Shown here: positions 1 through 64,000 of the stretch, in pieces
How positions within the stretch are numbered: position 1 is the stretch's first letter
Layout of the letters: every line of letters begins with the position of its first letter
From: Serratia nevei
GTDB taxonomy: Bacteria > Pseudomonadota > Gammaproteobacteria > Enterobacterales > Enterobacteriaceae
Direction of reading: 5' to 3'
Length of the DNA: 64,000 nucleotides
NCBI RefSeq assembly: GCF_037948395.1
Contig: NZ_CP149940.1
Span: 992,001 to 1,056,000, forward strand
Made by a program: the position numbers and the translations under genes
Notes under the pieces: generated by a model
Seen by the model: only the letters and a program-made list of their open reading frames with translations
Told to the model about the DNA's origin: nothing
Database searches by the model: none

Positions 1-432
1 GGCTATTTCAAACTGCGCGCGCTGTGCGGCGGCGATTTTATGCCGCGCGTCAATGAGCTGCCCGGTTCGGCCTCGGTGGTGCAGGCGGTGGCCGGTTCGC
101 TCAACGGCATCGGCTACGCCAGCATCGGTTTTCGCGCCAGCGGCGTGCGGCTGCTACCGTTGGCGGAGTCGGGAGAGGACTATGTCGCGCCTACCGCCGC
201 CAACGTGCGCAACGATCGCTACCCGCTGTCGCGCTATCTGTATATCTACATCAACAAAGCCCCCAATCAACCGCTGGAGCCGCTGACCGCCGCGTTCCTC
301 GATCGCGTGCTGTCGACCGCAGGGCAGAGCCTGGTCAATCACGACGGCTATTTGCCGCTGCCGCCGGGCGCCTTGCAGAAGACCCGTCAGGCCCTCGGGC
401 TGCAGCCGCTCGCGTCGGCCACGGTGCAATAA
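1..432 (+). CDS. PstS-like phosphate-binding protein, 3' end only
   Basis: The reading frame is open from base 1 and stops at 432, so only the C-terminal 143 residues are present. The text resembles the C-lobe of PstS-family periplasmic phosphate-binding proteins: a segment rich in S/G (ELPGSASVVQAV), then GIGYAS, then a late YPLSRYLYIYIN motif typical of PstS-like solute-binding proteins. It lies upstream of brnQ, where related genera carry a stand-alone pstS-like gene after phoBR; phoBR itself would be outside the window, so that link is inference. No transporter genes follow, so it would need to work with a permease encoded elsewhere or act as a sensor. Family call is good; substrate is inferred. 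Confidence 0.75.
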   Translation, partial: GYFKLRALCGGDFMPRVNELPGSASVVQAVAGSLNGIGYASIGFRASGVRLLPLAESGEDYVAPTAANVRNDRYPLSRYLYIYINKAPNQPLEPLTAAFLDRVLSTAGQSLVNHDGYLPLPPGALQKTRQALGLQPLASATVQ

Positions 433-483
433 GCGACAAAAAGCGGCGTAATTTTCGCCTTTTTTCACGGCCAAATGGAGCTT

Positions 484-536
484 ATACCACGCGAAAACCG
501 GGCATTTACTGGCGTTTTCGCGCGGTAAAGTGGTAT
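484..536. repeat. Nested imperfect palindrome downstream of the pstS-like gene
   Basis: Left arm 485-501 and right arm 511-527 are reverse complements apart from one mismatch (core CGCGAAAAC / GTTTTCGCG). An outer pair, ATACCAC at 484-490 and GTGGTAT at 530-536, can pair as an alternative or extended stem. There is no T-run directly after it, so it is not a standard terminator. It could be a degraded repeat element, a strong RNA hairpin or a protein site. Confidence 0.6.
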
Positions 537-540
537 ATGC

Positions 541-555
541 TTCACGTTTCGTGAA
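541..555. promoter_or_regulatory. Perfect 6-3-6 palindrome, possible operator
   Basis: TTCACG-TTT-CGTGAA is a perfect inverted repeat with a three-base centre, 54 bases before the small ORF at 610. The short odd spacer is typical of dimeric repressor sites. The binding protein is not known. Confidence 0.4.
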
Positions 556-609
556 TTCGTTGTTCAAAAATGATACAAATCATGTAGTGTATATTTATTG
601 ATAGCCAAT

Positions 610-699
610 ATGATCGACTGGTGGCTAAAGTTTATATGGTCGATAGCTCTGCTTTTCGCCGTGTGGCTTGCCTTGAAGCGCTATAAACGTTTACCTTAG
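610..699 (+). CDS. Possible 29-residue single-pass membrane peptide
   Basis: An ATG at 610 opens a 29-codon frame ending TAG at 697-699. The peptide begins MIDWWLKF, has a hydrophobic stretch of about 18 residues (WSIALLFAVWLAL) and ends in a basic tail, KRYKRLP. This architecture, one helix plus a positive end, is that of bacterial small membrane proteins and of many type I toxin peptides. No clear Shine-Dalgarno sequence precedes it, which lowers confidence or suggests structured or weak translation. Two palindromes lie just upstream. I do not recognise a named homologue, and no function is assigned. Confidence 0.4.
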   Translation: MIDWWLKFIWSIALLFAVWLALKRYKRLP

Positions 700-917
700 C
701 CCTCGTTGTCGGATTAAACCTCCATTTTTATAACTCCTAAAATTTTGCCCATCTTCATGAGCGGCCACTTTCGAATAGGGACATAAACGCCGGATCGACT
801 GCGTTTAGGGTGCTTATTTGGCGCTGCAACGATCGGGCATGCCGGCAACCGGGTGGGGCGTTACGCCACCACGCTATCGGACAATTTTTTTCATTTGAAC
901 AGGCAACACGACATCGT
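700..917 (+). promoter_or_regulatory. brnQ upstream region
   Basis: The 218 bases before brnQ hold no convincing gene. A short hairpin (GGCG-TTA-CGCC, near 857-867) and a T-run around 885-891 lie shortly before the start codon. The region probably contains the brnQ promoter; I could not fix a -35/-10 pair. Confidence 0.3.
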
Positions 918-2234
918 ATGAGTCATCGTTTAACGTCAAAAGATATCCTGGCACTGGGCTTCATGACCTTTGCCTTATTCGTTGGGGCTGGGAACATCAT
1001 CTTCCCGCCGATGGTCGGCTTGCAGTCCGGTGAACACGTCTGGACCGCGGCGCTGGGCTTCCTGATCACCGCCGTCGGTCTGCCGGTCATCACCGTCATC
1101 GCGCTGGCGCGCGTCGGCGGCGGCATCGACGCCCTCAGCTCACCGATCGGCCGTGGCGCCGGCCTGCTGCTGGCGACCGTCTGCTACCTGGCCGTCGGCC
1201 CGCTGTTCGCCACGCCGCGTACCGCCACCGTGTCCTTTGAAGTGGGTATCGCCCCGCTGACCGGCGACGGCGCCATGCCGCTGTTCATCTACAGCCTGGT
1301 GTACTTCGCGCTGGTGATCGGCATCTCCCTGTATCCGGGCCGCTTGCTCGACACCGTCGGCCACGTGCTAGCACCGCTGAAGATTGTGGCGCTGGCCGTA
1401 TTGGGCATCGCCGCGTTGCTGTGGCCTGCCGGCGCGCCGATCCCGGCGACGGCGGCTTACCAGAGCGTGCCTTTCTCCTCCGGCTTCGTTAACGGCTATC
1501 TGACCATGGATACGCTGGGTGCGCTGGTATTCGGCATCGTTATCGTCAACGCGGCGCGCTCGCGCGGCGTGAAAGACGCCGGTCTGTTGACCCGTTACAC
1601 CATTCTGGCCGGTTTGATCGCCGGCGTGGGCCTGACGCTGGTTTACCTGAGCCTGTTCAAGCTGGGCTCCGGCAGCGGCGCGCTGGTGCCTGACGCCACC
1701 AACGGTGCGGTGATCCTGCACGCTTACGTTCAGAACACCTTCGGCGGCCTGGGCAGCTTCTTCCTGGCGGCGCTGATCTTCATCGCCTGTATGGTGACCG
1801 CAGTCGGCCTGACCTGCGCCTGCGCCGAGTTCTTCGCGCAATACCTGCCGTTCTCGTACAAGACGCTGGTATTTATCCTGGGCCTGTTCTCGATGGTGGT
1901 GTCCAACCTCGGCCTGAGCCACCTGATCCAGATCTCCATTCCGGTGCTGACCGCGATTTATCCGCCGTGCATCGTGCTGGTGGTGCTGAGCTTCACCCTG
2001 CGTTGGTGGCACAGCGCGCCACGCATCATCGCGCCGGTGATGCTTGTCAGCCTGTTGTTTGGTATCCTTGACGCGGTGAAAGCCTCCAGTTTCCAGCAGC
2101 TGCTGCCGGCCTGGACCACTCACCTGCCGCTGGCAGAGCAGGGGTTGGCATGGTTGCCGCCTTCGCTGCTGATGCTGGTGCTGGTCGCGATTTATGATCG
2201 GGTGTGCACGCGTTCCCGAGTGACCGCGCACTGA
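918..2234 (+). CDS. brnQ: Branched-chain amino acid transporter BrnQ
   Basis: BrnQ is an inner-membrane LIVCS-family carrier that imports leucine, isoleucine and valine with a cation. The 438-residue product matches the usual family length (about 439) and reads as roughly 12 hydrophobic segments. The N-terminal signature [21 protein letters not shown] is characteristic, as is the [11 protein letters not shown] segment near residue 100. I chose the ATG at 918 (MSHRLTSKD) rather than the upstream frame extension because family proteins start there. It is followed by a strong terminator and proY, as in E. coli, and is read alone. Confidence 0.95.
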
Positions 2235-2256
2235 TAATTCCCCGGCTTAATCCAGG

Positions 2257-2283
2257 GCCACGGACATGTCCGTGGCTTTTTTA
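2257..2283 (+). terminator. Terminator after brnQ
   Basis: A perfect 20-base palindrome (GCCACGGACA and its complement) is followed directly by six T. It lies inside the upstream extension of the proY frame, which supports the later proY start. Confidence 0.85.
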
Positions 2284-2307
2284 CGTTTAAAACTATGGGT
2301 CATCTTC

Positions 2308-3714
2308 ATGCAACAACAGTCACCCACCACGGCCCCCGACAATAAGCTGAAACGCGGCCTCAGTACGCGTCATATCCGCTTTATGGCGCTGGGATCGGCC
2401 ATCGGCACCGGGTTGTTCTACGGCTCGGCGGACGCCATCAAAATGGCCGGCCCGAGCGTGCTGCTGGCTTACCTGATCGGCGGCATCGTGGCCTTTATCA
2501 TCATGCGCGCACTGGGGGAGATGTCGGTCAACAACCCGCAGGCCAGCTCGTTTTCCCGCTACGCGCAGGACTACCTCGGCCCGATGGCGGGTTACATCAC
2601 CGGCTGGACCTACTGCTTTGAAATTCTGATCGTCGCCATCGCCGACGTGACCGCCTTCGGCATCTATATGGGGGTCTGGTTCCCGGAAGTGCCGCACTGG
2701 ATCTGGGTGCTGAGCGTGGTGCTGATCATCGGCGCCATCAACCTGATGAGCGTCAAGGTATTCGGCGAGCTGGAGTTCTGGTTCTCGTTCTTCAAGGTCG
2801 CCACCATCATCATCATGATCGCGGCCGGCATCGGCATCATCATCTGGGGCATCGGCAACGGCGGGCAACCGACCGGCATTCATAACCTGTGGTCGAACGG
2901 CGGCTTCTTCAGCAACGGCTTTATCGGCATGATCCTGTCGCTGCAGCTGGTGATGTTCGCTTACGGCGGCATTGAAATCATCGGCATCACCGCCGGCGAA
3001 GCCAAAGATCCGAAAAAATCGATTCCTAAAGCCATCAACTCGGTGCCGTGGCGCATTCTGGTGTTTTACGTCGGCACGCTGTTCGTCATTATGTCTATCT
3101 ACCCATGGAACCAGGTGGGCACCAACGGCAGCCCGTTCGTGCTGACCTTCCAGCATATGGGCATCACCGTGGCGGCGGGCATTCTCAACTTCGTGGTGAT
3201 CACCGCTTCGCTGTCGGCGATCAACAGCGACGTGTTCGGCGTCGGTCGCATGCTGCACGGCATGGCCGAGCAGGGCCACGCGCCGAAGATGTTCAGCAAG
3301 GTGTCGAAACGCGGCATTCCCTGGGTGACGGTGGTGGTGATGATGCTGGCGCTGCTGCTGGCGGTATACCTCAACTACATCATGCCGGAGAGCGTGTTCC
3401 TGGTGATCGCGTCCCTGGCGACCTTCGCCACCGTGTGGGTGTGGATCATGATCCTGTTCTCCCAAATCGCCTTCCGCCGCAGCCTGAGCAAAGAGCAGGT
3501 GAAGCAGCTGGCGTTCCCGCTGCGCGGTGGGGTGTTCACCTCGGTGGTGGCGATCGTGTTCCTGGTGTTCATCATCGGCCTGATCGGCTACTTCCCGACC
3601 ACGCGCGTCTCGCTGTACGCCGGCCTGGTCTGGGTGGTATTGCTGCTGGCGGGATACTGGTTTAAGGTCAACCATCAGAAAAAACGCGCGCCGCTGGCGA
3701 CGCAGCAAGACTAA
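2308..3714 (+). CDS. proY: Proline-specific permease ProY (APC family)
   Basis: ProY is an inner-membrane amino acid permease of the APC superfamily, thought to carry proline. The 468-residue protein begins with the family opening [24 protein letters not shown], including the substrate-binding GSAIGTG loop of helix 1, and has about 12 membrane segments. The motif [16 protein letters not shown] in the middle is also family-typical. The ATG at 2308 is preferred to 2266 because the brnQ terminator lies between them and the known proteins begin with this polar tail. In E. coli the gene also follows brnQ and precedes malZ. Substrate assignment rests on synteny and similarity. Confidence 0.9.
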
Positions 3715-3718
3715 ATGG

Positions 3719-3748
3719 AAAAACACCGGCTGAGGCCGGTGTTTTTTT
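3719..3748. terminator. Bidirectional terminator between proY and the small lipoprotein
   Basis: The stem ACACCGGC/GCCGGTGT with loop TGAG has a T-run on the right and an A-run on the left, so it can end transcripts from both sides. The stop codon of the convergent gene lies in the T-run. Confidence 0.85.
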
Positions 3749-4010
3749 AGCGTTTGTCTTCCACTTCATCCTCCCCGGCGGCGCGCGCTTCGATACGCAT
3801 GTCGCCGCCGTTAAGGCGTTCTTCCTCTTCCTCGCCGGCGCAGCGCGCCAGCACTTCGCGAATGTCCTGCATGTTGCTGCTGAGGGCGCTCAGCGAAGGT
3901 TGCAGATTGCGGGGCATGCGGCTTTCGTCCAGCGAAGCGCTGTGCAGGCAGCCGATAAACAGCAGGGTGGCCATCAGGGCAAACAGCCGATGACGTAACC
4001 GTTTCAGCAA
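3747..4010 (-). CDS. Small acidic lipoprotein, function unknown
   Basis: The frame encodes 87 residues if it starts at a TTG at 4010, which has a purine-rich ribosome site (GAGAGGG) seven bases upstream. An ATG at 4046 is the alternative and adds 12 residues. The start is followed by basic residues, a hydrophobic stretch and a lipobox LFIGC, placing the lipidated cysteine at residue 21. The mature part is polar, with an EEEEE run and an acidic end (EDEVEDKR). The gene faces proY across a shared terminator. I do not recognise the family; outer-membrane anchoring is inferred from the lipobox only. Confidence 0.6.
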   Translation of the reverse strand: MLKRLRHRLFALMATLLFIGCLHSASLDESRMPRNLQPSLSALSSNMQDIREVLARCAGEEEEERLNGGDMRIEARAAGEDEVEDKR

Positions 4011-4142
4011 GGGCTTTCCCTCTCGGTGGTGAAGGTGATGGCGCATTAACGCCGTTTTCGCCGGGGAAAAGAAGGGGATGGAGATATCTGCTGGCAATTG
4101 AAAGAACATCATTACCAGCAGACACAGTTACGTCAGCCGACG

Positions 4143-5399
4143 TCAGGAAGCGTTCGCGTTTTGTAGAAGCATACCGCGCAGGTCATTGCCGGTTGGCGTT
4201 TGATGCACGCGCAGGCCGAACTCGTCGATCACCGCCAGAATATGGTCGAAAATATCCGCCTGAATGCTTTCATACTCCGCCCAGACCGTGGTGTTGGTGA
4301 AGGCGTAGATTTCCAGCGGCAGGCCTTCCGGCGTCGGCGCCAGCTGGCGCACCATCAGCGTCATGTTCTGGTGAATGCGCGGGTGAGCGCGCAGATAGGC
4401 TTCCAGATAGGCGCGCAGCGTGCCGAGGTTGGTCAGGCGGCGGCCGTTGAGCGGCGAGGCCAGATCGACGGCGATCTCCTGGTTATGCTGGCTCAGCTCC
4501 TGGGTCTTGACGTTCAGGTAGCTGTGCAGCAGCGGGTTGCGCTGCAGGCGGCGCTGTTCCTCTTCCGACAGGAAGTGCACGCTGCCGGTGTCGATATTCA
4601 GGCTGCGTTTGATGCGACGCCCGCCGGATTCCGACATCGACCGCCAGTTTTTGAACGAGTCGGAGATCAGCGCGTAGGTGGGAATGGTGGTGACGGTGTT
4701 GTCCCAGTTACGCACTTTGACCGTGGTCAGGCCGATGTCGGTGACCGCACCGTCAGCGCCGTATTTCGGCATTTCCAGCCAGTCGCCGATCTTCAGCATA
4801 TCGTTGGCGGAGAGCTGAATGCCGGCCACCAGCCCGAGGATCGGATCCTTGAACACCAACATCAAGACCGCGGTCATGGCACCCAGGCCGCTGAGCAGCA
4901 GCAGCGGCGATTTGCCCATCAGCAACGAAACGATCATGATGCCGATCAGGATCGCCGCCACCAGTTTCAGGCCCTGGAAAATGCCGCGCAGCGGCAGCTG
5001 ATTGGAGATCGGACTTTGGCGCAGCAGCGCCAGCAGCGTATCCAGCAGCGAGAACAGCGACAGCAGGGTGAAGGCGAGGATCCACACCTGCGCGGCGGTG
5101 ACGATCACCGCCTGGGTCTGGCTGCCGCTCTGCAACCACAGCGTCGCCTGGATGCTGATGATCACCCCTTGCAGCAGCAGCGCCACGCGCTGGAACAGTT
5201 TGTATTGGGTGATGGCCTGTTGCCAGACGCGCTGCGATTGCTGGCCACGGCGCTGAAGGGCGGCCAGCACCACCCGGTGCAGCACCAGGTGGATCGCGAC
5301 CGAGATCAGGACAATCAACCCCAATACCATCAACAGCGACATCACTCCGCCGAATTCCAAACCAAACTGTTCCAGCCAGCGCGTTATCTGTTGTTGCAT
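4143..5399 (-). CDS. ybdG: Miniconductance mechanosensitive channel, YbdG type
   Basis: This 418-residue MscS-family protein closely follows E. coli YbdG (about 415 residues), a channel that opens on membrane stretch during osmotic downshock. Four to five hydrophobic segments occupy residues 15-180. The pore-lining helix and beta domain follow, with the highly conserved block [19 protein letters not shown], then [12 protein letters not shown] and [14 protein letters not shown]. The C-terminal part ends with [11 protein letters not shown]. The ATG at 5399 gives a normal N-terminus ([11 protein letters not shown]). The gene is divergent from malZ. In E. coli ybdG sits elsewhere, so its position here is a Serratia-type difference. 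Confidence 0.9.
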
Positions 5400-5535
5400 T
5401 ACCGCTCCTTAAAAAATGCGCAAAAAATATCCTGTAAACTTAAAACGCGTTAGCCTAAGGGGTAACGTGCAGGATTTGTGCCTGTTTACCTTTTTTTACA
5501 TCGGGTTAGCGTTATTTTTCGGTCTCCGCCCCCCG

Positions 5536-5545
5536 GCTCATCCCC
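5536..5545 (-). promoter_or_regulatory. MalT-box-like site upstream of malZ
   Basis: On the minus strand these ten bases read GGGGATGAGC, one base from the MalT consensus GGGGA(T/G)GAGG. It lies about 100 bases before malZ, which is a MalT-regulated gene in E. coli. A single box is weak evidence because MalT normally uses several. Confidence 0.45.
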
Positions 5546-5646
5546 GGGTTTTGCGGCCAGAGAGGAGGGGGAGTTGCACTTAACGTGGCATTGTTCGCTT
5601 CTTGAAGAACGCCGTCGATTTCGTTTGGTACAGCAGGAGAAACAGT

Positions 5647-7470
5647 ATGCTTAACGCCTGGCATCAACCGGTCCCGCCTTTTGTGGTGAAGCAAGGGCAA
5701 CGTTTGGATATCACGCTGTGGTTACAGGGGGATGAACTGCCGGAACGGGTGTTTTTGCGCGCCGAACCGGACAACGAAGAGTGGCTGCTGGTGATGAAAG
5801 CGCAGCGCCACGAGGGAATGCGGCGCTACCAGGCCAGCCTGACGCTGAATGAGGGCGAGCCGACGCGGCGTTACTGCTTCAAGCTGCTGTGGGCCGATCG
5901 CCAGCAGTGGTTCGGCCCGCAGGGCTGGTCGCCAACGCCGCCGGGCCAGCTGGCGCAGTTCGCCGTCGACGAGCCCGACCATGGCCCCGAGTGGGTGGCG
6001 GATCAGCTGTTCTACCAGATTTTCCCCGATCGCTTCGCCAGCAGCGGCGGCGAGCACGGCATCCAAAGCGGCAGCTACCGCCATCACGCGGCCGGCGCCG
6101 AGGTGATTCGGCGTGACTGGCAGCACCCGTTGGAGGATCGCCACGCCGCCTCGACCTTTTACGGCGGCGATCTGGACGGCATCAGCGCCAAACTGCCGTA
6201 TTTGCAGCAGCTGGGCGTGACGGCGCTGTATCTGAACCCGATTTTTACCGCGCCGAGCGTGCATAAGTACGATACCGAGGACTATTACCAGGTCGATCCG
6301 CACTTTGGCGGCAACGCGGCGCTGCAGCGTTTGCGAGTGAGCACTCACAAGGTGGGCATGAAACTGGTGCTGGACGGGGTATTCAACCACACCGGAGACT
6401 CGCATCCGTGGTTCGACCGCCATCGCCAGGGCGAAAACGGCGCCTGTCACCACCCTGATTCACCGTATCGCGGCTGGTTCAACTTTTACCCGGACGGCCG
6501 CGCGCTCGACTGGAAGGGCAACGCCAGCCTGCCGAAGCTCAACTTCGCCGAGCCGCAGGTGGCGGAAGCGATCTATCGCGGGGAAGGCAGCGTGGTGCGC
6601 CACTGGCTGCGCCCGCCGTACAGCATCGACGGTTGGCGGCTGGACGTGGTGCATATGCTGGGGGAGAACGGCGGCGCCACCGGCAACCTGCACCACCTGG
6701 CTGGCATCTATCAGGCGGTGAAGCAGGAGAACCCGCAGGCCTACGTCTTGGGCGAGCACTTCGGCGATGCGCGCCGCTGGCTGCACGCCGGCGTGGAGGA
6801 TGCGGCGATGAACTACATGGGGTTCGCGCTGCCGGTGCGGGCATTTTTGGCGGGGCTGGACGTGGCCTATCACCCGGTGCGGCTGGACGCCGCCGGGTGC
6901 GCGCAGTGGATGGACGGTTACCGCGCCGGGCTGCCGCACGGCCGCCAGCTGATCCAGTTCAACCAGTTGGACAGCCACGATACCGCGCGTTTTCTCACGC
7001 TGTTGCAGGGGAACGCGGCGCGCATGCAAATGGCAGCGGTGTGGTTGCTGAGCTGGATTGGCGTGCCTTGTCTCTACTACGGCGATGAGATTGGTCTGGA
7101 CGGCGGCAACGATCCGTTCTGCCGCAAGCCGTTCCCGTGGGACGTCGGCGACTGGGACCGGCCGCTGTTGGCGCTGTTCCAGCGCATGGCGGCGCTGCGT
7201 AAACAGAGCGTGGCATTGCGTCGCGGCGGCTGTCAGGTGCTGTATGCCAGCGGAGAAACGCTGGTGTTCGTGCGCCTGTATCAGCAGGAGCAGGTGCTGG
7301 TGGCGCTGCAGCGCGACGGCAGCGGCCAGGCGCAGCTGCCGCACAACCCGCTGTTGGCGCGCGGTCCGTGGCGGCGTGTGGAAGGGCGGGGAGAGTTGAG
7401 CGAAACGGCAGGCGGGCTGCGCCTGCAGCTGGCGGAAGAGTCGGCCACCGTGTGGCGCTGCGAAGGCTAA
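5647..7470 (+). CDS. malZ: Maltodextrin glucosidase MalZ
   Basis: MalZ is a cytoplasmic GH13 enzyme that removes glucose from the reducing end of maltodextrins. The 607-residue product has an N-terminal beta domain (to about residue 115) and a catalytic barrel. Visible catalytic motifs are DGVFNHTG (about 243-250), GWRLDVVHM with the nucleophile Asp333, YVLGEHF with the acid/base Glu370, and LDSHDTARF with the stabilising Asp445. The ATG at 5647 is preferred to 5602 because AGGAG precedes it at good spacing and the family starts MLNAWH. It stands alone, divergent from ybdG. Confidence 0.95.
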
Positions 7471-7477
7471 AGCAACT

Positions 7478-7500
7478 GCGGGGGCCAAAGGGCCCCCGCG
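7478..7500. terminator. GC-rich hairpin between malZ and ggt
   Basis: GCGGGGGCC and GGCCCCCGC flank an AAAG loop-side sequence, forming a perfect 9-base stem. It lies between the convergent ends of malZ and ggt and probably helps to end both transcripts, but it lacks a T-run on either side. Confidence 0.5.
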
Positions 7501-7523
7501 ATAAAAGTGAGTAGGCGTTTACA

Positions 7524-9287
7524 TCAGTAACCGACCGCAGAACCTGCCGGGCGACGCACGTCGTTGGCGCCGTACAGATAGCCTTCGCGCACCTTGCCGG
7601 AAACCGCCGAGTCGTTGCCGGAGTTGGCCGGGCTGACGCCCGCCGCGCCCGGCAAACCGACCAGAATCAGTTCGGCGGCGCCCCACGGCGTTTGCTCGAC
7701 CATCTTATAGCCCATGCCGCTCAGCAGCTTCAGCGTATCGGCGGAAACGCCGCGCTGTTCGTAGTACACCTCATCCGGCAACCATTGGTGATGGATGCGC
7801 GGTGCGTCCACCGCTTCCTGCGGCGCCATGGCGTGGTCGATCACGTTCAACGCGGTCTGCAGGGTGATGGTGATGATGCGCGAACCGCCCGGTGAGCCCA
7901 GTACCATAAAGATCTTGTTGTCCTTGGTCACCAGAGTCGGGCTCATCGACGATAGTGGGCGCTTACCGGGGGCAATGCTGTTGGCTGTGCCCTGCACCAG
8001 TCCGTACAGGTTTTTCTCGCCCACTTTGACCGTAAAGTCGTCCATCTCGTCGTTGAGGAAGAAGCCGGTGCCCGGTGCGATCACCACGGCGCCGAAGCGG
8101 CCGTTGACGGTATAGGTGGTGGAGACGGCGTTGCCATCGTGATCGACGATCGAATAGTGGGTGGTTTCCGGTTTTTCATGCGGTTCCATGCCGGGCTGCA
8201 CGTTTTCCGACGGCGTGGCCTTGTCTGCGACGATTTTCTTGCGGATCTGCTCGGCGTAGCTCTTGCTCACCAGCCGGTCGATCGGGTTCTTGATGAATTC
8301 CGGGTCGCCGAGGTAGGTGTTGCGGTCCATGTAGGCATGACGCATCGCTTCGGTCATGGTGTGAATGGCCGCCGCCGAGTTGAAGCCCATGCTTTTCAGG
8401 TCGTAGCCTTCCACCACGTTGAGGATTTCGCACAGCGTCACGCCGCCGGAGCTGGGAGGCGGCGCCGACACGAACTTGTAGCCGCGATAGCTGCAGGTAA
8501 TCGGCGGCGTTTCGGTGACCTTGTAATTGGCGAAGTCGGCGGCGGTCAATATGCCGCCGCTCTGTTTGGCCGCCGCCTCCACCGCCTGCGGGATCTTGCC
8601 TTTATAGAAGGCGTCGGTTCCCCCTTTGGCGATGGCTTCCAGCGTATTGGCCAGATCGGTTTGCACCAGCTTGTCCCCCGGCTGCAGCGGGCTGCCGTCC
8701 GGGCGCAGGAAGATTTTGGCCGACTCGGGATCCTGTTTGAAGCGTGCGACGGTGGTGTCGAGGATATCGGTATCGGCGCGGGTCAGCACAAAGCCTTCGC
8801 GCGCCAGCCTGATAGCCGGCGCCAGCACCTGTTCGCGGCTCAGCTTGCCGTACTTCTCACGCGCGGTTTCCATCCCCAGCACGGTGCCCGGCACGCCCGC
8901 CGCCAGATAGCCGTACAGGCTGGCGTCTTTCTTTACCTTGCCGTCGGCATCCAGATACATGTTGGCGCTGGCCGCCGCCGGCGCGGTTTCACGGAAGTTG
9001 ATGAAGGTGTCGGTGCCGTCCGCCAGGTGGACGGTCATAAAGCCGCCGCCGCCGATGTTGCCGCAGCAGGGGTTAACCACCGCCTGCGCATAGCCCACCG
9101 CCACGGCGGCGTCGATGGCGTTGCCGCCCATCTTCAGGATATCCACGCCGACCTGCGAGGCCAGGTGTTGCGAGGTGACCACCATGCCGTTTTTGGCTTC
9201 CACCGCCGGGTTGGATGCCGCATACAGGCTGCCGCTGACCAGCAGCGCCGCCATGGTCAGGGGTTTGCTCCATTTCTGTAAAAACAT
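7524..9287 (-). CDS. ggt: Gamma-glutamyltranspeptidase, periplasmic
   Basis: GGT cleaves and transfers the gamma-glutamyl group of glutathione and related compounds in the periplasm, letting the cell recover cysteinylglycine. The 587-residue precursor has a Sec signal peptide (basic start, hydrophobic core, cleavage likely after LYAA near residue 24). The proenzyme autocleaves before the catalytic threonine; the motif TTHYSIVDHDG places it at Thr375, giving large and small subunits of typical size. The later GSPGGSRI motif forms the gamma-glutamyl binding loop. The gene is transcribed alone toward malZ. No key residue is missing. Confidence 0.95.
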   Translation of the reverse strand: MFLQKWSKPLTMAALLVSGSLYAASNPAVEAKNGMVVTSQHLASQVGVDILKMGGNAIDAAVAVGYAQAVVNPCCGNIGGGGFMTVHLADGTDTFINFRETAPAAASANMYLDADGKVKKDASLYGYLAAGVPGTVLGMETAREKYGKLSREQVLAPAIRLAREGFVLTRADTDILDTTVARFKQDPESAKIFLRPDGSPLQPGDKLVQTDLANTLEAIAKGGTDAFYKGKIPQAVEAAAKQSGGILTAADFANYKVTETPPITCSYRGYKFVSAPPPSSGGVTLCEILNVVEGYDLKSMGFNSAAAIHTMTEAMRHAYMDRNTYLGDPEFIKNPIDRLVSKSYAEQIRKKIVADKATPSENVQPGMEPHEKPETTHYSIVDHDGNAVSTTYTVNGRFGAVVIAPGTGFFLNDEMDDFTVKVGEKNLYGLVQGTANSIAPGKRPLSSMSPTLVTKDNKIFMVLGSPGGSRIITITLQTALNVIDHAMAPQEAVDAPRIHHQWLPDEVYYEQRGVSADTLKLLSGMGYKMVEQTPWGAAELILVGLPGAAGVSPANSGNDSAVSGKVREGYLYGANDVRRPAGSAVGY

Positions 9288-9473
9288 AGTTATTCCTACC
9301 CTGTCAGTTTTTTATTGTGTTGTGTTTGCTTGCCGCTGTTCACTTGCAAAGCGCGAGCCAGCGTTATTGATAGTAGCCGCAGATGGGCGTGCGCGCGGCG
9401 AGCAGGGTGGGAAATGTGAGCGGAAACAGGGAAATAAAGCACTGAAGGTGGGCGGTCTGCCCCATAAAGGGGC

Positions 9474-9505
9474 ATAAAAAAACCGGCCGCGTGGGCCGGT
9501 TGATT
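9474..9505 (-). terminator. Terminator of the peroxiredoxin gene
   Basis: Read on the minus strand, AACCGGCC and GGCCGGTT form a stem closed by a short loop and followed by seven T. It lies just after the peroxiredoxin stop codon. Confidence 0.85.
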
Positions 9506-9521
9506 CACTATCAGGCTGAAA

Positions 9522-10124
9522 TTACAGCTTGGCAGCGTTTTCAGACAGGTATTTTGCAACGCCGTCTGGGGAAGCGCCCATACCTGCTTTGCCTTTTTCC
9601 CACTGAGCCGGGCACACTTCACCGTGCTCTTCGTGGAATTGCAGCGCGTCAACGGTACGGATCATTTCGTCGATGTTACGGCCGATTGGCAGGTCGTTAA
9701 CAACCTGAGCACGCACGATGCCGTCTTTGTCGATCAGGAAGGAGCCGCGCAGCGCAACGCCGGCTTCCGGGTGTTCGATGCCGTAAGCTTTCTGGATTTC
9801 ACGCTTGATGTCAGCAACCATTGCGTATTTCACTTCACCGATGCCGCCTTTGTCGACAGGGGTTTTACGCCATGCGTTGTGGACGAACTCTGAGTCGAAG
9901 GAAACGCCAACCACTTCAACGCCACGCTTCTGGAACTCTTCATAGCGGTGATCGAAAGCGATCAGCTCGGAAGGGCATACGAAGGTGAAGTCCATTGGCC
10001 AGAAGAACAGCACGGCCGGTTTGCCGTTCAGGTGCTTCTTCAGGTTGAAGTTTTCAACGATTTCGCCGCTACCCAGTACGGCAGCTGCAGTGAAGTCAGG
10101 GGCTTGACGAGTTACCAGGACCAT
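9522..10124 (-). CDS. Typical 2-Cys peroxiredoxin (AhpC/Prx1 type)
   Basis: The enzyme reduces hydrogen peroxide and organic peroxides in the cytoplasm. The 200-residue protein carries both hallmark cysteines: the peroxidatic Cys50 in DFTFVCPSE and the resolving Cys171 in GEVCPAQW. The GG-L-G and YF region of AhpC-TSA enzymes is present as GIGEVKYAMV. I placed the start at 10124 (MVLVTRQAP), preceded by AGGAGTAAT, rather than at the 10241 frame extension. Yersinia and Serratia carry this gene in addition to ahpCF; E. coli lacks it here. An OxyR-like half site lies upstream, which fits peroxide induction. No dedicated reductase gene is adjacent. Confidence 0.9.
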   Translation of the reverse strand: MVLVTRQAPDFTAAAVLGSGEIVENFNLKKHLNGKPAVLFFWPMDFTFVCPSELIAFDHRYEEFQKRGVEVVGVSFDSEFVHNAWRKTPVDKGGIGEVKYAMVADIKREIQKAYGIEHPEAGVALRGSFLIDKDGIVRAQVVNDLPIGRNIDEMIRTVDALQFHEEHGEVCPAQWEKGKAGMGASPDGVAKYLSENAAKL

Positions 10125-10172
10125 AATTACTCCTGTAATAGGTGTTAAAGGGTGGATGTAAAAACAAGGGCC

Positions 10173-10178
10173 AGTATA
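10173..10178 (-). promoter_or_regulatory. Likely -10 of the peroxiredoxin promoter
   Basis: On the minus strand TATACT lies about 50 bases before the start codon. The -35 region is poor (TTTATT-like), as expected for an activator-dependent promoter. Confidence 0.45.
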
Positions 10179-10223
10179 GGGGCCGCGACTTGGTGAATAA
10201 AGGGTAAAAGACCAATCGATGAG

Positions 10224-10238
10224 ATAGCTTTCACCTAT
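10224..10238. promoter_or_regulatory. OxyR-like half site upstream of the peroxiredoxin gene
   Basis: ATAG-N7-CTAT matches one half of the OxyR consensus (ATAG-N7-CTAT-N7-ATAG-N7-CTAT) exactly. At the next expected position toward the promoter the sequence is CAAT, three of four matches. The site would lie about 36-72 bases upstream of the predicted transcription start, the usual OxyR activation position. Confidence 0.4.
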
Positions 10239-10353
10239 CAAAGTCGTTGATATAATTTAGCGAGCTTTAAAAATAACCTTTTCCCACAAAAGGGCAAGCG
10301 GCAAAACGTAAATTCTTGCAAGGCGTTGCAATTTCAATGGCTTGGGCTTGACC

Positions 10354-10935
10354 TCAGAGCGCTTTGTCCTTCGCCTGCCGCATCATTTGCGGGTAAAACT
10401 GCCAGAACTGTGTTTCAAGCTGATGATAATGTTGCTCGACGTCGGCGAACGAGCCGGCCAGCGCATCGAGGCGCGGGCGGCGGCTGGCCATGCCCTGCAG
10501 CACCCGGGCGATGAACGGCAATTCGGCGTAGCGCTCCAGCCAGCGTTCCGGCCACAGGTAGCCGTTCAGGTTTTGAAAGCGCGGCGGCGTGAGCGGCAGA
10601 AAAGGTTCGATCTGGCTGCGGGCTTCCTGGGTAAACTGGTGCAGGTCGCGCGAAGGCTCCAGCTGCTGCCAGTGGCGCGCCAGAAAATGGTCCCACACCA
10701 CGTCGAGGGTGATCGGCGCCACGCGGCGGTAGGGGGCGCTGAAATAGTCGCGGCTGGCTTTGACCTGCGGCAGGCTGTCGGTCAGCACGTCGACGCGGCG
10801 GTGCATCATGATGCCGGCCACCACGTCGGGCTGGTAGTCGGCGGCGGGGTTGCCGCGCACGAAATCGGCCAGCAGGTTGCCCAGCAGCGAGCTGTCCGCC
10901 AGCATGGCCAGGTGAAGATGAGCGAGAAAATTCAT
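10354..10935 (-). CDS. acpH: Acyl carrier protein phosphodiesterase AcpH
   Basis: AcpH removes the 4'-phosphopantetheine arm from holo-ACP, giving apo-ACP, and belongs to the HD-like phosphodiesterase group. At 193 residues it equals the E. coli enzyme in length. The opening [10 protein letters not shown], the GIMMHRRVD motif near residue 43 and [11 protein letters not shown] near 80 contain the conserved histidines and aspartates expected for metal binding. It is divergent from queA, as in E. coli. Translation from ATG 10935 follows a GAGGGATG context. Confidence 0.93.
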
Positions 10936-11055
10936 CCCTCAACTATACCCGAAGTCAGGCAAATCCTCCTTATTTCTTGCCGCTGACCGCCCCCGGCTTT
11001 AGACTAGGCCGCCTGTTTTTTACCAACCAGCCCTAAATTGAAGAAGTGAATACCC

Positions 11056-12126
11056 ATGCGCGTCGCTGATTTTTCGTTTGAACTTCCCGAATCCCTGATT
11101 GCCCACTATCCCCAGGCCGAACGCAGCGCATGCCGCCTGCTGCAGCTGGACGGGCCGAGCGGGGCGCTGACGCACGGCGTATTCACCGATCTGCTGGATA
11201 AGCTGGAAGCCGGCGACCTGCTGGTGTTCAACAATACCCGCGTGATCCCGGCGCGCATGTTCGGCCGCAAGGTCAGCGGCGGCAAGATTGAAGTGCTGGT
11301 GGAGCGCGTGCTGGACGACCATCGCGTGCTGGCGCACGTGCGCGCGTCGAAAGCGCCGAAGCCGGGCGCCGAGCTGCTGTTGGGGGATGACGAGAGCATC
11401 GCCGCCACCATGGTAGCGCGCCACGAGACGCTGTTCGAGCTGCGCTTCAACGACGAGCGCGACGTGTTCACTATCCTCAACGCCGCCGGCCATATGCCGC
11501 TGCCGCCTTATATTGCCCGCCCGGATGAAGACGCGGACCGCGAGCTGTATCAGACGGTCTACAGCGAGAAACCCGGCGCGGTCGCCGCGCCGACCGCCGG
11601 CCTGCACTTCGACGAACCGCTGCTGGCGGCGCTGCGCGCCAAGGGCGTGGAAATGGCGTTCGTGACGCTGCACGTCGGCGCCGGCACCTTCCAGCCGGTG
11701 CGCGTGGAAACCATCGAAGATCACGTGATGCACGCCGAATACGCCGAAGTGCCGCAGGACGTGGTCGATGCGGTGCTGGCCTGCAAGGCGCGCGGCAAAC
11801 GCGTCGTGGCGGTGGGCACCACCTCGGTGCGTTCGCTGGAAAGCGCCGCGGCGGCCAGCAAAGAGGCGCTGATTGCGCCGTTCTTCGGCGATACCAGCAT
11901 CTTTATCTATCCGGGCTATCACTATCAGGTGATCGACGCGCTGGTGACCAATTTCCACCTGCCGGAATCGACCCTGATCATGCTGGTGTCGGCCTTCGCC
12001 GGCTATAAAAATACCATGAACGCCTATCAGCAGGCGGTGGCCGAGCAGTATCGCTTTTTCAGCTACGGTGATGCGATGTTCATCAGCCGTAACCCGCAGG
12101 CGGAAAACGAGTCCGTCGGCGGTTAA
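11056..12126 (+). CDS. queA: S-adenosylmethionine:tRNA ribosyltransferase-isomerase QueA
   Basis: QueA adds the ribosyl part of S-adenosylmethionine to preQ1 in tRNA to make epoxyqueuosine, an unusual use of SAM. The 356-residue length is standard. Family motifs are the N-terminal [29 protein letters not shown] near residue 55, and the central block [15 protein letters not shown] followed by [10 protein letters not shown]. It is the first gene of queA-tgt-yajC-secD-secF, all on the same strand with short gaps. The next gene, tgt, makes its tRNA substrate. Confidence 0.97.
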
Positions 12127-13323
<1,197 letters not shown>

Positions 13324-13356
13324 TCTAATAATTGATAACTTAATGAGGGAATTTCA

Positions 13357-13689
13357 ATGAGCTTTTTCATTTCTGACGCCGTCGCATCCGCAGGGGCTCC
13401 GGCTCAGGGAAGCCCGTACTCTCTGATCATTATGCTGGTGGTGTTCGGCCTGATCTTCTACTTCATGATCCTGCGCCCACAGCAGAAGCGCGCTAAAGAT
13501 CACAAGAAGCTGATGGACTCCATCGGTAAAGGCGACGAAGTGCTGACCACCGGCGGCCTGATCGGTCGTGTGACCAAAGTGGCCGACACCGGCATCATCG
13601 CCATCGCGCTGAACGACACCACGGAAGTGATGATCAAGCGTGACTTCGTGGCGGCCGTTCTGCCGAAAGGTACCATGAAGGCCCTGTAA
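13357..13689 (+). CDS. yajC: Sec translocon accessory subunit YajC
   Basis: YajC is a small inner-membrane protein that associates with SecDF. The 110-residue product has one membrane span (about residues 20-40, LIIMLVVFGLIFYFMIL) followed by the signature RPQQKRAKDHK and a soluble domain with GDEVLTTGGLIGRV. Size and order next to secD are as in other gammaproteobacteria. It is read from ATG 13357 with GAGGGAATTTCA upstream. Confidence 0.97.
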   Translation: MSFFISDAVASAGAPAQGSPYSLIIMLVVFGLIFYFMILRPQQKRAKDHKKLMDSIGKGDEVLTTGGLIGRVTKVADTGIIAIALNDTTEVMIKRDFVAAVLPKGTMKAL

Positions 13690-13713
13690 TCTTTTTTCCC
13701 GAAGGGAATTGCC

Positions 13714-15561
13714 GTGCTAAACCGTTATCCTTTGTGGAAGTATCTGATGTTGATCGTCGTGATCCTCGTCGGTCTGCTTTATGCGCTTCCCAACATCTAC
13801 GGTGAGGATCCGGCCGTACAAATCACTGGCGCGCGCGGCGTCGCCGCCAGTGAAACTACGCTGGACCAGGTCCGTACCGTATTAGAAAAAGACAACATCG
13901 CGAGCAAGTCGATTGCGCTGGAAAATGGCGCCATCCTGGCTCGCTTTAAAGATCCTGACGTTCAGCTGCGCGCCCGCGAAGCGCTGGTGACCGAGCTGGG
14001 TGACAAATTCGTCGTGGCGCTGAACCTGGCGCCGGCCACGCCGACCTGGCTGGCCATGCTGGGCGCAGAGCCGATGAAACTCGGCCTGGACCTGCGCGGC
14101 GGCGTGCACTTCCTGATGGAAGTGGACATGGACACCGCGCTGAGCAAGCTGCAGGAACAGACCATGGATACCCTGCGCAGCGAGCTGCGCGAGAAGGGCA
14201 TTCCTTATGCGTCTATCCGCAAGCTGGACAACAACGGCGTGGAAGTTCGCTTCCGTGACGATGCGGCCCGCGATCAGGCCATCAGCTACATCGGCCCGCG
14301 TCAGCGCGATCTGGTGCTGTCCGCCAACGGCGCCAACACCATGAAAGCCAGCCTGACGGATGCCCGTCTGAGCGAAGCGCGCGAATACGCCGTCCAGCAG
14401 AACATCACTATCCTGCGTAACCGCGTCAACCAGCTCGGCGTCGCCGAACCGCTGGTGCAGCGCCAGGGCGCCGACCGCATCGTGGTCGAGCTGCCGGGCA
14501 TTCAGGACACCGCGCGCGCCAAAGAAATTCTGGGCGCCACCGCGACCCTGGAGTTCCGTCTGGTGAACACCAATGCGGACGCCACTGCGGCGGCCAACGG
14601 CCGCGTGCCTGGCGATTCCGAGGTGAAATACACCCGTGACGGCCAGCCGATCGTGCTGTACAAGCGCGTGATCCTGACCGGTGATCACATCACCGACTCT
14701 ACCTCGAGCACCGACGAATACAACCAGCCGCAGGTTAACATCTCGCTGGACAGCGCCGGCGGCACGTCCATGTCCAACTTCACCAAGGACAACATCGGCA
14801 AGCCGATGGCGACCCTGTTCGTGGAGTATAAGGACAGCGGCAAGAAAGACGCCAATGGCCGCGCGGTGCTGGTGAAACAGGAAGAAGTGATCAACGTGGC
14901 GAACATTCAGTCGCGTCTGGGCAACAGCTTCCGCATCACCGGTATCGGCAACCCGAACGAAGCGCGTCAGCTTTCGCTGCTGCTGCGTGCGGGCGCGCTG
15001 ATCGCGCCGATTCAGATCGTCGAAGAGCGCACCATCGGTCCAACCCTGGGTCAGCAGAACATTACCCAAGGTCTGGAAGCCTGTCTGTGGGGCCTGGTGG
15101 CGTCCATCGTCTTCATGGTGGTCTGGTACCGTAAGTTCGGCGTGATCGCCACCACGGCGCTGGTCGCCAACCTGGTGCTGATCGTCGGCGTGATGTCCCT
15201 GTTGCCAGGGGCGACGCTGACCATGCCGGGCATTGCCGGGATCGTGTTGACGCTGGCGGTGGCGGTTGACGCCAACGTACTGATTAACGAACGTATCAAG
15301 GAAGAGCTGAAGAACGGCAGGTCCGTTCAGCAGGCGATCCATGAAGGCTATAAAGGCGCGTTCTCCAGTATCGTCGACGCCAACATCACCACGCTGATCA
15401 CCGCGGTCATCCTGTACGCAGTGGGCACCGGTTCGATCAAAGGCTTTGCGATCACCACCGCTATCGGTGTGGCGACGTCCATGTTCACCGCGATTGTCGG
15501 TACCCGTGCCATCGTCAACCTGCTTTACGGCGGCAAACGCATTAACAAGCTGTCTATCTGA
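13714..15561 (+). CDS. secD: Protein translocase subunit SecD
   Basis: SecD works with SecF as a proton-driven RND-type motor that pulls exported proteins out of SecYEG on the periplasmic side. The 615-residue protein has one N-terminal span, a large periplasmic part beginning with [14 protein letters not shown] (the P1 signature), and five C-terminal spans that include [20 protein letters not shown], the RND motif with the charged residues of the proton path. The start is GTG 13714 with AGGGAA upstream. Eleven bases separate it from secF. Confidence 0.97.
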
Positions 15562-15571
15562 GGAGTGCGTT

Positions 15572-16540
15572 GTGGCACAGGATTATACTGTTGAGCAACT
15601 CAACTACGGCCGTAAAGTCTACGACTTTATGCGCTGGGACTACGTGGCCTTCGGCATCTCGTTGCTGCTGTTGGTCGCGTCGATCGTCACCATGTCGGTG
15701 CGCGGGTTTAACTGGGGTCTGGATTTCACCGGCGGTACGGTGATTGAAATCAACCTGGAGAAGCCGGCCAATCTCGACCTGATGCGCGATACGCTGGAGA
15801 AGGCCGGGTTCCAGGATCCGATCATCCAGAACTTCGGCAGCAGCCGCGACGTGATGGTGCGCATGCCACCGGCGACCGGCACCGCAGGCCAGGAACTGGG
15901 CAACAAGGTGATCGGCGTGATCAACGACTCGGTGGATAAAAACGCCACCGTGAAGCGCATTGAGTTCGTCGGCCCGAGCGTGGGCAGCGAGCTGGCGCAA
16001 ACCGGCGGCATGGCGCTGCTGGTGGCGTTGATCTGTATCCTGATCTACGTCGGTTTCCGCTTCGAATGGCGCCTGGCGCTGGGGGCGGTTATCGCGCTGG
16101 CGCACGACGTGATCATCACGCTGGGCGTGCTGTCGCTGTTCCACATCGAGATTGACCTGACCATCGTCGCGTCCCTGATGTCGGTTATCGGTTACTCGCT
16201 GAACGACAGCATCGTGGTTTCCGACCGTATTCGTGAGAACTTCCGCAAGATCCGCCGCGGCACGCCTTACGAAATCATGAACGTGTCGTTGACCCAGACG
16301 CTGAGCCGTACGCTGATGACTTCCGGGACCACCCTGATGGTGGTGCTGATGCTGTACATCTTCGGTGGCGCGATGCTGCAAGGCTTCTCGCTGGCGATGC
16401 TGATCGGCGTGTCGATCGGTACCGTTTCCTCCATCTACGTCGCGTCCGCGCTGGCGTTGAAGCTGGGGATGAAACGCGAACACATGCTGCAGCAAAAAGT
16501 GGAAAAAGAGGGCGCAGATCAGCCTTCGATTCTGCCTTAA
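15572..16540 (+). CDS. secF: Protein translocase subunit SecF
   Basis: SecF is the partner of SecD in the inner membrane. The product has 322 residues when started at GTG 15572, which follows GAGGAG closely and matches the family start ([13 protein letters not shown]); the longer open frame from 15446 overlaps secD and is not used. The motif [11 protein letters not shown] occurs after the first span, and [21 protein letters not shown] is the RND-type D-R signature. The gene ends the queA operon before a strong terminator. Confidence 0.97.
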
Positions 16541-16566
16541 CCGCCGCAGTATTCAGCGAAATGAGA

Positions 16567-16594
16567 AGGAGCGCCGATGGCGCTCCTTTTTTTT
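16567..16594 (+). terminator. Terminator of the queA-secF operon
   Basis: AGGAGCGCC/GGCGCTCCT with a GAT-side loop is followed by eight T. It lies shortly after secF. Confidence 0.9.
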
Positions 16595-16604
16595 GCTTCG
16601 GGTT

Positions 16605-17165
16605 TCAGTACGGCTGCACCACCGCCGGTTGGGCGGTCGAAACCAGACTGTGCAGGCGGATATAGCCCAGCTGTTCCGGCGTCAGGCCGCTGAAGCGCAG
16701 TTCGAAGTCCTGGCCGGGTTTTGGCAGCAGTGAATCGGCGCTGGCGATCGGTTGCGACAGCGCCTCGGCGGTCAACGGCCGGCCGGTGGCTTCATCCAGT
16801 GGGCCCCATTCCACCACCGCGTTGAACGGCGGCAGCGTGGCCTGCGAGAGGATGCGCACATGCAGCTGCGCCTGCGTGCCGTTGGCTTCGCTCTTGATGT
16901 GGCTCAGCGAAACGCTCAGTTCGCCGAGGCTGCTCTGCAAACGGGCGGCGCTCCGGGCTGCTGGCAGCAGGTAGACGCCGTTGTCGGAGTGCTGATTGAG
17001 CTGATTCTGCCGCTCCAGCGCGGTGGTTTGATCGGTCAGCACGCTCACTTTCTGGTTCAGCGCGGCGACCTGATGGCGCAGCTGAGGCACGGCGGCGTTG
17101 TGCGCGCAGCCCGTCAACAACACGGCGGCGGCGAGCAGGGCGATTTTGGGGTAACAGGTTGTCAT
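16605..17165 (-). CDS. yajI: Lipoprotein YajI (DUF3251 type)
   Basis: The 186-residue protein begins with a signal peptide and lipobox LLTGC, making Cys20 the lipidated residue. A heptad-like region follows (QVAALNQKVSVLTDQTTALERQNQLNQ, about residues 32-58), probably a short coiled coil, and then a beta-rich domain. Length, position between secF and nrdR, and the lipoprotein start agree with E. coli YajI; in E. coli tsx also lies in this gap but is missing here. Function is unknown in the family. Confidence 0.8.
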   Translation of the reverse strand: MTTCYPKIALLAAAVLLTGCAHNAAVPQLRHQVAALNQKVSVLTDQTTALERQNQLNQHSDNGVYLLPAARSAARLQSSLGELSVSLSHIKSEANGTQAQLHVRILSQATLPPFNAVVEWGPLDEATGRPLTAEALSQPIASADSLLPKPGQDFELRFSGLTPEQLGYIRLHSLVSTAQPAVVQPY

Positions 17166-17340
17166 GTCGGCGATTTCCTATGCTGAATCTCCTGCTATCA
17201 GCTTAGTCCGCCCGGAGGGGAAAGTCATATCGGTGCCGCTTCCTGGCCGCGTGTCGCAACAAATGGCCGCCGCCCTTTGTTGTGGCTGCACTTCGGGGTA
17301 AACTGCTTTTATCTATAAAAAACGTTTATCAGGACGTGTT

Positions 17341-17790
17341 ATGCATTGCCCTTTCTGCGCCGCCGTTGATACCAAAGTCATTGATTCCCGCCTGGTGGGG
17401 GACGGTTCGCAAGTGCGCCGTCGCCGCCAGTGTCTGGTGTGCAATGAACGCTTCACCACCTTTGAGGTGGCCGAGCTGGTGATGCCGCGAGTGATTAAAA
17501 GCGATGAGGTGCGCGAGCCGTTCAACGAAGACAAACTGCGCCGCGGCATGCTGAAAGCGCTGGAAAAGCGCCCGGTCAGCTCGGACGACGTGGAAAACGC
17601 CCTTAACCATATCAAATCCCAACTGCGCGCCACCGGCGAACGCGAAGTGCCGACCAAGTTGGTGGGCAATCTGGTGATGGACGCGCTGAAAAAGCTGGAT
17701 AAGGTCGCCTATATTCGCTTCGCGTCGGTGTACCGCAGCTTCGAAGACGTGCGCGAGTTCGGCGAAGAGATTGCCCGCCTGCAAGACTAA
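17341..17790 (+). CDS. nrdR: Transcriptional repressor NrdR
   Basis: NrdR represses ribonucleotide reductase operons when dATP is high. The 149-residue protein has the N-terminal zinc ribbon (MHCPFC with CLVC about 28 residues later) and then an ATP-cone domain ([19 protein letters not shown], about 50-70). It sits ten bases upstream of ribD, the normal enterobacterial arrangement, and heads nrdR-ribD-ribH-nusB-thiL-pgpA. Confidence 0.97.
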
Positions 17791-17800
17791 AGGATCTTTC

Positions 17801-18910
17801 ATGCATCACGACGAATTTTACATGGCGCGCGCCTTCGAACTGGCGCGGTTGGGGCGTTTTACCACCGCGCCCAATCCGAACGTCGGCTGCGTTATCGTGC
17901 GCGACGGCGAAATTGTCGGTGAAGGCTACCATCTGCGCGCCGGCGAGCCGCACGCGGAAGTGCACGCGCTGCGCATGGCGGGCGACAAGGCGCGCGGCGC
18001 CACCGCCTATGTTACGCTCGAGCCGTGCAGCCATCACGGCCGCACGCCGCCCTGCGCCGATGCGCTGGTGGCCGCCGGCGTGACGCGGGTGGTCGCGGCG
18101 ATGCAAGATCCTAACCCGCAGGTGGCGGGGCGCGGGCTGTACAAGCTGCAGCAGGCCGGCCTCGAGGTGCGGCACGGCCTGATGCTGGCCGAGGCCGAAT
18201 CGGTCAATCTGGGCTTCCTCAAGCGCATGCGCACCGGCTTCCCTTACGTGCAGCTGAAGCTGGGCGCGTCGCTGGACGGCCGCACGGCGATGGCCTCCGG
18301 CGAGAGCCAGTGGATCACCTCACCCGAAGCGCGTCAGGACGTGCAGCGCCTGCGCGCGCAGAGCGCCGCCATTCTCAGCACCAGCGCCACCGTGCTGGCG
18401 GACGATCCGTCGCTGACGGTGCGTTGGGATGAATTGGACGCCGAGACGCAGCGCCTCTATCCGCGCGACAATCTACGCCAGCCGCTGCGCATCCTGCTCG
18501 ACAGCCAAAACCGCATTACCCCGCAGCACCGCGTGGTGCAGCAGCCTGGCGCCACCTGGCTGGCACGCCTGCAGGCGGATGAACAGGCCTGGCCGCAAGA
18601 CGTTGAGCAGTTTATCTGCCCGGCGCACGGCGGCGGCGTCGATCTGGTGGTGATGATGATGCTGTTGGCCAAGCGCCAGGTGAATTCAATCTGGGTGGAG
18701 GCGGGCGCATCGCTGGCCGGCGCGCTGCTGCAGGCCGGCCTGGTGGATGAGCTCATTTTGTACATCGCGCCGAAACTGTTGGGCGATAATGGCCGTGGCC
18801 TGTGCCACCTGCCGGGCCTGGAGCGATTGGCCGACGCGCCGGAATTCGTCTTTAGCGACGTGCGTCAGGTCGGCCCCGATCTGCGTTTGCGCCTGCGGGC
18901 GAAACACTGA
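17801..18910 (+). CDS. ribD: Riboflavin biosynthesis deaminase/reductase RibD
   Basis: RibD carries out two steps of riboflavin synthesis: deamination of the pyrimidine ring and reduction of the ribosyl chain. The 369-residue protein contains the cytidine-deaminase-type zinc motif HAEVHAL (about residue 50) with PCSHHGRTPPC (about 76-86), then a reductase domain with LKLGASLDGRTA (about 155) and IWVEAGASLAGALL near the end. The ATG at 17801 follows AAAGGATC; an alternative Met lies seven codons in. It is followed by ribH. Confidence 0.96.
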   Translation: MHHDEFYMARAFELARLGRFTTAPNPNVGCVIVRDGEIVGEGYHLRAGEPHAEVHALRMAGDKARGATAYVTLEPCSHHGRTPPCADALVAAGVTRVVAAMQDPNPQVAGRGLYKLQQAGLEVRHGLMLAEAESVNLGFLKRMRTGFPYVQLKLGASLDGRTAMASGESQWITSPEARQDVQRLRAQSAAILSTSATVLADDPSLTVRWDELDAETQRLYPRDNLRQPLRILLDSQNRITPQHRVVQQPGATWLARLQADEQAWPQDVEQFICPAHGGGVDLVVMMMLLAKRQVNSIWVEAGASLAGALLQAGLVDELILYIAPKLLGDNGRGLCHLPGLERLADAPEFVFSDVRQVGPDLRLRLRAKH

Positions 18911-19017
18911 ATCTCGCGCCCGCGCGCCGGTTTTACAAAAGCGCCGCGCAGGCGATGAAAGAATATGATAGAATCCGCCCCCCTGCGGGGTATTGAACCC
19001 ATTTTTAAGGAAAGCCC

Positions 19018-19488
19018 ATGAAAGTTATCGAAGGTGTTGTTGCTACTCCAAATGCCCGTGTGGCGATCGCAATTGCACGTTTTAACAATTTCATCAACGA
19101 CAGCCTGCTGGAAGGCGCCATCGACGCGCTGAAACGCATTGGTCAGGTTGCTGACGACAACATCACCGTTGTCTGGGTCCCGGGCGCTTACGAGCTGCCG
19201 CTGACGGCGAGCGTATTGGCCAAAACCGGCAAATACGACGCGGTTATCGCGCTGGGCACCGTTATCCGTGGGGGCACCGCGCACTTCGAATATGTGGCGG
19301 GCGAAGCCAGCTCCGGCATCGGCAACGTTGCGATGAATGCCGAAATCCCGGTTGCTTTTGGCGTGCTGACCACCGAAAGCATCGAGCAGGCGATCGAACG
19401 CGCCGGCACCAAAGCGGGCAACAAGGGCGCTGAAGCCGCGCTGACCGCACTTGAAATGATTAATGTTATCAAAGCTATTAAAGCCTGA
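19018..19488 (+). CDS. ribH: 6,7-dimethyl-8-ribityllumazine synthase
   Basis: This enzyme condenses the RibD-derived ribitylamino-uracil with a four-carbon phosphate to make lumazine, the riboflavin precursor. The 156-residue product has family motifs [36 protein letters not shown] and the TTE segment [10 protein letters not shown]. It usually forms a 60-subunit capsid-like shell. It follows ribD by about 107 bases, a gap with a CCCC/GGGG hairpin, and precedes nusB by 20 bases. Confidence 0.97.
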
Positions 19489-19508
19489 ATTTAGTTAAGG
19501 GGAATTCC

Positions 19509-19925
19509 GTGAAACCTGCTGCTCGTCGCCGCGCTCGTGAGTGCGCTGTTCAAGCGCTTTACTCTTGGCAGTTGTCTAAAAACGACCTTGCCGATGTTGA
19601 ACACCAGTTCCTGACGGAGCAGGATGTCAAAGATGTTGACGTCGCCTATTTTCGCGAGTTGCTGTCCGGCGCGGCAGTGAATGCAGGTATGCTGGACGAA
19701 CTGATGGCGCCTTACCTGTCGCGTCAGCTCGAAGAGCTGGGCCAGGTGGAGCGCGCGGTGCTGCGCGTCGCGCTGTTTGAACTGAAAATGCGCGAGGATG
19801 TCCCTTACAAGGTGGCAATCAACGAAGCGATCGAACTGGCGAAAACCTTCGGCGCGGAAGACAGCCACAAGTTTGTGAACGGCGTGCTGGATAAAGTGGC
19901 GCCAACCCTTCGCAAGAAAAAGTAA
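19509..19925 (+). CDS. nusB: Transcription antitermination factor NusB
   Basis: NusB binds boxA RNA with S10 (NusE) and supports antitermination in rRNA operons. The 138-residue all-helical protein begins [21 protein letters not shown], the typical RNA-binding arginine-rich start. The start codon is GTG 19509 with AAGGGGAA upstream. Later motifs [15 protein letters not shown] and [10 protein letters not shown] are conserved. The ribH-nusB link is shared by many gammaproteobacteria. Confidence 0.97.
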
Positions 19926-19930
19926 AACTT

Positions 19931-19960
19931 TAAGGCCGGCATTCCCGGCCTTAATTTCTT
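19931..19960 (+). terminator. Weak terminator or attenuator between nusB and thiL
   Basis: AAGGCCGG/CCGGCCTT forms an eight-base stem followed by a mixed AATTTCTT run. It lies in the 51-base nusB-thiL gap, so it may only partly separate the genes. Confidence 0.6.
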
Positions 19961-19976
19961 CTAGTGGAATATCGAT

Positions 19977-20969
19977 ATGGCATGCGGCGAATTTGACCTC
20001 ATTGCCCGCTATTTTGACCGGTTTAAGCGCGTGCGCCGGGATGTACAGTTGGGCATTGGAGATGACTGCGCACTGCTGGCAGTGCCGGAAAAACAGCTGG
20101 TGGCCGTCAGTACCGATACGTTGGTCGCGGGCATTCACTTCCTGCCGGACATCGATCCGGCCGATCTCGGCTATAAGGCGCTGGCGGTCAATCTGAGCGA
20201 TCTGGCGGCGATGGGCGCCGATCCGGCCTGGCTTTCGCTGGCGCTGACCCTGCCGGAGGTGGACGAGCCCTGGCTGAAGGCCTTCAGCGACAGCCTGTTC
20301 GACCAGCTCAACTATTACGGCATGCAACTGATCGGCGGCGATACCACGCGCGGCCCGCTGAGCATGACGTTGACCATTCAGGGGCTGATCCCGGCCGGCC
20401 GGGCGCTGACCCGCAGCGGTGCGCGCATCGGCGACTGGATCTATGTGACCGGCACGCTGGGCGACAGCGCCGCCGGTCTGGCGATCCTGCAGGATCGCCT
20501 GGCGGTGAAGGATGCGGCGGCGCGCGATTATCTGGTCGCCCGCCATCTGCGGCCGCAGCCGCGGGTGCTGCAGGGGCAGGCGCTGCGGGATCTGGCCAGC
20601 TCGGCGATCGACATCTCCGACGGCCTGATTTCCGATCTGAAGCATATCCTGAAGGCCAGCGACTGTGGCGCGCGCATCGTGCTGGACGAGCTGCCGATGT
20701 CGCAGGCGCTGAGCAGCCACGCCGATGCCGAGCAGGCGCTGCGCTGGGCGCTGGCGGGCGGTGAAGATTACGAACTGTGCTTCACCGTGCCGGAGATCAA
20801 CCGCGGCGCGCTGGAAGTGGCGCTGAGCCACCTCGGGGCCGACTACACCTGCATCGGCCAAATTGGCCCGCTGTCTGAAGGCATCCGCTATTATCGCAAC
20901 GACGAAGCGGTAGAGCTGGATTGGATTGGGTTCGATCATTTCAACGCGGAGCCGGGCACCCATGGATGA
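19977..20969 (+). CDS. thiL: Thiamine-monophosphate kinase ThiL
   Basis: ThiL phosphorylates thiamine monophosphate to the active cofactor thiamine diphosphate. The 330-residue protein has the PurM-like fold motifs [19 protein letters not shown], the metal-binding [14 protein letters not shown], and the C-terminal [11 protein letters not shown]. The ATG at 19977 follows a short GGAA; family members start within a few residues. Its last eight bases overlap the start of pgpA, indicating translational coupling. Confidence 0.95.
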
Positions 20970-21456
20970 AGCCAAGCGTCGGCTGCGGATGAGCAATCCG
21001 TGGCACCTGCTGGCCACCGGGTTTGGCAGCGGTTTGTCGCCGGTGATGCCGGGCACCATGGGATCGCTGGCGGCGATCCCGTTCTGGCTGCTGCTGATCC
21101 AGCTACCGTGGCAGCTTTACTCGCTGGCGGTGATGTTCAGCATCTGCATCGGCGTCTATATTTGCCACCGCACGGCAAAAGACATGAAGGTGCACGATCA
21201 CGGCAGCATCGTTTGGGACGAGTTCGTCGGCATGTGGATCACGCTGATGGCGCTGCCGGTCAACGACTGGCGCTGGGTTGCCGCCGGTTTCGTCATCTTC
21301 CGCATTCTGGATATGTGGAAACCGTGGCCGATCCGCTGGTTCGACCGCAACGTGCATGGCGGCATGGGCATCATGGTCGACGATATCATCGCCGGCGTGC
21401 TGTCCGCCGGCATCATCTACCTGATTGGGCACCACTGGCCGATCGGGCTGTTCTGA
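20962..21456 (+). CDS. pgpA: Phosphatidylglycerophosphatase A
   Basis: PgpA removes the phosphate from phosphatidylglycerophosphate at the inner membrane to give phosphatidylglycerol. The 164-residue product has the family block [27 protein letters not shown], the central [16 protein letters not shown] (acidic metal-binding residues) and [15 protein letters not shown] chose ATG 20962, inside the end of thiL; a Met ten codons on (MSNPWHLL) is a possible shorter start. The C-terminal half is hydrophobic. Confidence 0.95.
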
Positions 21457-21457
21457 C

Positions 21458-21490
21458 AGACGGGCGCGCTGTTTCGCGCCCGTCTCTCTT
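21458..21490. terminator. Terminator between pgpA and yajO
   Basis: AGACGGGCGCG/CGCGCCCGTCT forms an 11-base stem followed by CTCTTATT. It separates convergent genes and can serve pgpA best. Confidence 0.75.
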
Positions 21491-22463
21491 ATTCAAATCC
21501 CGTCACCCGATGCGGCACGTAAGCCGTCTCCAGCTCCGCGACCTCTTGCGGCGACAAACTCAAATCGACCGCGGCGATGGCGTCGTCCAGCTGTTCGCTG
21601 CGCGAAGCGCCGACGATCGGCGTGCTGACCGCCGGTTTGTTCAGCAGCCAGGCCAGCGCGATCTGTGCGCGTGAAACGCCGCGTTCCTCGGCGAGGCTGG
21701 CGACGCGCTCGGCGATAATGGCGTCGATGCCTTCAGTTTCCTCATACAGGCTCTTGCCGAACTGGTCGGAAACCAGCCGCGCGGTGGTTTCGCCCCAGGG
21801 GCGGGTCAGGCGGCCGCGTGCCAGCGGGCTCCACGGCAGCACGGCGATGCCTTCGGCGGCGCACAGCGGATGCATTTCGCGCTCTTCTTCGCGCTGAATC
21901 AGGTTGTATTGATCCTGCATGCTGACGAAGCGCGTCCAGCCGTGCAGATCGGCGGTATACAGCGCCTTGGCGAACTGCCAGGCGTACATCGAGGAGGCGC
22001 CGATGTAACGCGCCTTACCGGCTTTCACCACGTCGTGCAGCGCTTCCAGCGTCTCTTCCAGCGGCGTTTCGTAATCCCAGCGGTGGATCTGCAGCAAATC
22101 GACATAGTCGGTGCCCAGGCGCTGCAGGCTGTCGTCGATGGACTGCATGATGTTGGCGCGCGATAAACCGCGCTTCAGGTTACTCAGCGGGAAATACACC
22201 TTGGTGGCGACCACCACGTCTTCGCGGCGTGCATAGTCGCGCAGCGCCCGGCCGAGGATTTCCTCGCTGCTGCCGTCGGAATAGCTGTTGGCGGTGTCGA
22301 AAAAGTTGATGCCGGCTTCCAGCGCCTGTTTCAGCAGCGGGCGGCTGCTCTCTTCCGGCAGCGTCCAGGCGTGATTGCCGCGGTTCGGTTCGCCGTAGGT
22401 CATGCAACCCAGGCAGATACGCGAGACGTTCAGATCGGTGTTGCCCAGTTTCAGGTACTTCAT
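21489..22463 (-). CDS. yajO: Aldo/keto reductase YajO
   Basis: An NADPH-dependent aldo/keto reductase of 324 residues, the same length as E. coli YajO. The catalytic tetrad is visible: Asp in FFDTANSYSDG with Tyr in the same motif, Lys in VVATKVYFP, and His in LLQIHRWD. The cofactor region LAWLLNKPAVSTPIVGAS lies near the C-terminus. In E. coli yajO adjoins dxs and has been linked to pentose phosphate or thiamine-related chemistry; the true substrate is uncertain. A gap of about 107 bases separates it from the dxs stop. Confidence 0.88.
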   Translation of the reverse strand: MKYLKLGNTDLNVSRICLGCMTYGEPNRGNHAWTLPEESSRPLLKQALEAGINFFDTANSYSDGSSEEILGRALRDYARREDVVVATKVYFPLSNLKRGLSRANIMQSIDDSLQRLGTDYVDLLQIHRWDYETPLEETLEALHDVVKAGKARYIGASSMYAWQFAKALYTADLHGWTRFVSMQDQYNLIQREEEREMHPLCAAEGIAVLPWSPLARGRLTRPWGETTARLVSDQFGKSLYEETEGIDAIIAERVASLAEERGVSRAQIALAWLLNKPAVSTPIVGASRSEQLDDAIAAVDLSLSPQEVAELETAYVPHRVTGFE

Positions 22464-22570
22464 GCTTGCCTCCCATTCACAGCTCAGACAGTAACTGTAG
22501 CGCGGATCCCGGAGGGCGGAAATGAAAACGCCCCCGAAGGCGGAGGCGTTTTGTCAGGCGCGAGTGGCGA

Positions 22571-24436
22571 TTACTGCGCCAGCCAGGTTTCGATTTGCCG
22601 CTGGATGCCGGCGGCATCCAACCCCAGATCGGCGCGCAGTTCTTCCTGGGTGCCCTGCGAGACGAAGCTGTCCGGCAGGCCGAGGTTCAGCACCGGCACC
22701 GGACGGCGTTTGGCCATTAGCAGTTCGTTAACGCCGCTGCCGGCGCCGCCCATGATCGCGTTCTCTTCCAGCGTGACCAGCGTTTCATGGCTGGCGGCCA
22801 GTTCGAGCACCAGCTGCTCGTCCAGCGGTTTGACGAAGCGCATGTCGACCAGCGTGGCGTTGAGCGCTTCCGCCGCTTGCGCGGCCTCCGGCAGCAGGGT
22901 GCCGAAGTTGAGAATGGCGATCTTCTCCCCCTGGCGGCGTACCACGCCTTTGCCGATCGGCAGCAGGCTGAGCGGCTCCAGCGCCGCGCCGGTGCCGGTG
23001 CCGCGCGGATAGCGCACGGCGCTCGGGCCGGCATTGTAGTGATAGCCGGTATACAGCATCTGGCGGCATTCGTTCTCGTCGCTCGGCGTCATGATCACCA
23101 TGGTCGGGATGCAGCGCATGAACGACAGATCGAACGCCCCCTGGTGAGTCTGGCCGTCGGCGCCGACGATGCCGCCGCGATCGATGGCGAACATCACCGG
23201 CAGGTTCTGGATTGCCACGTCATGGATCAGCTGGTCGTAGGCGCGCTGCAGGAAGGTGGAATAGATCGCCACCACCGGCTTGTAGCCGCCGATCGCCAGC
23301 CCGGCGGCGAAGGTGACCGCGTGCTGCTCGGCGATCGCCACGTCGAAATATTGCTGCGGGTAGTCGCGGGAGAACTGCACCATGCCGGAACCTTCGCGCA
23401 TGGCCGGCGTGATTGCCATCAGCGAGCTGTCTTTGGCGGCGGTTTCACACAGCCAGTCGCCGAAGATTTTCGAATAGGTCGGCAGACCGCCGGCGCTTTT
23501 CGGCAGCGTACCGCTGGCAGGATCGAACTTCGGTACGGCGTGGAAGCTGATCGGATCCTTCTCCGCCGGTGCGTAACCGCGGCCTTTCTTGGTCATGATG
23601 TGCAACAGCTGCGGGCCTTTCAGATCGCGCATGTTTTTCAACGTGGCAACCAGCCCCTGCACGTCGTGCCCGTCTACCGGGCCGATGTAGTTGAAACCCA
23701 GCTCTTCGAACAGCGTGCCCGGCACCACCATGCCTTTCAGGTGCTCTTCGGTGCGTTTCACCAGCTCCTTGATCGGCGGCACGCCGGCCAGCACTTTCTT
23801 GCCGCCTTCGCGCAGGGTGGAGTAAAGCTTGCCGGACAGCAGCTGCGCCAGGTGATTGTTCAGCGCGCCGACGTTTTCCGAGATCGACATCTCATTGTCG
23901 TTCAGCACTACCAGCATGTCCGGGTTGATGTCGCCGGCGTGGTTCATCGCTTCGAACGCCATGCCGGCGGTGATGGCGCCGTCGCCGATCACGCACACCG
24001 TGCGGCGGCCTTTGCCTTCACGCTCCGCCGCCACCGCCATGCCGAGGCCGGCGCTGATCGAGGTCGACGAGTGGCCGACCGACAGCACGTCGTATTCGCT
24101 TTCGGCGCGCCACGGGAACGGATGCAGGCCGTTTTTTTGCCGAATGGTGGCGATACGGTCGCGGCGGCCGGTCAGAATTTTGTGCGGGTAGGCCTGGTGG
24201 CCGACGTCCCACACCAGGTGATCGAACGGCGTGTTGTAGACGAAATGCAACGCCACCGTCAGTTCGACGGTACCCAGCCCGGAGGCAAAGTGGCCGCTGG
24301 AGCGACTGACGCTGTTCAGCAGGTATTGCCGCAGCTCATCGCACAGCTTCGGCAAGCTCTCTTTGGGCAGTGAGCGGAGTTCCTCGGGGTTTTCCGCTAG
24401 CGCCAGGGTTGGGTATTTGGCTATATCAAGACTCAT
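22571..24436 (-). CDS. dxs: 1-deoxy-D-xylulose-5-phosphate synthase
   Basis: Dxs joins pyruvate and glyceraldehyde 3-phosphate to make DXP, which feeds isoprenoids, thiamine and pyridoxal. The 621-residue protein has the thiamine-diphosphate motif [18 protein letters not shown]...LNDN around residues 152-182, the early [16 protein letters not shown] with a catalytic His, and the C-terminal transketolase pyrimidine domain with [14 protein letters not shown]. It is the last gene of xseB-ispA-dxs, with 34 bases after ispA. Confidence 0.97.
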
Positions 24437-24470
24437 TCGATACTCATATCAGAGGAGTTAACGTCATACG

Positions 24471-25391
24471 TTAATTGTCGCGTTCAATAATGAAGCTGGC
24501 TAACGCTCGCAATGGCGCTGTGTTATAAGATTGCGCTGCCAAAGTGTCCAATGCAGCTAATGCTTCCTGATAGAGATCCCACGCTTTTGCTTTCGCGCTG
24601 TCAAGCCCGAGTAACGCCGGGTAGGTACTCTTTCCGTGTTGTTGGTCCGCTCCCTGGCGCTTGCCGATTTTTTCAGTCTCGCCGACAACGTCCAAAATGT
24701 CATCCTGTACCTGGAACGCCAGGCCAACCGCAGCGGCGTAACGATCCAGCTGCGGCAGCGCCGCGCGCCCGGCTTCGCCGGCGCTCAGCGCGCCCAGGCG
24801 CACCGCCGCGCGGATCAGCGCGCCGGTTTTATGGCGGTGGATCTGCTCCAGCGCCTGCAGATCAACGCGCTTGCCTTCGGCTTCCAGATCCAGCGATTGG
24901 CCGCCGCACATGCCGGCTACGCCGCTGGCGGTCGCCAGTTCAGAGACCATCGCCAGCCGATCGCGCAGGGCTACGTCAGGCATTTCGGCATCGGCCAGGA
25001 TCGAAAACGCCAGCGTTTGCAGCGCATCGCCGGCCAGTATCGCGTTGGCTTCGCCGAATTTAATGTGGCAGGTCGGCTGGCCGCGGCGCAGATCGTCGTC
25101 GTCCATCGCCGGCAGATCGTCGTGGATCAGCGAGTAGGCGTGAATACATTCCACCGCCGCCGCCGGCGCGTCCAGGTTAGCCAGCGACACGCCGAACATC
25201 TGGCCGGTGGTGTACACCAGGAATGGGCGCAGGCGCTTGCCGCCCAGTAAGGCGCCGTGACGCATCGCCGCCACCATGTTGCCGTCGTTGAACGGCAGCG
25301 GGGCGATGAAGTCCAGCAGCGCGCGATCGGCGCGCTGGCGGAAAATCTGCAGTTGATCGGCAAAAGCGGCCGATGGGGCGATCTCAGACAT
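24471..25391 (-). CDS. ispA: Farnesyl diphosphate synthase IspA
   Basis: IspA condenses isopentenyl diphosphate with dimethylallyl and geranyl diphosphates to form farnesyl diphosphate. The 306-residue protein carries both aspartate-rich motifs: LIHDDLPAMDDDDLRRG (about 83-99) and FQVQDDILDV (about 230). GGKRLRPFLVY is the substrate-binding arginine region. It lies five bases after xseB. Its product is used by CyoE, also in this window, for heme O. Confidence 0.97.
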   Translation of the reverse strand: MSEIAPSAAFADQLQIFRQRADRALLDFIAPLPFNDGNMVAAMRHGALLGGKRLRPFLVYTTGQMFGVSLANLDAPAAAVECIHAYSLIHDDLPAMDDDDLRRGQPTCHIKFGEANAILAGDALQTLAFSILADAEMPDVALRDRLAMVSELATASGVAGMCGGQSLDLEAEGKRVDLQALEQIHRHKTGALIRAAVRLGALSAGEAGRAALPQLDRYAAAVGLAFQVQDDILDVVGETEKIGKRQGADQQHGKSTYPALLGLDSAKAKAWDLYQEALAALDTLAAQSYNTAPLRALASFIIERDN

Positions 25392-25396
25392 GTCGG

Positions 25397-25660
25397 TTAC
25401 TCGGCATCCGGTGTGAAAGGCGCCAGCGCCGCATCGTCAGCGCTGTCGTTAAGAAGTATCTGCACACGCTGTTCCGCCTGTTGCAGTTTCTGCTGGCCCT
25501 GACGCGCCAGCTGTACGCCGCGTTCGAACTCGTTCAGCGCGTCTTCCAGCGGCAGTTCGCCCGACTCCAGACGCGTCACGATGCTTTCCAGCTCGCCGAG
25601 GGCGCTTTCAAAGCTGGCAGTTTGCTCTGTACTGGCTGATTGTGCTGGTTTTTTCGGCAT
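25397..25660 (-). CDS. xseB: Exodeoxyribonuclease VII small subunit
   Basis: XseB is the small subunit of the single-strand DNA exonuclease VII. The 87-residue product has the family core [36 protein letters not shown], forming helical pairs, and a polar tail. It opens the xseB-ispA-dxs operon; its partner xseA is elsewhere in the genome. Divergent thiI starts 160 bases away. Confidence 0.96.
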
Positions 25661-25820
25661 AATTTTCTTTTTACGTCATCATGTGAACCGTGGCGCCAGA
25701 GCCTATCCTAGCGGATCTTGATTAGCAAATCATGGCGCTCATGTGTGGTTTTGTGCGCAGAGCACGGCGATATGGTGATATACTCCGCGCCGTAATTCTT
25801 ATCTGACAACAAAGACCGCC

Positions 25821-27269
25821 ATGAAGTTTATCATTAAATTGTTCCCGGAAATCACCATCAAGAGCCAATCTGTGCGCTTGCGCTTTATCAAGATTCTCTC
25901 GACCAATATTCGCAACGTCCTGAAGCAGTATGATGAAACGCTGGCGGTCGTCCGTCACTGGGATCATATCGAAGTTCGCGCCAAAGATGAAAACCAGCGG
26001 CCGATCATTGCCGACGCCCTGACGCGCATTCCCGGTATCCACCATATTCTGGAAGTGGAAGATCGCGCTTATACCGATATCCACCACATCTTTGAGCAGA
26101 CGCTGGAAGCCTACCGCGCCCAGTTGGAAGGCAAAACCTTCTGCGTGCGCGTCAAGCGCCGCGGCAAGCAGGCGTTCAACTCGCAGGACGTGGAGCGCTA
26201 CGTCGGCGGCGGCCTGAACCAACACATCGAAAGCGCGCGCGTTAACCTGACCCGCCCGCAGGTCACGGTAAACCTGGAGATCGAAGACGACAAGCTGATG
26301 CTGGTCAAACGCCGCCTCGAAGGCATCGGCGGTTACCCGGTCGGCACTCAGGAAGACGTAATGTCGCTGATTTCCGGCGGTTTCGACTCGGGCGTGTCCA
26401 GCTACATGCTGATGCGCCGCGGCTGCCGCGTGCACTTCTGCTTCTTCAACCTGGGCGGCGCCGCGCACGAGATCGGCGTGAAGCAGGTGGCGCACTACCT
26501 GTGGAATCGCTTCGCCAGCTCGCACAAGGTGCGCTTCGTCGCCATCGACTTCGAGCCGGTGGTGGGTGAGATCCTGGAGAAGGTCGACGACGGCCAGATG
26601 GGCGTGGTGCTCAAGCGCATGATGGTGCGAGCCGCTTCGCAAGTGGCCGAACGCTACGGCGTGCAGGCGCTGGTGACCGGCGAGGCGCTGGGGCAGGTCT
26701 CCAGCCAGACGCTGACCAACCTGCGTTTGATCGACAATGCGTCCGATACCCTGATCCTGCGTCCGCTGATCTCGCACGATAAAGAGCACATCATCAAACT
26801 GGCGCGCGAAATCGGCACCGAAGACTTCGCCAAAACCATGCCGGAATACTGCGGTGTGATTTCGAAGAGCCCGACGGTGAAAGCGATCAAGGCCAAGATC
26901 GAAGAGGAAGAGAGCCACTTCGATTTCAGCATTCTCGACCGGGTGGTGAGCGAAGCGAAGAACGTCGATATTCGCTCTATCGCCGAGCAGGCGCAGGAGC
27001 AGGTAACCGAGGTGGAAACCGTCGCGGCCTTCGGCGCCGACGAGGTGATCCTGGATATCCGCTCCAACGACGAGCAGGAAGAGAAGCCGCTGCAGCTGGA
27101 ACAGGTTGAAGTGAAAGCGCTGCCGTTCTACAAGCTGAGCACCCAGTTCGGCGATCTGGATCAGAGCAAAACCTATCTGCTGTATTGCGAGCGCGGCGTG
27201 ATGAGCCGCCTGCAGGCGCTGTACCTGCTGGAGCAAGGCTTCAGCAACGTGAAGGTTTATCGCCCGTAA
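25821..27269 (+). CDS. thiI: tRNA 4-thiouridine / thiamine sulfurtransferase ThiI
   Basis: ThiI thiolates uridine-8 of tRNA and delivers sulfur for the thiazole of thiamine. The 482-residue protein has an N-terminal ferredoxin-like plus THUMP region (to about 165), the PP-loop [12 protein letters not shown] (about 188), a Cys in [12 protein letters not shown] and a C-terminal rhodanese domain whose catalytic Cys lies in [11 protein letters not shown] (near residue 456). The presence of the rhodanese domain is typical of enterobacteria. It is transcribed alone. Confidence 0.97.
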
Positions 27270-27291
27270 CGCACGGAGCGGCATAAACGAC

Positions 27292-27323
27292 AAGGGCTGA
27301 ACCGGTGTTCAGCCCTTTTTTTA
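27292..27323 (+). terminator. Terminator after thiI
   Basis: AGGGCTGAAC/GTTCAGCCCT with loop CGGT is followed by seven T. Confidence 0.88.
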
Positions 27324-27335
27324 TCGGCAAGCCGC

Positions 27336-27926
27336 TCAGTCGCGAAAATCGTACATCCCCGGGATCAGCACCAGCTGCGCGGCGATCTCCGCCGCTTTGG
27401 CCTTGCCGAGCAGCAGGTCTATCAGCTTCAGCGCGAACTCCATCGCGGTGCCCGGCCCCTGGCTGGTGAGCAGGTTGACGCGGGCGTCGTACACCACGCG
27501 GCGCTCCATCCATTTATCCGCCGGGATCTGGTCTTTCAGGCCAGGGAAGCCGGTCATGTTGCCGACCGGGAACAGATCGTGGTGCTGCAGCACCAGCGCC
27601 GGTGCCGCGCAGATGGCGGCGACGATGTTGCCCTGCAGATGCATCTGCCGCACCTTTTCCACCAGCAGCGGGCTGTCGCGGAAGCATTCTGCGCCTTTCA
27701 GGCCGCCGGGCAGCACGATGGCGTCGAACGGCTCATCGACGATCGCCACCAGCGGCGCGTCGGCCAGCAGTTTGACGCCGCGCGAACAGACGATAGTCAG
27801 CTCGCCGTCGCCGGCAACGCTGGCGGTAGTGACTTTTACGCCCGCCCGCACCAGCAGATCGATGGCAGTGACGGCTTCGGTTTCTTCGCTACCAGGTGCC
27901 AGGCAGACCAGCGCCGATACGCTCAT
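27336..27926 (-). CDS. yajL: Protein/nucleotide deglycase-like YajL (DJ-1 family)
   Basis: YajL is a DJ-1/PfpI-family protein, reported as a covalent chaperone and deglycase under oxidative stress. The 196-residue product has the reactive Cys in the nucleophile elbow [10 protein letters not shown] (near 106) and the conserved Glu in PGSEETEAV (near 15). I chose the ATG at 27926 ([12 protein letters not shown]), which has AGGA at good spacing; an ATG two codons earlier is too close to it. The gene starts inside the end of panE, a 38-base overlap that suggests coupling. Confidence 0.92.
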
Positions 27927-28800
27927 ATTCATTTTCCTTTCGTTTAATCAGTTCAAACAGCCGCGCATTCTCCGGCAGCGTGAGGCCGTGGCTGCGCGCG
28001 CGGCGCAGCAGATAGCCGGTGATGTAGTCGATCTCGGTGTGCCGCTGGTTGCGGATGTCCTGCAGCATCGACGAAACGTTGTCGGCGGTGCTGTGGATCA
28101 CGTCCATCACGTATTGCATCAGGCCTTCGCAGGAGGTGTGGTAGCCCTCCATCGCCATCACGCTGGCGACTTCACGGCACAGCGTTTCGATCTGTTCCGG
28201 GTAACGCTGCAGATCGCCGTTACGGCAGCCGTACAGCGCCGTCAGCGGGTTGATCACGCAGTTGACCGCCAGCTTGCGCCAGTTGGCCGAGGCGATGTTG
28301 TTGTGCCAGGCAACGTCGGGCAGCGCCTGATGCAGCACTTCCGCCAGGTGGCTGAGGTGCTGGGCGGCCGGCGAGGTCGGGCCGATGTGGGTGATGCCGG
28401 TGGCGACGTGGATAATGGTGCTGCCTTCGTGGCGCGCGGCGTGGGTGGTGGTGCCCTGCAGGATCGGCTGGCCGTTCGGCGGCAGCTCCTCTTGGGTGCC
28501 CATGCCGTTGTGCAGCAGCAAAATGGCGCACTGGGGGTTCAGCTTCGGCAGCAGCGCGCTGACCGCGCTGGACACCTGCCAGGCTTTCAGCGTCACCAGC
28601 AGCAGCTCGCTTTGCGCAAGGTGCTGCGGATCGTTAGTGGGCAAGTTGCGATTAAACGAGACGCCTTCCGGCTCTATCACGTTCACCGCGCAAAAAGGCT
28701 GCGGCACTCTTAGCCATCCCTGTACATCGTGGCCCTGCTGATACAGCCGGGAGAGCCACAGTTGTCCGAGCGCGCCGCAACCAAGAATGGTTATTTTCAT
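27889..28800 (-). CDS. panE: 2-dehydropantoate 2-reductase PanE
   Basis: PanE reduces ketopantoate to pantoate with NADPH in coenzyme A synthesis. The 303-residue protein begins with the Rossmann motif [13 protein letters not shown]. Conserved catalytic regions are [13 protein letters not shown] (Asn near 98) and [23 protein letters not shown] (Lys near 176), followed by the C-terminal Glu region. It is co-directional with yajL and divergent from yajQ. Confidence 0.96.
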
Positions 28801-28982
28801 TCAGTCTCCTTGGAAACACGGGAATACCGCTCAATTACCGTGAATTAACTATAGGCTTTATGGCAGCCCGAAGCGCTATCCCTGCGTGCGTTCAGCAGAT
28901 TTTGTCTGAGGCGGCAAAGCGGTTATCATGCTCGGCATCAAAATCGCCTAAGCTATTAGGCACTCATTCAGGAGGAAGAAGT

Positions 28983-29474
28983 ATGCCATCTTTCGACATC
29001 GTTTCCGAAATTGATATGCAGGAAGTGCGTAACGCCGTTGAGAACGCCACCCGCGATCTCGGCACCCGCTGGGATTTTCGCAACGTGCCGGCCAGCTTTG
29101 AGCTAAACGAGAAAGATCAAAGCATCAAGGTTGCCACCGAGTCTGATTTCCAGGTGCAGCAGCTGCTCGATATTCTGCGCGAAAAGCTGAGCAAGCGCAG
29201 CATCGACGGCGCCGCGCTGGAGATCCCGGAAGAGTTTACCCACAGCGGTAAAACCTACAGCGTGGAAGCCAAGCTGAAGCAGGGGATTGAAACCTCTGTG
29301 GCGAAGAAAATCGTCAAGCTGATCAAAGACAGCAAGCTGAAGGTGCAGGCGCAGATCCAGGGCGAAGAAGTGCGGGTGACCGGTAAGTCACGCGACGATT
29401 TGCAGAGCGTGATGGCGCTGGTGCGCGGCGGCGATCTGGGGCAGCCGTTCCAGTTCAAGAACTTCCGCGATTAA
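28983..29474 (+). CDS. yajQ: Nucleotide-binding protein YajQ
   Basis: YajQ-family proteins bind nucleotides or RNA; in some bacteria a homologue binds cyclic di-GMP. The 163-residue product starts [21 protein letters not shown], with [20 protein letters not shown] and the C-terminal [17 protein letters not shown] all conserved. I chose ATG 28983, preceded by AGGAGGAAGAAGT, over the longer frame from 28860. Role in this organism is not clear. Confidence 0.95.
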
Positions 29475-29482
29475 TCTCTACG

Positions 29483-29505
29483 GGGCCGGCATTGCCGGCC
29501 CTGAT
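29483..29505 (+). terminator. Weak terminator after yajQ
   Basis: GGGCCGGC/GCCGGCCC with loop ATT is followed by TGATTCTTT, a poor T-run. Confidence 0.6.
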
Positions 29506-29508
29506 TCT

Positions 29509-30873
29509 TTACAGCGAATTGACCAGCGCTTCCAACTGACCGCGATTGGTCTGCTTGGTATCCACCTTGACGTAGGCGCTGCGCTCTTCCGGCACTACGA
29601 TCGCCTCGGCCACGCCGGGCTGCGCCTTCAGGCGGCTTTCCAGCGCCGAATCTTTCACCGCCAGTTCCGACAGCGTAATGCGCAGGCTGCTGACATACGG
29701 CGGTTCTTTCATGGTGCTGCTGACCAGGAACCAGAGCGCGGCCAGCACGGCGCCGGCGATAAACACCAAGCCCGCCCCCTGCAAACCGTACAGCCAGCCG
29801 CCGAGGCTGCCGCCGATCGCCACGCCGATAAACTGGCTGGTGGAGTAGACCCCCATCGCGGTGCCCTTGTAGCCGGCCGGTGACTCTTTGCTGATCAGCG
29901 AAGGCAGAATGGCTTCCATCACGTTGAAGGCCATGAAGAACAGCTGCACGCCGGCGATGATGCCCCACAGGTGCGCGCCGGAGAGCCACAGCAGCACTTC
30001 GGCGCAGAACAGCACTGCCACGCAGCCCATAAAGACCTGCTTCATGCGGCGATATTTTTCGGCATAGATGATGAAAGGCACCACGGCGGCGAACGATACC
30101 AGCATGGTGACCAGGTAGACGATCCAGTGCTCGCTGGCCGCCAGCCCGGCTTTTTCCATCGCCAGCGGCAGCGCCACGAAGCTCGACATCAGCAGGATAT
30201 GCAGGCACATGATGCCGAAGTTGAGCTTCAGCAGGCGCGAGTTGCTCAGCACTTTGCGGAAGCTGCCGCGCACGATGCTGGACTCGCGGTTCAGCAGGTG
30301 AGTGTCGGCGGAAGGCACTACCGCCAGGGTGATGACAATGCCGGCCAGCGCCAGTACGGCGATCATCCAGAACAGCGCATGCAGGCCGAAGGCGTGGGTG
30401 ATGATAGGGCCCAATACCATGGCGATGGCAAAGGTGATGCCGAAGCTGACGCCGATAAACGCCATCGCCTTGGTGCGGTTCTGCTCGCGGGTCAGATCGG
30501 AGAGCAGCGCCATGACCGCGGCGGCGATCGCGCCGGAGCCTTGCAGCGCGCGGCCGAGGATCACGCCCCAGATCGAATCGGTCGCGGCGGCGATCACGCT
30601 GCCGAGGGCAAAGATCAGCAGGCCGCCGACGATCAGCGGCTTGCGGCCGATGCGATCGGACACCAGGCCGAACGGGATTTGAAACACCGCCTGCGCCAGG
30701 CCGTAGATGCCGATGGCGATGCCGATCAGCGCTTCGCTGGCGCCGTTGAGCGCCATGCCGTAGGTGGTCAGCACCGGCAGTACCATAAACATGCCGAGCA
30801 TGCGCAGGGAGAATACGGTGCCCAATCCCCAGGTGGCGCGGCGCTCCTGCGGGGTCATTGAATTATCGTTCAC
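29509..30873 (-). CDS. yajR: MFS transporter YajR
   Basis: YajR is a 12-helix major facilitator with an extra soluble C-terminal YAM domain. The product is 454 residues when started at GTG 30873, just after GAGG at good spacing; family members start at the equivalent residue (MNDNSMTPQERR). Conserved helix-2/3 loop motif A is seen as GLVSDRIGRKPLIVGG. The C-terminal 70 residues (RITLSELAVKDS to LEALVNSL) form the ferredoxin-like YAM domain. Substrate is unknown. Its leader is notable: a terminator-like hairpin and a tiny ORF lie directly before the start. Confidence 0.92.
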   Translation of the reverse strand: MNDNSMTPQERRATWGLGTVFSLRMLGMFMVLPVLTTYGMALNGASEALIGIAIGIYGLAQAVFQIPFGLVSDRIGRKPLIVGGLLIFALGSVIAAATDSIWGVILGRALQGSGAIAAAVMALLSDLTREQNRTKAMAFIGVSFGITFAIAMVLGPIITHAFGLHALFWMIAVLALAGIVITLAVVPSADTHLLNRESSIVRGSFRKVLSNSRLLKLNFGIMCLHILLMSSFVALPLAMEKAGLAASEHWIVYLVTMLVSFAAVVPFIIYAEKYRRMKQVFMGCVAVLFCAEVLLWLSGAHLWGIIAGVQLFFMAFNVMEAILPSLISKESPAGYKGTAMGVYSTSQFIGVAIGGSLGGWLYGLQGAGLVFIAGAVLAALWFLVSSTMKEPPYVSSLRITLSELAVKDSALESRLKAQPGVAEAIVVPEERSAYVKVDTKQTNRGQLEALVNSL

Positions 30874-30886
30874 ATCAAACCTCGGT

Positions 30887-30929
30887 AAAAACCATGCCAT
30901 CAGACGTTGAAACAGCGCCTGATGGCATG
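30887..30929 (-). promoter_or_regulatory. Possible transcription attenuator in the yajR leader
   Basis: On the minus strand CATGCCATCAG (30919-30929) pairs perfectly with CTGATGGCATG (30893-30903), and five T follow at 30891-30887. This has the form of an intrinsic terminator but lies inside the leader, about 14 bases before the yajR GTG. A 17-codon ORF starting at the ATG at 30928-30926 runs through the hairpin and ends one base before the yajR start. Confidence 0.5.
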
Positions 30930-30948
30930 ACTTCTGTAAAGCTGCGTC

Positions 30949-30977
30949 ATTTTAGTGTGCAGGGCAGGGGGGGTAAA
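30949..30977 (-). promoter_or_regulatory. Predicted yajR promoter
   Basis: Minus-strand TTTACC (30972-30977) and TAAAAT (30949-30954) are separated by 17 bases. Transcription would start near 30942, giving a leader of about 70 bases. Confidence 0.55.
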
Positions 30978-31027
30978 TCGAATGTTGTTTAACAGATATT
31001 ACAGTTCGGCCGCTTTTCGGCGTGACA

Positions 31028-31056
31028 AATAAAATGGGCCGCAAAAGCGGCCCATT
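31028..31056 (-). terminator. Terminator of the cyo operon
   Basis: On the minus strand AATGGGCCGC/GCGGCCCATT is closed by a short T-rich loop and followed by TTATTT, 15 bases after the cyoE stop. Confidence 0.85.
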
Positions 31057-31071
31057 CACAGATGATTTGGC

Positions 31072-31965
31072 TTACCAAACGTAGGTCACCAGCGCTTCAG
31101 GCGCCGCCGTGGCGCTGAAGTCGATCGACATCATCACGCTCAGCGAGGTGATGGCGACGATGGAGAACACGAACAGTTTACGCGCCCAGACGCTGTCGTT
31201 TTCGGTCTTGTAACCGCGCAGCGCCATGCCGAGCCACCATACGCTCACCGCCGCAGCGACGATCAGGTACTTGTAGCCGGCATAACCTACCAAGGTCAGC
31301 ATCAGCGTGGCGATCATAAACGCCAGGATGTAGACCGTGATGTGGTTCTTGGCGACGGAAATGCCTTTCACCACCGGCAGGACCGGAATGTTGGCCGCCT
31401 GGTAATCTTTAAAGCGGAAGATAGCGATCGCATAAGAATGCGGCATCTGCCACAGGCTAAAGATAGCCAGCAGGATCAACGCGCCGGCGTCGAACTCGTT
31501 GGTCACCGCGCAATAGCCGATAACCGGCGGCGCGGCGCCCGACAGGCTGCCGATCAGCGTGCCGTAGACCGAGTGGCGTTTCATGTACAGGCTGTAAACG
31601 CCGACATAAACCACAAAGCCCATCACCGCCAGCCACATGGCCAGCGGGTTGGCCGCGATATACAGCAACGCGAAGCCCGCAATACCCAACACGGTCGCAT
31701 AAACCAGGGTGACACTCGGCGCGATCAGGCCTTTTACCAGCACCCGATTCTTCGTTCTCTCCATTTTCTTGTCGATGTCGCGGTCGATGTAGTTGTTAAA
31801 CACACAGCCCGACGCGACCACCAACGAGACACCCACCAGGGTGGCGAGAAACAGGGGATAGTCGATGCTCCCTTTGGAAGCGAGCAGGAATCCCCCAACG
31901 ACAGAAATTAAATTGCCGAAAATAATTCCTGGTTTAGTGACTTGCAGGTATTGCTTAATCATCAC
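31072..31965 (-). CDS. cyoE: Protoheme IX farnesyltransferase (heme O synthase) CyoE
   Basis: CyoE attaches a farnesyl group from farnesyl diphosphate to heme B to make heme O for the bo3 oxidase. The 297-residue membrane protein has about eight to nine spans and the prenyltransferase motifs [23 protein letters not shown] (first Asp-rich loop, about 55-77) and [17 protein letters not shown] (second). [15 protein letters not shown] contains a conserved His. It closes the cyoABCDE operon, 14 bases after cyoD. Confidence 0.97.
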
Positions 31966-31979
31966 GTGCAGCTCAGCTC

Positions 31980-32318
31980 TTAATCGACCATCATATTGAT
32001 GTTGAGGTTGTACATAATCCAGAGTGAACCTACAACAACGATACCGATGATCATAGCGGTGAACAGCAATGCCACCAGGTTCCAGCGCTCTTCCGATGAG
32101 GTGTTCATGTGCAGGAAGTAAACCAGGTGAACAACCACCTGGATAACCGCCATACCGACAACAACCGCCAGGATGGTGGAATGAGAGGCAGTGCCGTTCA
32201 TTACCATCACAAATGGAATTACCGTCAGGATGATCGACAGGATAAAGCCGACCAGGTATGACTTCACGCTGCCGTGGCTTGCGCCGCCGTGAGAGGTTTC
32301 ATGGGATGAATGGCTCAT
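31980..32318 (-). CDS. cyoD: Cytochrome bo3 oxidase subunit IV CyoD
   Basis: CyoD is the small accessory subunit of the oxidase. The 112-residue product has a His/Ser-rich N-terminus ([12 protein letters not shown]) and three membrane spans. The ATG at 32318 overlaps the cyoC stop by one base, which fixes the start and indicates coupling. Length matches E. coli CyoD (109) closely. Confidence 0.95.
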
Positions 32319-32932
32319 TACATAACCCCCAGCAGGTAGACAACGGTAAATACGCAGATCCAGACCACGTCCAGGAAGTGCCAGAACAGGCTCAGGCACA
32401 TCAGGCGGGTTTTGTTGGTCGCGGTCAGGCCGAACTTGCTCACCTGAATCATCATCACGATGATCCAAATCAGGCCGGAAGTTACGTGCAGACCGTGGGT
32501 GCCGACCAGCGCGAAGAAGCTGGACAGGAACGCGCTGCGATCCGGACCGAAGCCTTCGGCGATCAGGTGATGGAATTCATAGATTTCCATCGCCACAAAG
32601 CCCAGACCAAACAGGAAGGTCAGGAACAGCCAGGTGTTTACACCGCCAACTTTACCCTTGTTCATGGCGATCATCGCCATGCCGTAGGTGATGGAGCTGA
32701 ACAACAGCAGGAAAGTTTCGACCAGGACAAACTTCAGGTCGAAGATGTCTTTGCCTGAGGGACCGCCCGCGGTCCCGTTCACCAGGACTGCATAAGTTGC
32801 GAACAAGCTCGCAAACAAAATACAGTCGCTCATCAGGTAGATCCAGAATCCGAAGACTTTGGTCTCACCCGCATCGTGGTGCCCATGCTCTGCATGGGCT
32901 GCGTTATGATTGGTCAGAGTTTCAGTTGACAT
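32318..32932 (-). CDS. cyoC: Cytochrome bo3 oxidase subunit III CyoC
   Basis: CyoC is a five-span subunit of the heme-copper oxidase, 204 residues long, with a His-rich soluble start ([11 protein letters not shown]). Conserved features are [21 protein letters not shown], the membrane glutamate in [12 protein letters not shown] and the C-terminal [17 protein letters not shown]. It overlaps the end of cyoB by 11 bases. Confidence 0.97.
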
Positions 32933-34913
32933 GGTTCACGCCTGCTTTACGGATTTGTTCGTAGTGTTGGTTCTCAATGCGCTCGATTTCATCAACCTGC
33001 ACATAGTAGTCAACATCGTGATCGAAGCTCTTGCCGATCCAGACAACGATCATACCGATGAAGCCGGCCAGAGCCATCCACCAGATTTCCCAAATCATTG
33101 CGAAACCGAAGACCAGGCTGAAGAAGGCGATGATCACGCCGGCGCCGGTGTTCTTAGGCATATGAATCGGTTCGTATTTAGCCGGTTTCTTATACGCTTC
33201 GCCTTTTTCTTTCATGTCCCAGAATTCATCACGGTCATGAATCTGTGGCACTACGGCAAAGTTATAGAACGGCGGTGGAGACGAAGTTGACCACTCCAGA
33301 GTACGAGCGCCCCATGGATCACCGGTCAGATCGCGGTTCTGTTCGCGGTCACGGATACTGACGAAGATCTGGATCAGCTGGCACAGGATGCCGCAGGCGA
33401 TCAGCGCCGCACCGCCGGCTGCAACCAGCAGCAGAGGGTGGAACTCAGGGTTGATGTTCTGGCTGATACGACGGGTCATGCCCATAAAGCCCAATGCGTA
33501 CAGCGGCATGAAGGCGGTGAAGAAGCCGATGATCCAGAACCAGAACGCGCGGATGCCCCATTTTTCGTTCAGCGTGAAGCCGAAGGATTTCGGGAACCAG
33601 TAAGTCAGGCCCGCGAAGCAACCGAACACCACGCCGCCGATGATGACGTTGTGGAAGTGAGCGATCAGGAACAGGCTGTTGTGCAGCACGAAGTTCGCGC
33701 CCGGCACGGCCAGCAGAACGCCGGTCATACCACCTACGGAGAAGGTGATGATGAAGCCAACGGTCCACAGCATCGCGGAGTTGAGCTTGATACGGCCCTG
33801 ATACATGGTGAACAGCCAGTTGAAGATTTTCACCCCGGTAGGGATGGAAATGATCATGGTGGCGATACCGAAGAAGGCGTTAACGTTCGCGCCGGACCCC
33901 ATGGTGAAGAAGTGGTGCAGCCAGACGATGAACGACAGAACGGTGATCGCGATGGTTGCCCATACCAGTGAGGTATAGCCGAACAGGCGTTTTCTGGAGA
34001 AGGTCGCGGTGACTTCGGAGAACACGCCGAACACCGGCAGAACCAGGATATACACCTCTGGGTGACCCCAGGCCCAAATCAGGTTGATGTACATCATCAT
34101 GTTGCCGCCCATATCATTGGTGAAGAAATGGGTGCCCAGATAGCGATCCAGGGTCAGCAGCGCGATGGTGACGGTCAGAATTGGGAAAGAAACGATGATC
34201 AGGACGTTAGTACACAGGGCCGCCCAGGTGAACACCGGCATCTTCATCATAGGCATGCCAGGGGCACGCATTTTCAGAATGGTGGCGAAGAAGTTCACGC
34301 CGGTCAGCAGGGTACCCAGACCGGAAATCTGCAGACTCCAGATCCAGTAATCGACCCCGACGCCAGGACTGTACTCTTTACCGGACAGCGGCGGATACGC
34401 CAGCCAACCGGTCTGAGCGAACTCACCGACCCCCAGGGAGATGTTGATCAGCACAACGCCCACCACGAAGAACCAGAAGCTCAGGGAGTTCAGGAACGGG
34501 AAGGCGACGTCGCGCGCACCGATTTGCAGCGGCACCACGACGTTCATCAGGCCGACCACGAAAGGCATCGCCATGAAGAAGATCATGATAACGCCGTGCG
34601 CGGTGAAGATCTGGTCGTAGTGGTGCGGCGGCAGGAACCCGGCTTCGCCGGCGGACGCCAACGCCTGCTGGCTACGCATCATGATGGCGTCAGCGAAGCC
34701 GCGCAGCAGCATGACCATCGCCACGATGATGTACATGATACCAATTTTTTTATGGTCGACCGAAGTCAGCCATTCGCTCCACAGCCACTTCCATTTGCCG
34801 AAATATGTCAGCAGCGCCAGCACTGCCAGGCCCCCGACAATAATTGCGGCTACGGTGACCATGATGATCGGTTCGTGGTACGGAACCGCATCAAGTGTTA
34901 ATTTTCCCAACAT
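32922..34913 (-). CDS. cyoB: Cytochrome bo3 oxidase subunit I CyoB
   Basis: CyoB is the catalytic subunit that oxidises ubiquinol, reduces oxygen to water and pumps protons. The 663-residue protein has about 15 spans. Heme and copper ligands are in [14 protein letters not shown] (low-spin heme His), [17 protein letters not shown] (Cu His and the cross-linked Tyr), [12 protein letters not shown] (two Cu His) and [14 protein letters not shown] (heme His pair). The D-channel entrance and K-channel lysine region are also in place. It follows cyoA by three bases. Confidence 0.98.
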
Positions 34914-34916
34914 CAG

Positions 34917-35867
34917 TTATTCCTCGGCTCCGGCGTGAGCAGCATGTTCACCCATGTCCATACCTTGGCTCATGTCCATGCCTTCGTGCGCGCCAGCGCC
35001 CTTGTGCATATCCATGTCGCCCATGAATTTGGCAATTGTTTCTTTGAACAAATTCGGTTTGACAGCGGCAAAGTACTCAACCGGGTTGTTTTCACTCGGC
35101 TCTGCCAGTTTGTTAAAGTCGTCGGTGGTGTTCAGGTTTTTAGGCGATGCCTTCACCTTGGCCACCCACTGATCGAAGTCGCCTTCGGTCGGGGTAACGA
35201 TCGCGGTGAATTTCATACCGGAGAAGCCTGCGCCGCTGTAGCTGCTGGAGATGCCCTTGTAGGCACCGGCTTCGTTGCCGATCAGGTGCAGTTTGGTCTG
35301 CATGCCGGCCATCGCATAAATCTGTCCACCCAACTGCGGGATAAAGAACGAGTTCATTACCGAGTTAGAGGTGATCTTGAATTCGACTGGAACATCTTTC
35401 GGGAAAGCCAGCTCATTAACGGTCGCAATGCCTTGTTCCGGGTAGATGAACAGCCATTTCCAGTCGAGCGACACCACTTCGATCGTCATCGGCTTCTTGT
35501 CGGTGACAATCGGCTTGAACGGGTCGAGCTCGTGGGTAGTCTTCCAGGTAATGGTGCCAAGGATGGCGATGATAATGATAGGAATGGTCCAGACGACCGC
35601 TTCGATCTTGTTGGAGTGGGCCCAGTTCGGACTGTACTTGGCGTCTTTGTTGGAAGAACGATACTTCCAGGCAAAGGCGAACGCCATGAAGATAACTGGC
35701 ACCACCACGATCAACATCAACGCGATTGCAGTGATAATCAGTGTCCGTTGCTCAACACCAATTGCTCCTTTGGGATTCATCAAAACCATATCGCAGCCAC
35801 TGAGCAATACAGTGCCTGCGATTAATGACAGCATCCCAATACTTTTATTGTATTTCTTAAGTCTCAT
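34917..35867 (-). CDS. cyoA: Cytochrome bo3 oxidase subunit II CyoA (lipoprotein)
   Basis: CyoA is the quinol-oxidase subunit II, 316 residues, with a lipobox VLLSGC (lipid on Cys25), two spans and a periplasmic cupredoxin domain. As expected for quinol oxidases, the CuA-binding cysteines of cytochrome c oxidases are missing. The C-terminus is unusually Met/His/Gly-rich (repeats of the form GMDM and HAAHAGAE). The ATG at 35867 follows GAGGTCGTTAG. It opens the operon. Confidence 0.97.
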
Positions 35868-36307
35868 CTAACGACCTCAATAACAAAGGCTCAATTGTCG
35901 TTTCATGTGTGCGGGCATTTTACGGGAAGGTTGCAGTACTGTAAACATGCTTAAGGGAGTGTCAGCGGCTTGTTGACACTTTCTGTTAAGGGGGTCACAG
36001 ATGTAACCCTGCGTGACAATTTACCAATGACAACAACGCGTTGGCACGCTGAATCGTGACGAGCAGCCCGTATGTTAAGGAAAACTAAAGGTATGATGAA
36101 TTTGGCGAAGAAATGCGCGGCGGGGAAATACGCAGAAAAGGTTTATTTAATGTAAAATAATTGTGTCTTAAAGGTGAATTTAATTTTATTTCCGAGTGCG
36201 GCAGTCGGATAAAAAAATAATTTCCGCGTCGATTATCTTTTTTTACCAAAATAAATATACCCGCGGATCGCTTTTTTTTCGGCCGGCGAAATCGCCGGCC
36301 GGTCAGA
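35868..36307. other. Intergenic region between cyoA and ampG
   Basis: These 440 bases contain the cyo promoter near 35917-35945, two TGTTAA words upstream of it (near 35985 and 36071) that may belong to ArcA-type sites, and an AT-rich stretch from about 36140 to 36275. A palindrome (36281-36300) precedes the ampG stop. A 20-codon frame at about 36092 has a fair ribosome site but no other support. No gene is called. Confidence 0.6.
35917..35945 (-). promoter_or_regulatory. Predicted cyoABCDE promoter
   Basis: On the minus strand TTTACA (35940-35945) and TAAAAT (35917-35922) are spaced by exactly 17 bases, about 50 bases before cyoA. This is a strong sigma-70 match. Confidence 0.7.
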
Positions 36308-37786
36308 TTATGCCAAACGGGTGCGGCGCAGGGCCAGGTAATCCAGCGCGCTGCCCATCGCGACGCCGAGCAGGCTCAGCGCGGCGCCGACCTGCAGCAG
36401 CCGATCGGCCAACAGCGGTGCCTGCGTCCAGTCCAGCGCATTGGCGATCAGCAACAGCAACCACAGGCCCAACAGCGAACAGCCCAGCGTCAGCAGGCGC
36501 AGCGCCCAGCGGTAAGATCCGGAAAACTCGGTGCGCGGCATAAAGTCGCCATGTTGCTGGGTGTGTTCCAGCGTCTGGCGGCAGATGCCGAGCAGCAGCA
36601 AGCCGGGCAGGGCTGCTGCGATAGAGAACAGGTAGAACAACGGCCAGCCGTGGGCTTCGACGAACCAGCCGGCGATCGGGCCGACATAGACGCGCCCCAC
36701 GGCGGACAGCGCCGACAGCAGCGCGAACTGGGTGGCGGAGAACGAACGGTTGCACAGCGTCATCAGCAGCGCTACGAAGGCCGCGGTGCCCATGCCGCCG
36801 CACAGGTTTTCGAGGAAGATGGCGCTGCCCATGGTGAGCAGGCTCTTGTCGGTCACCGCCAGGATCCAATACCCGAGGTTGGAGACCGCCTGCAGGACGC
36901 CGAACAGCATCAGTGCGCGGAACAGGGTGAGACGCTGCATCAGCACGCCGCCGAACAGGGCGCCGACGATGGTGGCGAACAGGCCGAGCGTTTTGTTGAC
37001 CAGCCCGACTTCACCGGCGTCGAACCCCACGCCGCGGATCAGGAACGTGGTGCTCAGGCTGCCGGCGAAGGCGTCGCCCATTTTGTACATCACGATCAGC
37101 AGCAGGATCAGCCAGGCGTTGTTGCGGCCGAAGAAATCACGCAGCGGCGCGACGACCGCCTGTTCCATGGTGCGCGGCGCCGGGATGCTTTCATCCGGCT
37201 CCGGCGCCATCAGCGTGGCGGCCACGCCGATCAGCATCAATCCGGCCATCAGCCAGTAGGTGGCCTGCCAGCCGAAATAGCGATCCGCCAGCCACAGCGC
37301 CAGGCCGCCGGAAACCAGCATCGCCAGCCGGTAGCCCAGCACCGAGATCGCCGCACCCGCCCCGCGCTCTTCGGCTTTCAGCAGGTCGGTTTTATAAGCG
37401 TCGAACACGATATCTTGCGAGGCGGAGCAGAACGCCACCAGCACCGCCAACGCCGCCAGCCACCACAGGTGCTGCGCGGGCTGCATGAAGCCCATCGCCA
37501 CGATCGCCGCCACCAGCAGCAGCTGGCTGATCAGCAGCCAACCGCGCCGCCGCCCGAGAAACGGCGGGGTATAGCGGTCCATGAACGGCGACCAGAGGAA
37601 TTTGAATACGTAGGCCTGGCCCACCAGCGAGAAAATGCCGATGGTTTTCAGATCGATGTTTTCGACGGTCATCCAGGCTTGCAGCGTGCCGGAGGTCAAT
37701 GCCAGCGGCAGACCCGACGCGAAGCCCAGCAGCAGCAGAATGGCGGAGTTACGCTGGGTGAAGATGTTCAGATAGTGTTTCGACAT
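36308..37786 (-). CDS. ampG: Muropeptide permease AmpG
   Basis: AmpG is a major-facilitator permease that imports GlcNAc-anhydroMurNAc peptides for cell-wall recycling, the step that also feeds AmpR-controlled beta-lactamase induction. The 492-residue protein has about 14 hydrophobic segments and family text such as LLLLGFASGLPLALTSGTLQAWM, FLWSPFMDRYTPPFLGRRRGW and FCSASQDIVFDAYKTDLL. It lies upstream of and co-directional to nothing but follows yajG by 51 bases, the usual yajG-ampG pair. Confidence 0.96.
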   Translation of the reverse strand: MSKHYLNIFTQRNSAILLLLGFASGLPLALTSGTLQAWMTVENIDLKTIGIFSLVGQAYVFKFLWSPFMDRYTPPFLGRRRGWLLISQLLLVAAIVAMGFMQPAQHLWWLAALAVLVAFCSASQDIVFDAYKTDLLKAEERGAGAAISVLGYRLAMLVSGGLALWLADRYFGWQATYWLMAGLMLIGVAATLMAPEPDESIPAPRTMEQAVVAPLRDFFGRNNAWLILLLIVMYKMGDAFAGSLSTTFLIRGVGFDAGEVGLVNKTLGLFATIVGALFGGVLMQRLTLFRALMLFGVLQAVSNLGYWILAVTDKSLLTMGSAIFLENLCGGMGTAAFVALLMTLCNRSFSATQFALLSALSAVGRVYVGPIAGWFVEAHGWPLFYLFSIAAALPGLLLLGICRQTLEHTQQHGDFMPRTEFSGSYRWALRLLTLGCSLLGLWLLLLIANALDWTQAPLLADRLLQVGAALSLLGVAMGSALDYLALRRTRLA

Positions 37787-37837
37787 GAGTTCCCTGTCTG
37801 CGCCGCCCGATCCGCCGGGCGGCGCAAGGCGCGTCGA

Positions 37838-38416
37838 TTAGCGCGCGTTTTGCTTGATAAAGTCGTTGACGCTGGTGTCCTGCGCCATGTCGGCGATCAC
37901 GTCGCCCAGCACGGAGTTGACGGCGTCGGTGATCTTCTCGTTGGTGGCCGTGAAGGCGCCCTGCACGTTATACGTCGAGCGGTAATTTTTCACCTGCTTG
38001 TTGCCGTTCTTCGCCTGGGCGATGATCGAGATGTCGGCTTTGGTGGTGATGTTGTAGCGCAGGTTCCCTTCGGAAACGTCCGCGTACAGGTTATTGACGA
38101 CGATCTGCAGCGCCACCGGGCCGTCGGCGCCGATCATGTAGCCGCGAGCGCCCATCTGTTTCTCCAGCACTTCCTGCAGCAGGAAACGCAGATCGCGCGA
38201 TGGCGTCAGCGTGACCAGTTGGCCGTCGCGATTCACCTTGGCCAGCGCCTGATCGGTGCGCTGATCCGCGCCGTTGATGCTGATGGTGATGCCCTGCAGG
38301 GTAGGATCCTGCTGCGGCAGAACGATTTTCGGCGTGACGTTCAGGGTGTTGCTGCTGGTCGCGCAACCGGCCAGCAGCAGGGCGGCCAGCAAAGGAAGAC
38401 AAAGTTTCTTTAACAT
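37838..38416 (-). CDS. yajG: Lipoprotein YajG
   Basis: A 192-residue lipoprotein with a signal peptide and lipobox LLAGC, lipid on Cys18. The mature domain (KIVLPQQDPTLQGITISINGADQRTDQALAKV and later VVNNLYADVSEGN) matches the YajG family, whose role is unknown though it is usually linked to ampG. It is read before ampG on the minus strand and is divergent from bolA. Confidence 0.92.
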   Translation of the reverse strand: MLKKLCLPLLAALLLAGCATSSNTLNVTPKIVLPQQDPTLQGITISINGADQRTDQALAKVNRDGQLVTLTPSRDLRFLLQEVLEKQMGARGYMIGADGPVALQIVVNNLYADVSEGNLRYNITTKADISIIAQAKNGNKQVKNYRSTYNVQGAFTATNEKITDAVNSVLGDVIADMAQDTSVNDFIKQNAR

Positions 38417-38730
38417 GTTTTCTGTCTCATTCTCGATGGATTTAGCAATAATCAGAGCGGGATAGCCGACAACAAATTGCCGACATCATAGCATCGCCGC
38501 CGTGCGGTGGAAGCGCGGAAGGCGCCTGAGTGACAAATTTTTACCTGCCGTTGATAAAAACACGCTTTTTTGGCCCGCTCAATCGGATAATCCCCCAAGC
38601 GGCGGGGATGACGCTCATCATCTGACCGCAGAAAAGAGAAATTTGTCCCGGTGATGGTCTAAACGGGGGAAAACCGGCTAATATTGAACTAGATGGGCAC
38701 GGTCCTCTGCCGGTGTTGTAAGGAGATCCT
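38417..38730. other. Divergent intergenic region yajG-bolA
   Basis: The 314 bases should hold promoters for yajG and bolA. I see no clear gene, repeat or terminator. A good ribosome site (AAGGAG) lies just before bolA. A gearbox-type bolA promoter, known in E. coli, could not be identified with confidence. Confidence 0.5.
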
Positions 38731-39045
38731 ATGATTCGCGAGCAAATAGAAGCAAAGTTAAGGGCGGCGTTTGAGCCCGCGTATCTGGAAGTCGTTGATG
38801 AAAGCTATCGTCATAACGTTCCGGCGGGTTCAGAAAGTCATTTCAAAGTGGTATTGGTCAGCGATCGCTTCGTCGGCGAACGGTTTTTGACGCGTCACCG
38901 CTCTATCTACGGCGTACTGTCGGAAGAACTGGCCGATGGCGTACACGCGCTGGCGCTGCACACCTATACGCTCAAAGAGTGGGAGGGATTGCAGGATACC
39001 GTGCCGGCCTCGCCGCCGTGCCGCGGCGCCGGGACGCTGGCCTGA
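38731..39045 (+). CDS. bolA: Morphogene/stress regulator BolA
   Basis: BolA influences cell shape, biofilm and stationary-phase physiology, acts as a DNA-binding regulator and partners with monothiol glutaredoxins in iron-sulfur handling. The 104-residue product has the BolA fold motifs [20 protein letters not shown], the conserved [15 protein letters not shown] and the His in [13 protein letters not shown], then [14 protein letters not shown]. Length is standard. It is followed by its own terminator. Confidence 0.96.
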
Positions 39046-39111
39046 GGGGGAAATTTTCAGGTATCAGTGGAACTTTGCCCTCGAATTAGGGTATTACTAC
39101 TGACGAATTTT

Positions 39112-39140
39112 GAAACGGCCTGCGGGCCGTTTCTGTTTTT
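39112..39140 (+). terminator. Terminator of bolA
   Basis: GAAACGGCC/GGCCGTTTC with loop TGCG is followed by TGTTTTT. Confidence 0.88.
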
Positions 39141-39261
39141 GACGACGACACGGCCGACGCGCAATATGGCCAACGTTCGGTCTGTTTTGGCGGCCTTTTG
39201 GCGATTGAATCGGCAAAAGTGTGAGTTTTAGCGCGCCTGCGCCGCCTAGCTTTCCTCGACT

Positions 39262-39284
39262 CGCCATGCATGCGCCGCTATAAT
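39262..39284 (+). promoter_or_regulatory. Predicted tig promoter
   Basis: A perfect TATAAT at 39279-39284 has TCGACT (four of six) 17 bases upstream at about 39256-39261. Confidence 0.6.
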
Positions 39285-39412
39285 GTCGCGTCTTATTTTT
39301 CCGGAATGGTTTCGGGACGCTTCTGTCATCAGGGAACTCGGTTCTTATTTGTAGCCGTCCTGGTTCTTGGAACGGAGTTGACCGAGCACTGTGATTTTTT
39401 TGAGGTAACAAG

Positions 39413-40717
39413 ATGCAAGTTTCAGTAGAAACCACTCAAGGCCTTGGGCGCCGTCTCTCTATTACTGTACCGGCTGATACTATCAAGCAGGCGGTGAAGA
39501 AAGAGCTGATCAACGCAGCGAAAAGCGTGCGTATCGACGGCTTCCGCAAAGGCAAAGTGCCGATGAACATCGTGGAACAGCGTTACGGCGCCTCTGTTCG
39601 TCAGGACGTGCTGGGCGAAGCGATGCAGCGCAGCTTCGTTGACGCGATCATCAAAGAAAAGATTAATCCGGCCGGCGCACCAAACTACGTGCCGGGCGAG
39701 TACAAAGAAGGTGAAGACTTCACTTTCGCCGTTGAATTCGAAGTGTATCCAGAAGTTGAGCTGAAAGGCCTGGAAAACATCGAAGTTGAAAAACCAGTGG
39801 TTGAAGTGAACGACGAAGACGTCGACGCGATGCTGGACACTCTGCGCAAGCAGCAGGCGACCTGGAAAGAAACCGATCGCGCAGCGGAAGCTGAAGATCG
39901 CGTGACCGTTGACTTCACCGGTTCTATCGACGGTGAAGAGTTCGAAGGCGGCAAAGCGTCCGACTTCGTACTGGCAATGGGCCAGGGCCGCATGATCCCA
40001 GGCTTCGAAGAAGGCCTGGTCGGTCACAAAGCGGGCGAAGAGTTCTCCATCGACGTGAACTTCCCAGAAGATTACCACGCGGAAAACCTGAAGGGCAAAG
40101 CGGCCAAATTCGCTATCGTGCTGAAGAAAGTTGAAGAGCGCGAGCTGCCGGAACTGACCGAAGAGTTCATCAAGCGTTTCGGCGTGGCGGACGGTTCCGT
40201 TGCCGGCCTGCGCACCGAAGTTCGCAAGAACATGGAGCGCGAGCTGAAAGGCGCCGTGCGTAACCGCATCAAGTCTCAGGCGATCGACGGTCTGGTGAGC
40301 GCGAACGAAATCGACGTGCCTGCTGCCCTGATCGACGGCGAAATCGACGTACTGCGTCGTCAGGCTGCACAGCGTTTCGGCGGCAACGAGAAGCAAGCGC
40401 TGGAACTGCCACGCGAGCTGTTCGAAGAGCAAGCGAAACGCCGCGTAGTGGTTGGCCTGCTGCTGGGCGAAGTGATCAGCACCAACGATCTGAAAGCTGA
40501 CGAAGACCGCGTGAAGACGCTGATCGAAGAAATGGCTTCTGCCTACGAAGATCCGAGCGAAGTCATCGAGTTCTACAGCAAAAACAAAGAGCTGATGAAC
40601 AACATGCGCAACGTGGCTCTGGAAGAGCAAGCGGTTGAAGCCCTGCTGGCAAAAGCGAAAGTGACTGAAAAAGCCACTACCTTCAGCGAGCTGATGAACC
40701 AGACTCAACAGGCGTAA
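39413..40717 (+). CDS. tig: Trigger factor
   Basis: Trigger factor is the ribosome-bound chaperone and proline isomerase that meets nascent chains. The 434-residue protein has an N-terminal ribosome-binding domain with the signature [17 protein letters not shown] (about 43-59), an FKBP-like PPIase domain (about 150-245, with [17 protein letters not shown]) and a helical C-terminal chaperone domain. GAGG precedes ATG 39413. It leads the tig-clpP-clpX-lon-hupB block. Confidence 0.98.
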
Positions 40718-40780
40718 TGCCGGCGTGCCGGGCGCGATGAACGGCGCCCCCGGTTTCGCCTGGCGAACCGGCGCACGATG

Positions 40781-40818
40781 AAAAAGCCCGCAACCTCAGG
40801 TTGCGGGCTTTTCTTTTT
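40781..40818 (+). terminator. Terminator of tig
   Basis: AAAAGCCCGCAACCT pairs with AGGTTGCGGGCTTTT and ends in TCTTTTT; a very strong stem. Confidence 0.92.
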
Positions 40819-41155
40819 GCCACGTTGCTGATTAATCTCAGGTTAAGCGGGGCAATATGCACTATATTTACCCTGTTGCCTGGGGAACTGGCTGGCATGA
40901 TAACGGTCAGAATAACGGCATCGTTTTCGGCGCGCGGAGAAAATCGGCCTCTGGGCTTGAAATCGCGCCGGGATCCCCCAATCTGTTAAGAATAATTCTG
41001 GGGCTGTTTGCCAAAGTGCGCGGGATGAAATAACCGTCGGGTACGTGTGGCGCGGGTCGAATGCTTGAGCATAGTCATCATGGCCGTTCTCAAGTAGAAT
41101 CGGCGTATTAGGGTGACACCCTGGCCGCCAAGGCAATTTCTATTAGGAGACGGTA
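40819..41155 (+). other. clpP upstream region
   Basis: These 337 bases before clpP contain a sigma-32-like promoter at 40956-40983 and a palindrome AGAATAATTCT near 40988-40998 next to the predicted start. A second possible -10 (TAGAAT, near 41095) lies closer to the gene. A GGAG ribosome site precedes the ATG. No gene is seen. Confidence 0.5.
40956..40983 (+). promoter_or_regulatory. Sigma-32 (heat-shock) promoter of clpP
   Basis: CTTGAAA at 40956-40962 and CCCCAATC at 40976-40983, spaced by 13 bases, match the sigma-32 consensus (CTTGAAA, CCCCATNT) very well. clpP is a heat-shock gene in E. coli. Confidence 0.7.
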
Positions 41156-41779
41156 ATGTCATACAGTGGCGAACGAGATCAATTTGCACCGAACATGGCG
41201 CTGGTGCCGATGGTGGTAGAGCAGACTTCACGCGGGGAGCGTTCTTACGACATTTATTCCCGCCTGCTGAAAGAGCGCATCATTTTCCTGACCGGCCAGG
41301 TGGAAGATCACATGGCCAACCTGATCGTGGCGCAAATGCTGTTCCTCGAAGCGGAAAGCCCGGAAAAAGACATTTACCTCTACATCAACTCGCCGGGTGG
41401 GGTAATTACCGCGGGCATGTCGATTTACGACACCATGAAGTTCATCAAGCCGGACGTCAGCACCATCTGTATGGGCCAGGCGTGCTCGATGGGCTCCTTC
41501 CTGCTGACCGCGGGTGCCAAAGGCAAACGTTTCTGCCTGCCTAACTCGCGCGTGATGATTCACCAGCCGCTGGGCGGCTACCAGGGCCAGGCGACGGACA
41601 TCGAAATCCATGCGCGTGAAATCCTTAAGGTGAAAGCGCGCATGAACGAACTGATGGCCGAGCATACCGGCCAGCCGCTGGAGCAGATCGAGCGCGACAC
41701 CGAGCGCGATCGCTTTATGACCGCGGAAGAAGCCGTGGAATACGGCCTGGTTGACGGCATTCTGACACACCGCAGCTAG
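41156..41779 (+). CDS. clpP: ATP-dependent Clp protease proteolytic subunit ClpP
   Basis: ClpP forms the double seven-membered barrel that degrades substrates unfolded by ClpX or ClpA. The 207-residue precursor equals the E. coli form. The catalytic Ser111 is in [10 protein letters not shown] and His136 in [10 protein letters not shown]; the Asp lies later near 185. The N-terminal propeptide (about 14 residues, to [10 protein letters not shown]) is present. It is followed by clpX after 143 bases. Confidence 0.98.
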
Positions 41780-41922
41780 AACCACGCGGCGCCGATGGAC
41801 TATAGTAATCAGAGTGGGCAGGGGCTCGCTCTGTTGTGGCCCCTCGGCGTTCCCGATATGAGTTTGGGCGCACTGCCGCCGTGATTTTCCTGCGGGACAA
41901 GACTAAAGAAGAGGTTTGACTG

Positions 41923-43194
<1,272 letters not shown>

Positions 43195-43223
43195 TTAGCC
43201 AGTTAAACCAGAGCGTTATCAGC

Positions 43224-43255
43224 AAAATGGGGGATTTCATCCCCCATTTCTTTTT
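43224..43255 (+). terminator. Terminator of clpX
   Basis: AAATGGGGGAT and ATCCCCCATTT pair around a TT-rich centre and lead into CTTTTT. Confidence 0.88.
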
Positions 43256-43270
43256 CCTGCATTCTTGCCG

Positions 43271-43297
43271 TTGAATGTAAGAGATTCATCCCCATAT
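43271..43297 (+). promoter_or_regulatory. Sigma-32 promoter of lon
   Basis: TTGAAT (43271-43276) and CCCCATAT (43290-43297), spaced by 13 bases, match the heat-shock consensus and the E. coli lon promoter layout. Confidence 0.7.
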
Positions 43298-43388
43298 ACT
43301 CATTAACCAGATTTTATGAAACGTTAGATGCTTGCGTCTCATGAGATTCCCCCTCAACCTGGCGGAAATTAAACTAAGAGAGAGCTCT

Positions 43389-45743
43389 ATGAACCCTGAG
43401 CGTTCCGAACGCATTGAAATCCCCGTCCTGCCATTGCGCGACGTGGTGGTTTATCCGCACATGGTGATCCCGTTATTTGTTGGCCGGGAAAAATCGATTC
43501 GGTGCCTCGAAGCCGCAATGGATCACGATAAGAAGATCATGCTGGTGGCACAGAAAGAGGCCTCAACGGATGAACCTGGCATTAACGACTTGTTCTCGGT
43601 TGGCACCGTAGCGTCGATCCTGCAGATGTTGAAGCTGCCGGACGGCACGGTAAAAGTGCTGGTCGAGGGGCTGCAGCGCGCACGCATCACTACGCTGTCC
43701 GACAGCGGTGAGCATTTTGCCGCGCAGGCGGAATACCTTGAGTCGCCAGCGATCGACGAGCGCGAGCAGGAAGTGCTGGTGCGCACCGCGATCAATCAGT
43801 TTGAAGGCTATATCAAGCTGAACAAAAAAATCCCGCCGGAGGTGCTGACTTCACTGAACAGCATCGACGACGCCGCGCGCCTGGCGGACACCATCGCTGC
43901 CCACATGCCGCTGAAACTCAGCGACAAGCAGTCGGTGCTCGAGATGTCCGACATCACCGAGCGTCTGGAATACCTGATGGCGATGATGGAGTCGGAGATC
44001 GACCTGCTGCAGGTCGAGAAACGCATCCGCAACCGCGTCAAGAAGCAGATGGAGAAGAGCCAGCGCGAGTACTATCTGAATGAGCAGATGAAGGCGATTC
44101 AGAAAGAGCTGGGCGAGATGGACGACGCGCCGGACGAGCACGAAGCGCTGAAGCGCAAGATCGATGCGGCGAAGATGCCGAAAGAGGCGCGCGAGAAAAC
44201 CGAAGCGGAACTGCAGAAGCTGAAGATGATGTCGCCGATGTCAGCGGAAGCGACCGTGGTGCGCGGCTACATCGACTGGATGCTGCAGGTGCCGTGGAAT
44301 GCGCGCAGCAAGGTGAAAAAAGACCTGGTCAAGGCGCAGGAAGTGCTCGATACCGATCACTACGGCCTGGAGCGCGTCAAGGATCGCATCCTCGAGTACC
44401 TCGCGGTACAGAGCCGCGTCAGCAAAATCAAGGGGCCGATCCTGTGTCTGGTAGGGCCGCCGGGCGTGGGTAAAACCTCACTGGGGCAGTCGATCGCCAA
44501 AGCGACCGGCCGCCAGTACGTGCGCATGGCGCTGGGCGGCGTGCGTGACGAAGCGGAAATCCGCGGTCACCGCCGTACCTACATCGGTTCGATGCCGGGC
44601 AAACTGATCCAGAAGATGGCCAAGGTTGGGGTGAAGAACCCGCTGTTCCTGCTGGATGAGATCGACAAGATGTCTTCCGACATGCGTGGCGATCCGGCCT
44701 CCGCTCTGCTGGAGGTGCTGGATCCGGAACAGAACGTGGCGTTCAACGACCACTACCTGGAAGTGGATTACGATCTGTCCGACGTGATGTTCGTCGCCAC
44801 CTCGAACTCGATGAACATTCCTGCGCCGCTGCTGGACCGTATGGAAGTGATCCGCCTGTCGGGTTACACCGAGGACGAGAAGCTCAACATTGCCAAGCAG
44901 CACCTGCTGCCGAAGCAGCTTGAGCGCAACGCGCTGAAAAAAGGCGAGCTGACGGTCGACGACAGCGCCATCATCGGTATCATTCGCTTCTACACCCGCG
45001 AAGCCGGGGTGCGTAGCCTGGAGCGTGAAATCTCCAAGCTGTGCCGTAAAGCGGTGAAAACGCTGCTGATGGACAAGAAGCGCAAGCATATCGAGATCAA
45101 CGGCGACAACCTGAAGGATTACCTGGGCGTGCAGCGCGTCGATTACGGCCGTGCGGATACCGAAAACCGCGTGGGCGAAGTCACCGGGCTGGCGTGGACG
45201 GAAGTGGGCGGCGATCTGCTGACCATCGAAACCGCCTGCGTGCCGGGCAAAGGCAAGCTGACCTACACCGGTTCTCTGGGTGAAGTGATGCAGGAATCGA
45301 TTCAGGCGGCGCTGACCGTGGTGCGCGCGCGCGCGGAGAAATTGGGCATCAACGCCGATTTCTACGAGAAACGCGACATCCACGTGCACGTGCCGGAAGG
45401 GGCGACGCCGAAAGACGGCCCGAGCGCCGGTATCGCGATGTGCACCGCGCTGGTCTCCTGTCTGACCGGCAACCCGGTACGCGCCGATGTGGCGATGACC
45501 GGCGAGATCACGCTGCGCGGTCAGGTGTTGCCGATCGGCGGCCTGAAAGAGAAGCTGTTGGCGGCGCATCGCGGCGGCATCAAAACCGTGCTGATCCCTT
45601 ACGAGAACAAGCGCGATCTGGAAGAGATCCCGGACAATGTTATCGCCGATCTGGAGATTCATCCGGTGCAGCGAATCGATGAAGTTTTGAACATTGCGTT
45701 GCAAAACCCGGCCTTCGGCGCACTGCCGGTAGCGGCAAAATAG
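43389..45743 (+). CDS. lon: ATP-dependent protease Lon
   Basis: Lon degrades misfolded proteins and short-lived regulators such as SulA and RcsA in E. coli. The 784-residue protein has the N-terminal substrate domain, Walker [11 protein letters not shown] (about 356), and the Ser-Lys catalytic dyad in [10 protein letters not shown] (Ser near 679) and [15 protein letters not shown] (Lys near 722). I chose ATG 43389 ([25 protein letters not shown]), after AGAGAGAGC, over the 43332 frame opening. Confidence 0.98.
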
Positions 45744-45774
45744 TGACGAATCGCAAAAACCATTGATAAAACTT

Positions 45775-45812
45775 ATACTGGCAAGCCATTTCGGACTTGC
45801 CAGTATTTTTTT
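45775..45812 (+). terminator. Terminator of lon
   Basis: ATACTGGCAAG/CTTGCCAGTAT forms an 11-base stem followed by seven T. Confidence 0.92.
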
Positions 45813-45865
45813 GTACCGCTAAGTTAGATCTCTGTCGGCCCGCGTTTTGCCACCCAGTCGGTGGC

Positions 45866-45894
45866 TTGCTAAGGTTCGATGGGATTGATATAAC
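45866..45894 (+). promoter_or_regulatory. Predicted hupB promoter
   Basis: TTGCTA (45866-45871) and TATAAC (45889-45894) are spaced by 17 bases; transcription would begin about 58 bases before hupB. Confidence 0.6.
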
Positions 45895-45959
45895 AGCTGC
45901 GCTGTCGCAACCGTAGGGATTTTTCGGTGCGACGATAGAATTCTAGAGGGGATGATAGA

Positions 45960-46232
45960 GTGAATAAGTCACAACTGATCGACAAGATTGCCGCAGGTGC
46001 TGATATTTCCAAAGCGGCAGCGGGACGTGCTTTAGACGCAGTAATCGCTTCCGTTACCGACTCTCTGAAAGCAGGGGATGACGTGGCTCTGGTAGGTTTC
46101 GGTTCCTTCACCGTGCGTGAACGTTCGGCTCGTACCGGCCGCAACCCGCAGACCGGTAAAGAGATCAAAATCGCGGCAGCCAAAGTACCGGCCTTCCGTG
46201 CAGGGAAAGCGCTGAAAGACGCTGTAAACTGA
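45960..46232 (+). CDS. hupB: DNA-binding protein HU-beta
   Basis: HU-beta is a nucleoid protein that binds and bends DNA without strong sequence preference. The 90-residue protein starts at GTG 45960 ([27 protein letters not shown]) and contains the beta-arm signature [21 protein letters not shown] with the conserved proline that intercalates DNA. It is exactly the family length. Confidence 0.98.
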
Positions 46233-46314
46233 TTTAGCGTCTAACCGTTTAGCGTAACAGGGTTTTGTAATAAACAATCACCTGACGCAGCGGTGCTGGT
46301 AAGGTAAGATACAA

Positions 46315-46342
46315 GGCGCATCGGACTGATGCGCTTTTTTTA
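46315..46342 (+). terminator. Terminator of hupB
   Basis: GCGCATC/GATGCGC around GGACT is followed by seven T. Confidence 0.9.
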
Positions 46343-46410
46343 TTTTTGTCGCAGGGAACGCGCCTGCACAAGGGTTGTTAATCCACATCACAGCGGAGTG
46401 TTGTCACACT

Positions 46411-48294
46411 ATGATGGACAATTTACGCGCGGCTGCTAATCACGTCGTGCTCAAAATCATCCTGGCCCTGATCATCCTGTCATTCGTTCTGACCGGGGTG
46501 GGTAACTACCTGATCGGCGGCTCCGGCGATTATGCTGCGAAAGTAAATGGTCAGACGATCGAACGCGCTCAGCTGGAACAGGCTTTCCAAAGCGAGCGTA
46601 GCCGCATGCAGCAGCAGCTGGGTGACCAGTTCTCCGCGCTGGCCGGCAACGAAGGCTACATGCAGCAGATGCGCCGTCAGGTGTTGTCCCAGTTGATCGA
46701 CAACATGCTGCTCGACCAGTACGCCAAGAAGCTGGGCCTGGCGGTCAGCGACGATCAGATCAAGGACGCCATCCGCAAGGCGCCTTACTTCCAGACCAAC
46801 GGCCAGTTCGATAACGCCAAATACCTCGACCTGATCGGCCGCATGGGCTACACCGCCGACAACTTCGCGCAGTCGATGCGCCAGCAGCTGGTCAATCAGC
46901 AGCTGATTCAGGCCTTCGGCGAGTCCGGCTTCGTGCTGCCGTCCGAATCGCAAGCCATGGCGGCGCTGGTGCTGCAGGAGCGCGACGTGCGCCTGGCGAC
47001 CATCGATCTGAAGGCGCTGCAGGCGAAACAGAGCGCTGGTGACGACGAACTGAAGGCGTATTACGATCAGAACAAAAACAGCTTCATCGCACCAGAGCAG
47101 GTGAAGGTGAGCTATATCCCGCTGGACGCCGCGTCCATGCAGGACAAGGTGAAAGTGAGCGAAGAAGACATCAGCGCTTACTACGACCAGCACAAGAGCA
47201 GCTACGGCCAGCCGGAGCGTAAGAACTACAGCGTGATCCAGCTGAAAACCGAGGCGGAAGCCAACGCCGTGCTGGACGAGCTGAAGAAGGGCGCCGATTT
47301 CGCCACCCTGGCGAAAGAGAAATCCACCGATATCATCTCACGCCGCACCGGCGGCGAGCTGGGCTGGCTGGAGCCGGAAACCACCGCCGACGAGCTGAAG
47401 CAGGCTAACCTGACCGAGAAAGGGCAGCTGTCCGGCGTGGTGAAATCTTCCGTCGGCTTCCTGATCGTGCGTTTGAACGATATCGAACCTGAGAAAGTGA
47501 AGCCGCTGAGCGAAGTGCATGACGCCATCGCCAAGCAGGTGCAGCAGGAGAAAGCGGTAGACGCGTATTACGCGCTGCAGCAGAAGGTGAGCGAAGCGGC
47601 GACCAGCGACAACGAATCTCTGGCCTCGGCTGAAGAAGCGGCCGGCGTGAAAGCGGCGCAAAGCGACTGGTTTACCCGTGACAACATTCCTGCCGCGCTG
47701 AACTTCAAGCCGGTCGTGCAGGCGATCTTCGACGGCTCGCTGATCGGCGAGAACGGCGCGCCGGGCAGCAACTCCGACGTGATCACCGTAGATGGCGACC
47801 GCGCCTTCGTGGTGCGCGTGAGCGGCCATAAGCCGGAAGGTATCGAACCATTCGACCAGGTGAAAGACCGCGTGGCCGAGCTGGTGAAGCGCAACAAAGC
47901 GGTGCAGGAAGCGAAACTGCAGGGCGAGAAGCTGCTGGTTGAGCTGAAGCAGGGCAAGGGCGATGAGGCGATGAAAGCCGCCGGCCTGAGCTTTGGCGCC
48001 GTGCAGAAGATGGCGCGCGCGCCGGAAGACAGCCAGCTGGTGGAGAGCGTGTTCGCGCTGCCGCACCCGCAGGACGGCAAACCGGTGTACGGCATGTCGC
48101 AGGATCGCCAGGACAACGTGGTGCTGATCGCGCTCGATGCGGTGAAGCCAGGCACGCTGCCGGAAGACGAAATGAAAACCTTCGTCGGCAAGATGGAAGA
48201 GGGCGCGACCGGCGTTTCCTTCGATTCGCTGCTGGCGAGCTTGCGTAAAGAAGCCAAGATCAAAATGGGCGCCGCTGAGCAACAGCCTCAGTAA
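46411..48294 (+). CDS. ppiD: Periplasmic folding chaperone PpiD
   Basis: PpiD is an inner-membrane-anchored chaperone near the SecYEG exit that helps newly exported proteins. The 627-residue product has one N-terminal span (VVLKIILALIILSFVLTGVGNYLIGG, about 12-37), a SurA-like N domain and a parvulin domain (about 266-356, with IISRRTGGELGWLEPETT). I start at ATG 46411 (MMDNLRAAANHVV), as in E. coli. The next Met at 46414 is equivalent. Confidence 0.96.
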   Translation: MMDNLRAAANHVVLKIILALIILSFVLTGVGNYLIGGSGDYAAKVNGQTIERAQLEQAFQSERSRMQQQLGDQFSALAGNEGYMQQMRRQVLSQLIDNMLLDQYAKKLGLAVSDDQIKDAIRKAPYFQTNGQFDNAKYLDLIGRMGYTADNFAQSMRQQLVNQQLIQAFGESGFVLPSESQAMAALVLQERDVRLATIDLKALQAKQSAGDDELKAYYDQNKNSFIAPEQVKVSYIPLDAASMQDKVKVSEEDISAYYDQHKSSYGQPERKNYSVIQLKTEAEANAVLDELKKGADFATLAKEKSTDIISRRTGGELGWLEPETTADELKQANLTEKGQLSGVVKSSVGFLIVRLNDIEPEKVKPLSEVHDAIAKQVQQEKAVDAYYALQQKVSEAATSDNESLASAEEAAGVKAAQSDWFTRDNIPAALNFKPVVQAIFDGSLIGENGAPGSNSDVITVDGDRAFVVRVSGHKPEGIEPFDQVKDRVAELVKRNKAVQEAKLQGEKLLVELKQGKGDEAMKAAGLSFGAVQKMARAPEDSQLVESVFALPHPQDGKPVYGMSQDRQDNVVLIALDAVKPGTLPEDEMKTFVGKMEEGATGVSFDSLLASLRKEAKIKMGAAEQQPQ

Positions 48295-48328
48295 TCGCCG
48301 CATTTTTCTGCAACGCAGTGCAACAAAC

Positions 48329-48353
48329 AAAGGCCGCTTTCGCGGCCTTTTCC
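48329..48353 (+). terminator. Terminator of ppiD
   Basis: AAGGCCGC/GCGGCCTT with loop TTTC is followed by a short TT run. Confidence 0.75.
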
Positions 48354-48432
48354 ACATCTGATATCCGCCGATTGCTGAATATTCGCCGCCGCGGCAAGGT
48401 AGCCGTGCTGTCACACACAAGGAGGATACAGC

Positions 48433-48813
48433 ATGCAACATACAGAGAAAAAAGCGTTATCAGGTTACCGTCATCACGTCAAAGCTGCGCTCACCGCGCT
48501 GCTTTTGTGCCTGACGGGGCCGGCCGCCGCGGTGGATAAAGCCGAGGCGCCGGCACCCATGCTCTCAGCACCGGCGAGCAATGGCGGGCAATCGGTGATG
48601 ACCAAGACAGCCGAGGAGGCGGCGGTCAGCATCAATCAGGCCACCGCCGAACAGCTGGCCGCCGCCTTGAGCGGCGTCGGTTTGAAGAAGGCGGAAGGCA
48701 TCGTGCGCTACCGCGAGCAGAACGGGCCGTTCACCCAGGTTGAGCAGTTGCAGGAGGTGCCGGGCATCGGGCCGGCGCTGTTTGAGAAGAACCGCACCCG
48801 GCTGAAAATGTGA
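48433..48813 (+). CDS. ybaV: ComEA-type helix-hairpin-helix protein YbaV
   Basis: A 126-residue exported protein with an N-terminal signal segment (hydrophobic core AALTALLLCLTGPAAA) and a C-terminal double helix-hairpin-helix, INQATAEQLAAALSGVGLKKAEGIV plus VEQLQEVPGIGPALFEKN. This is the ComEA DNA-binding fold; in competent bacteria ComEA binds incoming DNA in the periplasm, but a role in Serratia is unproven. AAGGAGGA precedes the ATG. Same position as in E. coli, between ppiD and fadM. Confidence 0.92.
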   Translation: MQHTEKKALSGYRHHVKAALTALLLCLTGPAAAVDKAEAPAPMLSAPASNGGQSVMTKTAEEAAVSINQATAEQLAAALSGVGLKKAEGIVRYREQNGPFTQVEQLQEVPGIGPALFEKNRTRLKM

Positions 48814-48909
48814 TCACGGTCGCGGCTGCGTGGCAAAATGCCGCTGAGGCCGTCACTCCTCTGCTACATTTTACAGGTCTTACCAGTTTGGCGCGTTGAC
48901 CAAACGGGC

Positions 48910-48937
48910 GAGGGAGCCGCTGCGGCTCCCTCTTTCT
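48910..48937 (+). terminator. Terminator before fadM
   Basis: GAGGGAGCCG/CGGCTCCCTC with loop CTG is followed by TTTCT. It ends ybaV readthrough just 30 bases before fadM, so it could also act on the fadM leader. Confidence 0.75.
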
Positions 48938-48967
48938 GTAATCACCAGGCAGGAGCGATCGTTCCCT

Positions 48968-49381
48968 ATGCAAACCTTTATCAAAGTTCGCGGTTATCAC
49001 CTTGATGTTTACCAGCACGTTAACAACGCCCGCTATCTGGAGTTTCTGGAAGAGGCGCGCTGGGAGTGGCTGGAGAACGAGGCCGGGTTCCGCTGGATGA
49101 CGGAAAACAACATCGCTTTCATCGTGGTGAACATCAATATCAATTACCGCAGCCCGGCGGTATTGGGGGATAAGCTGCGTATCGACAGCCAGATGGTGCA
49201 GCTCAACGGCAAGAGCGGGGTGCTGAGCCAAAAGGTGACGCAGGATCCGGCGGGGACGCCGGTGGCTGACGCGCTGCTGACTTTCGTGTGCGTCGATCTG
49301 AAAACGCAGCGTGCGCTGCCGATCGAAGGAGAATTGCGCGAGCGCCTGGAGGCGCTCACGCCGAAGGATAATCTGCAGTAA
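48968..49381 (+). CDS. fadM: Long-chain acyl-CoA thioesterase FadM
   Basis: FadM (YbaW) hydrolyses long-chain acyl-CoA, supporting oleate degradation in E. coli. The 137-residue hot-dog-fold protein has the catalytic Asp/His region VRGYHLDVYQHVNNARYLEFLEEARW (about 7-32), with the 4-hydroxybenzoyl-CoA-type Asp. I chose ATG 48968 (MQTFIKVRGYHLD), preceded by GGAGCGATCG, over the upstream frame start. Confidence 0.93.
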   Translation: MQTFIKVRGYHLDVYQHVNNARYLEFLEEARWEWLENEAGFRWMTENNIAFIVVNININYRSPAVLGDKLRIDSQMVQLNGKSGVLSQKVTQDPAGTPVADALLTFVCVDLKTQRALPIEGELRERLEALTPKDNLQ

Positions 49382-49416
49382 GCTCACGGGCGGCAGAGGC
49401 TGCCGCCGTCACTGCC

Positions 49417-50115
49417 TCAGGCCAGAGCGGCCTTCTGTTTCAACGCCGCCATCACTTCCGCCTGGTTGGCCCGGTACTGCATCAGGCCATTGGCGCGCAG
49501 GTTGCAGGCGGCACATTCGCCGCAGCCGTCACCCTTGATGCCGTTGTAGCAGGTCAGCGTATCCTGGCGCACGCGATCCAGCTGGTGGTAATAATCCGCC
49601 AGCGCCCAGGTCTCGGCCTTGTTTAGCCACATCAGCGGCGTTTCGAAGCGGATATCGCGGGCGATGCCCAGCGTCACCGCCTTGTTCAACGCTTTAACAA
49701 ACTCGTCGCGGCAATCCGGATAGCCGGAGAAATCGGTTTCACACACGCCGGTGATCACCGCTTCCGCTTCCACCTGGTAGGCGTAGATCGCCGCCAGCGT
49801 CAGGAACAGGATGTTGCGGCCCGGCACGAAGGTGCTCGGCAGCGCATTTTTCTGATTGGGATCGTAGGTGGGAACCGGAATATTGTCGCGCGTCAGGCTG
49901 CTGACGGCCAGCTCATTGAGCAGCGTTACGTCCAGCACCTTGTGTGCCTTGGCGCCGAGGGCTACCGACAGCTCTTGAGCCACTTCAATCTCGGCGCGAT
50001 GGCGCTGGCCGTAATCGAACGTGACGCAGTGAACTTCATCATACTGTTGCAATGCCTGGATCAAGCAGGTCGTGGAGTCTTGTCCACCGCTGAAAACGAC
50101 AACCGCGCGCTTCAT
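49417..50115 (-). CDS. queC: 7-cyano-7-deazaguanine synthase QueC
   Basis: QueC converts carboxydeazaguanine to preQ0 with ATP and ammonia, an early step of queuosine synthesis. The 232-residue protein has the PP-loop [17 protein letters not shown] at its start and a C-terminal zinc site, [19 protein letters not shown] (four cysteines). It complements tgt and queA elsewhere in the window. It is read after ybaE with a gap of about 115 bases. Confidence 0.97.
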
Positions 50116-50230
50116 AAAATCACCTTTTTGGGCTTTGGCCTCTCCCGATACACATTCGGGCGGCAGGATAAAAATTGCGTTGCGGCGACAATAGTAGCAG
50201 AAAGGGCCACCAGGCGCAGGGCGGTTCGGC

Positions 50231-51946
50231 TCAGGCCGGTGCGTCGTCCACCGGCGGCGGCAGCCACGCCTGGCAAAAATCGAACCAGCCGTGGGCGGTT
50301 AGCGTAACGCCATGCATGCGCGGCGGCGCGCTGATCTGATACTGGTAGTGAAACAGCGGCGTGATGATGGCGGCGGCCATCAGCCGTTGATAATAAGCCT
50401 GCAACTGTGCGAAGCGCGGTTGCTGCGCCTGCAGCTGCTGGATCTGCTGCAGCGTGTCCTGCTGCTGCTGCCAGCGGCTTTCCGTCAGGATGCCGCGCCA
50501 CAGCGTATCCTGCCGCAGCCAGCTCTCCAGCGTCGCCTCCGGCGCTTCACCGATCAGGTTGTCTGCCAGCAGCAGGTCGGCCTGGGCGATCTGCGCCTCG
50601 CTTTGCCAGCGTTTACCGGCGTAGTAACGCACTTCCAGCTCGCAGCCGTGCTGCGCCAGCAGCCGCTGCAGCGCGACCGTCACCGTTTCCAGCTCGACCG
50701 GCGGCCGATACAGCAGCGTCAGCCGGGCGGGCAGGGTGACATCTTCCTCAATCCGTTGGCTGGGAATACGCCAGCCGGGCAGCATTTCATGGCTGGGGGT
50801 GATCACGCTGTTGGGAATAGGTAGACGGCTCAGCAGGCCGGACTGCTGGATCAGCATCAGCAGCTTTTGCCCTTGGGCTTCGCTCAGCACGCCGTGGCGC
50901 AGGTTCAGCGCCAGATAACACCAGCCCAGGCTCATGCTGCGCTGCACCGGCCTGGCCTGCGCCAAATCGTCTTGCTGACCGATGGTGATGCGCACCGGAT
51001 GCTGGCAACTGGTGTCGGCGCCGGCGGTGGGCAGGTCGGGGGTGATCCAGTACTCGATGGTGTCCAGATACGGGTGCTGCAGATGGTAACCGGCGTGCTG
51101 TTCCAGCCGCACTAGCTGCGGTTCATTCAGCGCCAGTTTGAACGGGCCGGCGCCGATGGTCGGCAGCTCCGGGTGGGTCATCAGGCAAGGCAGCTCCGCC
51201 AGCCGGTGAGCCAGCCAATAGTCCGCCAGGTGCAGATCGAACTGGATGCACAGCGGATGCGGCAGGCTGATGTGTGCGACGTTGGCCAGGCTGGGTTGGC
51301 TGCGCGGGTGGCGCTGCAGCTTTTCCAGCGTTTGCAGCAGCTGTTGGCCGGTCAGCGGTTCACCGTTGTGCCAGCGCAGCTGACTGCGCAGAAAGAAGCG
51401 CCAGCGCAGGCCGTGCTCGCCAATCTGCCAGTGGTGCGCCAGATCGGGCTGCGGTTCCGGGTTACCGGTCATCAGGCGCGTCAGCCCGGCGTGCAGGGTC
51501 GATACCAGATGTTGCTCGGCGCGGCCGGTCAGCGTGAGTGGGTCGAGCGCTTCCAGCGTGCGGTAATAGGGAATGCGCAGCGTCGGGCTGCCGGCCTGCC
51601 ATTGCCCGCCGAGGTGCGGGCTGAGCAGATCCTGCAGGTGCTGCGGATCGAGCTGCGCCATTTCCAGCGCCCCCTGATGGTTGCCCTGTTGCAGCAGCTG
51701 TTGCAGCAGCTGCGCGCGCAGTTCATCCGGGGTTTTCAGGCAATGCAGGCGGGCGCGTTTGCCGCGGCCGGGCTGCGAATACCAGCTCAGCCAGCCCTGA
51801 TCCTGCAGCTGTTGCACCAGCGTGCGGGCGTGCCGTTCGCTGCAGTAGAACATCGCCGCCAGCTCGCCGATGGTCACGGCGACCGGCGCGCTGCCGAGCT
51901 GTTGGTACAGGCGTTGATATTGGCTGAGACGGTGAACCAGGCGCAT
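50231..51946 (-). CDS. ybaE: SgrR-family transcriptional regulator YbaE
   Basis: The 571-residue protein has an N-terminal winged helix-turn-helix (about 1-110, [30 protein letters not shown]) and a long C-terminal domain like peptide/solute-binding proteins (SBP family 5; [34 protein letters not shown]). This is the architecture of SgrR, and the position between queC and cof matches E. coli ybaE. The ligand and targets are not known. Confidence 0.9.
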
Positions 51947-52050
51947 GGGCAGAAATCCGGAACAGTTTTCTCAAATTGTTCACTATTACTTCCGCAAATA
52001 CCATCCCATACTGCACGGATTGCAATCGCGTTCACATTCAAGAGGTCTTT

Positions 52051-52875
52051 ATGTATCGCCTGGCTGCTTTCGATATGGACGGCACGCTGTTGATGCCGGA
52101 TCACCGGGTTGGCCCGGAAACGCTGGCGGTGCTGAACCAGCTGGTAGAGCGGGAAATGGTGGTGACGTTCGCCACCGGGCGGCACTACCTCGACGCGCAG
52201 CCGATCATGGCGCAGCTGGGGCTGCAGGGTTACCTGATCACCGGCAACGGCACGCGAGTGTATGACAACCGCGGCCAACAGCTGCACGCCACCGATTTGC
52301 CGGCGGCGGTCGCCGAAGAGGTGCTGCATCATCATTGGCGCACCCGCGCCAGCATGCATGTGTTCCGCGATGAAGGTTGGCTGACCGAGTTTCCCGTGCC
52401 GGAAGAGATGCTGCGGGCGCACCACCTGAGCGGCTTTCGTTTTCAGCTGGCTGACGTGCGCCGCCTGCCGGCGTTCGGCAACAGCAAGGTGTGCTTTGTC
52501 GCGCCGCACGAGGAGCTGCTGGCGTTGCAGGTGCAGCTGCGGGCACAGCTGGGCGACGAGGCAGACCTGTGCTTTTCCGCTTACGACTGTCTGGAAGTGC
52601 TGCCGCTCGGTTGCAACAAAGGCACGGCGCTGGACCGGCTGAGCCGCCATCTGGGGCTGACGATGGCCGACTGCATGGCGTTCGGCGACGCGATGAACGA
52701 CAAAGAGATGCTGGGGGCGGTGGGGCACGGCGTGGTGATGGGCAACGCCCTGCCGCAGCTGAAATCCCTGCTGCCGCAGCTACCGGTTATCGGCCATTGC
52801 CAGCAACAGGCGGTGGCCCACTATTTACAACATTGGCTGCGTTCACCTTGCCTCACCTATTCCCCCGAAGAATGA
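52051..52875 (+). CDS. cof: HMP-PP phosphatase Cof (HAD family)
   Basis: Cof is a cytoplasmic HAD-type IIB phosphatase that dephosphorylates the thiamine intermediate HMP diphosphate. The 274-residue protein starts [14 protein letters not shown], with the nucleophile and general-acid Asp pair of motif I (DMDGT), motif II in FATGRHY, Lys in [11 protein letters not shown] and motif [14 protein letters not shown] chose ATG 52051 over the frame from 51976. It is divergent from ybaE. Confidence 0.95.
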
Positions 52876-52892
52876 GGTTCTCCTTACAGCCG

Positions 52893-52920
52893 GCCGGGTA
52901 TGACTACCCGGCTTTTTTTT
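52893..52920 (+). terminator. Terminator of cof
   Basis: GCCGGGTA/TACCCGGC with loop TGAC is followed by eight T. Confidence 0.92.
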
Positions 52921-52935
52921 ATCCGGAGCCTGGCG

Positions 52936-53976
52936 TTACAAATCCGCCAGCTGCGCCAGATACGGCTGCAGATCGCCGATGTTGTTGCTGACCCATTCCG
53001 GGTTGTAATAGGTATCCAGATAACGCTCGCCGCTGTCGCACAGCAGGGTGACGATCGACCCTTGCTCGCCGTTTTCCCGCATCTGTTTCGCCAGCTGCAG
53101 CGCACCCCAGACGTTGGTGCCGGTGGAGGCGCCAACCTTGCGGCCTAACACGCCTTCCAGCCAGTGAATGGTGGCGACGCTGGCGGCATCCGGCACCCGC
53201 AGCATGTTGTCGACCACCGACGGGATGAACGACGGCTCGGCGCGCGGGCGGCCGATGCCTTCGATACGGCTGCCGCAGCTGCCGATCAGGGTGCGATCGC
53301 CGTGGTGGAAGCAGTCATAGAACACCGAATTTTCCGGATCGACCACCGTCAATTGGGTGTCGTGCCCCTGATAGCGGATGTAGCGCCCCAGCGTAGCGGA
53401 GGTGCCGCCGGTGCCGGCGCTCATCACGATGTGTTTCGGCACCGGGAAAGGTTCGCGTGCCATCTGGCGGAAGATGCTGTCGGCGATGTTGTTGTTGCCG
53501 CGCCAGTCGGTGGCGCGTTCGGCATAGGTGAACTGATCCATATAGTGGCCGTTCAGCTCTTTCGCCAGCTGTTCGGAGGCGGCGTAGATCTGGGCGGCGT
53601 GATCGACGAAGTGACAGCGGCCGCCGTAAAAGGCGATCTGCTCCACCTTGCGGCGCGCGGTGCAGGATGGCATCACCGCGATGAACGGCAGGCCGATCAG
53701 ACGAGCGAAGTAGGCTTCGGACACCGCGGTGCTGCCGGAAGAGGCCTCGATGATGGTGGTGTTCTCGGTGATCCAGCCGTTGCACAGGCCATAAAGGAAC
53801 AGCGAGCGCGCCAGGCGGTGTTTCAGGCTGCCGGTCGGGTGGGTGCTCTCGTCCTTCAAATACAGGCAGATGCCTGGAAACGCCGGCAGGTTCAGGCGAA
53901 TCAGGTGCGTATCGGCGGAGCGCTGAAAATCCGCTTCTATTTCACCAATAGCATATTTTACCCAAGAGTTTGTCAT
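52936..53976 (-). CDS. PLP-dependent cysteine desulfhydrase/synthase-like enzyme
   Basis: A fold-type II PLP enzyme of 346 residues related to cysteine synthases. The PLP lysine is Lys52 in [12 protein letters not shown], the substrate loop is [12 protein letters not shown], and the phosphate-binding glycine loop is [14 protein letters not shown]. It is longer than CysK/CysM and shares features of the cysteine desulfhydrase Cds1 group. It is divergent from decR, whose E. coli homologue activates cysteine detoxification genes, so breakdown of excess cysteine to pyruvate, sulfide and ammonia is a reasonable inference. Exact reaction is unproven. Confidence 0.8.
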
Positions 53977-54027
53977 GATTTGGCCTCAAAATAGGGGGCT
54001 GGTTTATGGCGTAGCATAGCCTGTCGG

Positions 54028-54055
54028 CAGGAAAAAAGGATTGCCATTTTTCCTG
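54028..54055. promoter_or_regulatory. Interrupted palindrome in the desulfhydrase-decR divergent promoter
   Basis: CAGGAAAAA (54028-54036) and TTTTTCCTG (54047-54055) are perfect inverted nine-mers with a 10-base spacer, in the 122-base gap between the divergent genes. Lrp/AsnC-family proteins bind such spaced palindromes. Confidence 0.5.
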
Positions 54056-54071
54056 TTTAATCGCCTAATTA

Positions 54072-54086
54072 GAGAAAATTTTTCTC
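54072..54086. promoter_or_regulatory. AT-centred palindrome before decR
   Basis: GAGAAAA-T-TTTTCTC is a perfect palindrome ending 13 bases before the decR start. It resembles typical Lrp/AsnC-type sites with an A/T centre and is a candidate for DecR autoregulation. Confidence 0.5.
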
Positions 54087-54098
54087 CTGGTGGCCGCT

Positions 54099-54560
54099 AT
54101 GTTAGATAAAACAGACCGTAAGCTGCTATGCATGCTGCAGCAAGATTGCACCCAGTCGCTGCAGGCGCTGGCCGATGCGGTCAATTTGACCTCGACGCCG
54201 TGCTGGAAACGGCTGAAGCGCCTGGAAGACGAGGGCTATATCCGCGGCCGGGTGGCGCTGCTGGATAACGAAAAGCTCGGCCTGGGGCTGACGGCGTTCG
54301 TGCTGATCAAGACCCAGCAGCACAGCAGCGAGTGGTATCAGGCGTTTGTGCAACTGACCAGCCAGATGCCCGAGGTGCTGGCGTTCTACCGCATGGCGGG
54401 GGAGTACGACTATCTGATGCAGGTCGAAGTGGCGGACATGAAAAGCTACGACGGCTTTTATAAGCGCCTGGTGAACGGCGTACCGGGCCTCATCGATGTC
54501 ACCTCAAGCTTTGCCATGGAAAAAATCAAATACACCACCGCGCTGCCGGTGCCGGAGTGA
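54099..54560 (+). CDS. decR: Lrp/AsnC-family regulator DecR (YbaO)
   Basis: DecR is an Lrp/AsnC-type regulator that, in E. coli, responds to cysteine and activates detoxification genes. The 153-residue protein has the N-terminal helix-turn-helix [48 protein letters not shown] and a RAM ligand domain with [24 protein letters not shown] start at ATG 54099, with CTCCTGG upstream; the frame opens three codons earlier at a GTG. It faces a cysteine desulfhydrase-like gene instead of the E. coli neighbours. Confidence 0.93.
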
Positions 54561-54652
54561 AAAGTTCACCGGACGGGCGGCTCAACGGTGGTATCCTGCT
54601 CTGCTGAAGCAGAAAAAGAGACAAATCCCATAAAACCCTGGAATCAAACTGC

Positions 54653-56428
54653 GTGAGATTATTTGCTCAAATCGGCTGGTACTTCCGCCGGGAGTGGCGC
54701 CGCTACCTCGGGGCGGTGGTGCTGCTGATCGTCATCGCCATCCTGCAACTGCTGCCGCCTAAGCTGGTCGGCATCATCGTGGACGGCGTCACCGAAAAAC
54801 AAATGTCTACCGGCGTGCTGATGGCCTGGCTCGGGCTGATGATCGGCACCGCGATTGTCGTTTACCTGCTGCGCTATGTGTGGCGGGTGTTGCTGTTCGG
54901 CGCCTCCTACCAGCTGGCGGTCGAGCTGCGCGAAAACTTTTACCGCCAACTCAGCCGGCAAAACCCGGCGTTCTACCTGCGCCACCGCACCGGCGATCTG
55001 ATGGCGCGCGCCACCAACGACGTGGACCGCGTGGTGTTCGCCGCCGGCGAAGGCGTGCTGACGCTGGTGGACTCGCTGGTGATGGGGCTGGTGGTGCTGG
55101 TGGTGATGAGCACCCAAATCAGCTGGCAGCTGACGGTGCTGGCGTTGATCCCGATGCCGCTGATGGCGATCGCCATCAAATATTACGGCGACCAGCTGCA
55201 CCAGCGCTTTAAATCGGCGCAGGCGGCGTTTTCCAGCCTGAACGATCAGGCGCAGGAAAGCATGACCAGCATCCGCATGATCAAGGCCTTTGGGCTGGAA
55301 GATCACCAATCCAACCGCTTCGCCGAGGTGGCGGCGCAGACCGGCGCCAAGAACATGCACGTGGCGCGGGTGGATGCGCGCTTCGATCCGACCATTTATA
55401 TCGCCATCGGCGCCTCTAACCTGCTGGCCATCGGCGGCGGCAGCTGGATGGTGGTGAACGGGTCGCTGACGCTCGGGCAGCTGACCAGCTTTGTGATGTA
55501 TCTCGGCTTGATGATCTGGCCGATGCTGGCGCTGGCCTGGATGTTCAACATCGTCGAACGCGGCAGCGCGGCCTACAGCCGCATCCGCAGCCTGCTCGAC
55601 GAGGCGCCGGCGGTGCAGGACGGCCCGCAGGCGTTGCCGGCCGGCCGCGGCGTGCTGGACGTGGATATCCGCGCGTTCCACTACCCGGAAAACCCGCATC
55701 CGGCGCTGCATGACGTGGCGCTGACGCTGAAGCCGGGGCAGATGCTGGGGCTGTGCGGGCCGACCGGTGCCGGCAAGTCGACGCTGTTGTCGCTGATCCA
55801 GCGCCAGTTCGACGTCGACCAAGGGCAGATCCGCTATCACGGCCTGCCGTTGCCGCAGGTCAAACTCGACGACTGGCGTTCGCGGCTGTCGGTGGTGAGC
55901 CAGACGCCGTTCCTGTTCTCCGATACCGTGGCGAACAACATTGCGCTGGGCCATCCGGGGGCGACGCAGGCGCAGATCGAACAGGCGGCGCGGTTGGCCA
56001 GCGTCCATGAGGACATTCTGCGGCTGCCACAGGGCTATGACACCGAAGTGGGCGAACGCGGCGTGATGCTGTCGGGCGGGCAGAAACAGCGTATCTCCAT
56101 TGCGCGTGCGCTGCTGCTGGATGCGGAGATCCTGATCCTCGACGACGCGCTGTCGGCGGTGGACGGCCGTACCGAACACCAGATCCTGCACAACCTGCGC
56201 AGCTGGGGGCAAGATCGCACGGTGATCATCAGCGCGCACCGGCTGTCGGCCTTGACAGAAGCCAGCGAGATCCTGGTGATGCAGCACGGCGGCGTTGCGC
56301 AGCGCGGCGATCCGGTGGCGCTGGCGGCGCAGCCGGGCTGGTATCGCGATATGTACCGTTATCAGCAGCTGGAAGCGGCGCTGGATGAAGCGCCGGAAAA
56401 CGGCGAGGAGGCGTTGGCCGATGAATAA
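54653..56428 (+). CDS. mdlA: ABC transporter MdlA (permease-ATPase fusion)
   Basis: MdlA is one half of a heterodimeric multidrug-type ABC exporter. The 591-residue protein has six spans (to about residue 310), Walker [11 protein letters not shown] (about 370), the Q-loop, the signature [17 protein letters not shown] and Walker [10 protein letters not shown]. The catalytic position after Walker B is Asp rather than Glu (DDALS), so this may be the degenerate ATP site of the pair. Start is GTG 54653. Its last eight bases overlap mdlB. Substrate is unknown. Confidence 0.95.
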
Positions 56429-58199
56429 AGTGCAAAAGCTGTGGCCGACGCTGAAGCGGCTGCTGGCCTATGGCTCGCCGTACCGCAAACCGCTGGGGCT
56501 GGCGGTGCTGATGCTGTGGATCGCGGCGGCGGCGGAAGTCGCCGGGCCGATCCTGGTGAGCTATTTTATCGATAATTACGTCGCCAAAGGGCAACTGCCG
56601 CTGACGATCGTCGGTGGGCTGGCGGCGGCTTACATTCTGCTGGAGCTGCTGGCGGCGGCGCTGCACTACTTCCAGGCGCTGCTGTTCAACCAGGCGGCGG
56701 TGGGGGTGGTCCAGCGGCTGCGCACCGACGTGATGGACGCCGCGCTGCGCCAGCCGCTCAGCGCCTTCGACACGCAGCCGGTCGGGCAATTGATCTCGCG
56801 CGTCACCAACGACACTGAGGTGATCAAGGATCTGTACGTGATGGTGGTCTCCACGGTGCTGAAAAGCGCCGCGCTGATCGGCGCCATGCTGGTGGCGATG
56901 TTCAGCCTCGACTGGCGCATGGCGCTGGTGGCGGTCTGCATCTTCCCGGCGGTGTTTGTGGTGATGGGCATCTATCAATACTACAGCACGCCGATCGTGC
57001 GCCGGGTGCGCAGCTATCTGGCGGACATCAACGACGGTTTCAACGAAGTGATCAACGGCATGGGCGTGATTCAGCAGTTCCGCCAGCAGGTGCGCTTCGG
57101 TGAACGCATGAGCGCCGCCAGTCAGTCGCACTATCTGGCGCGCATGCAGACCCTGCGGCTCGACGGTTTCCTGCTGCGACCGCTGCTCAGCCTGTTTTCG
57201 GCGCTGGTGCTGTGCGGGCTGCTGATGCTGTTCGGCTTCAGCGGCGAGGGGGTGATTGGCGTCGGCGTGCTCTATGCCTTCATCAACTACCTGGGGCGCC
57301 TGAACGAACCGCTGATCGAGCTCACGTCGCAGCAGTCGATCCTGCAGCAGGCGGTGGTGGCCGGTGAACGCATTTTCGAGCTGATGGATCGCAGCCAGCA
57401 GAGTTACGGCGCCGACGATCGTCCGCTGGCCGGTGGCCGCATCGACATCACCGATCTGAGCTTCGCTTACCGCGCGGACAAAAAGGTGCTGCAGCACATT
57501 TCGCTGGCGGTGCCTTCGCGCGGTTTCGTGGCGCTGGTTGGGCATACCGGCAGCGGCAAGAGCACCTTGGCCAACCTGCTGATGGGCTATTACCCGGTCA
57601 GCGAGGGGGAAGTGCGTCTCGATGGCCGCCCGATCTCCAGCCTGTCGCACCGCACGCTGCGCCAGGGCGTGGCGATGGTGCAGCAGGATCCGGTGGTGAT
57701 CGCCGATTCGGTGCTGGCCAACGTTACGTTGGGGCGCAACATCGAGGAAGACGCCGTGTGGCAGGCGCTGGAAACGGTGCAGCTGGCGAGTCTGGTGCGC
57801 GGCTTCCCGCAGGGTATTCACACCCGGCTGGGAGAGCAGGGCAATAACCTGTCCGTCGGGCAGAAACAGCTGCTGGCGATGGCGCGGGTCTTGGTGCAGG
57901 CGCCGCAGATCCTGATCCTCGACGAGGCGACCGCCAATATCGACTCGGGCACCGAACAGGCGATCCAGCGCGCGCTGCGTGCGATCCGCGAGCACACCAC
58001 GCTGGTGGTGATCGCCCACCGGCTGTCGACCATCGTCGATGCCGATTCCATCCTGGTGCTGCATCGCGGCCAGGCGGTAGAGCAGGGCAACCATCAGCAG
58101 CTGCTGGCGCAGCAGGGGCGCTACTACCAGATGTACCAGCTGCAGCTGGCGGGCGAGCAGCTGGCGGAAGCGGTGCGCGAAGAGAGCCAACCCGCCTGA
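56421..58199 (+). CDS. mdlB: ABC transporter MdlB (permease-ATPase fusion)
   Basis: MdlB pairs with MdlA. The 592-residue protein has six spans, Walker [11 protein letters not shown], signature [15 protein letters not shown] and Walker [15 protein letters not shown] with the normal catalytic Glu. The start ATG 56421 lies inside the end of mdlA with GGAGG close by, so translation is coupled. The signature LSVGQ differs from the usual LSGGQ, as seen in other heterodimeric exporters. Confidence 0.95.
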
Positions 58200-58203
58200 G
58201 CAT

Positions 58204-58232
58204 GGGCCGCGATCGCGGCCCTTCTTTTTTTC
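58204..58232 (+). terminator. Terminator of mdlAB
   Basis: GGGCCGCGATCGCGGCCC is a perfect 18-base palindrome followed by TTCTTTTTTT. Confidence 0.9.
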
Positions 58233-58298
58233 CCACGCACCACAAGCAGGCAACCCGCCTGCGCCATGCCCCCTTTCTGCACTTTTTCGACGCGATGC

Positions 58299-58313
58299 GC
58301 ACCAAATCAGTGC
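58299..58313. promoter_or_regulatory. NtrC-binding-like site upstream of glnK
   Basis: GCAC-N7-GTGC fits the NtrC consensus TGCACCAAAATGGTGCA, sharing GCACCAAA on the left. It is about 100 bases before the sigma-54 promoter. A weaker GATGGTGC half site lies near 58358-58365. Confidence 0.6.
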
Positions 58314-58409
58314 GCGATATTTAATCAATTCAGGGTATCGGTATGGCGCCGCGGTCTGATGGTGCCCGCGTTCCCGCTAATCCGCTGAATCGTCATGCAA
58401 AATCAAATC

Positions 58410-58425
58410 TGGCACAGGCCTTGCT
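58410..58425 (+). promoter_or_regulatory. Sigma-54 promoter of glnK-amtB
   Basis: TGGCAC-N5-TTGCT matches the sigma-54 -24/-12 consensus completely and lies 52 bases before the glnK start. Confidence 0.88.
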
Positions 58426-58477
58426 ACATATGACGCGTACCAGGGGTGAGTTTGGGTTTAATTCGTGGAGGGGCAAT

Positions 58478-58816
58478 ATGAAGCTGGTGACCGTGGTAAT
58501 CAAACCGTTCAAGCTGGAGGACGTGCGCGAGGCTCTGTCCTCCGTGGGCATTCAGGGGTTGACCGTAACCGAAGTGAAGGGCTTTGGCCGCCAGAAGGGG
58601 CACGCCGAGCTGTATCGCGGCGCCGAATATAACGTCAACTTCCTGCCCAAGGTCAAAATCGACATCGCCATCGCTGACGATCAGTTGGATGAAGTGGTTG
58701 ATGTGATTAGCAAAGCCGCCTACACCGGCAAAATCGGCGACGGCAAAATTTTCGTTGCCGAGTTGCAACGCGTGATCCGCATTCGCACCGGCGAAACCGA
58801 CGAATCGGCACTGTAA
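58478..58816 (+). CDS. glnK: Nitrogen regulatory PII protein GlnK
   Basis: GlnK is a trimeric PII protein that senses 2-oxoglutarate and ATP/ADP and blocks AmtB when nitrogen is plentiful. The 112-residue product has the T-loop with the uridylylation site Tyr51 (AEYNVNF), Gly-Arg-Gln-Lys at 37-40 (the nucleotide region), and GDGKIFV plus RIRTGE in the C-loop. I chose ATG 58478, preceded by GGAGGGGC and downstream of the sigma-54 promoter, over the 58343 frame opening. Confidence 0.97.
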   Translation: MKLVTVVIKPFKLEDVREALSSVGIQGLTVTEVKGFGRQKGHAELYRGAEYNVNFLPKVKIDIAIADDQLDEVVDVISKAAYTGKIGDGKIFVAELQRVIRIRTGETDESAL

Positions 58817-58852
58817 CCGCGAACTCAGCTAAGTGATGGGGATGGATTGATA

Positions 58853-60139
58853 ATGAAAAGACTGTTATCCATGTTGGGCCTGAGTTCGGTAACCCTGGTT
58901 CCTTCTTTGGCCCTGGCCGCCCCGGCGGTCGCTGATAAGGCAGACAACGCCTTTATGATGATCTGCACTGCGTTGGTGCTGTTCATGACGCTGCCGGGCA
59001 TCGCGCTGTTTTACGGCGGCCTGCTGCGCGGCAAAAACGTGCTGTCGATGCTGACGCAGGTCACCGTCACCTTCGCGCTGGTCTGCGTGCTGTGGGTGCT
59101 GTATGGCTACAGCCTGGCGTTCAGCGAGGGCAATGCGGTATTTGGCGGGTTCGAAACGGCGATGCTGAAAGGCATCGGCATCGATAGCGTCACCGGCAGC
59201 ATCAGCCAGATGATCCACGTCGCCTTCCAGGCGTCCTTCGCCTGTATCACCGTCGCACTAGTGGTGGGCGGCTTCGCCGAACGCATTCGCTTCTCGGCGG
59301 TGCTGATCTTCGCGATTGTGTGGTTCACGCTGTCTTATCTGCCGATCGCGCACATGGTGTGGGGCGGCGGCTACCTGGCCACCGACGGCGCATTGGACTT
59401 CGCCGGCGGCACCGTAGTGCACATCAACGCCGCCAGCGCCGGGTTGGTCGGCGCCTACCTGATCGGCAAGCGCGCCGGCTTCGGTAAAGAGGCCTTCAAA
59501 CCGCACAACCTGCCGATGGTGTTTACCGGGGCGTCCATCCTGTATATCGGCTGGTTCGGCTTTAACGCCGGCTCCGCCAGCGCGGCCAACGGCATTGCGG
59601 CCCTGGCATTCCTCAATACCGTGGTCGCCACCGCGGGCGCCATTCTCTCCTGGACCTTCGCCGAATGGGTGCTGCGCGGCAAGCCTTCGCTGCTGGGCGC
59701 CTGCTCCGGCATGATCGCCGGACTGGTTGCGGTGACGCCGGCGGCGGGCACCGTGGGCGTGGGCGGGGCGTTGATCATCGGCCTGGTGGGCGGCGTCGCC
59801 GGCCTGTGGGGTGTCGTGACGCTGAAAAAATGGCTGAAGGTGGACGACACCTGCGACGTGTTCGGCGTGCACGGGGTGTGCGGCATCGTCGGCTGCCTGC
59901 TGACCGGCGTGTTCACCGCCTCTTCACTGGGCGGCACCGGCTACGCCGAAGGGGTGACGATGGGCCATCAGGTCTGGATCCAGCTGGTGAGCGTGCTGAT
60001 CACGCTGGTGTGGTCGAGCATCGCCGCCTTTATCGCCTTCAAGATCGCGGGCGCGATGGTGGGCCTGAGAGTGCCGGAAGAGCAGGAACGCGAGGGGCTG
60101 GACGTCAACAGCCACGGCGAGAGCGCCTACAACCAATAA
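58853..60139 (+). CDS. amtB: Ammonium transporter AmtB
   Basis: AmtB is a trimeric ammonium channel in the inner membrane. The 428-residue precursor has a signal peptide (cleaved after ALAA near residue 22) and 11 spans. The Phe gate and twin-His pore are within the regions FQASFACITVALVVGGFAERI and FGVHGVCGIVGCLLTG; the signature DFAGGTVVHINAASAGLVGAY is typical. ATG 58853 is chosen over the TTG at 58847. It follows glnK by 36 bases. Confidence 0.97.
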   Translation: MKRLLSMLGLSSVTLVPSLALAAPAVADKADNAFMMICTALVLFMTLPGIALFYGGLLRGKNVLSMLTQVTVTFALVCVLWVLYGYSLAFSEGNAVFGGFETAMLKGIGIDSVTGSISQMIHVAFQASFACITVALVVGGFAERIRFSAVLIFAIVWFTLSYLPIAHMVWGGGYLATDGALDFAGGTVVHINAASAGLVGAYLIGKRAGFGKEAFKPHNLPMVFTGASILYIGWFGFNAGSASAANGIAALAFLNTVVATAGAILSWTFAEWVLRGKPSLLGACSGMIAGLVAVTPAAGTVGVGGALIIGLVGGVAGLWGVVTLKKWLKVDDTCDVFGVHGVCGIVGCLLTGVFTASSLGGTGYAEGVTMGHQVWIQLVSVLITLVWSSIAAFIAFKIAGAMVGLRVPEEQEREGLDVNSHGESAYNQ

Positions 60140-60189
60140 GACTCGAAGCAGGGCAGTGCGCTAAAGACTAAAATAATGATGAAGCCGAC

Positions 60190-60219
60190 AGGGGCGATGG
60201 AAACATCGCCCCTTTCTTT
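60190..60219 (+). terminator. Terminator of glnK-amtB
   Basis: AGGGGCGATG/CATCGCCCCT with loop GAAA is followed by TTCTTT. Confidence 0.85.
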
Positions 60220-60229
60220 ATGCTGCGGA

Positions 60230-61093
60230 TCAGGCGTCGCGCTGGCGAATCACCCCTTCCTGCACGGTGGTGGCGACCAGGACGCCGTCGCGGGTGTAGA
60301 TTTGGCCGCGAACAAAGCCCCGTGCGCCGGAGGCGGAGGAGCTCTCCACCGCGTACAGCAGCCAGTCATCCATGCGGAACGGGCGATGGAACCACATGGA
60401 GTGGTCAATGGTGGCCACCTGCATGCCCGGCTCGAGGAAGCCGACGCCGTGCGGCTGCAGCGCGGTCGGCAGGAAGTTAAAGTCCGACGCGTAGCCCAGC
60501 AGGTATTGGTGGATGCGTTGATCGTCCGGCATGCTGCCGTTGGCGCGGAACCAGACGTAGCGATGCGGTTCTTCCACACTGCCTTTCAGCGGGTTGTGGA
60601 ATTTCACCGGGCGCATTTCGATCGGCTTTTGGCCGATAAATTTTTCGCGCACTTTTTCCGGCAGCATATGCGCCAGCTTCTGGGCGATCTCTGATTCGGA
60701 CAGCAGCCCTTCCGGCGGCGGCACGTCCGGCATCAGGTTCTGGTGCTCGAAACCCGCCTCCGGGCTCTGGAAGGAGGCGGTCATATAGAAGATAGGTTTA
60801 CCGTGCTGGATGGCGCTGACGCGGCGCGCGCTGAAGCTGTTGCCGTCGCGCAGGGTTTCCACGTCGTAAACGATAGGCTTGCTGCTGTCGCCCGGGCGCA
60901 GGAAGTAGCTGTGGAAAGAATGCACGCTGCGTTCATCCGGCACCGTCTGCTTGGCGGCGTACAGCGCCTGGCCGACCACCTGCCCGCCGAACACCTGGCG
61001 CAGCCCCAAATCTTCACTCTGGCCGCGGAACAGCCCTTCTTCGATTTTCTCCAGATCCAGCAGATCGAGGAGGTTTTGCAATGCCTGGCTCAT
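60230..61093 (-). CDS. tesB: Acyl-CoA thioesterase II TesB
   Basis: TesB hydrolyses medium- and long-chain acyl-CoA. The 287-residue double hot-dog protein starts [44 protein letters not shown]. The catalytic Asp, Thr and Gln regions are in [21 protein letters not shown] and [22 protein letters not shown]. Length agrees with E. coli TesB (286). It converges on amtB and is divergent from ybaY. Confidence 0.97.
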
Positions 61094-61324
61094 AAAGTTG
61101 TTACCTTTCTAATAATCATTTTGCGCAGTGTGCGGAATATCACGGCGCGGCGTCAACATCTTGCGTTATAGGGCCGATGAGAATGCTCTTAATAGTGGGC
61201 GCTTTGGACAGGCTAAGTGATTAATAGGTGGAGCAAAGTGGATTTGTCAGTGTTTTGTGCTAAGTTTAATAGGTGCGGTGGTGAAAGCCACCAACATGTT
61301 GATAATAAAAAAGGAGACCGATCC

Positions 61325-61816
61325 ATGAAACTCTGGCAAATCGTAGGCGGTGCCGCGGCACTGACGATCACGCTGGCAGGATGCGCGCAAAAGAGTGCTG
61401 ATGTGCCTACACAGGCGGCCGGTAACCCGGCGGCTGCGCAAACGCAGATTCAGGGCCCGGCGGTGACAGGTTCGGTTAATATACGTCAGCGCATTGCGCT
61501 GCCGCCGGACGCCGTACTGACGGTCACCCTCTCTGACGCCTCGCTGGCGGATGCGCCGTCTAAAGTGATTGCACAGCGCGCGGTACGCACTGAAGGGCAA
61601 CAGGCGCCGTTCAGCTTTACGCTGCCGTATAACCCGTCCGACATCCAACCGAATGCGCGTATCATTCTGAGCGCGGCGGTGACGGTCAACGGGCGACTGA
61701 TGTTTATTACCGACACCATCCAGGAAGTGGTCAACCGCAACGGCACCCGTGCCGATCTGCTGCTGGTTCCGGTTCAGGGTGTGCCGATTCAGGCTGCGCC
61801 AACCGCCATGCAGTAA
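61325..61816 (+). CDS. ybaY: YbaY-family lipoprotein
   Basis: A 163-residue lipoprotein with lipobox TLAGC, lipid on Cys20. The mature part contains the type III secretion pilotin-like fold of the YbaY family: VTGSVNIRQRIALPPDAVLTVTLSDASLADAP and LPYNPSDIQPNARIILSAAVTVNGRLMFITDT. Function unknown. I chose ATG 61325, with AAGGAG upstream, over the frame opening at 61217. Confidence 0.93.
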   Translation: MKLWQIVGGAAALTITLAGCAQKSADVPTQAAGNPAAAQTQIQGPAVTGSVNIRQRIALPPDAVLTVTLSDASLADAPSKVIAQRAVRTEGQQAPFSFTLPYNPSDIQPNARIILSAAVTVNGRLMFITDTIQEVVNRNGTRADLLLVPVQGVPIQAAPTAMQ

Positions 61817-61844
61817 TCTTACTGCGGTACAGCAAGATGAAATC

Positions 61845-61882
61845 AACAGCCTTTGCGCTTCGGCCAAAGGCTGTTTTGTTTT
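61845..61882 (+). terminator. Terminator of ybaY
   Basis: AACAGCCTTTG/CAAAGGCTGTT is followed by TTGTTTT and touches the stop codon of the convergent atl gene. Confidence 0.82.
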
Positions 61883-62195
61883 ACCAGCGCCAGCCGTAGC
61901 GATCGAAATCGACCGTGCTGTGCGGGCCGAAAATAATCCCCTCCGCCAGCAATGCCTGCCGCTGCCGTTGAAAATCCTCCCCCTGCTGCGATATCTGCCC
62001 GTGGCGGTTGATCACCCGGTGCCAGGGCAGCGTGCTGCCTTCCGGCAAACGCCGCAGCACGCCGCCGACCTGACGTGCGGCGCGCGGTGAACCGGCCAGC
62101 CGGGCAACTTCGCCGTAGGTGGTGACTTTGCCGTAAGGAATGGCGGCCACGATGTGGAATACCCGCTGGCTGAAAGAGGCGTCTTCTGGTTGCAT
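61881..62195 (-). CDS. atl: Alkyltransferase-like protein Atl
   Basis: Atl (YbaZ) binds O6-alkylguanine and other bulky lesions and hands them to nucleotide-excision repair. The 104-residue protein resembles the DNA-binding domain of O6-alkylguanine transferases (VFHIVAAIPYGKVTTYGEVARLAG, RQVGGVLRR), but the active-site motif PCHR is replaced by PWHRV, so no alkyl transfer is possible. This Trp substitution is the hallmark of the family. The start is ATG 62195. Confidence 0.95.
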   Translation of the reverse strand: MQPEDASFSQRVFHIVAAIPYGKVTTYGEVARLAGSPRAARQVGGVLRRLPEGSTLPWHRVINRHGQISQQGEDFQRQRQALLAEGIIFGPHSTVDFDRYGWRW

Positions 62196-62282
62196 GTTGC
62201 TGTTCCTGCGCGAGTCAAAACCCAGGCGGAGAGTGTGCCACAGCGCAGGTGGGTAAGAAAACAGCGGTTGGTCCCGGTTGGC

Positions 62283-62311
62283 TTGCTATTTGATAGGGCA
62301 TCGCCGATAAT
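62283..62311 (+). promoter_or_regulatory. Predicted ffs promoter
   Basis: TTGCTA (62283-62288) and GATAAT (62306-62311) have a 17-base spacer and a GC-rich discriminator (GCCCACCGC), as is usual for stable-RNA promoters. Transcription would start about 25 bases before mature 4.5S RNA, leaving a leader for processing. Confidence 0.6.
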
Positions 62312-62343
62312 GCCCACCGCTTCGGAGTACAGAAGCCGTCAAT

Positions 62344-62457
62344 GGGGGCCCTGTTGGTTCTCCCGCAACACTAACTTGTGAACTCGGTCAGGTCCGGAAG
62401 GAAGCAGCCGCAGCAGGTGACGTGTGTGCCGGGATGTAGCTGGCAGGGCCTCCACCA
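62344..62457 (+). ncRNA. ffs: 4.5S RNA of the signal recognition particle
   Basis: 4.5S RNA binds Ffh to form the signal recognition particle that targets membrane proteins to FtsY and SecYEG. The 114 bases include the universally conserved Ffh-binding region GGTCAGGTCCGGAAGGAAGC and the opposing GTGCCGGGATGTAGC. The ends pair as a long stem (GGGGGCCCTG with CAGGGCCTCC, one G-U pair). Length equals the E. coli RNA. The 3' end from 62441 is also the outer end of a 141-bp inverted repeat, so a mobile or invertible element abuts the gene directly. Confidence 0.95.
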
Positions 62458-62468
62458 ATTTGTATCTA

Positions 62469-62497
62469 AGTACTTAATAAGTAATGATTAAAGTACT
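62469..62497. promoter_or_regulatory. Candidate tyrosine-recombinase core site in the left arm
   Basis: AGTACTTAAT (62469-62478) and ATTAAAGTACT (62487-62497) are inverted apart from one inserted base and enclose the eight-base spacer AAGTAATG. Two inverted binding arms around a 6-8 base spacer is the layout of tyrosine-recombinase crossover sites. Activity is inferred from form only. Confidence 0.45.
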
Positions 62498-62519
62498 GAA
62501 ATCCCGCCTCCATAGCCTT

Positions 62520-62547
62520 AGTGGTACAAAAACTGTGTATCACCAGT
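62520..62547. promoter_or_regulatory. Imperfect palindrome before the recombinase start
   Basis: TGGTACA and TGTGTATCACCA form an imperfect inverted repeat about a dozen bases before the recombinase ATG. It may be an operator or an additional recombinase-binding site. Confidence 0.3.
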
Positions 62548-62558
62548 AGGGCTTCACG

Positions 62559-63629
62559 ATGTCTCTTATGCTCTCCCGTCATGGGATCTGGTATTACCGT
62601 AAAGTTAACGTTTTACCCTGTGGTAAACGTCGTGAGTTTCGTCGTTCGTTAGGTACTCGTTCAAAGACTGAAGCGACAAAGCGATCTTTACGCTTTGCAG
62701 ATCGCCCTTGGCTGATTACTGAAACTGTCAGTCCTACAATCGGTATGAGCCAAACCCCTCAATCAGAATTGTCATTCCAAGAGCTAAAACTACAGGCTGT
62801 ACAGTATGTTGAGTTTAAAAGCCTTGAAGTTTGCGAGAGGGAAGTCGCTTCTATCAAACGCTGTATTGGCAAGTACTTTAACTTTACTGATCAGGTATTT
62901 AAGCGTAGTAGGGCTTCTGAATTCATTAGCGGGCTAGATGTCGCCATTCCTACGAAGAACAAATATGTTAAGAAAATCAGCGGATTTTTCCGATGGCTGA
63001 AACATCATACTGACTATGATTTCCAAAACCCTTTTGAAGGATTGCTCCAGAAGGATCGTGAGCCAGTATCCCAAAAGCGAGAGGCATATACAGATTTTCA
63101 GATTAAACATCTTGAGAATGGGAGCACTACTTTGCCTGAATGGAAGAGGTGGATTGTTTTACTTGGTCGTTTTACAGGGATGAGGGCAAACGAAATTTGC
63201 CAACTATATCATAACGATATATTCAAAAATGATGGGAGGTGGTGCATCAGGATAGATGATCGTTATGAAGGACAAGTGGTTAAAACAGAGAACAGTAAAC
63301 GTACCATACCAATTCATAAAAAATTGATAGATATTGGTTTTTTGCACTATGTACAAAAGCAAAAAGGCAGATTATTTCCCCAGCTAACTCTCTATAAGGG
63401 ATCATATAGCCACTACTTCACCCGTTGGTTTAGCGGTTATCGTAAAAGATTAGGCGTTCCTGAGTTTCATTCACTGAGACATTACGTTGCAACTAAGTTT
63501 AAAAATGCTGGTGTAGTGGAGCATTACGCTGCTGCATTCTTGGGACATGCAGATAACTCAATCACATACAGGAGATATGGCAAATCAGTGGCTGTGTCGC
63601 GATTATATGATCTATTGGAGCATATTTGA
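62559..63629 (+). CDS. Tyrosine recombinase/integrase at the ffs 3' end
   Basis: The 356-residue protein is a tyrosine recombinase. The catalytic set is complete: Arg209 (FTGMRANEI), Lys242 (VVKTENSKR), His304 and Arg307 (HSLRHYV), His330 (FLGHADNS) and nucleophile Tyr340 (YRRYGK). The N-terminal part (MLSRHGIWYYRKV, then RREFRRSLGTRSKTEA) resembles the arm-type DNA-binding domain of phage and island integrases, followed by a SAM-like core-binding domain (about 70-165). The first eight codons lie in the inverted repeat. The second ATG at 62568 is an alternative start. AT content is higher than in neighbouring genes, indicating transfer. No excisionase is next to it. It may be an integrase, an invertase for its own segment, or both. 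Confidence 0.92.
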   Translation: MSLMLSRHGIWYYRKVNVLPCGKRREFRRSLGTRSKTEATKRSLRFADRPWLITETVSPTIGMSQTPQSELSFQELKLQAVQYVEFKSLEVCEREVASIKRCIGKYFNFTDQVFKRSRASEFISGLDVAIPTKNKYVKKISGFFRWLKHHTDYDFQNPFEGLLQKDREPVSQKREAYTDFQIKHLENGSTTLPEWKRWIVLLGRFTGMRANEICQLYHNDIFKNDGRWCIRIDDRYEGQVVKTENSKRTIPIHKKLIDIGFLHYVQKQKGRLFPQLTLYKGSYSHYFTRWFSGYRKRLGVPEFHSLRHYVATKFKNAGVVEHYAAAFLGHADNSITYRRYGKSVAVSRLYDLLEHI

Positions 63630-63638
63630 TCTCGTTCT

Positions 63639-63666
63639 AAGCAGCCTCTTTACTAAGAGCCCGCTT
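63639..63666. terminator. Weak hairpin after the recombinase gene
   Basis: AAGCAGCCTCTT and AAGAGCCCGCTT pair with two mismatches around loop TACT. There is no T-run. It may end the recombinase transcript weakly. Confidence 0.3.
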
Positions 63667-63668
63667 AT

Positions 63669-63809
63669 TGACGGGAGAGCATAAGAGACATCGTGAAGCC
63701 CTACTGGTGATACACAGTTTTTGTACCACTAAGGCTATGGAGGCGGGATTTCAGTACTTTAATCATTACTTATTAAGTACTTAGATACAAATTGGTGGAG
63801 GCCCTGCCA
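63669..63809 (-). repeat. Right arm of the perfect 141-bp inverted repeat
   Basis: Exact reverse complement of 62441-62581. On the minus strand it repeats the recombinase start region, giving ATG and seven codons, then reads CAA TAA, so the peptide would be MSLMLSRQ and stop. It ends with an inverted copy of the last 17 bases of ffs. The mirrored core-like site is at 63753-63781. Confidence 0.97.
63753..63781. promoter_or_regulatory. Candidate core site in the right arm (inverted)
   Basis: Mirror image of the site at 62469-62497, including the eight-base spacer. Recombination between the two oppositely oriented copies would invert the segment between them. Confidence 0.45.
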
Positions 63810-64000
63810 TCAGCCGTTAGTACTAAATTGTGTCGGTTAATCAATTGGTTATCATGGTAGTACTACAACAGTACTGTACCACTCTCGATAGTACCGTCCA
63901 GCACAAAATCTTGCAAGTTAACGTGTTTGTATTGATTTACAGCTAATTTTTTATATTTTATAGTCCAGTATCCCATTGGATCGTACGGTTGCATGGAATT
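63810..64000. other. AT-rich tail beyond the right arm, no gene recognised
   Basis: These 191 bases run to the window end. They contain a cluster of palindromes centred on AGTACT (TTAGTACTAA at 63817-63826, GTAGTACTAC at 63857-63866, ACAGTACTGT at 63868-63877) and another TAGTAC near 63889. The same word occurs twice in each core-like site. This may be a regulatory or recombinase-binding region of a larger island; no reading frame is convincing. Confidence 0.5.

Follow-up and report, generated by a model that had tools for sequence, protein, structure and literature searches.

Islands that integrate by means of a tyrosine integrase are usually treated as single segments lying between attL and attR. 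The island described here, which occupies the 4.5S RNA gene ffs, resembles them in that its integrase adjoins attL, a short direct core stands at both ends and insertion is into the 3' end of a conserved RNA gene. Unlike them, it holds a complete second attP in inverted orientation, and its cargo, bounded by R' and R arms, is found in both orientations. The departure from known integrase islands is this combination of an inverted second attP and a two-way cargo. Among the titles and abstracts that searches of the open-access PMC literature listed, no description of this island or of an inverted internal attP in integrase islands was found.

The yeast 2-micron plasmid carries 599-bp inverted repeats with FRT sites and interconverts between two isomers via Flp, and Flp recombination in this plasmid can start double rolling-circle replication (PMC3147054). 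An excised circle of the island would similarly hold two inverted recombinase sites within identical repeats, with the recombinase gene in one half; unlike the plasmid, the island resides in the chromosome, integrated at ffs, and the likeness is drawn from its integrated sequence. The fimS switch with FimB-E (PMC7545054) and the PsrA switch of hsdS (PMC7096588) also pair a tyrosine recombinase near inverted repeats with a segment found in two orientations. The island differs from those switches in that its repeats are the att arms of the island itself, the invertible part comprises all of the cargo, and close relatives keep the same orientation; additionally, the island integrase scores 16.5 on the invertase model PRK09870, for which the cut-off is 221. 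A conserved inverted second attP splits the island into two mirror-bounded parts, with a cargo that turns over in nature and arms that evolve in concert. Since sequenced strains of Escherichia coli carry the island, the role of the second inverted att site, be it in cargo orientation, exchange or copy-number amplification, is directly approachable.

Anatomy of the island at ffs

The window is the whole stretch of DNA that was analysed, 64,000 nt corresponding to C1:992001-1056000 of a 5.46-Mb genome in two contigs. The island runs past its right edge; positions in the locus record L005, which covers the remainder, equal window positions minus 60,000. Features within the window are as follows.

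62352..62448, plus strand: ffs (4.5S RNA), the insertion target of the island (Rfam RF00169, 75.7 bits)
62442..62448, plus strand: attL core GGCAGGG, the same as the attR core at C1:1064007-1064013 and, in inverted form, as core'
62449..62581, plus strand: L arm, left copy, with the first 23 nt of int (inverted repeat; identical to L')
62559..63629, plus strand: tyrosine integrase gene int, 356 aa (open reading frame; PF00589 Phage_integrase, E 8.5e-16; phrog_1 integrase)
63639..63666, no strand: stem-loop-like inverted repeat between int and L', also present in related islands (recognised by reading the sequences, without folding)
63669..63801, minus strand: L' arm, the second, inverted copy (inverted repeat, identical to L)
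63802..63808, minus strand: core' of the internal inverted attP (core comparison)
63809..63925, minus strand: R' arm of the internal attP, an inverted copy of the island's right end (144-nt inverted repeat, 98%)
63926..64000, no strand: start of the cargo segment, which continues past the window to about C1:1063886, followed by attR

Two inverted repeats, 62441-62581 and 63669-63809, agree at 141 of 141 positions and enclose a 1,087-bp spacer, an identity beyond chance, and the 3' end of ffs together with the first 23 nt of int can be read in both. The initial annotation had correctly described these arms and their content, and had correctly regarded long inverted arms as unusual for an integrase island. 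The usual layout has a single attP, and the one here has a second, inverted attP inside. That annotation had also taken the integrase and its arms for a self-contained segment and, possibly, a compact mobile unit, and here the results diverge from it. The inverted similarity continues past 63809, and the 1.37-kb unit is the left part of an island of about 9.6 kb that has the usual short direct repeat. Besides the two arms, a DNA search of the window's own genome recovered one related stretch, C1:1063884-1064027, and no other copy of the 1.37-kb unit.

This further stretch locates the far end. Positions 63788-63931 are an inverted copy, 98% identical over 144 nt, of the island's right end at L005:11884-12027, beyond the window; in the window island, R' and R have 0 mismatches over 126 bp, core included. 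The right end contains TGGCAGGGTCCCCACCC, read as the native 3' end of ffs, and then host sequence, while the resident ffs owes its present 3' end, up to about 62457, to the island. From the attL core at 62442-62448 to the attR core at C1:1064007-1064013, 8 kb past the window edge, the island spans about 9,564 bp, with the short direct repeat GGCAGGG at both ends and the host target rebuilt at attR.

Taken as its reverse complement, 63669-63925 gives R arm, core and L arm in that order. By this reading the stretch constitutes a complete second attP, such as is expected of the circular form, placed in inverted orientation inside the island just behind int. The layout can be written ffs-core-[L-int-L']-core'-[R'-cargo-R]-core-host. 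The element is probably an integrative island of an ffs-specific tyrosine integrase, with the int segment between L arms and the cargo between R arms. The integrase frame in the window is intact and adjoins one island end. A sequence search for relatives of Int with solved structures gave none at E 0.01, and Int missed the curated cut-off for GmtY of Gamma-mobile-trio islands (18.7 versus 340 bits).

Distribution and relatives

Of 5,426 E. coli genomes searched with 62441-64000 (1,560 bp), 63 match and 50 of these hold at least 80% of the query; among the matches listed (60 of the 63), 48 continue past the right arm into R' in one orientation. All 19 of the E. coli regions examined with this int sit at ffs. 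The search of other genomes for the unit that the initial annotation had proposed found the layout with both arms at ffs, at 22 loci across five genera (the window, E. coli, Citrobacter, Raoultella and Phytobacter). An assembly error in the right arm, which that annotation had considered, is unlikely because the layout recurs, with different sequence, in these 22 loci and is found in many complete genomes, and because most of the E. coli matches hold at least 80% of the query.

Among 99 relatives, int matches at E 0.001 were present in 20 genomes; window genome aside, those above 50% identity comprised one full-length-like match (57%), one partial match (96% over 189 aa) and short fragments. 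Of the 8 loci returned by a scan of species genomes, those in Citrobacter werkmanii, Raoultella ornithinolytica and Phytobacter diazotrophicus are mirror islands, and the remaining five are partial or uncertain. With the attP as a DNA query, 394 sampled genomes of the order gave 1 match, the window's own genome. In E. coli LR-29-1, the integrase is 64-69% identical and is cut into two pieces by an IS3 element; both pairs of arms are there even though int and L' are separated by an extra gene. Among plasmid and phage records, 85 and 9, respectively, matched int, all at less than 60% identity, and in viral contigs there was no exact match to the R end and no relative of int was confirmed.

A more distant relative is found in Aeromonas caviae (a 4.9-Mb record deposited as a plasmid), where an integrase 37% identical to that of the island lies, as here, directly after ffs. 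Unlike the island, this locus shows no inverted repeat flanking int, and its attL core has no inverted copy within 25 kb. Because this one distant outgroup shows no inverted second site, the second attP looks derived. The same Aeromonas record (L070) contains repeats of about 165 bp that are 85-91% alike, at 13149-13313, 16314-16479 and 24745-24910; they follow the ffs integrase and stand between subsequent stretches, and are possible cassette boundaries.

In Limnobaculum (int 56-57% identical), no L' was found behind int and the assembly held one full L arm, with contigs ending at the L and R arms. Specifically, contigs of Limnobaculum allomyrinae (L066/L080, L032 and L067) break off after the first 38 nt of int and close to where the R arm ends; the contig ends look as if both arms were present there in two copies.

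A separate observation concerns three E. coli loci (L027, L022 and L023), the hosts of which have 7-12 differences in 12-14 kb to the left of ffs and the islands or cargos of which differ. Such different islands or cargos in nearly alike hosts point to fast replacement at ffs.

Arm identity, cargo orientation and the action of Int

The arms evolve in concert, since the L arms (133 bp, core included) have 0 mismatches within 21 of the 22 elements while the 10 distinct left-arm types differ from each other by 3-27 changes; several elements have one type in common, such that the count is of 10 arm types and not of 22 independent cases. The exception is the island of C. werkmanii (L029/L065), with 7 mismatches between its L arms, the left being identical to the L020 type and the right near the L019 type. 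The derivation of these two arms from two lineages indicates that the islands recombine with each other. Over 126 bp with the core, 11 of 21 elements have R arms without a mismatch and the rest have 1-6 mismatches; some of these mismatches fall in the outermost columns, which belong with the cargo end.

Inverted cargos were observed directly in pairs of natural islands. L058 and L021 have int and cargo in common, with the cargo in opposite orientation (7,181 bp at 99.75% identity), as do L060 and L057 (10,179 bp at 99.76%), with breakpoints in the R arms in both pairs. In L019 and L061 the cargo is likewise inverted between flanks that are nearly the same: the left 15.5 kb, including int, has 7 mismatches and 1 gap and the right 7.1 kb has 3 mismatches. 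The cargo itself has 21 mismatches in this pair, more than the flanks, so replacement of the cargo is possible there. The length of the inverting cargo segment ranges from 5.6 to 13.5 kb.

When the strand of int was compared by eye with that of the serine recombinase in 54 E. coli genomes, 38 had the two on the same strand and 16 on opposite strands. It should be noted that the 54 are those of the listed matches (60 of 63) that overlap the 55 rows with at least 80% of a second query, one non-overlapping row being left out. A tree of int segments was built from 19 rows, 13 of them different, omitting L022-L024; it calls for at least 5 changes of orientation, and orientation clusters on it no more than labels assigned at random do (mean of 5.2 after shuffling). 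Further, all six of the cargo pairs with at most 10 mismatches are in matching orientation, and opposite-orientation pairs have at least 15 mismatches in 6-10 kb. That near-identical cargos match in orientation indicates that orientation is inherited in the short term, which argues against rapid phase variation. By these comparisons, the cargo has turned over several times among natural strains, slowly and not as a fast switch.

The integrase itself behaves differently from the expectation of the initial annotation, which had proposed inversion of the 1,369-bp unit: int was reversed in 0 of 22 loci and points away from ffs in all 22. Inversion at the locus does occur, as had been suggested, but the inverting part is the neighbouring cargo and not the integrase unit. 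Similarly, of the suggestion that ongoing inversion or gene conversion underlies the arm identity, the part that holds is that the arms are kept alike by some process and are tied to inversion; fast inversion does not agree with the co-orientation of close cargo pairs. As a guess, the fixed orientation of int could reflect selection against int reading towards the essential ffs, or loss of int expression.

These observations are probably accounted for by the action of Int at more than one pair of sites. Recombination by Int of the direct attL and attR cores would excise and integrate the island, while recombination of the inverted core' with attR, or of attP with attP' in the excised circle, would turn the cargo. 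Gene conversion, or branch migration that starts from such intermediates, may then keep the arms alike. Whereas the anatomy, the presence in five genera, the L-arm identity and the natural cargo inversions with R-arm breakpoints can be read off the sequences, Int is the agent that we infer for the inversions. Its action at core' and attR seems the likeliest cause of cargo inversion, which is probably tied to excision and transfer rather than to fast switching.

Several observations weigh against this role of Int: the length of the R arms would suffice for homologous recombination, int is unflipped at 22 loci though the L arms would be equally good substrates, the closest cargo pairs never differ in orientation, the L arms of C. 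werkmanii have diverged, the R arms match fully in just 11 of 21 elements, and in L019 and L061 the cargo may have been replaced. In a serious though less likely alternative, Int is an integrase only, the mirror layout arose by one accident (e.g., tandem insertion followed by inversion), and both the turning of the cargo and the likeness of the arms are by-products of gene conversion and RecA-dependent recombination between inverted repeats. Arms of 120-140 bp of near-identical sequence, slow cargo inversion, and the better homogenisation of the nearer L pair (1.1 kb apart; 21 of 22) than of the distant R pair (11 of 21) are all consistent with that proposal. However, free recombination between L arms should flip int too, which is seen at none of the 22 loci, unless flipped forms are selected against, and the full attP' is kept in lineages whose integrases differ at about a third of residues.

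A fast phase-variation switch, in which cargo orientation would set which cargo genes are expressed, draws on the natural occurrence of both orientations and on the match of some cargo genes to candidate defence families. It is very improbable given the uniform orientation of the closest cargo pairs and the distance between opposite ones; moreover, promoter-like matches in the region number 27 versus 33.2 in shuffles, which is no excess. Least credible is the self-inverting 1.37-kb integrase cassette of the initial annotation: its arms would permit inversion, but a flipped form is absent from all the loci compared and the cassette is part of a larger island.

Cargo genes and motif content

At the host end of its cargo, the window island encodes a serine recombinase (PF00239, E 2.8e-36) and a DUF2188 protein (1.7e-25). 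The rest of the cargo includes an EAL-like protein whose matches to Pfam and to the PDE model PRK11596 both fall short of the cut-off, a protein with a weak HNH match and unknown proteins; one cargo protein, of 268 aa, matches the phage family phrog_21495 (E 2.3e-101). No replication gene was recognised among the scanned cargo proteins. The serine recombinase of one E. coli island shares 61-65% identity with its counterparts in the 15 plasmid records listed as best, which include small Klebsiella plasmids, and it may be speculated that such a plasmid-like recombinase would suit multimer resolution.

By extension of the action proposed for Int, a more tentative and improbable scheme can be drawn, of a bacterial equivalent of the 2-micron plasmid in which the circle replicates, inversion by Int in the middle of replication produces a double rolling-circle burst of copies, the serine recombinase cuts these down to monomers, and the monomers reintegrate at ffs with the cargo in either orientation. 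If true, such amplification would explain the conserved second attP, the alike arms, the slow and transfer-tied inversion, and the serine recombinase in the cargo.

In the cargos of three E. coli islands (L018, L025 and L026), 3 of 10 scanned proteins have clear or weak hits among the PADLOC models: PDC-M45A (1.5e-56), an NsnB-like ATPase (9.8e-56) and a type IV restriction HNH protein (5.3e-8).

Motif content was compared in nine islands (the window island from 62449 to L005:12005, together with L018-L020, L025, L026 and L063-L065). The hexamer AGTACT occurs 17-33 times per island in eight of them versus 1.5-3.3 expected, an enrichment of about tenfold whatever the cargo, and 22 times in the ninth. 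Host flanks are not enriched, and DNA near the related Aeromonas and Limnobaculum integrases has 0-3 occurrences per 4 kb. GCGC occurs once in the nine islands. The AGTACT enrichment suggests a factor tied to this island clade, and the rarity of GCGC suggests restriction-site avoidance. Two candidate explanations for AGTACT were set aside: SlmA-like sites, because the flanking bases do not fit the SlmA site, and a tie to the small serine recombinase, because enrichment is missing from two other islands that have a related recombinase. Elsewhere in the window, and unrelated to the island, an sraA sRNA match lies at 43216-43309 on the minus strand.
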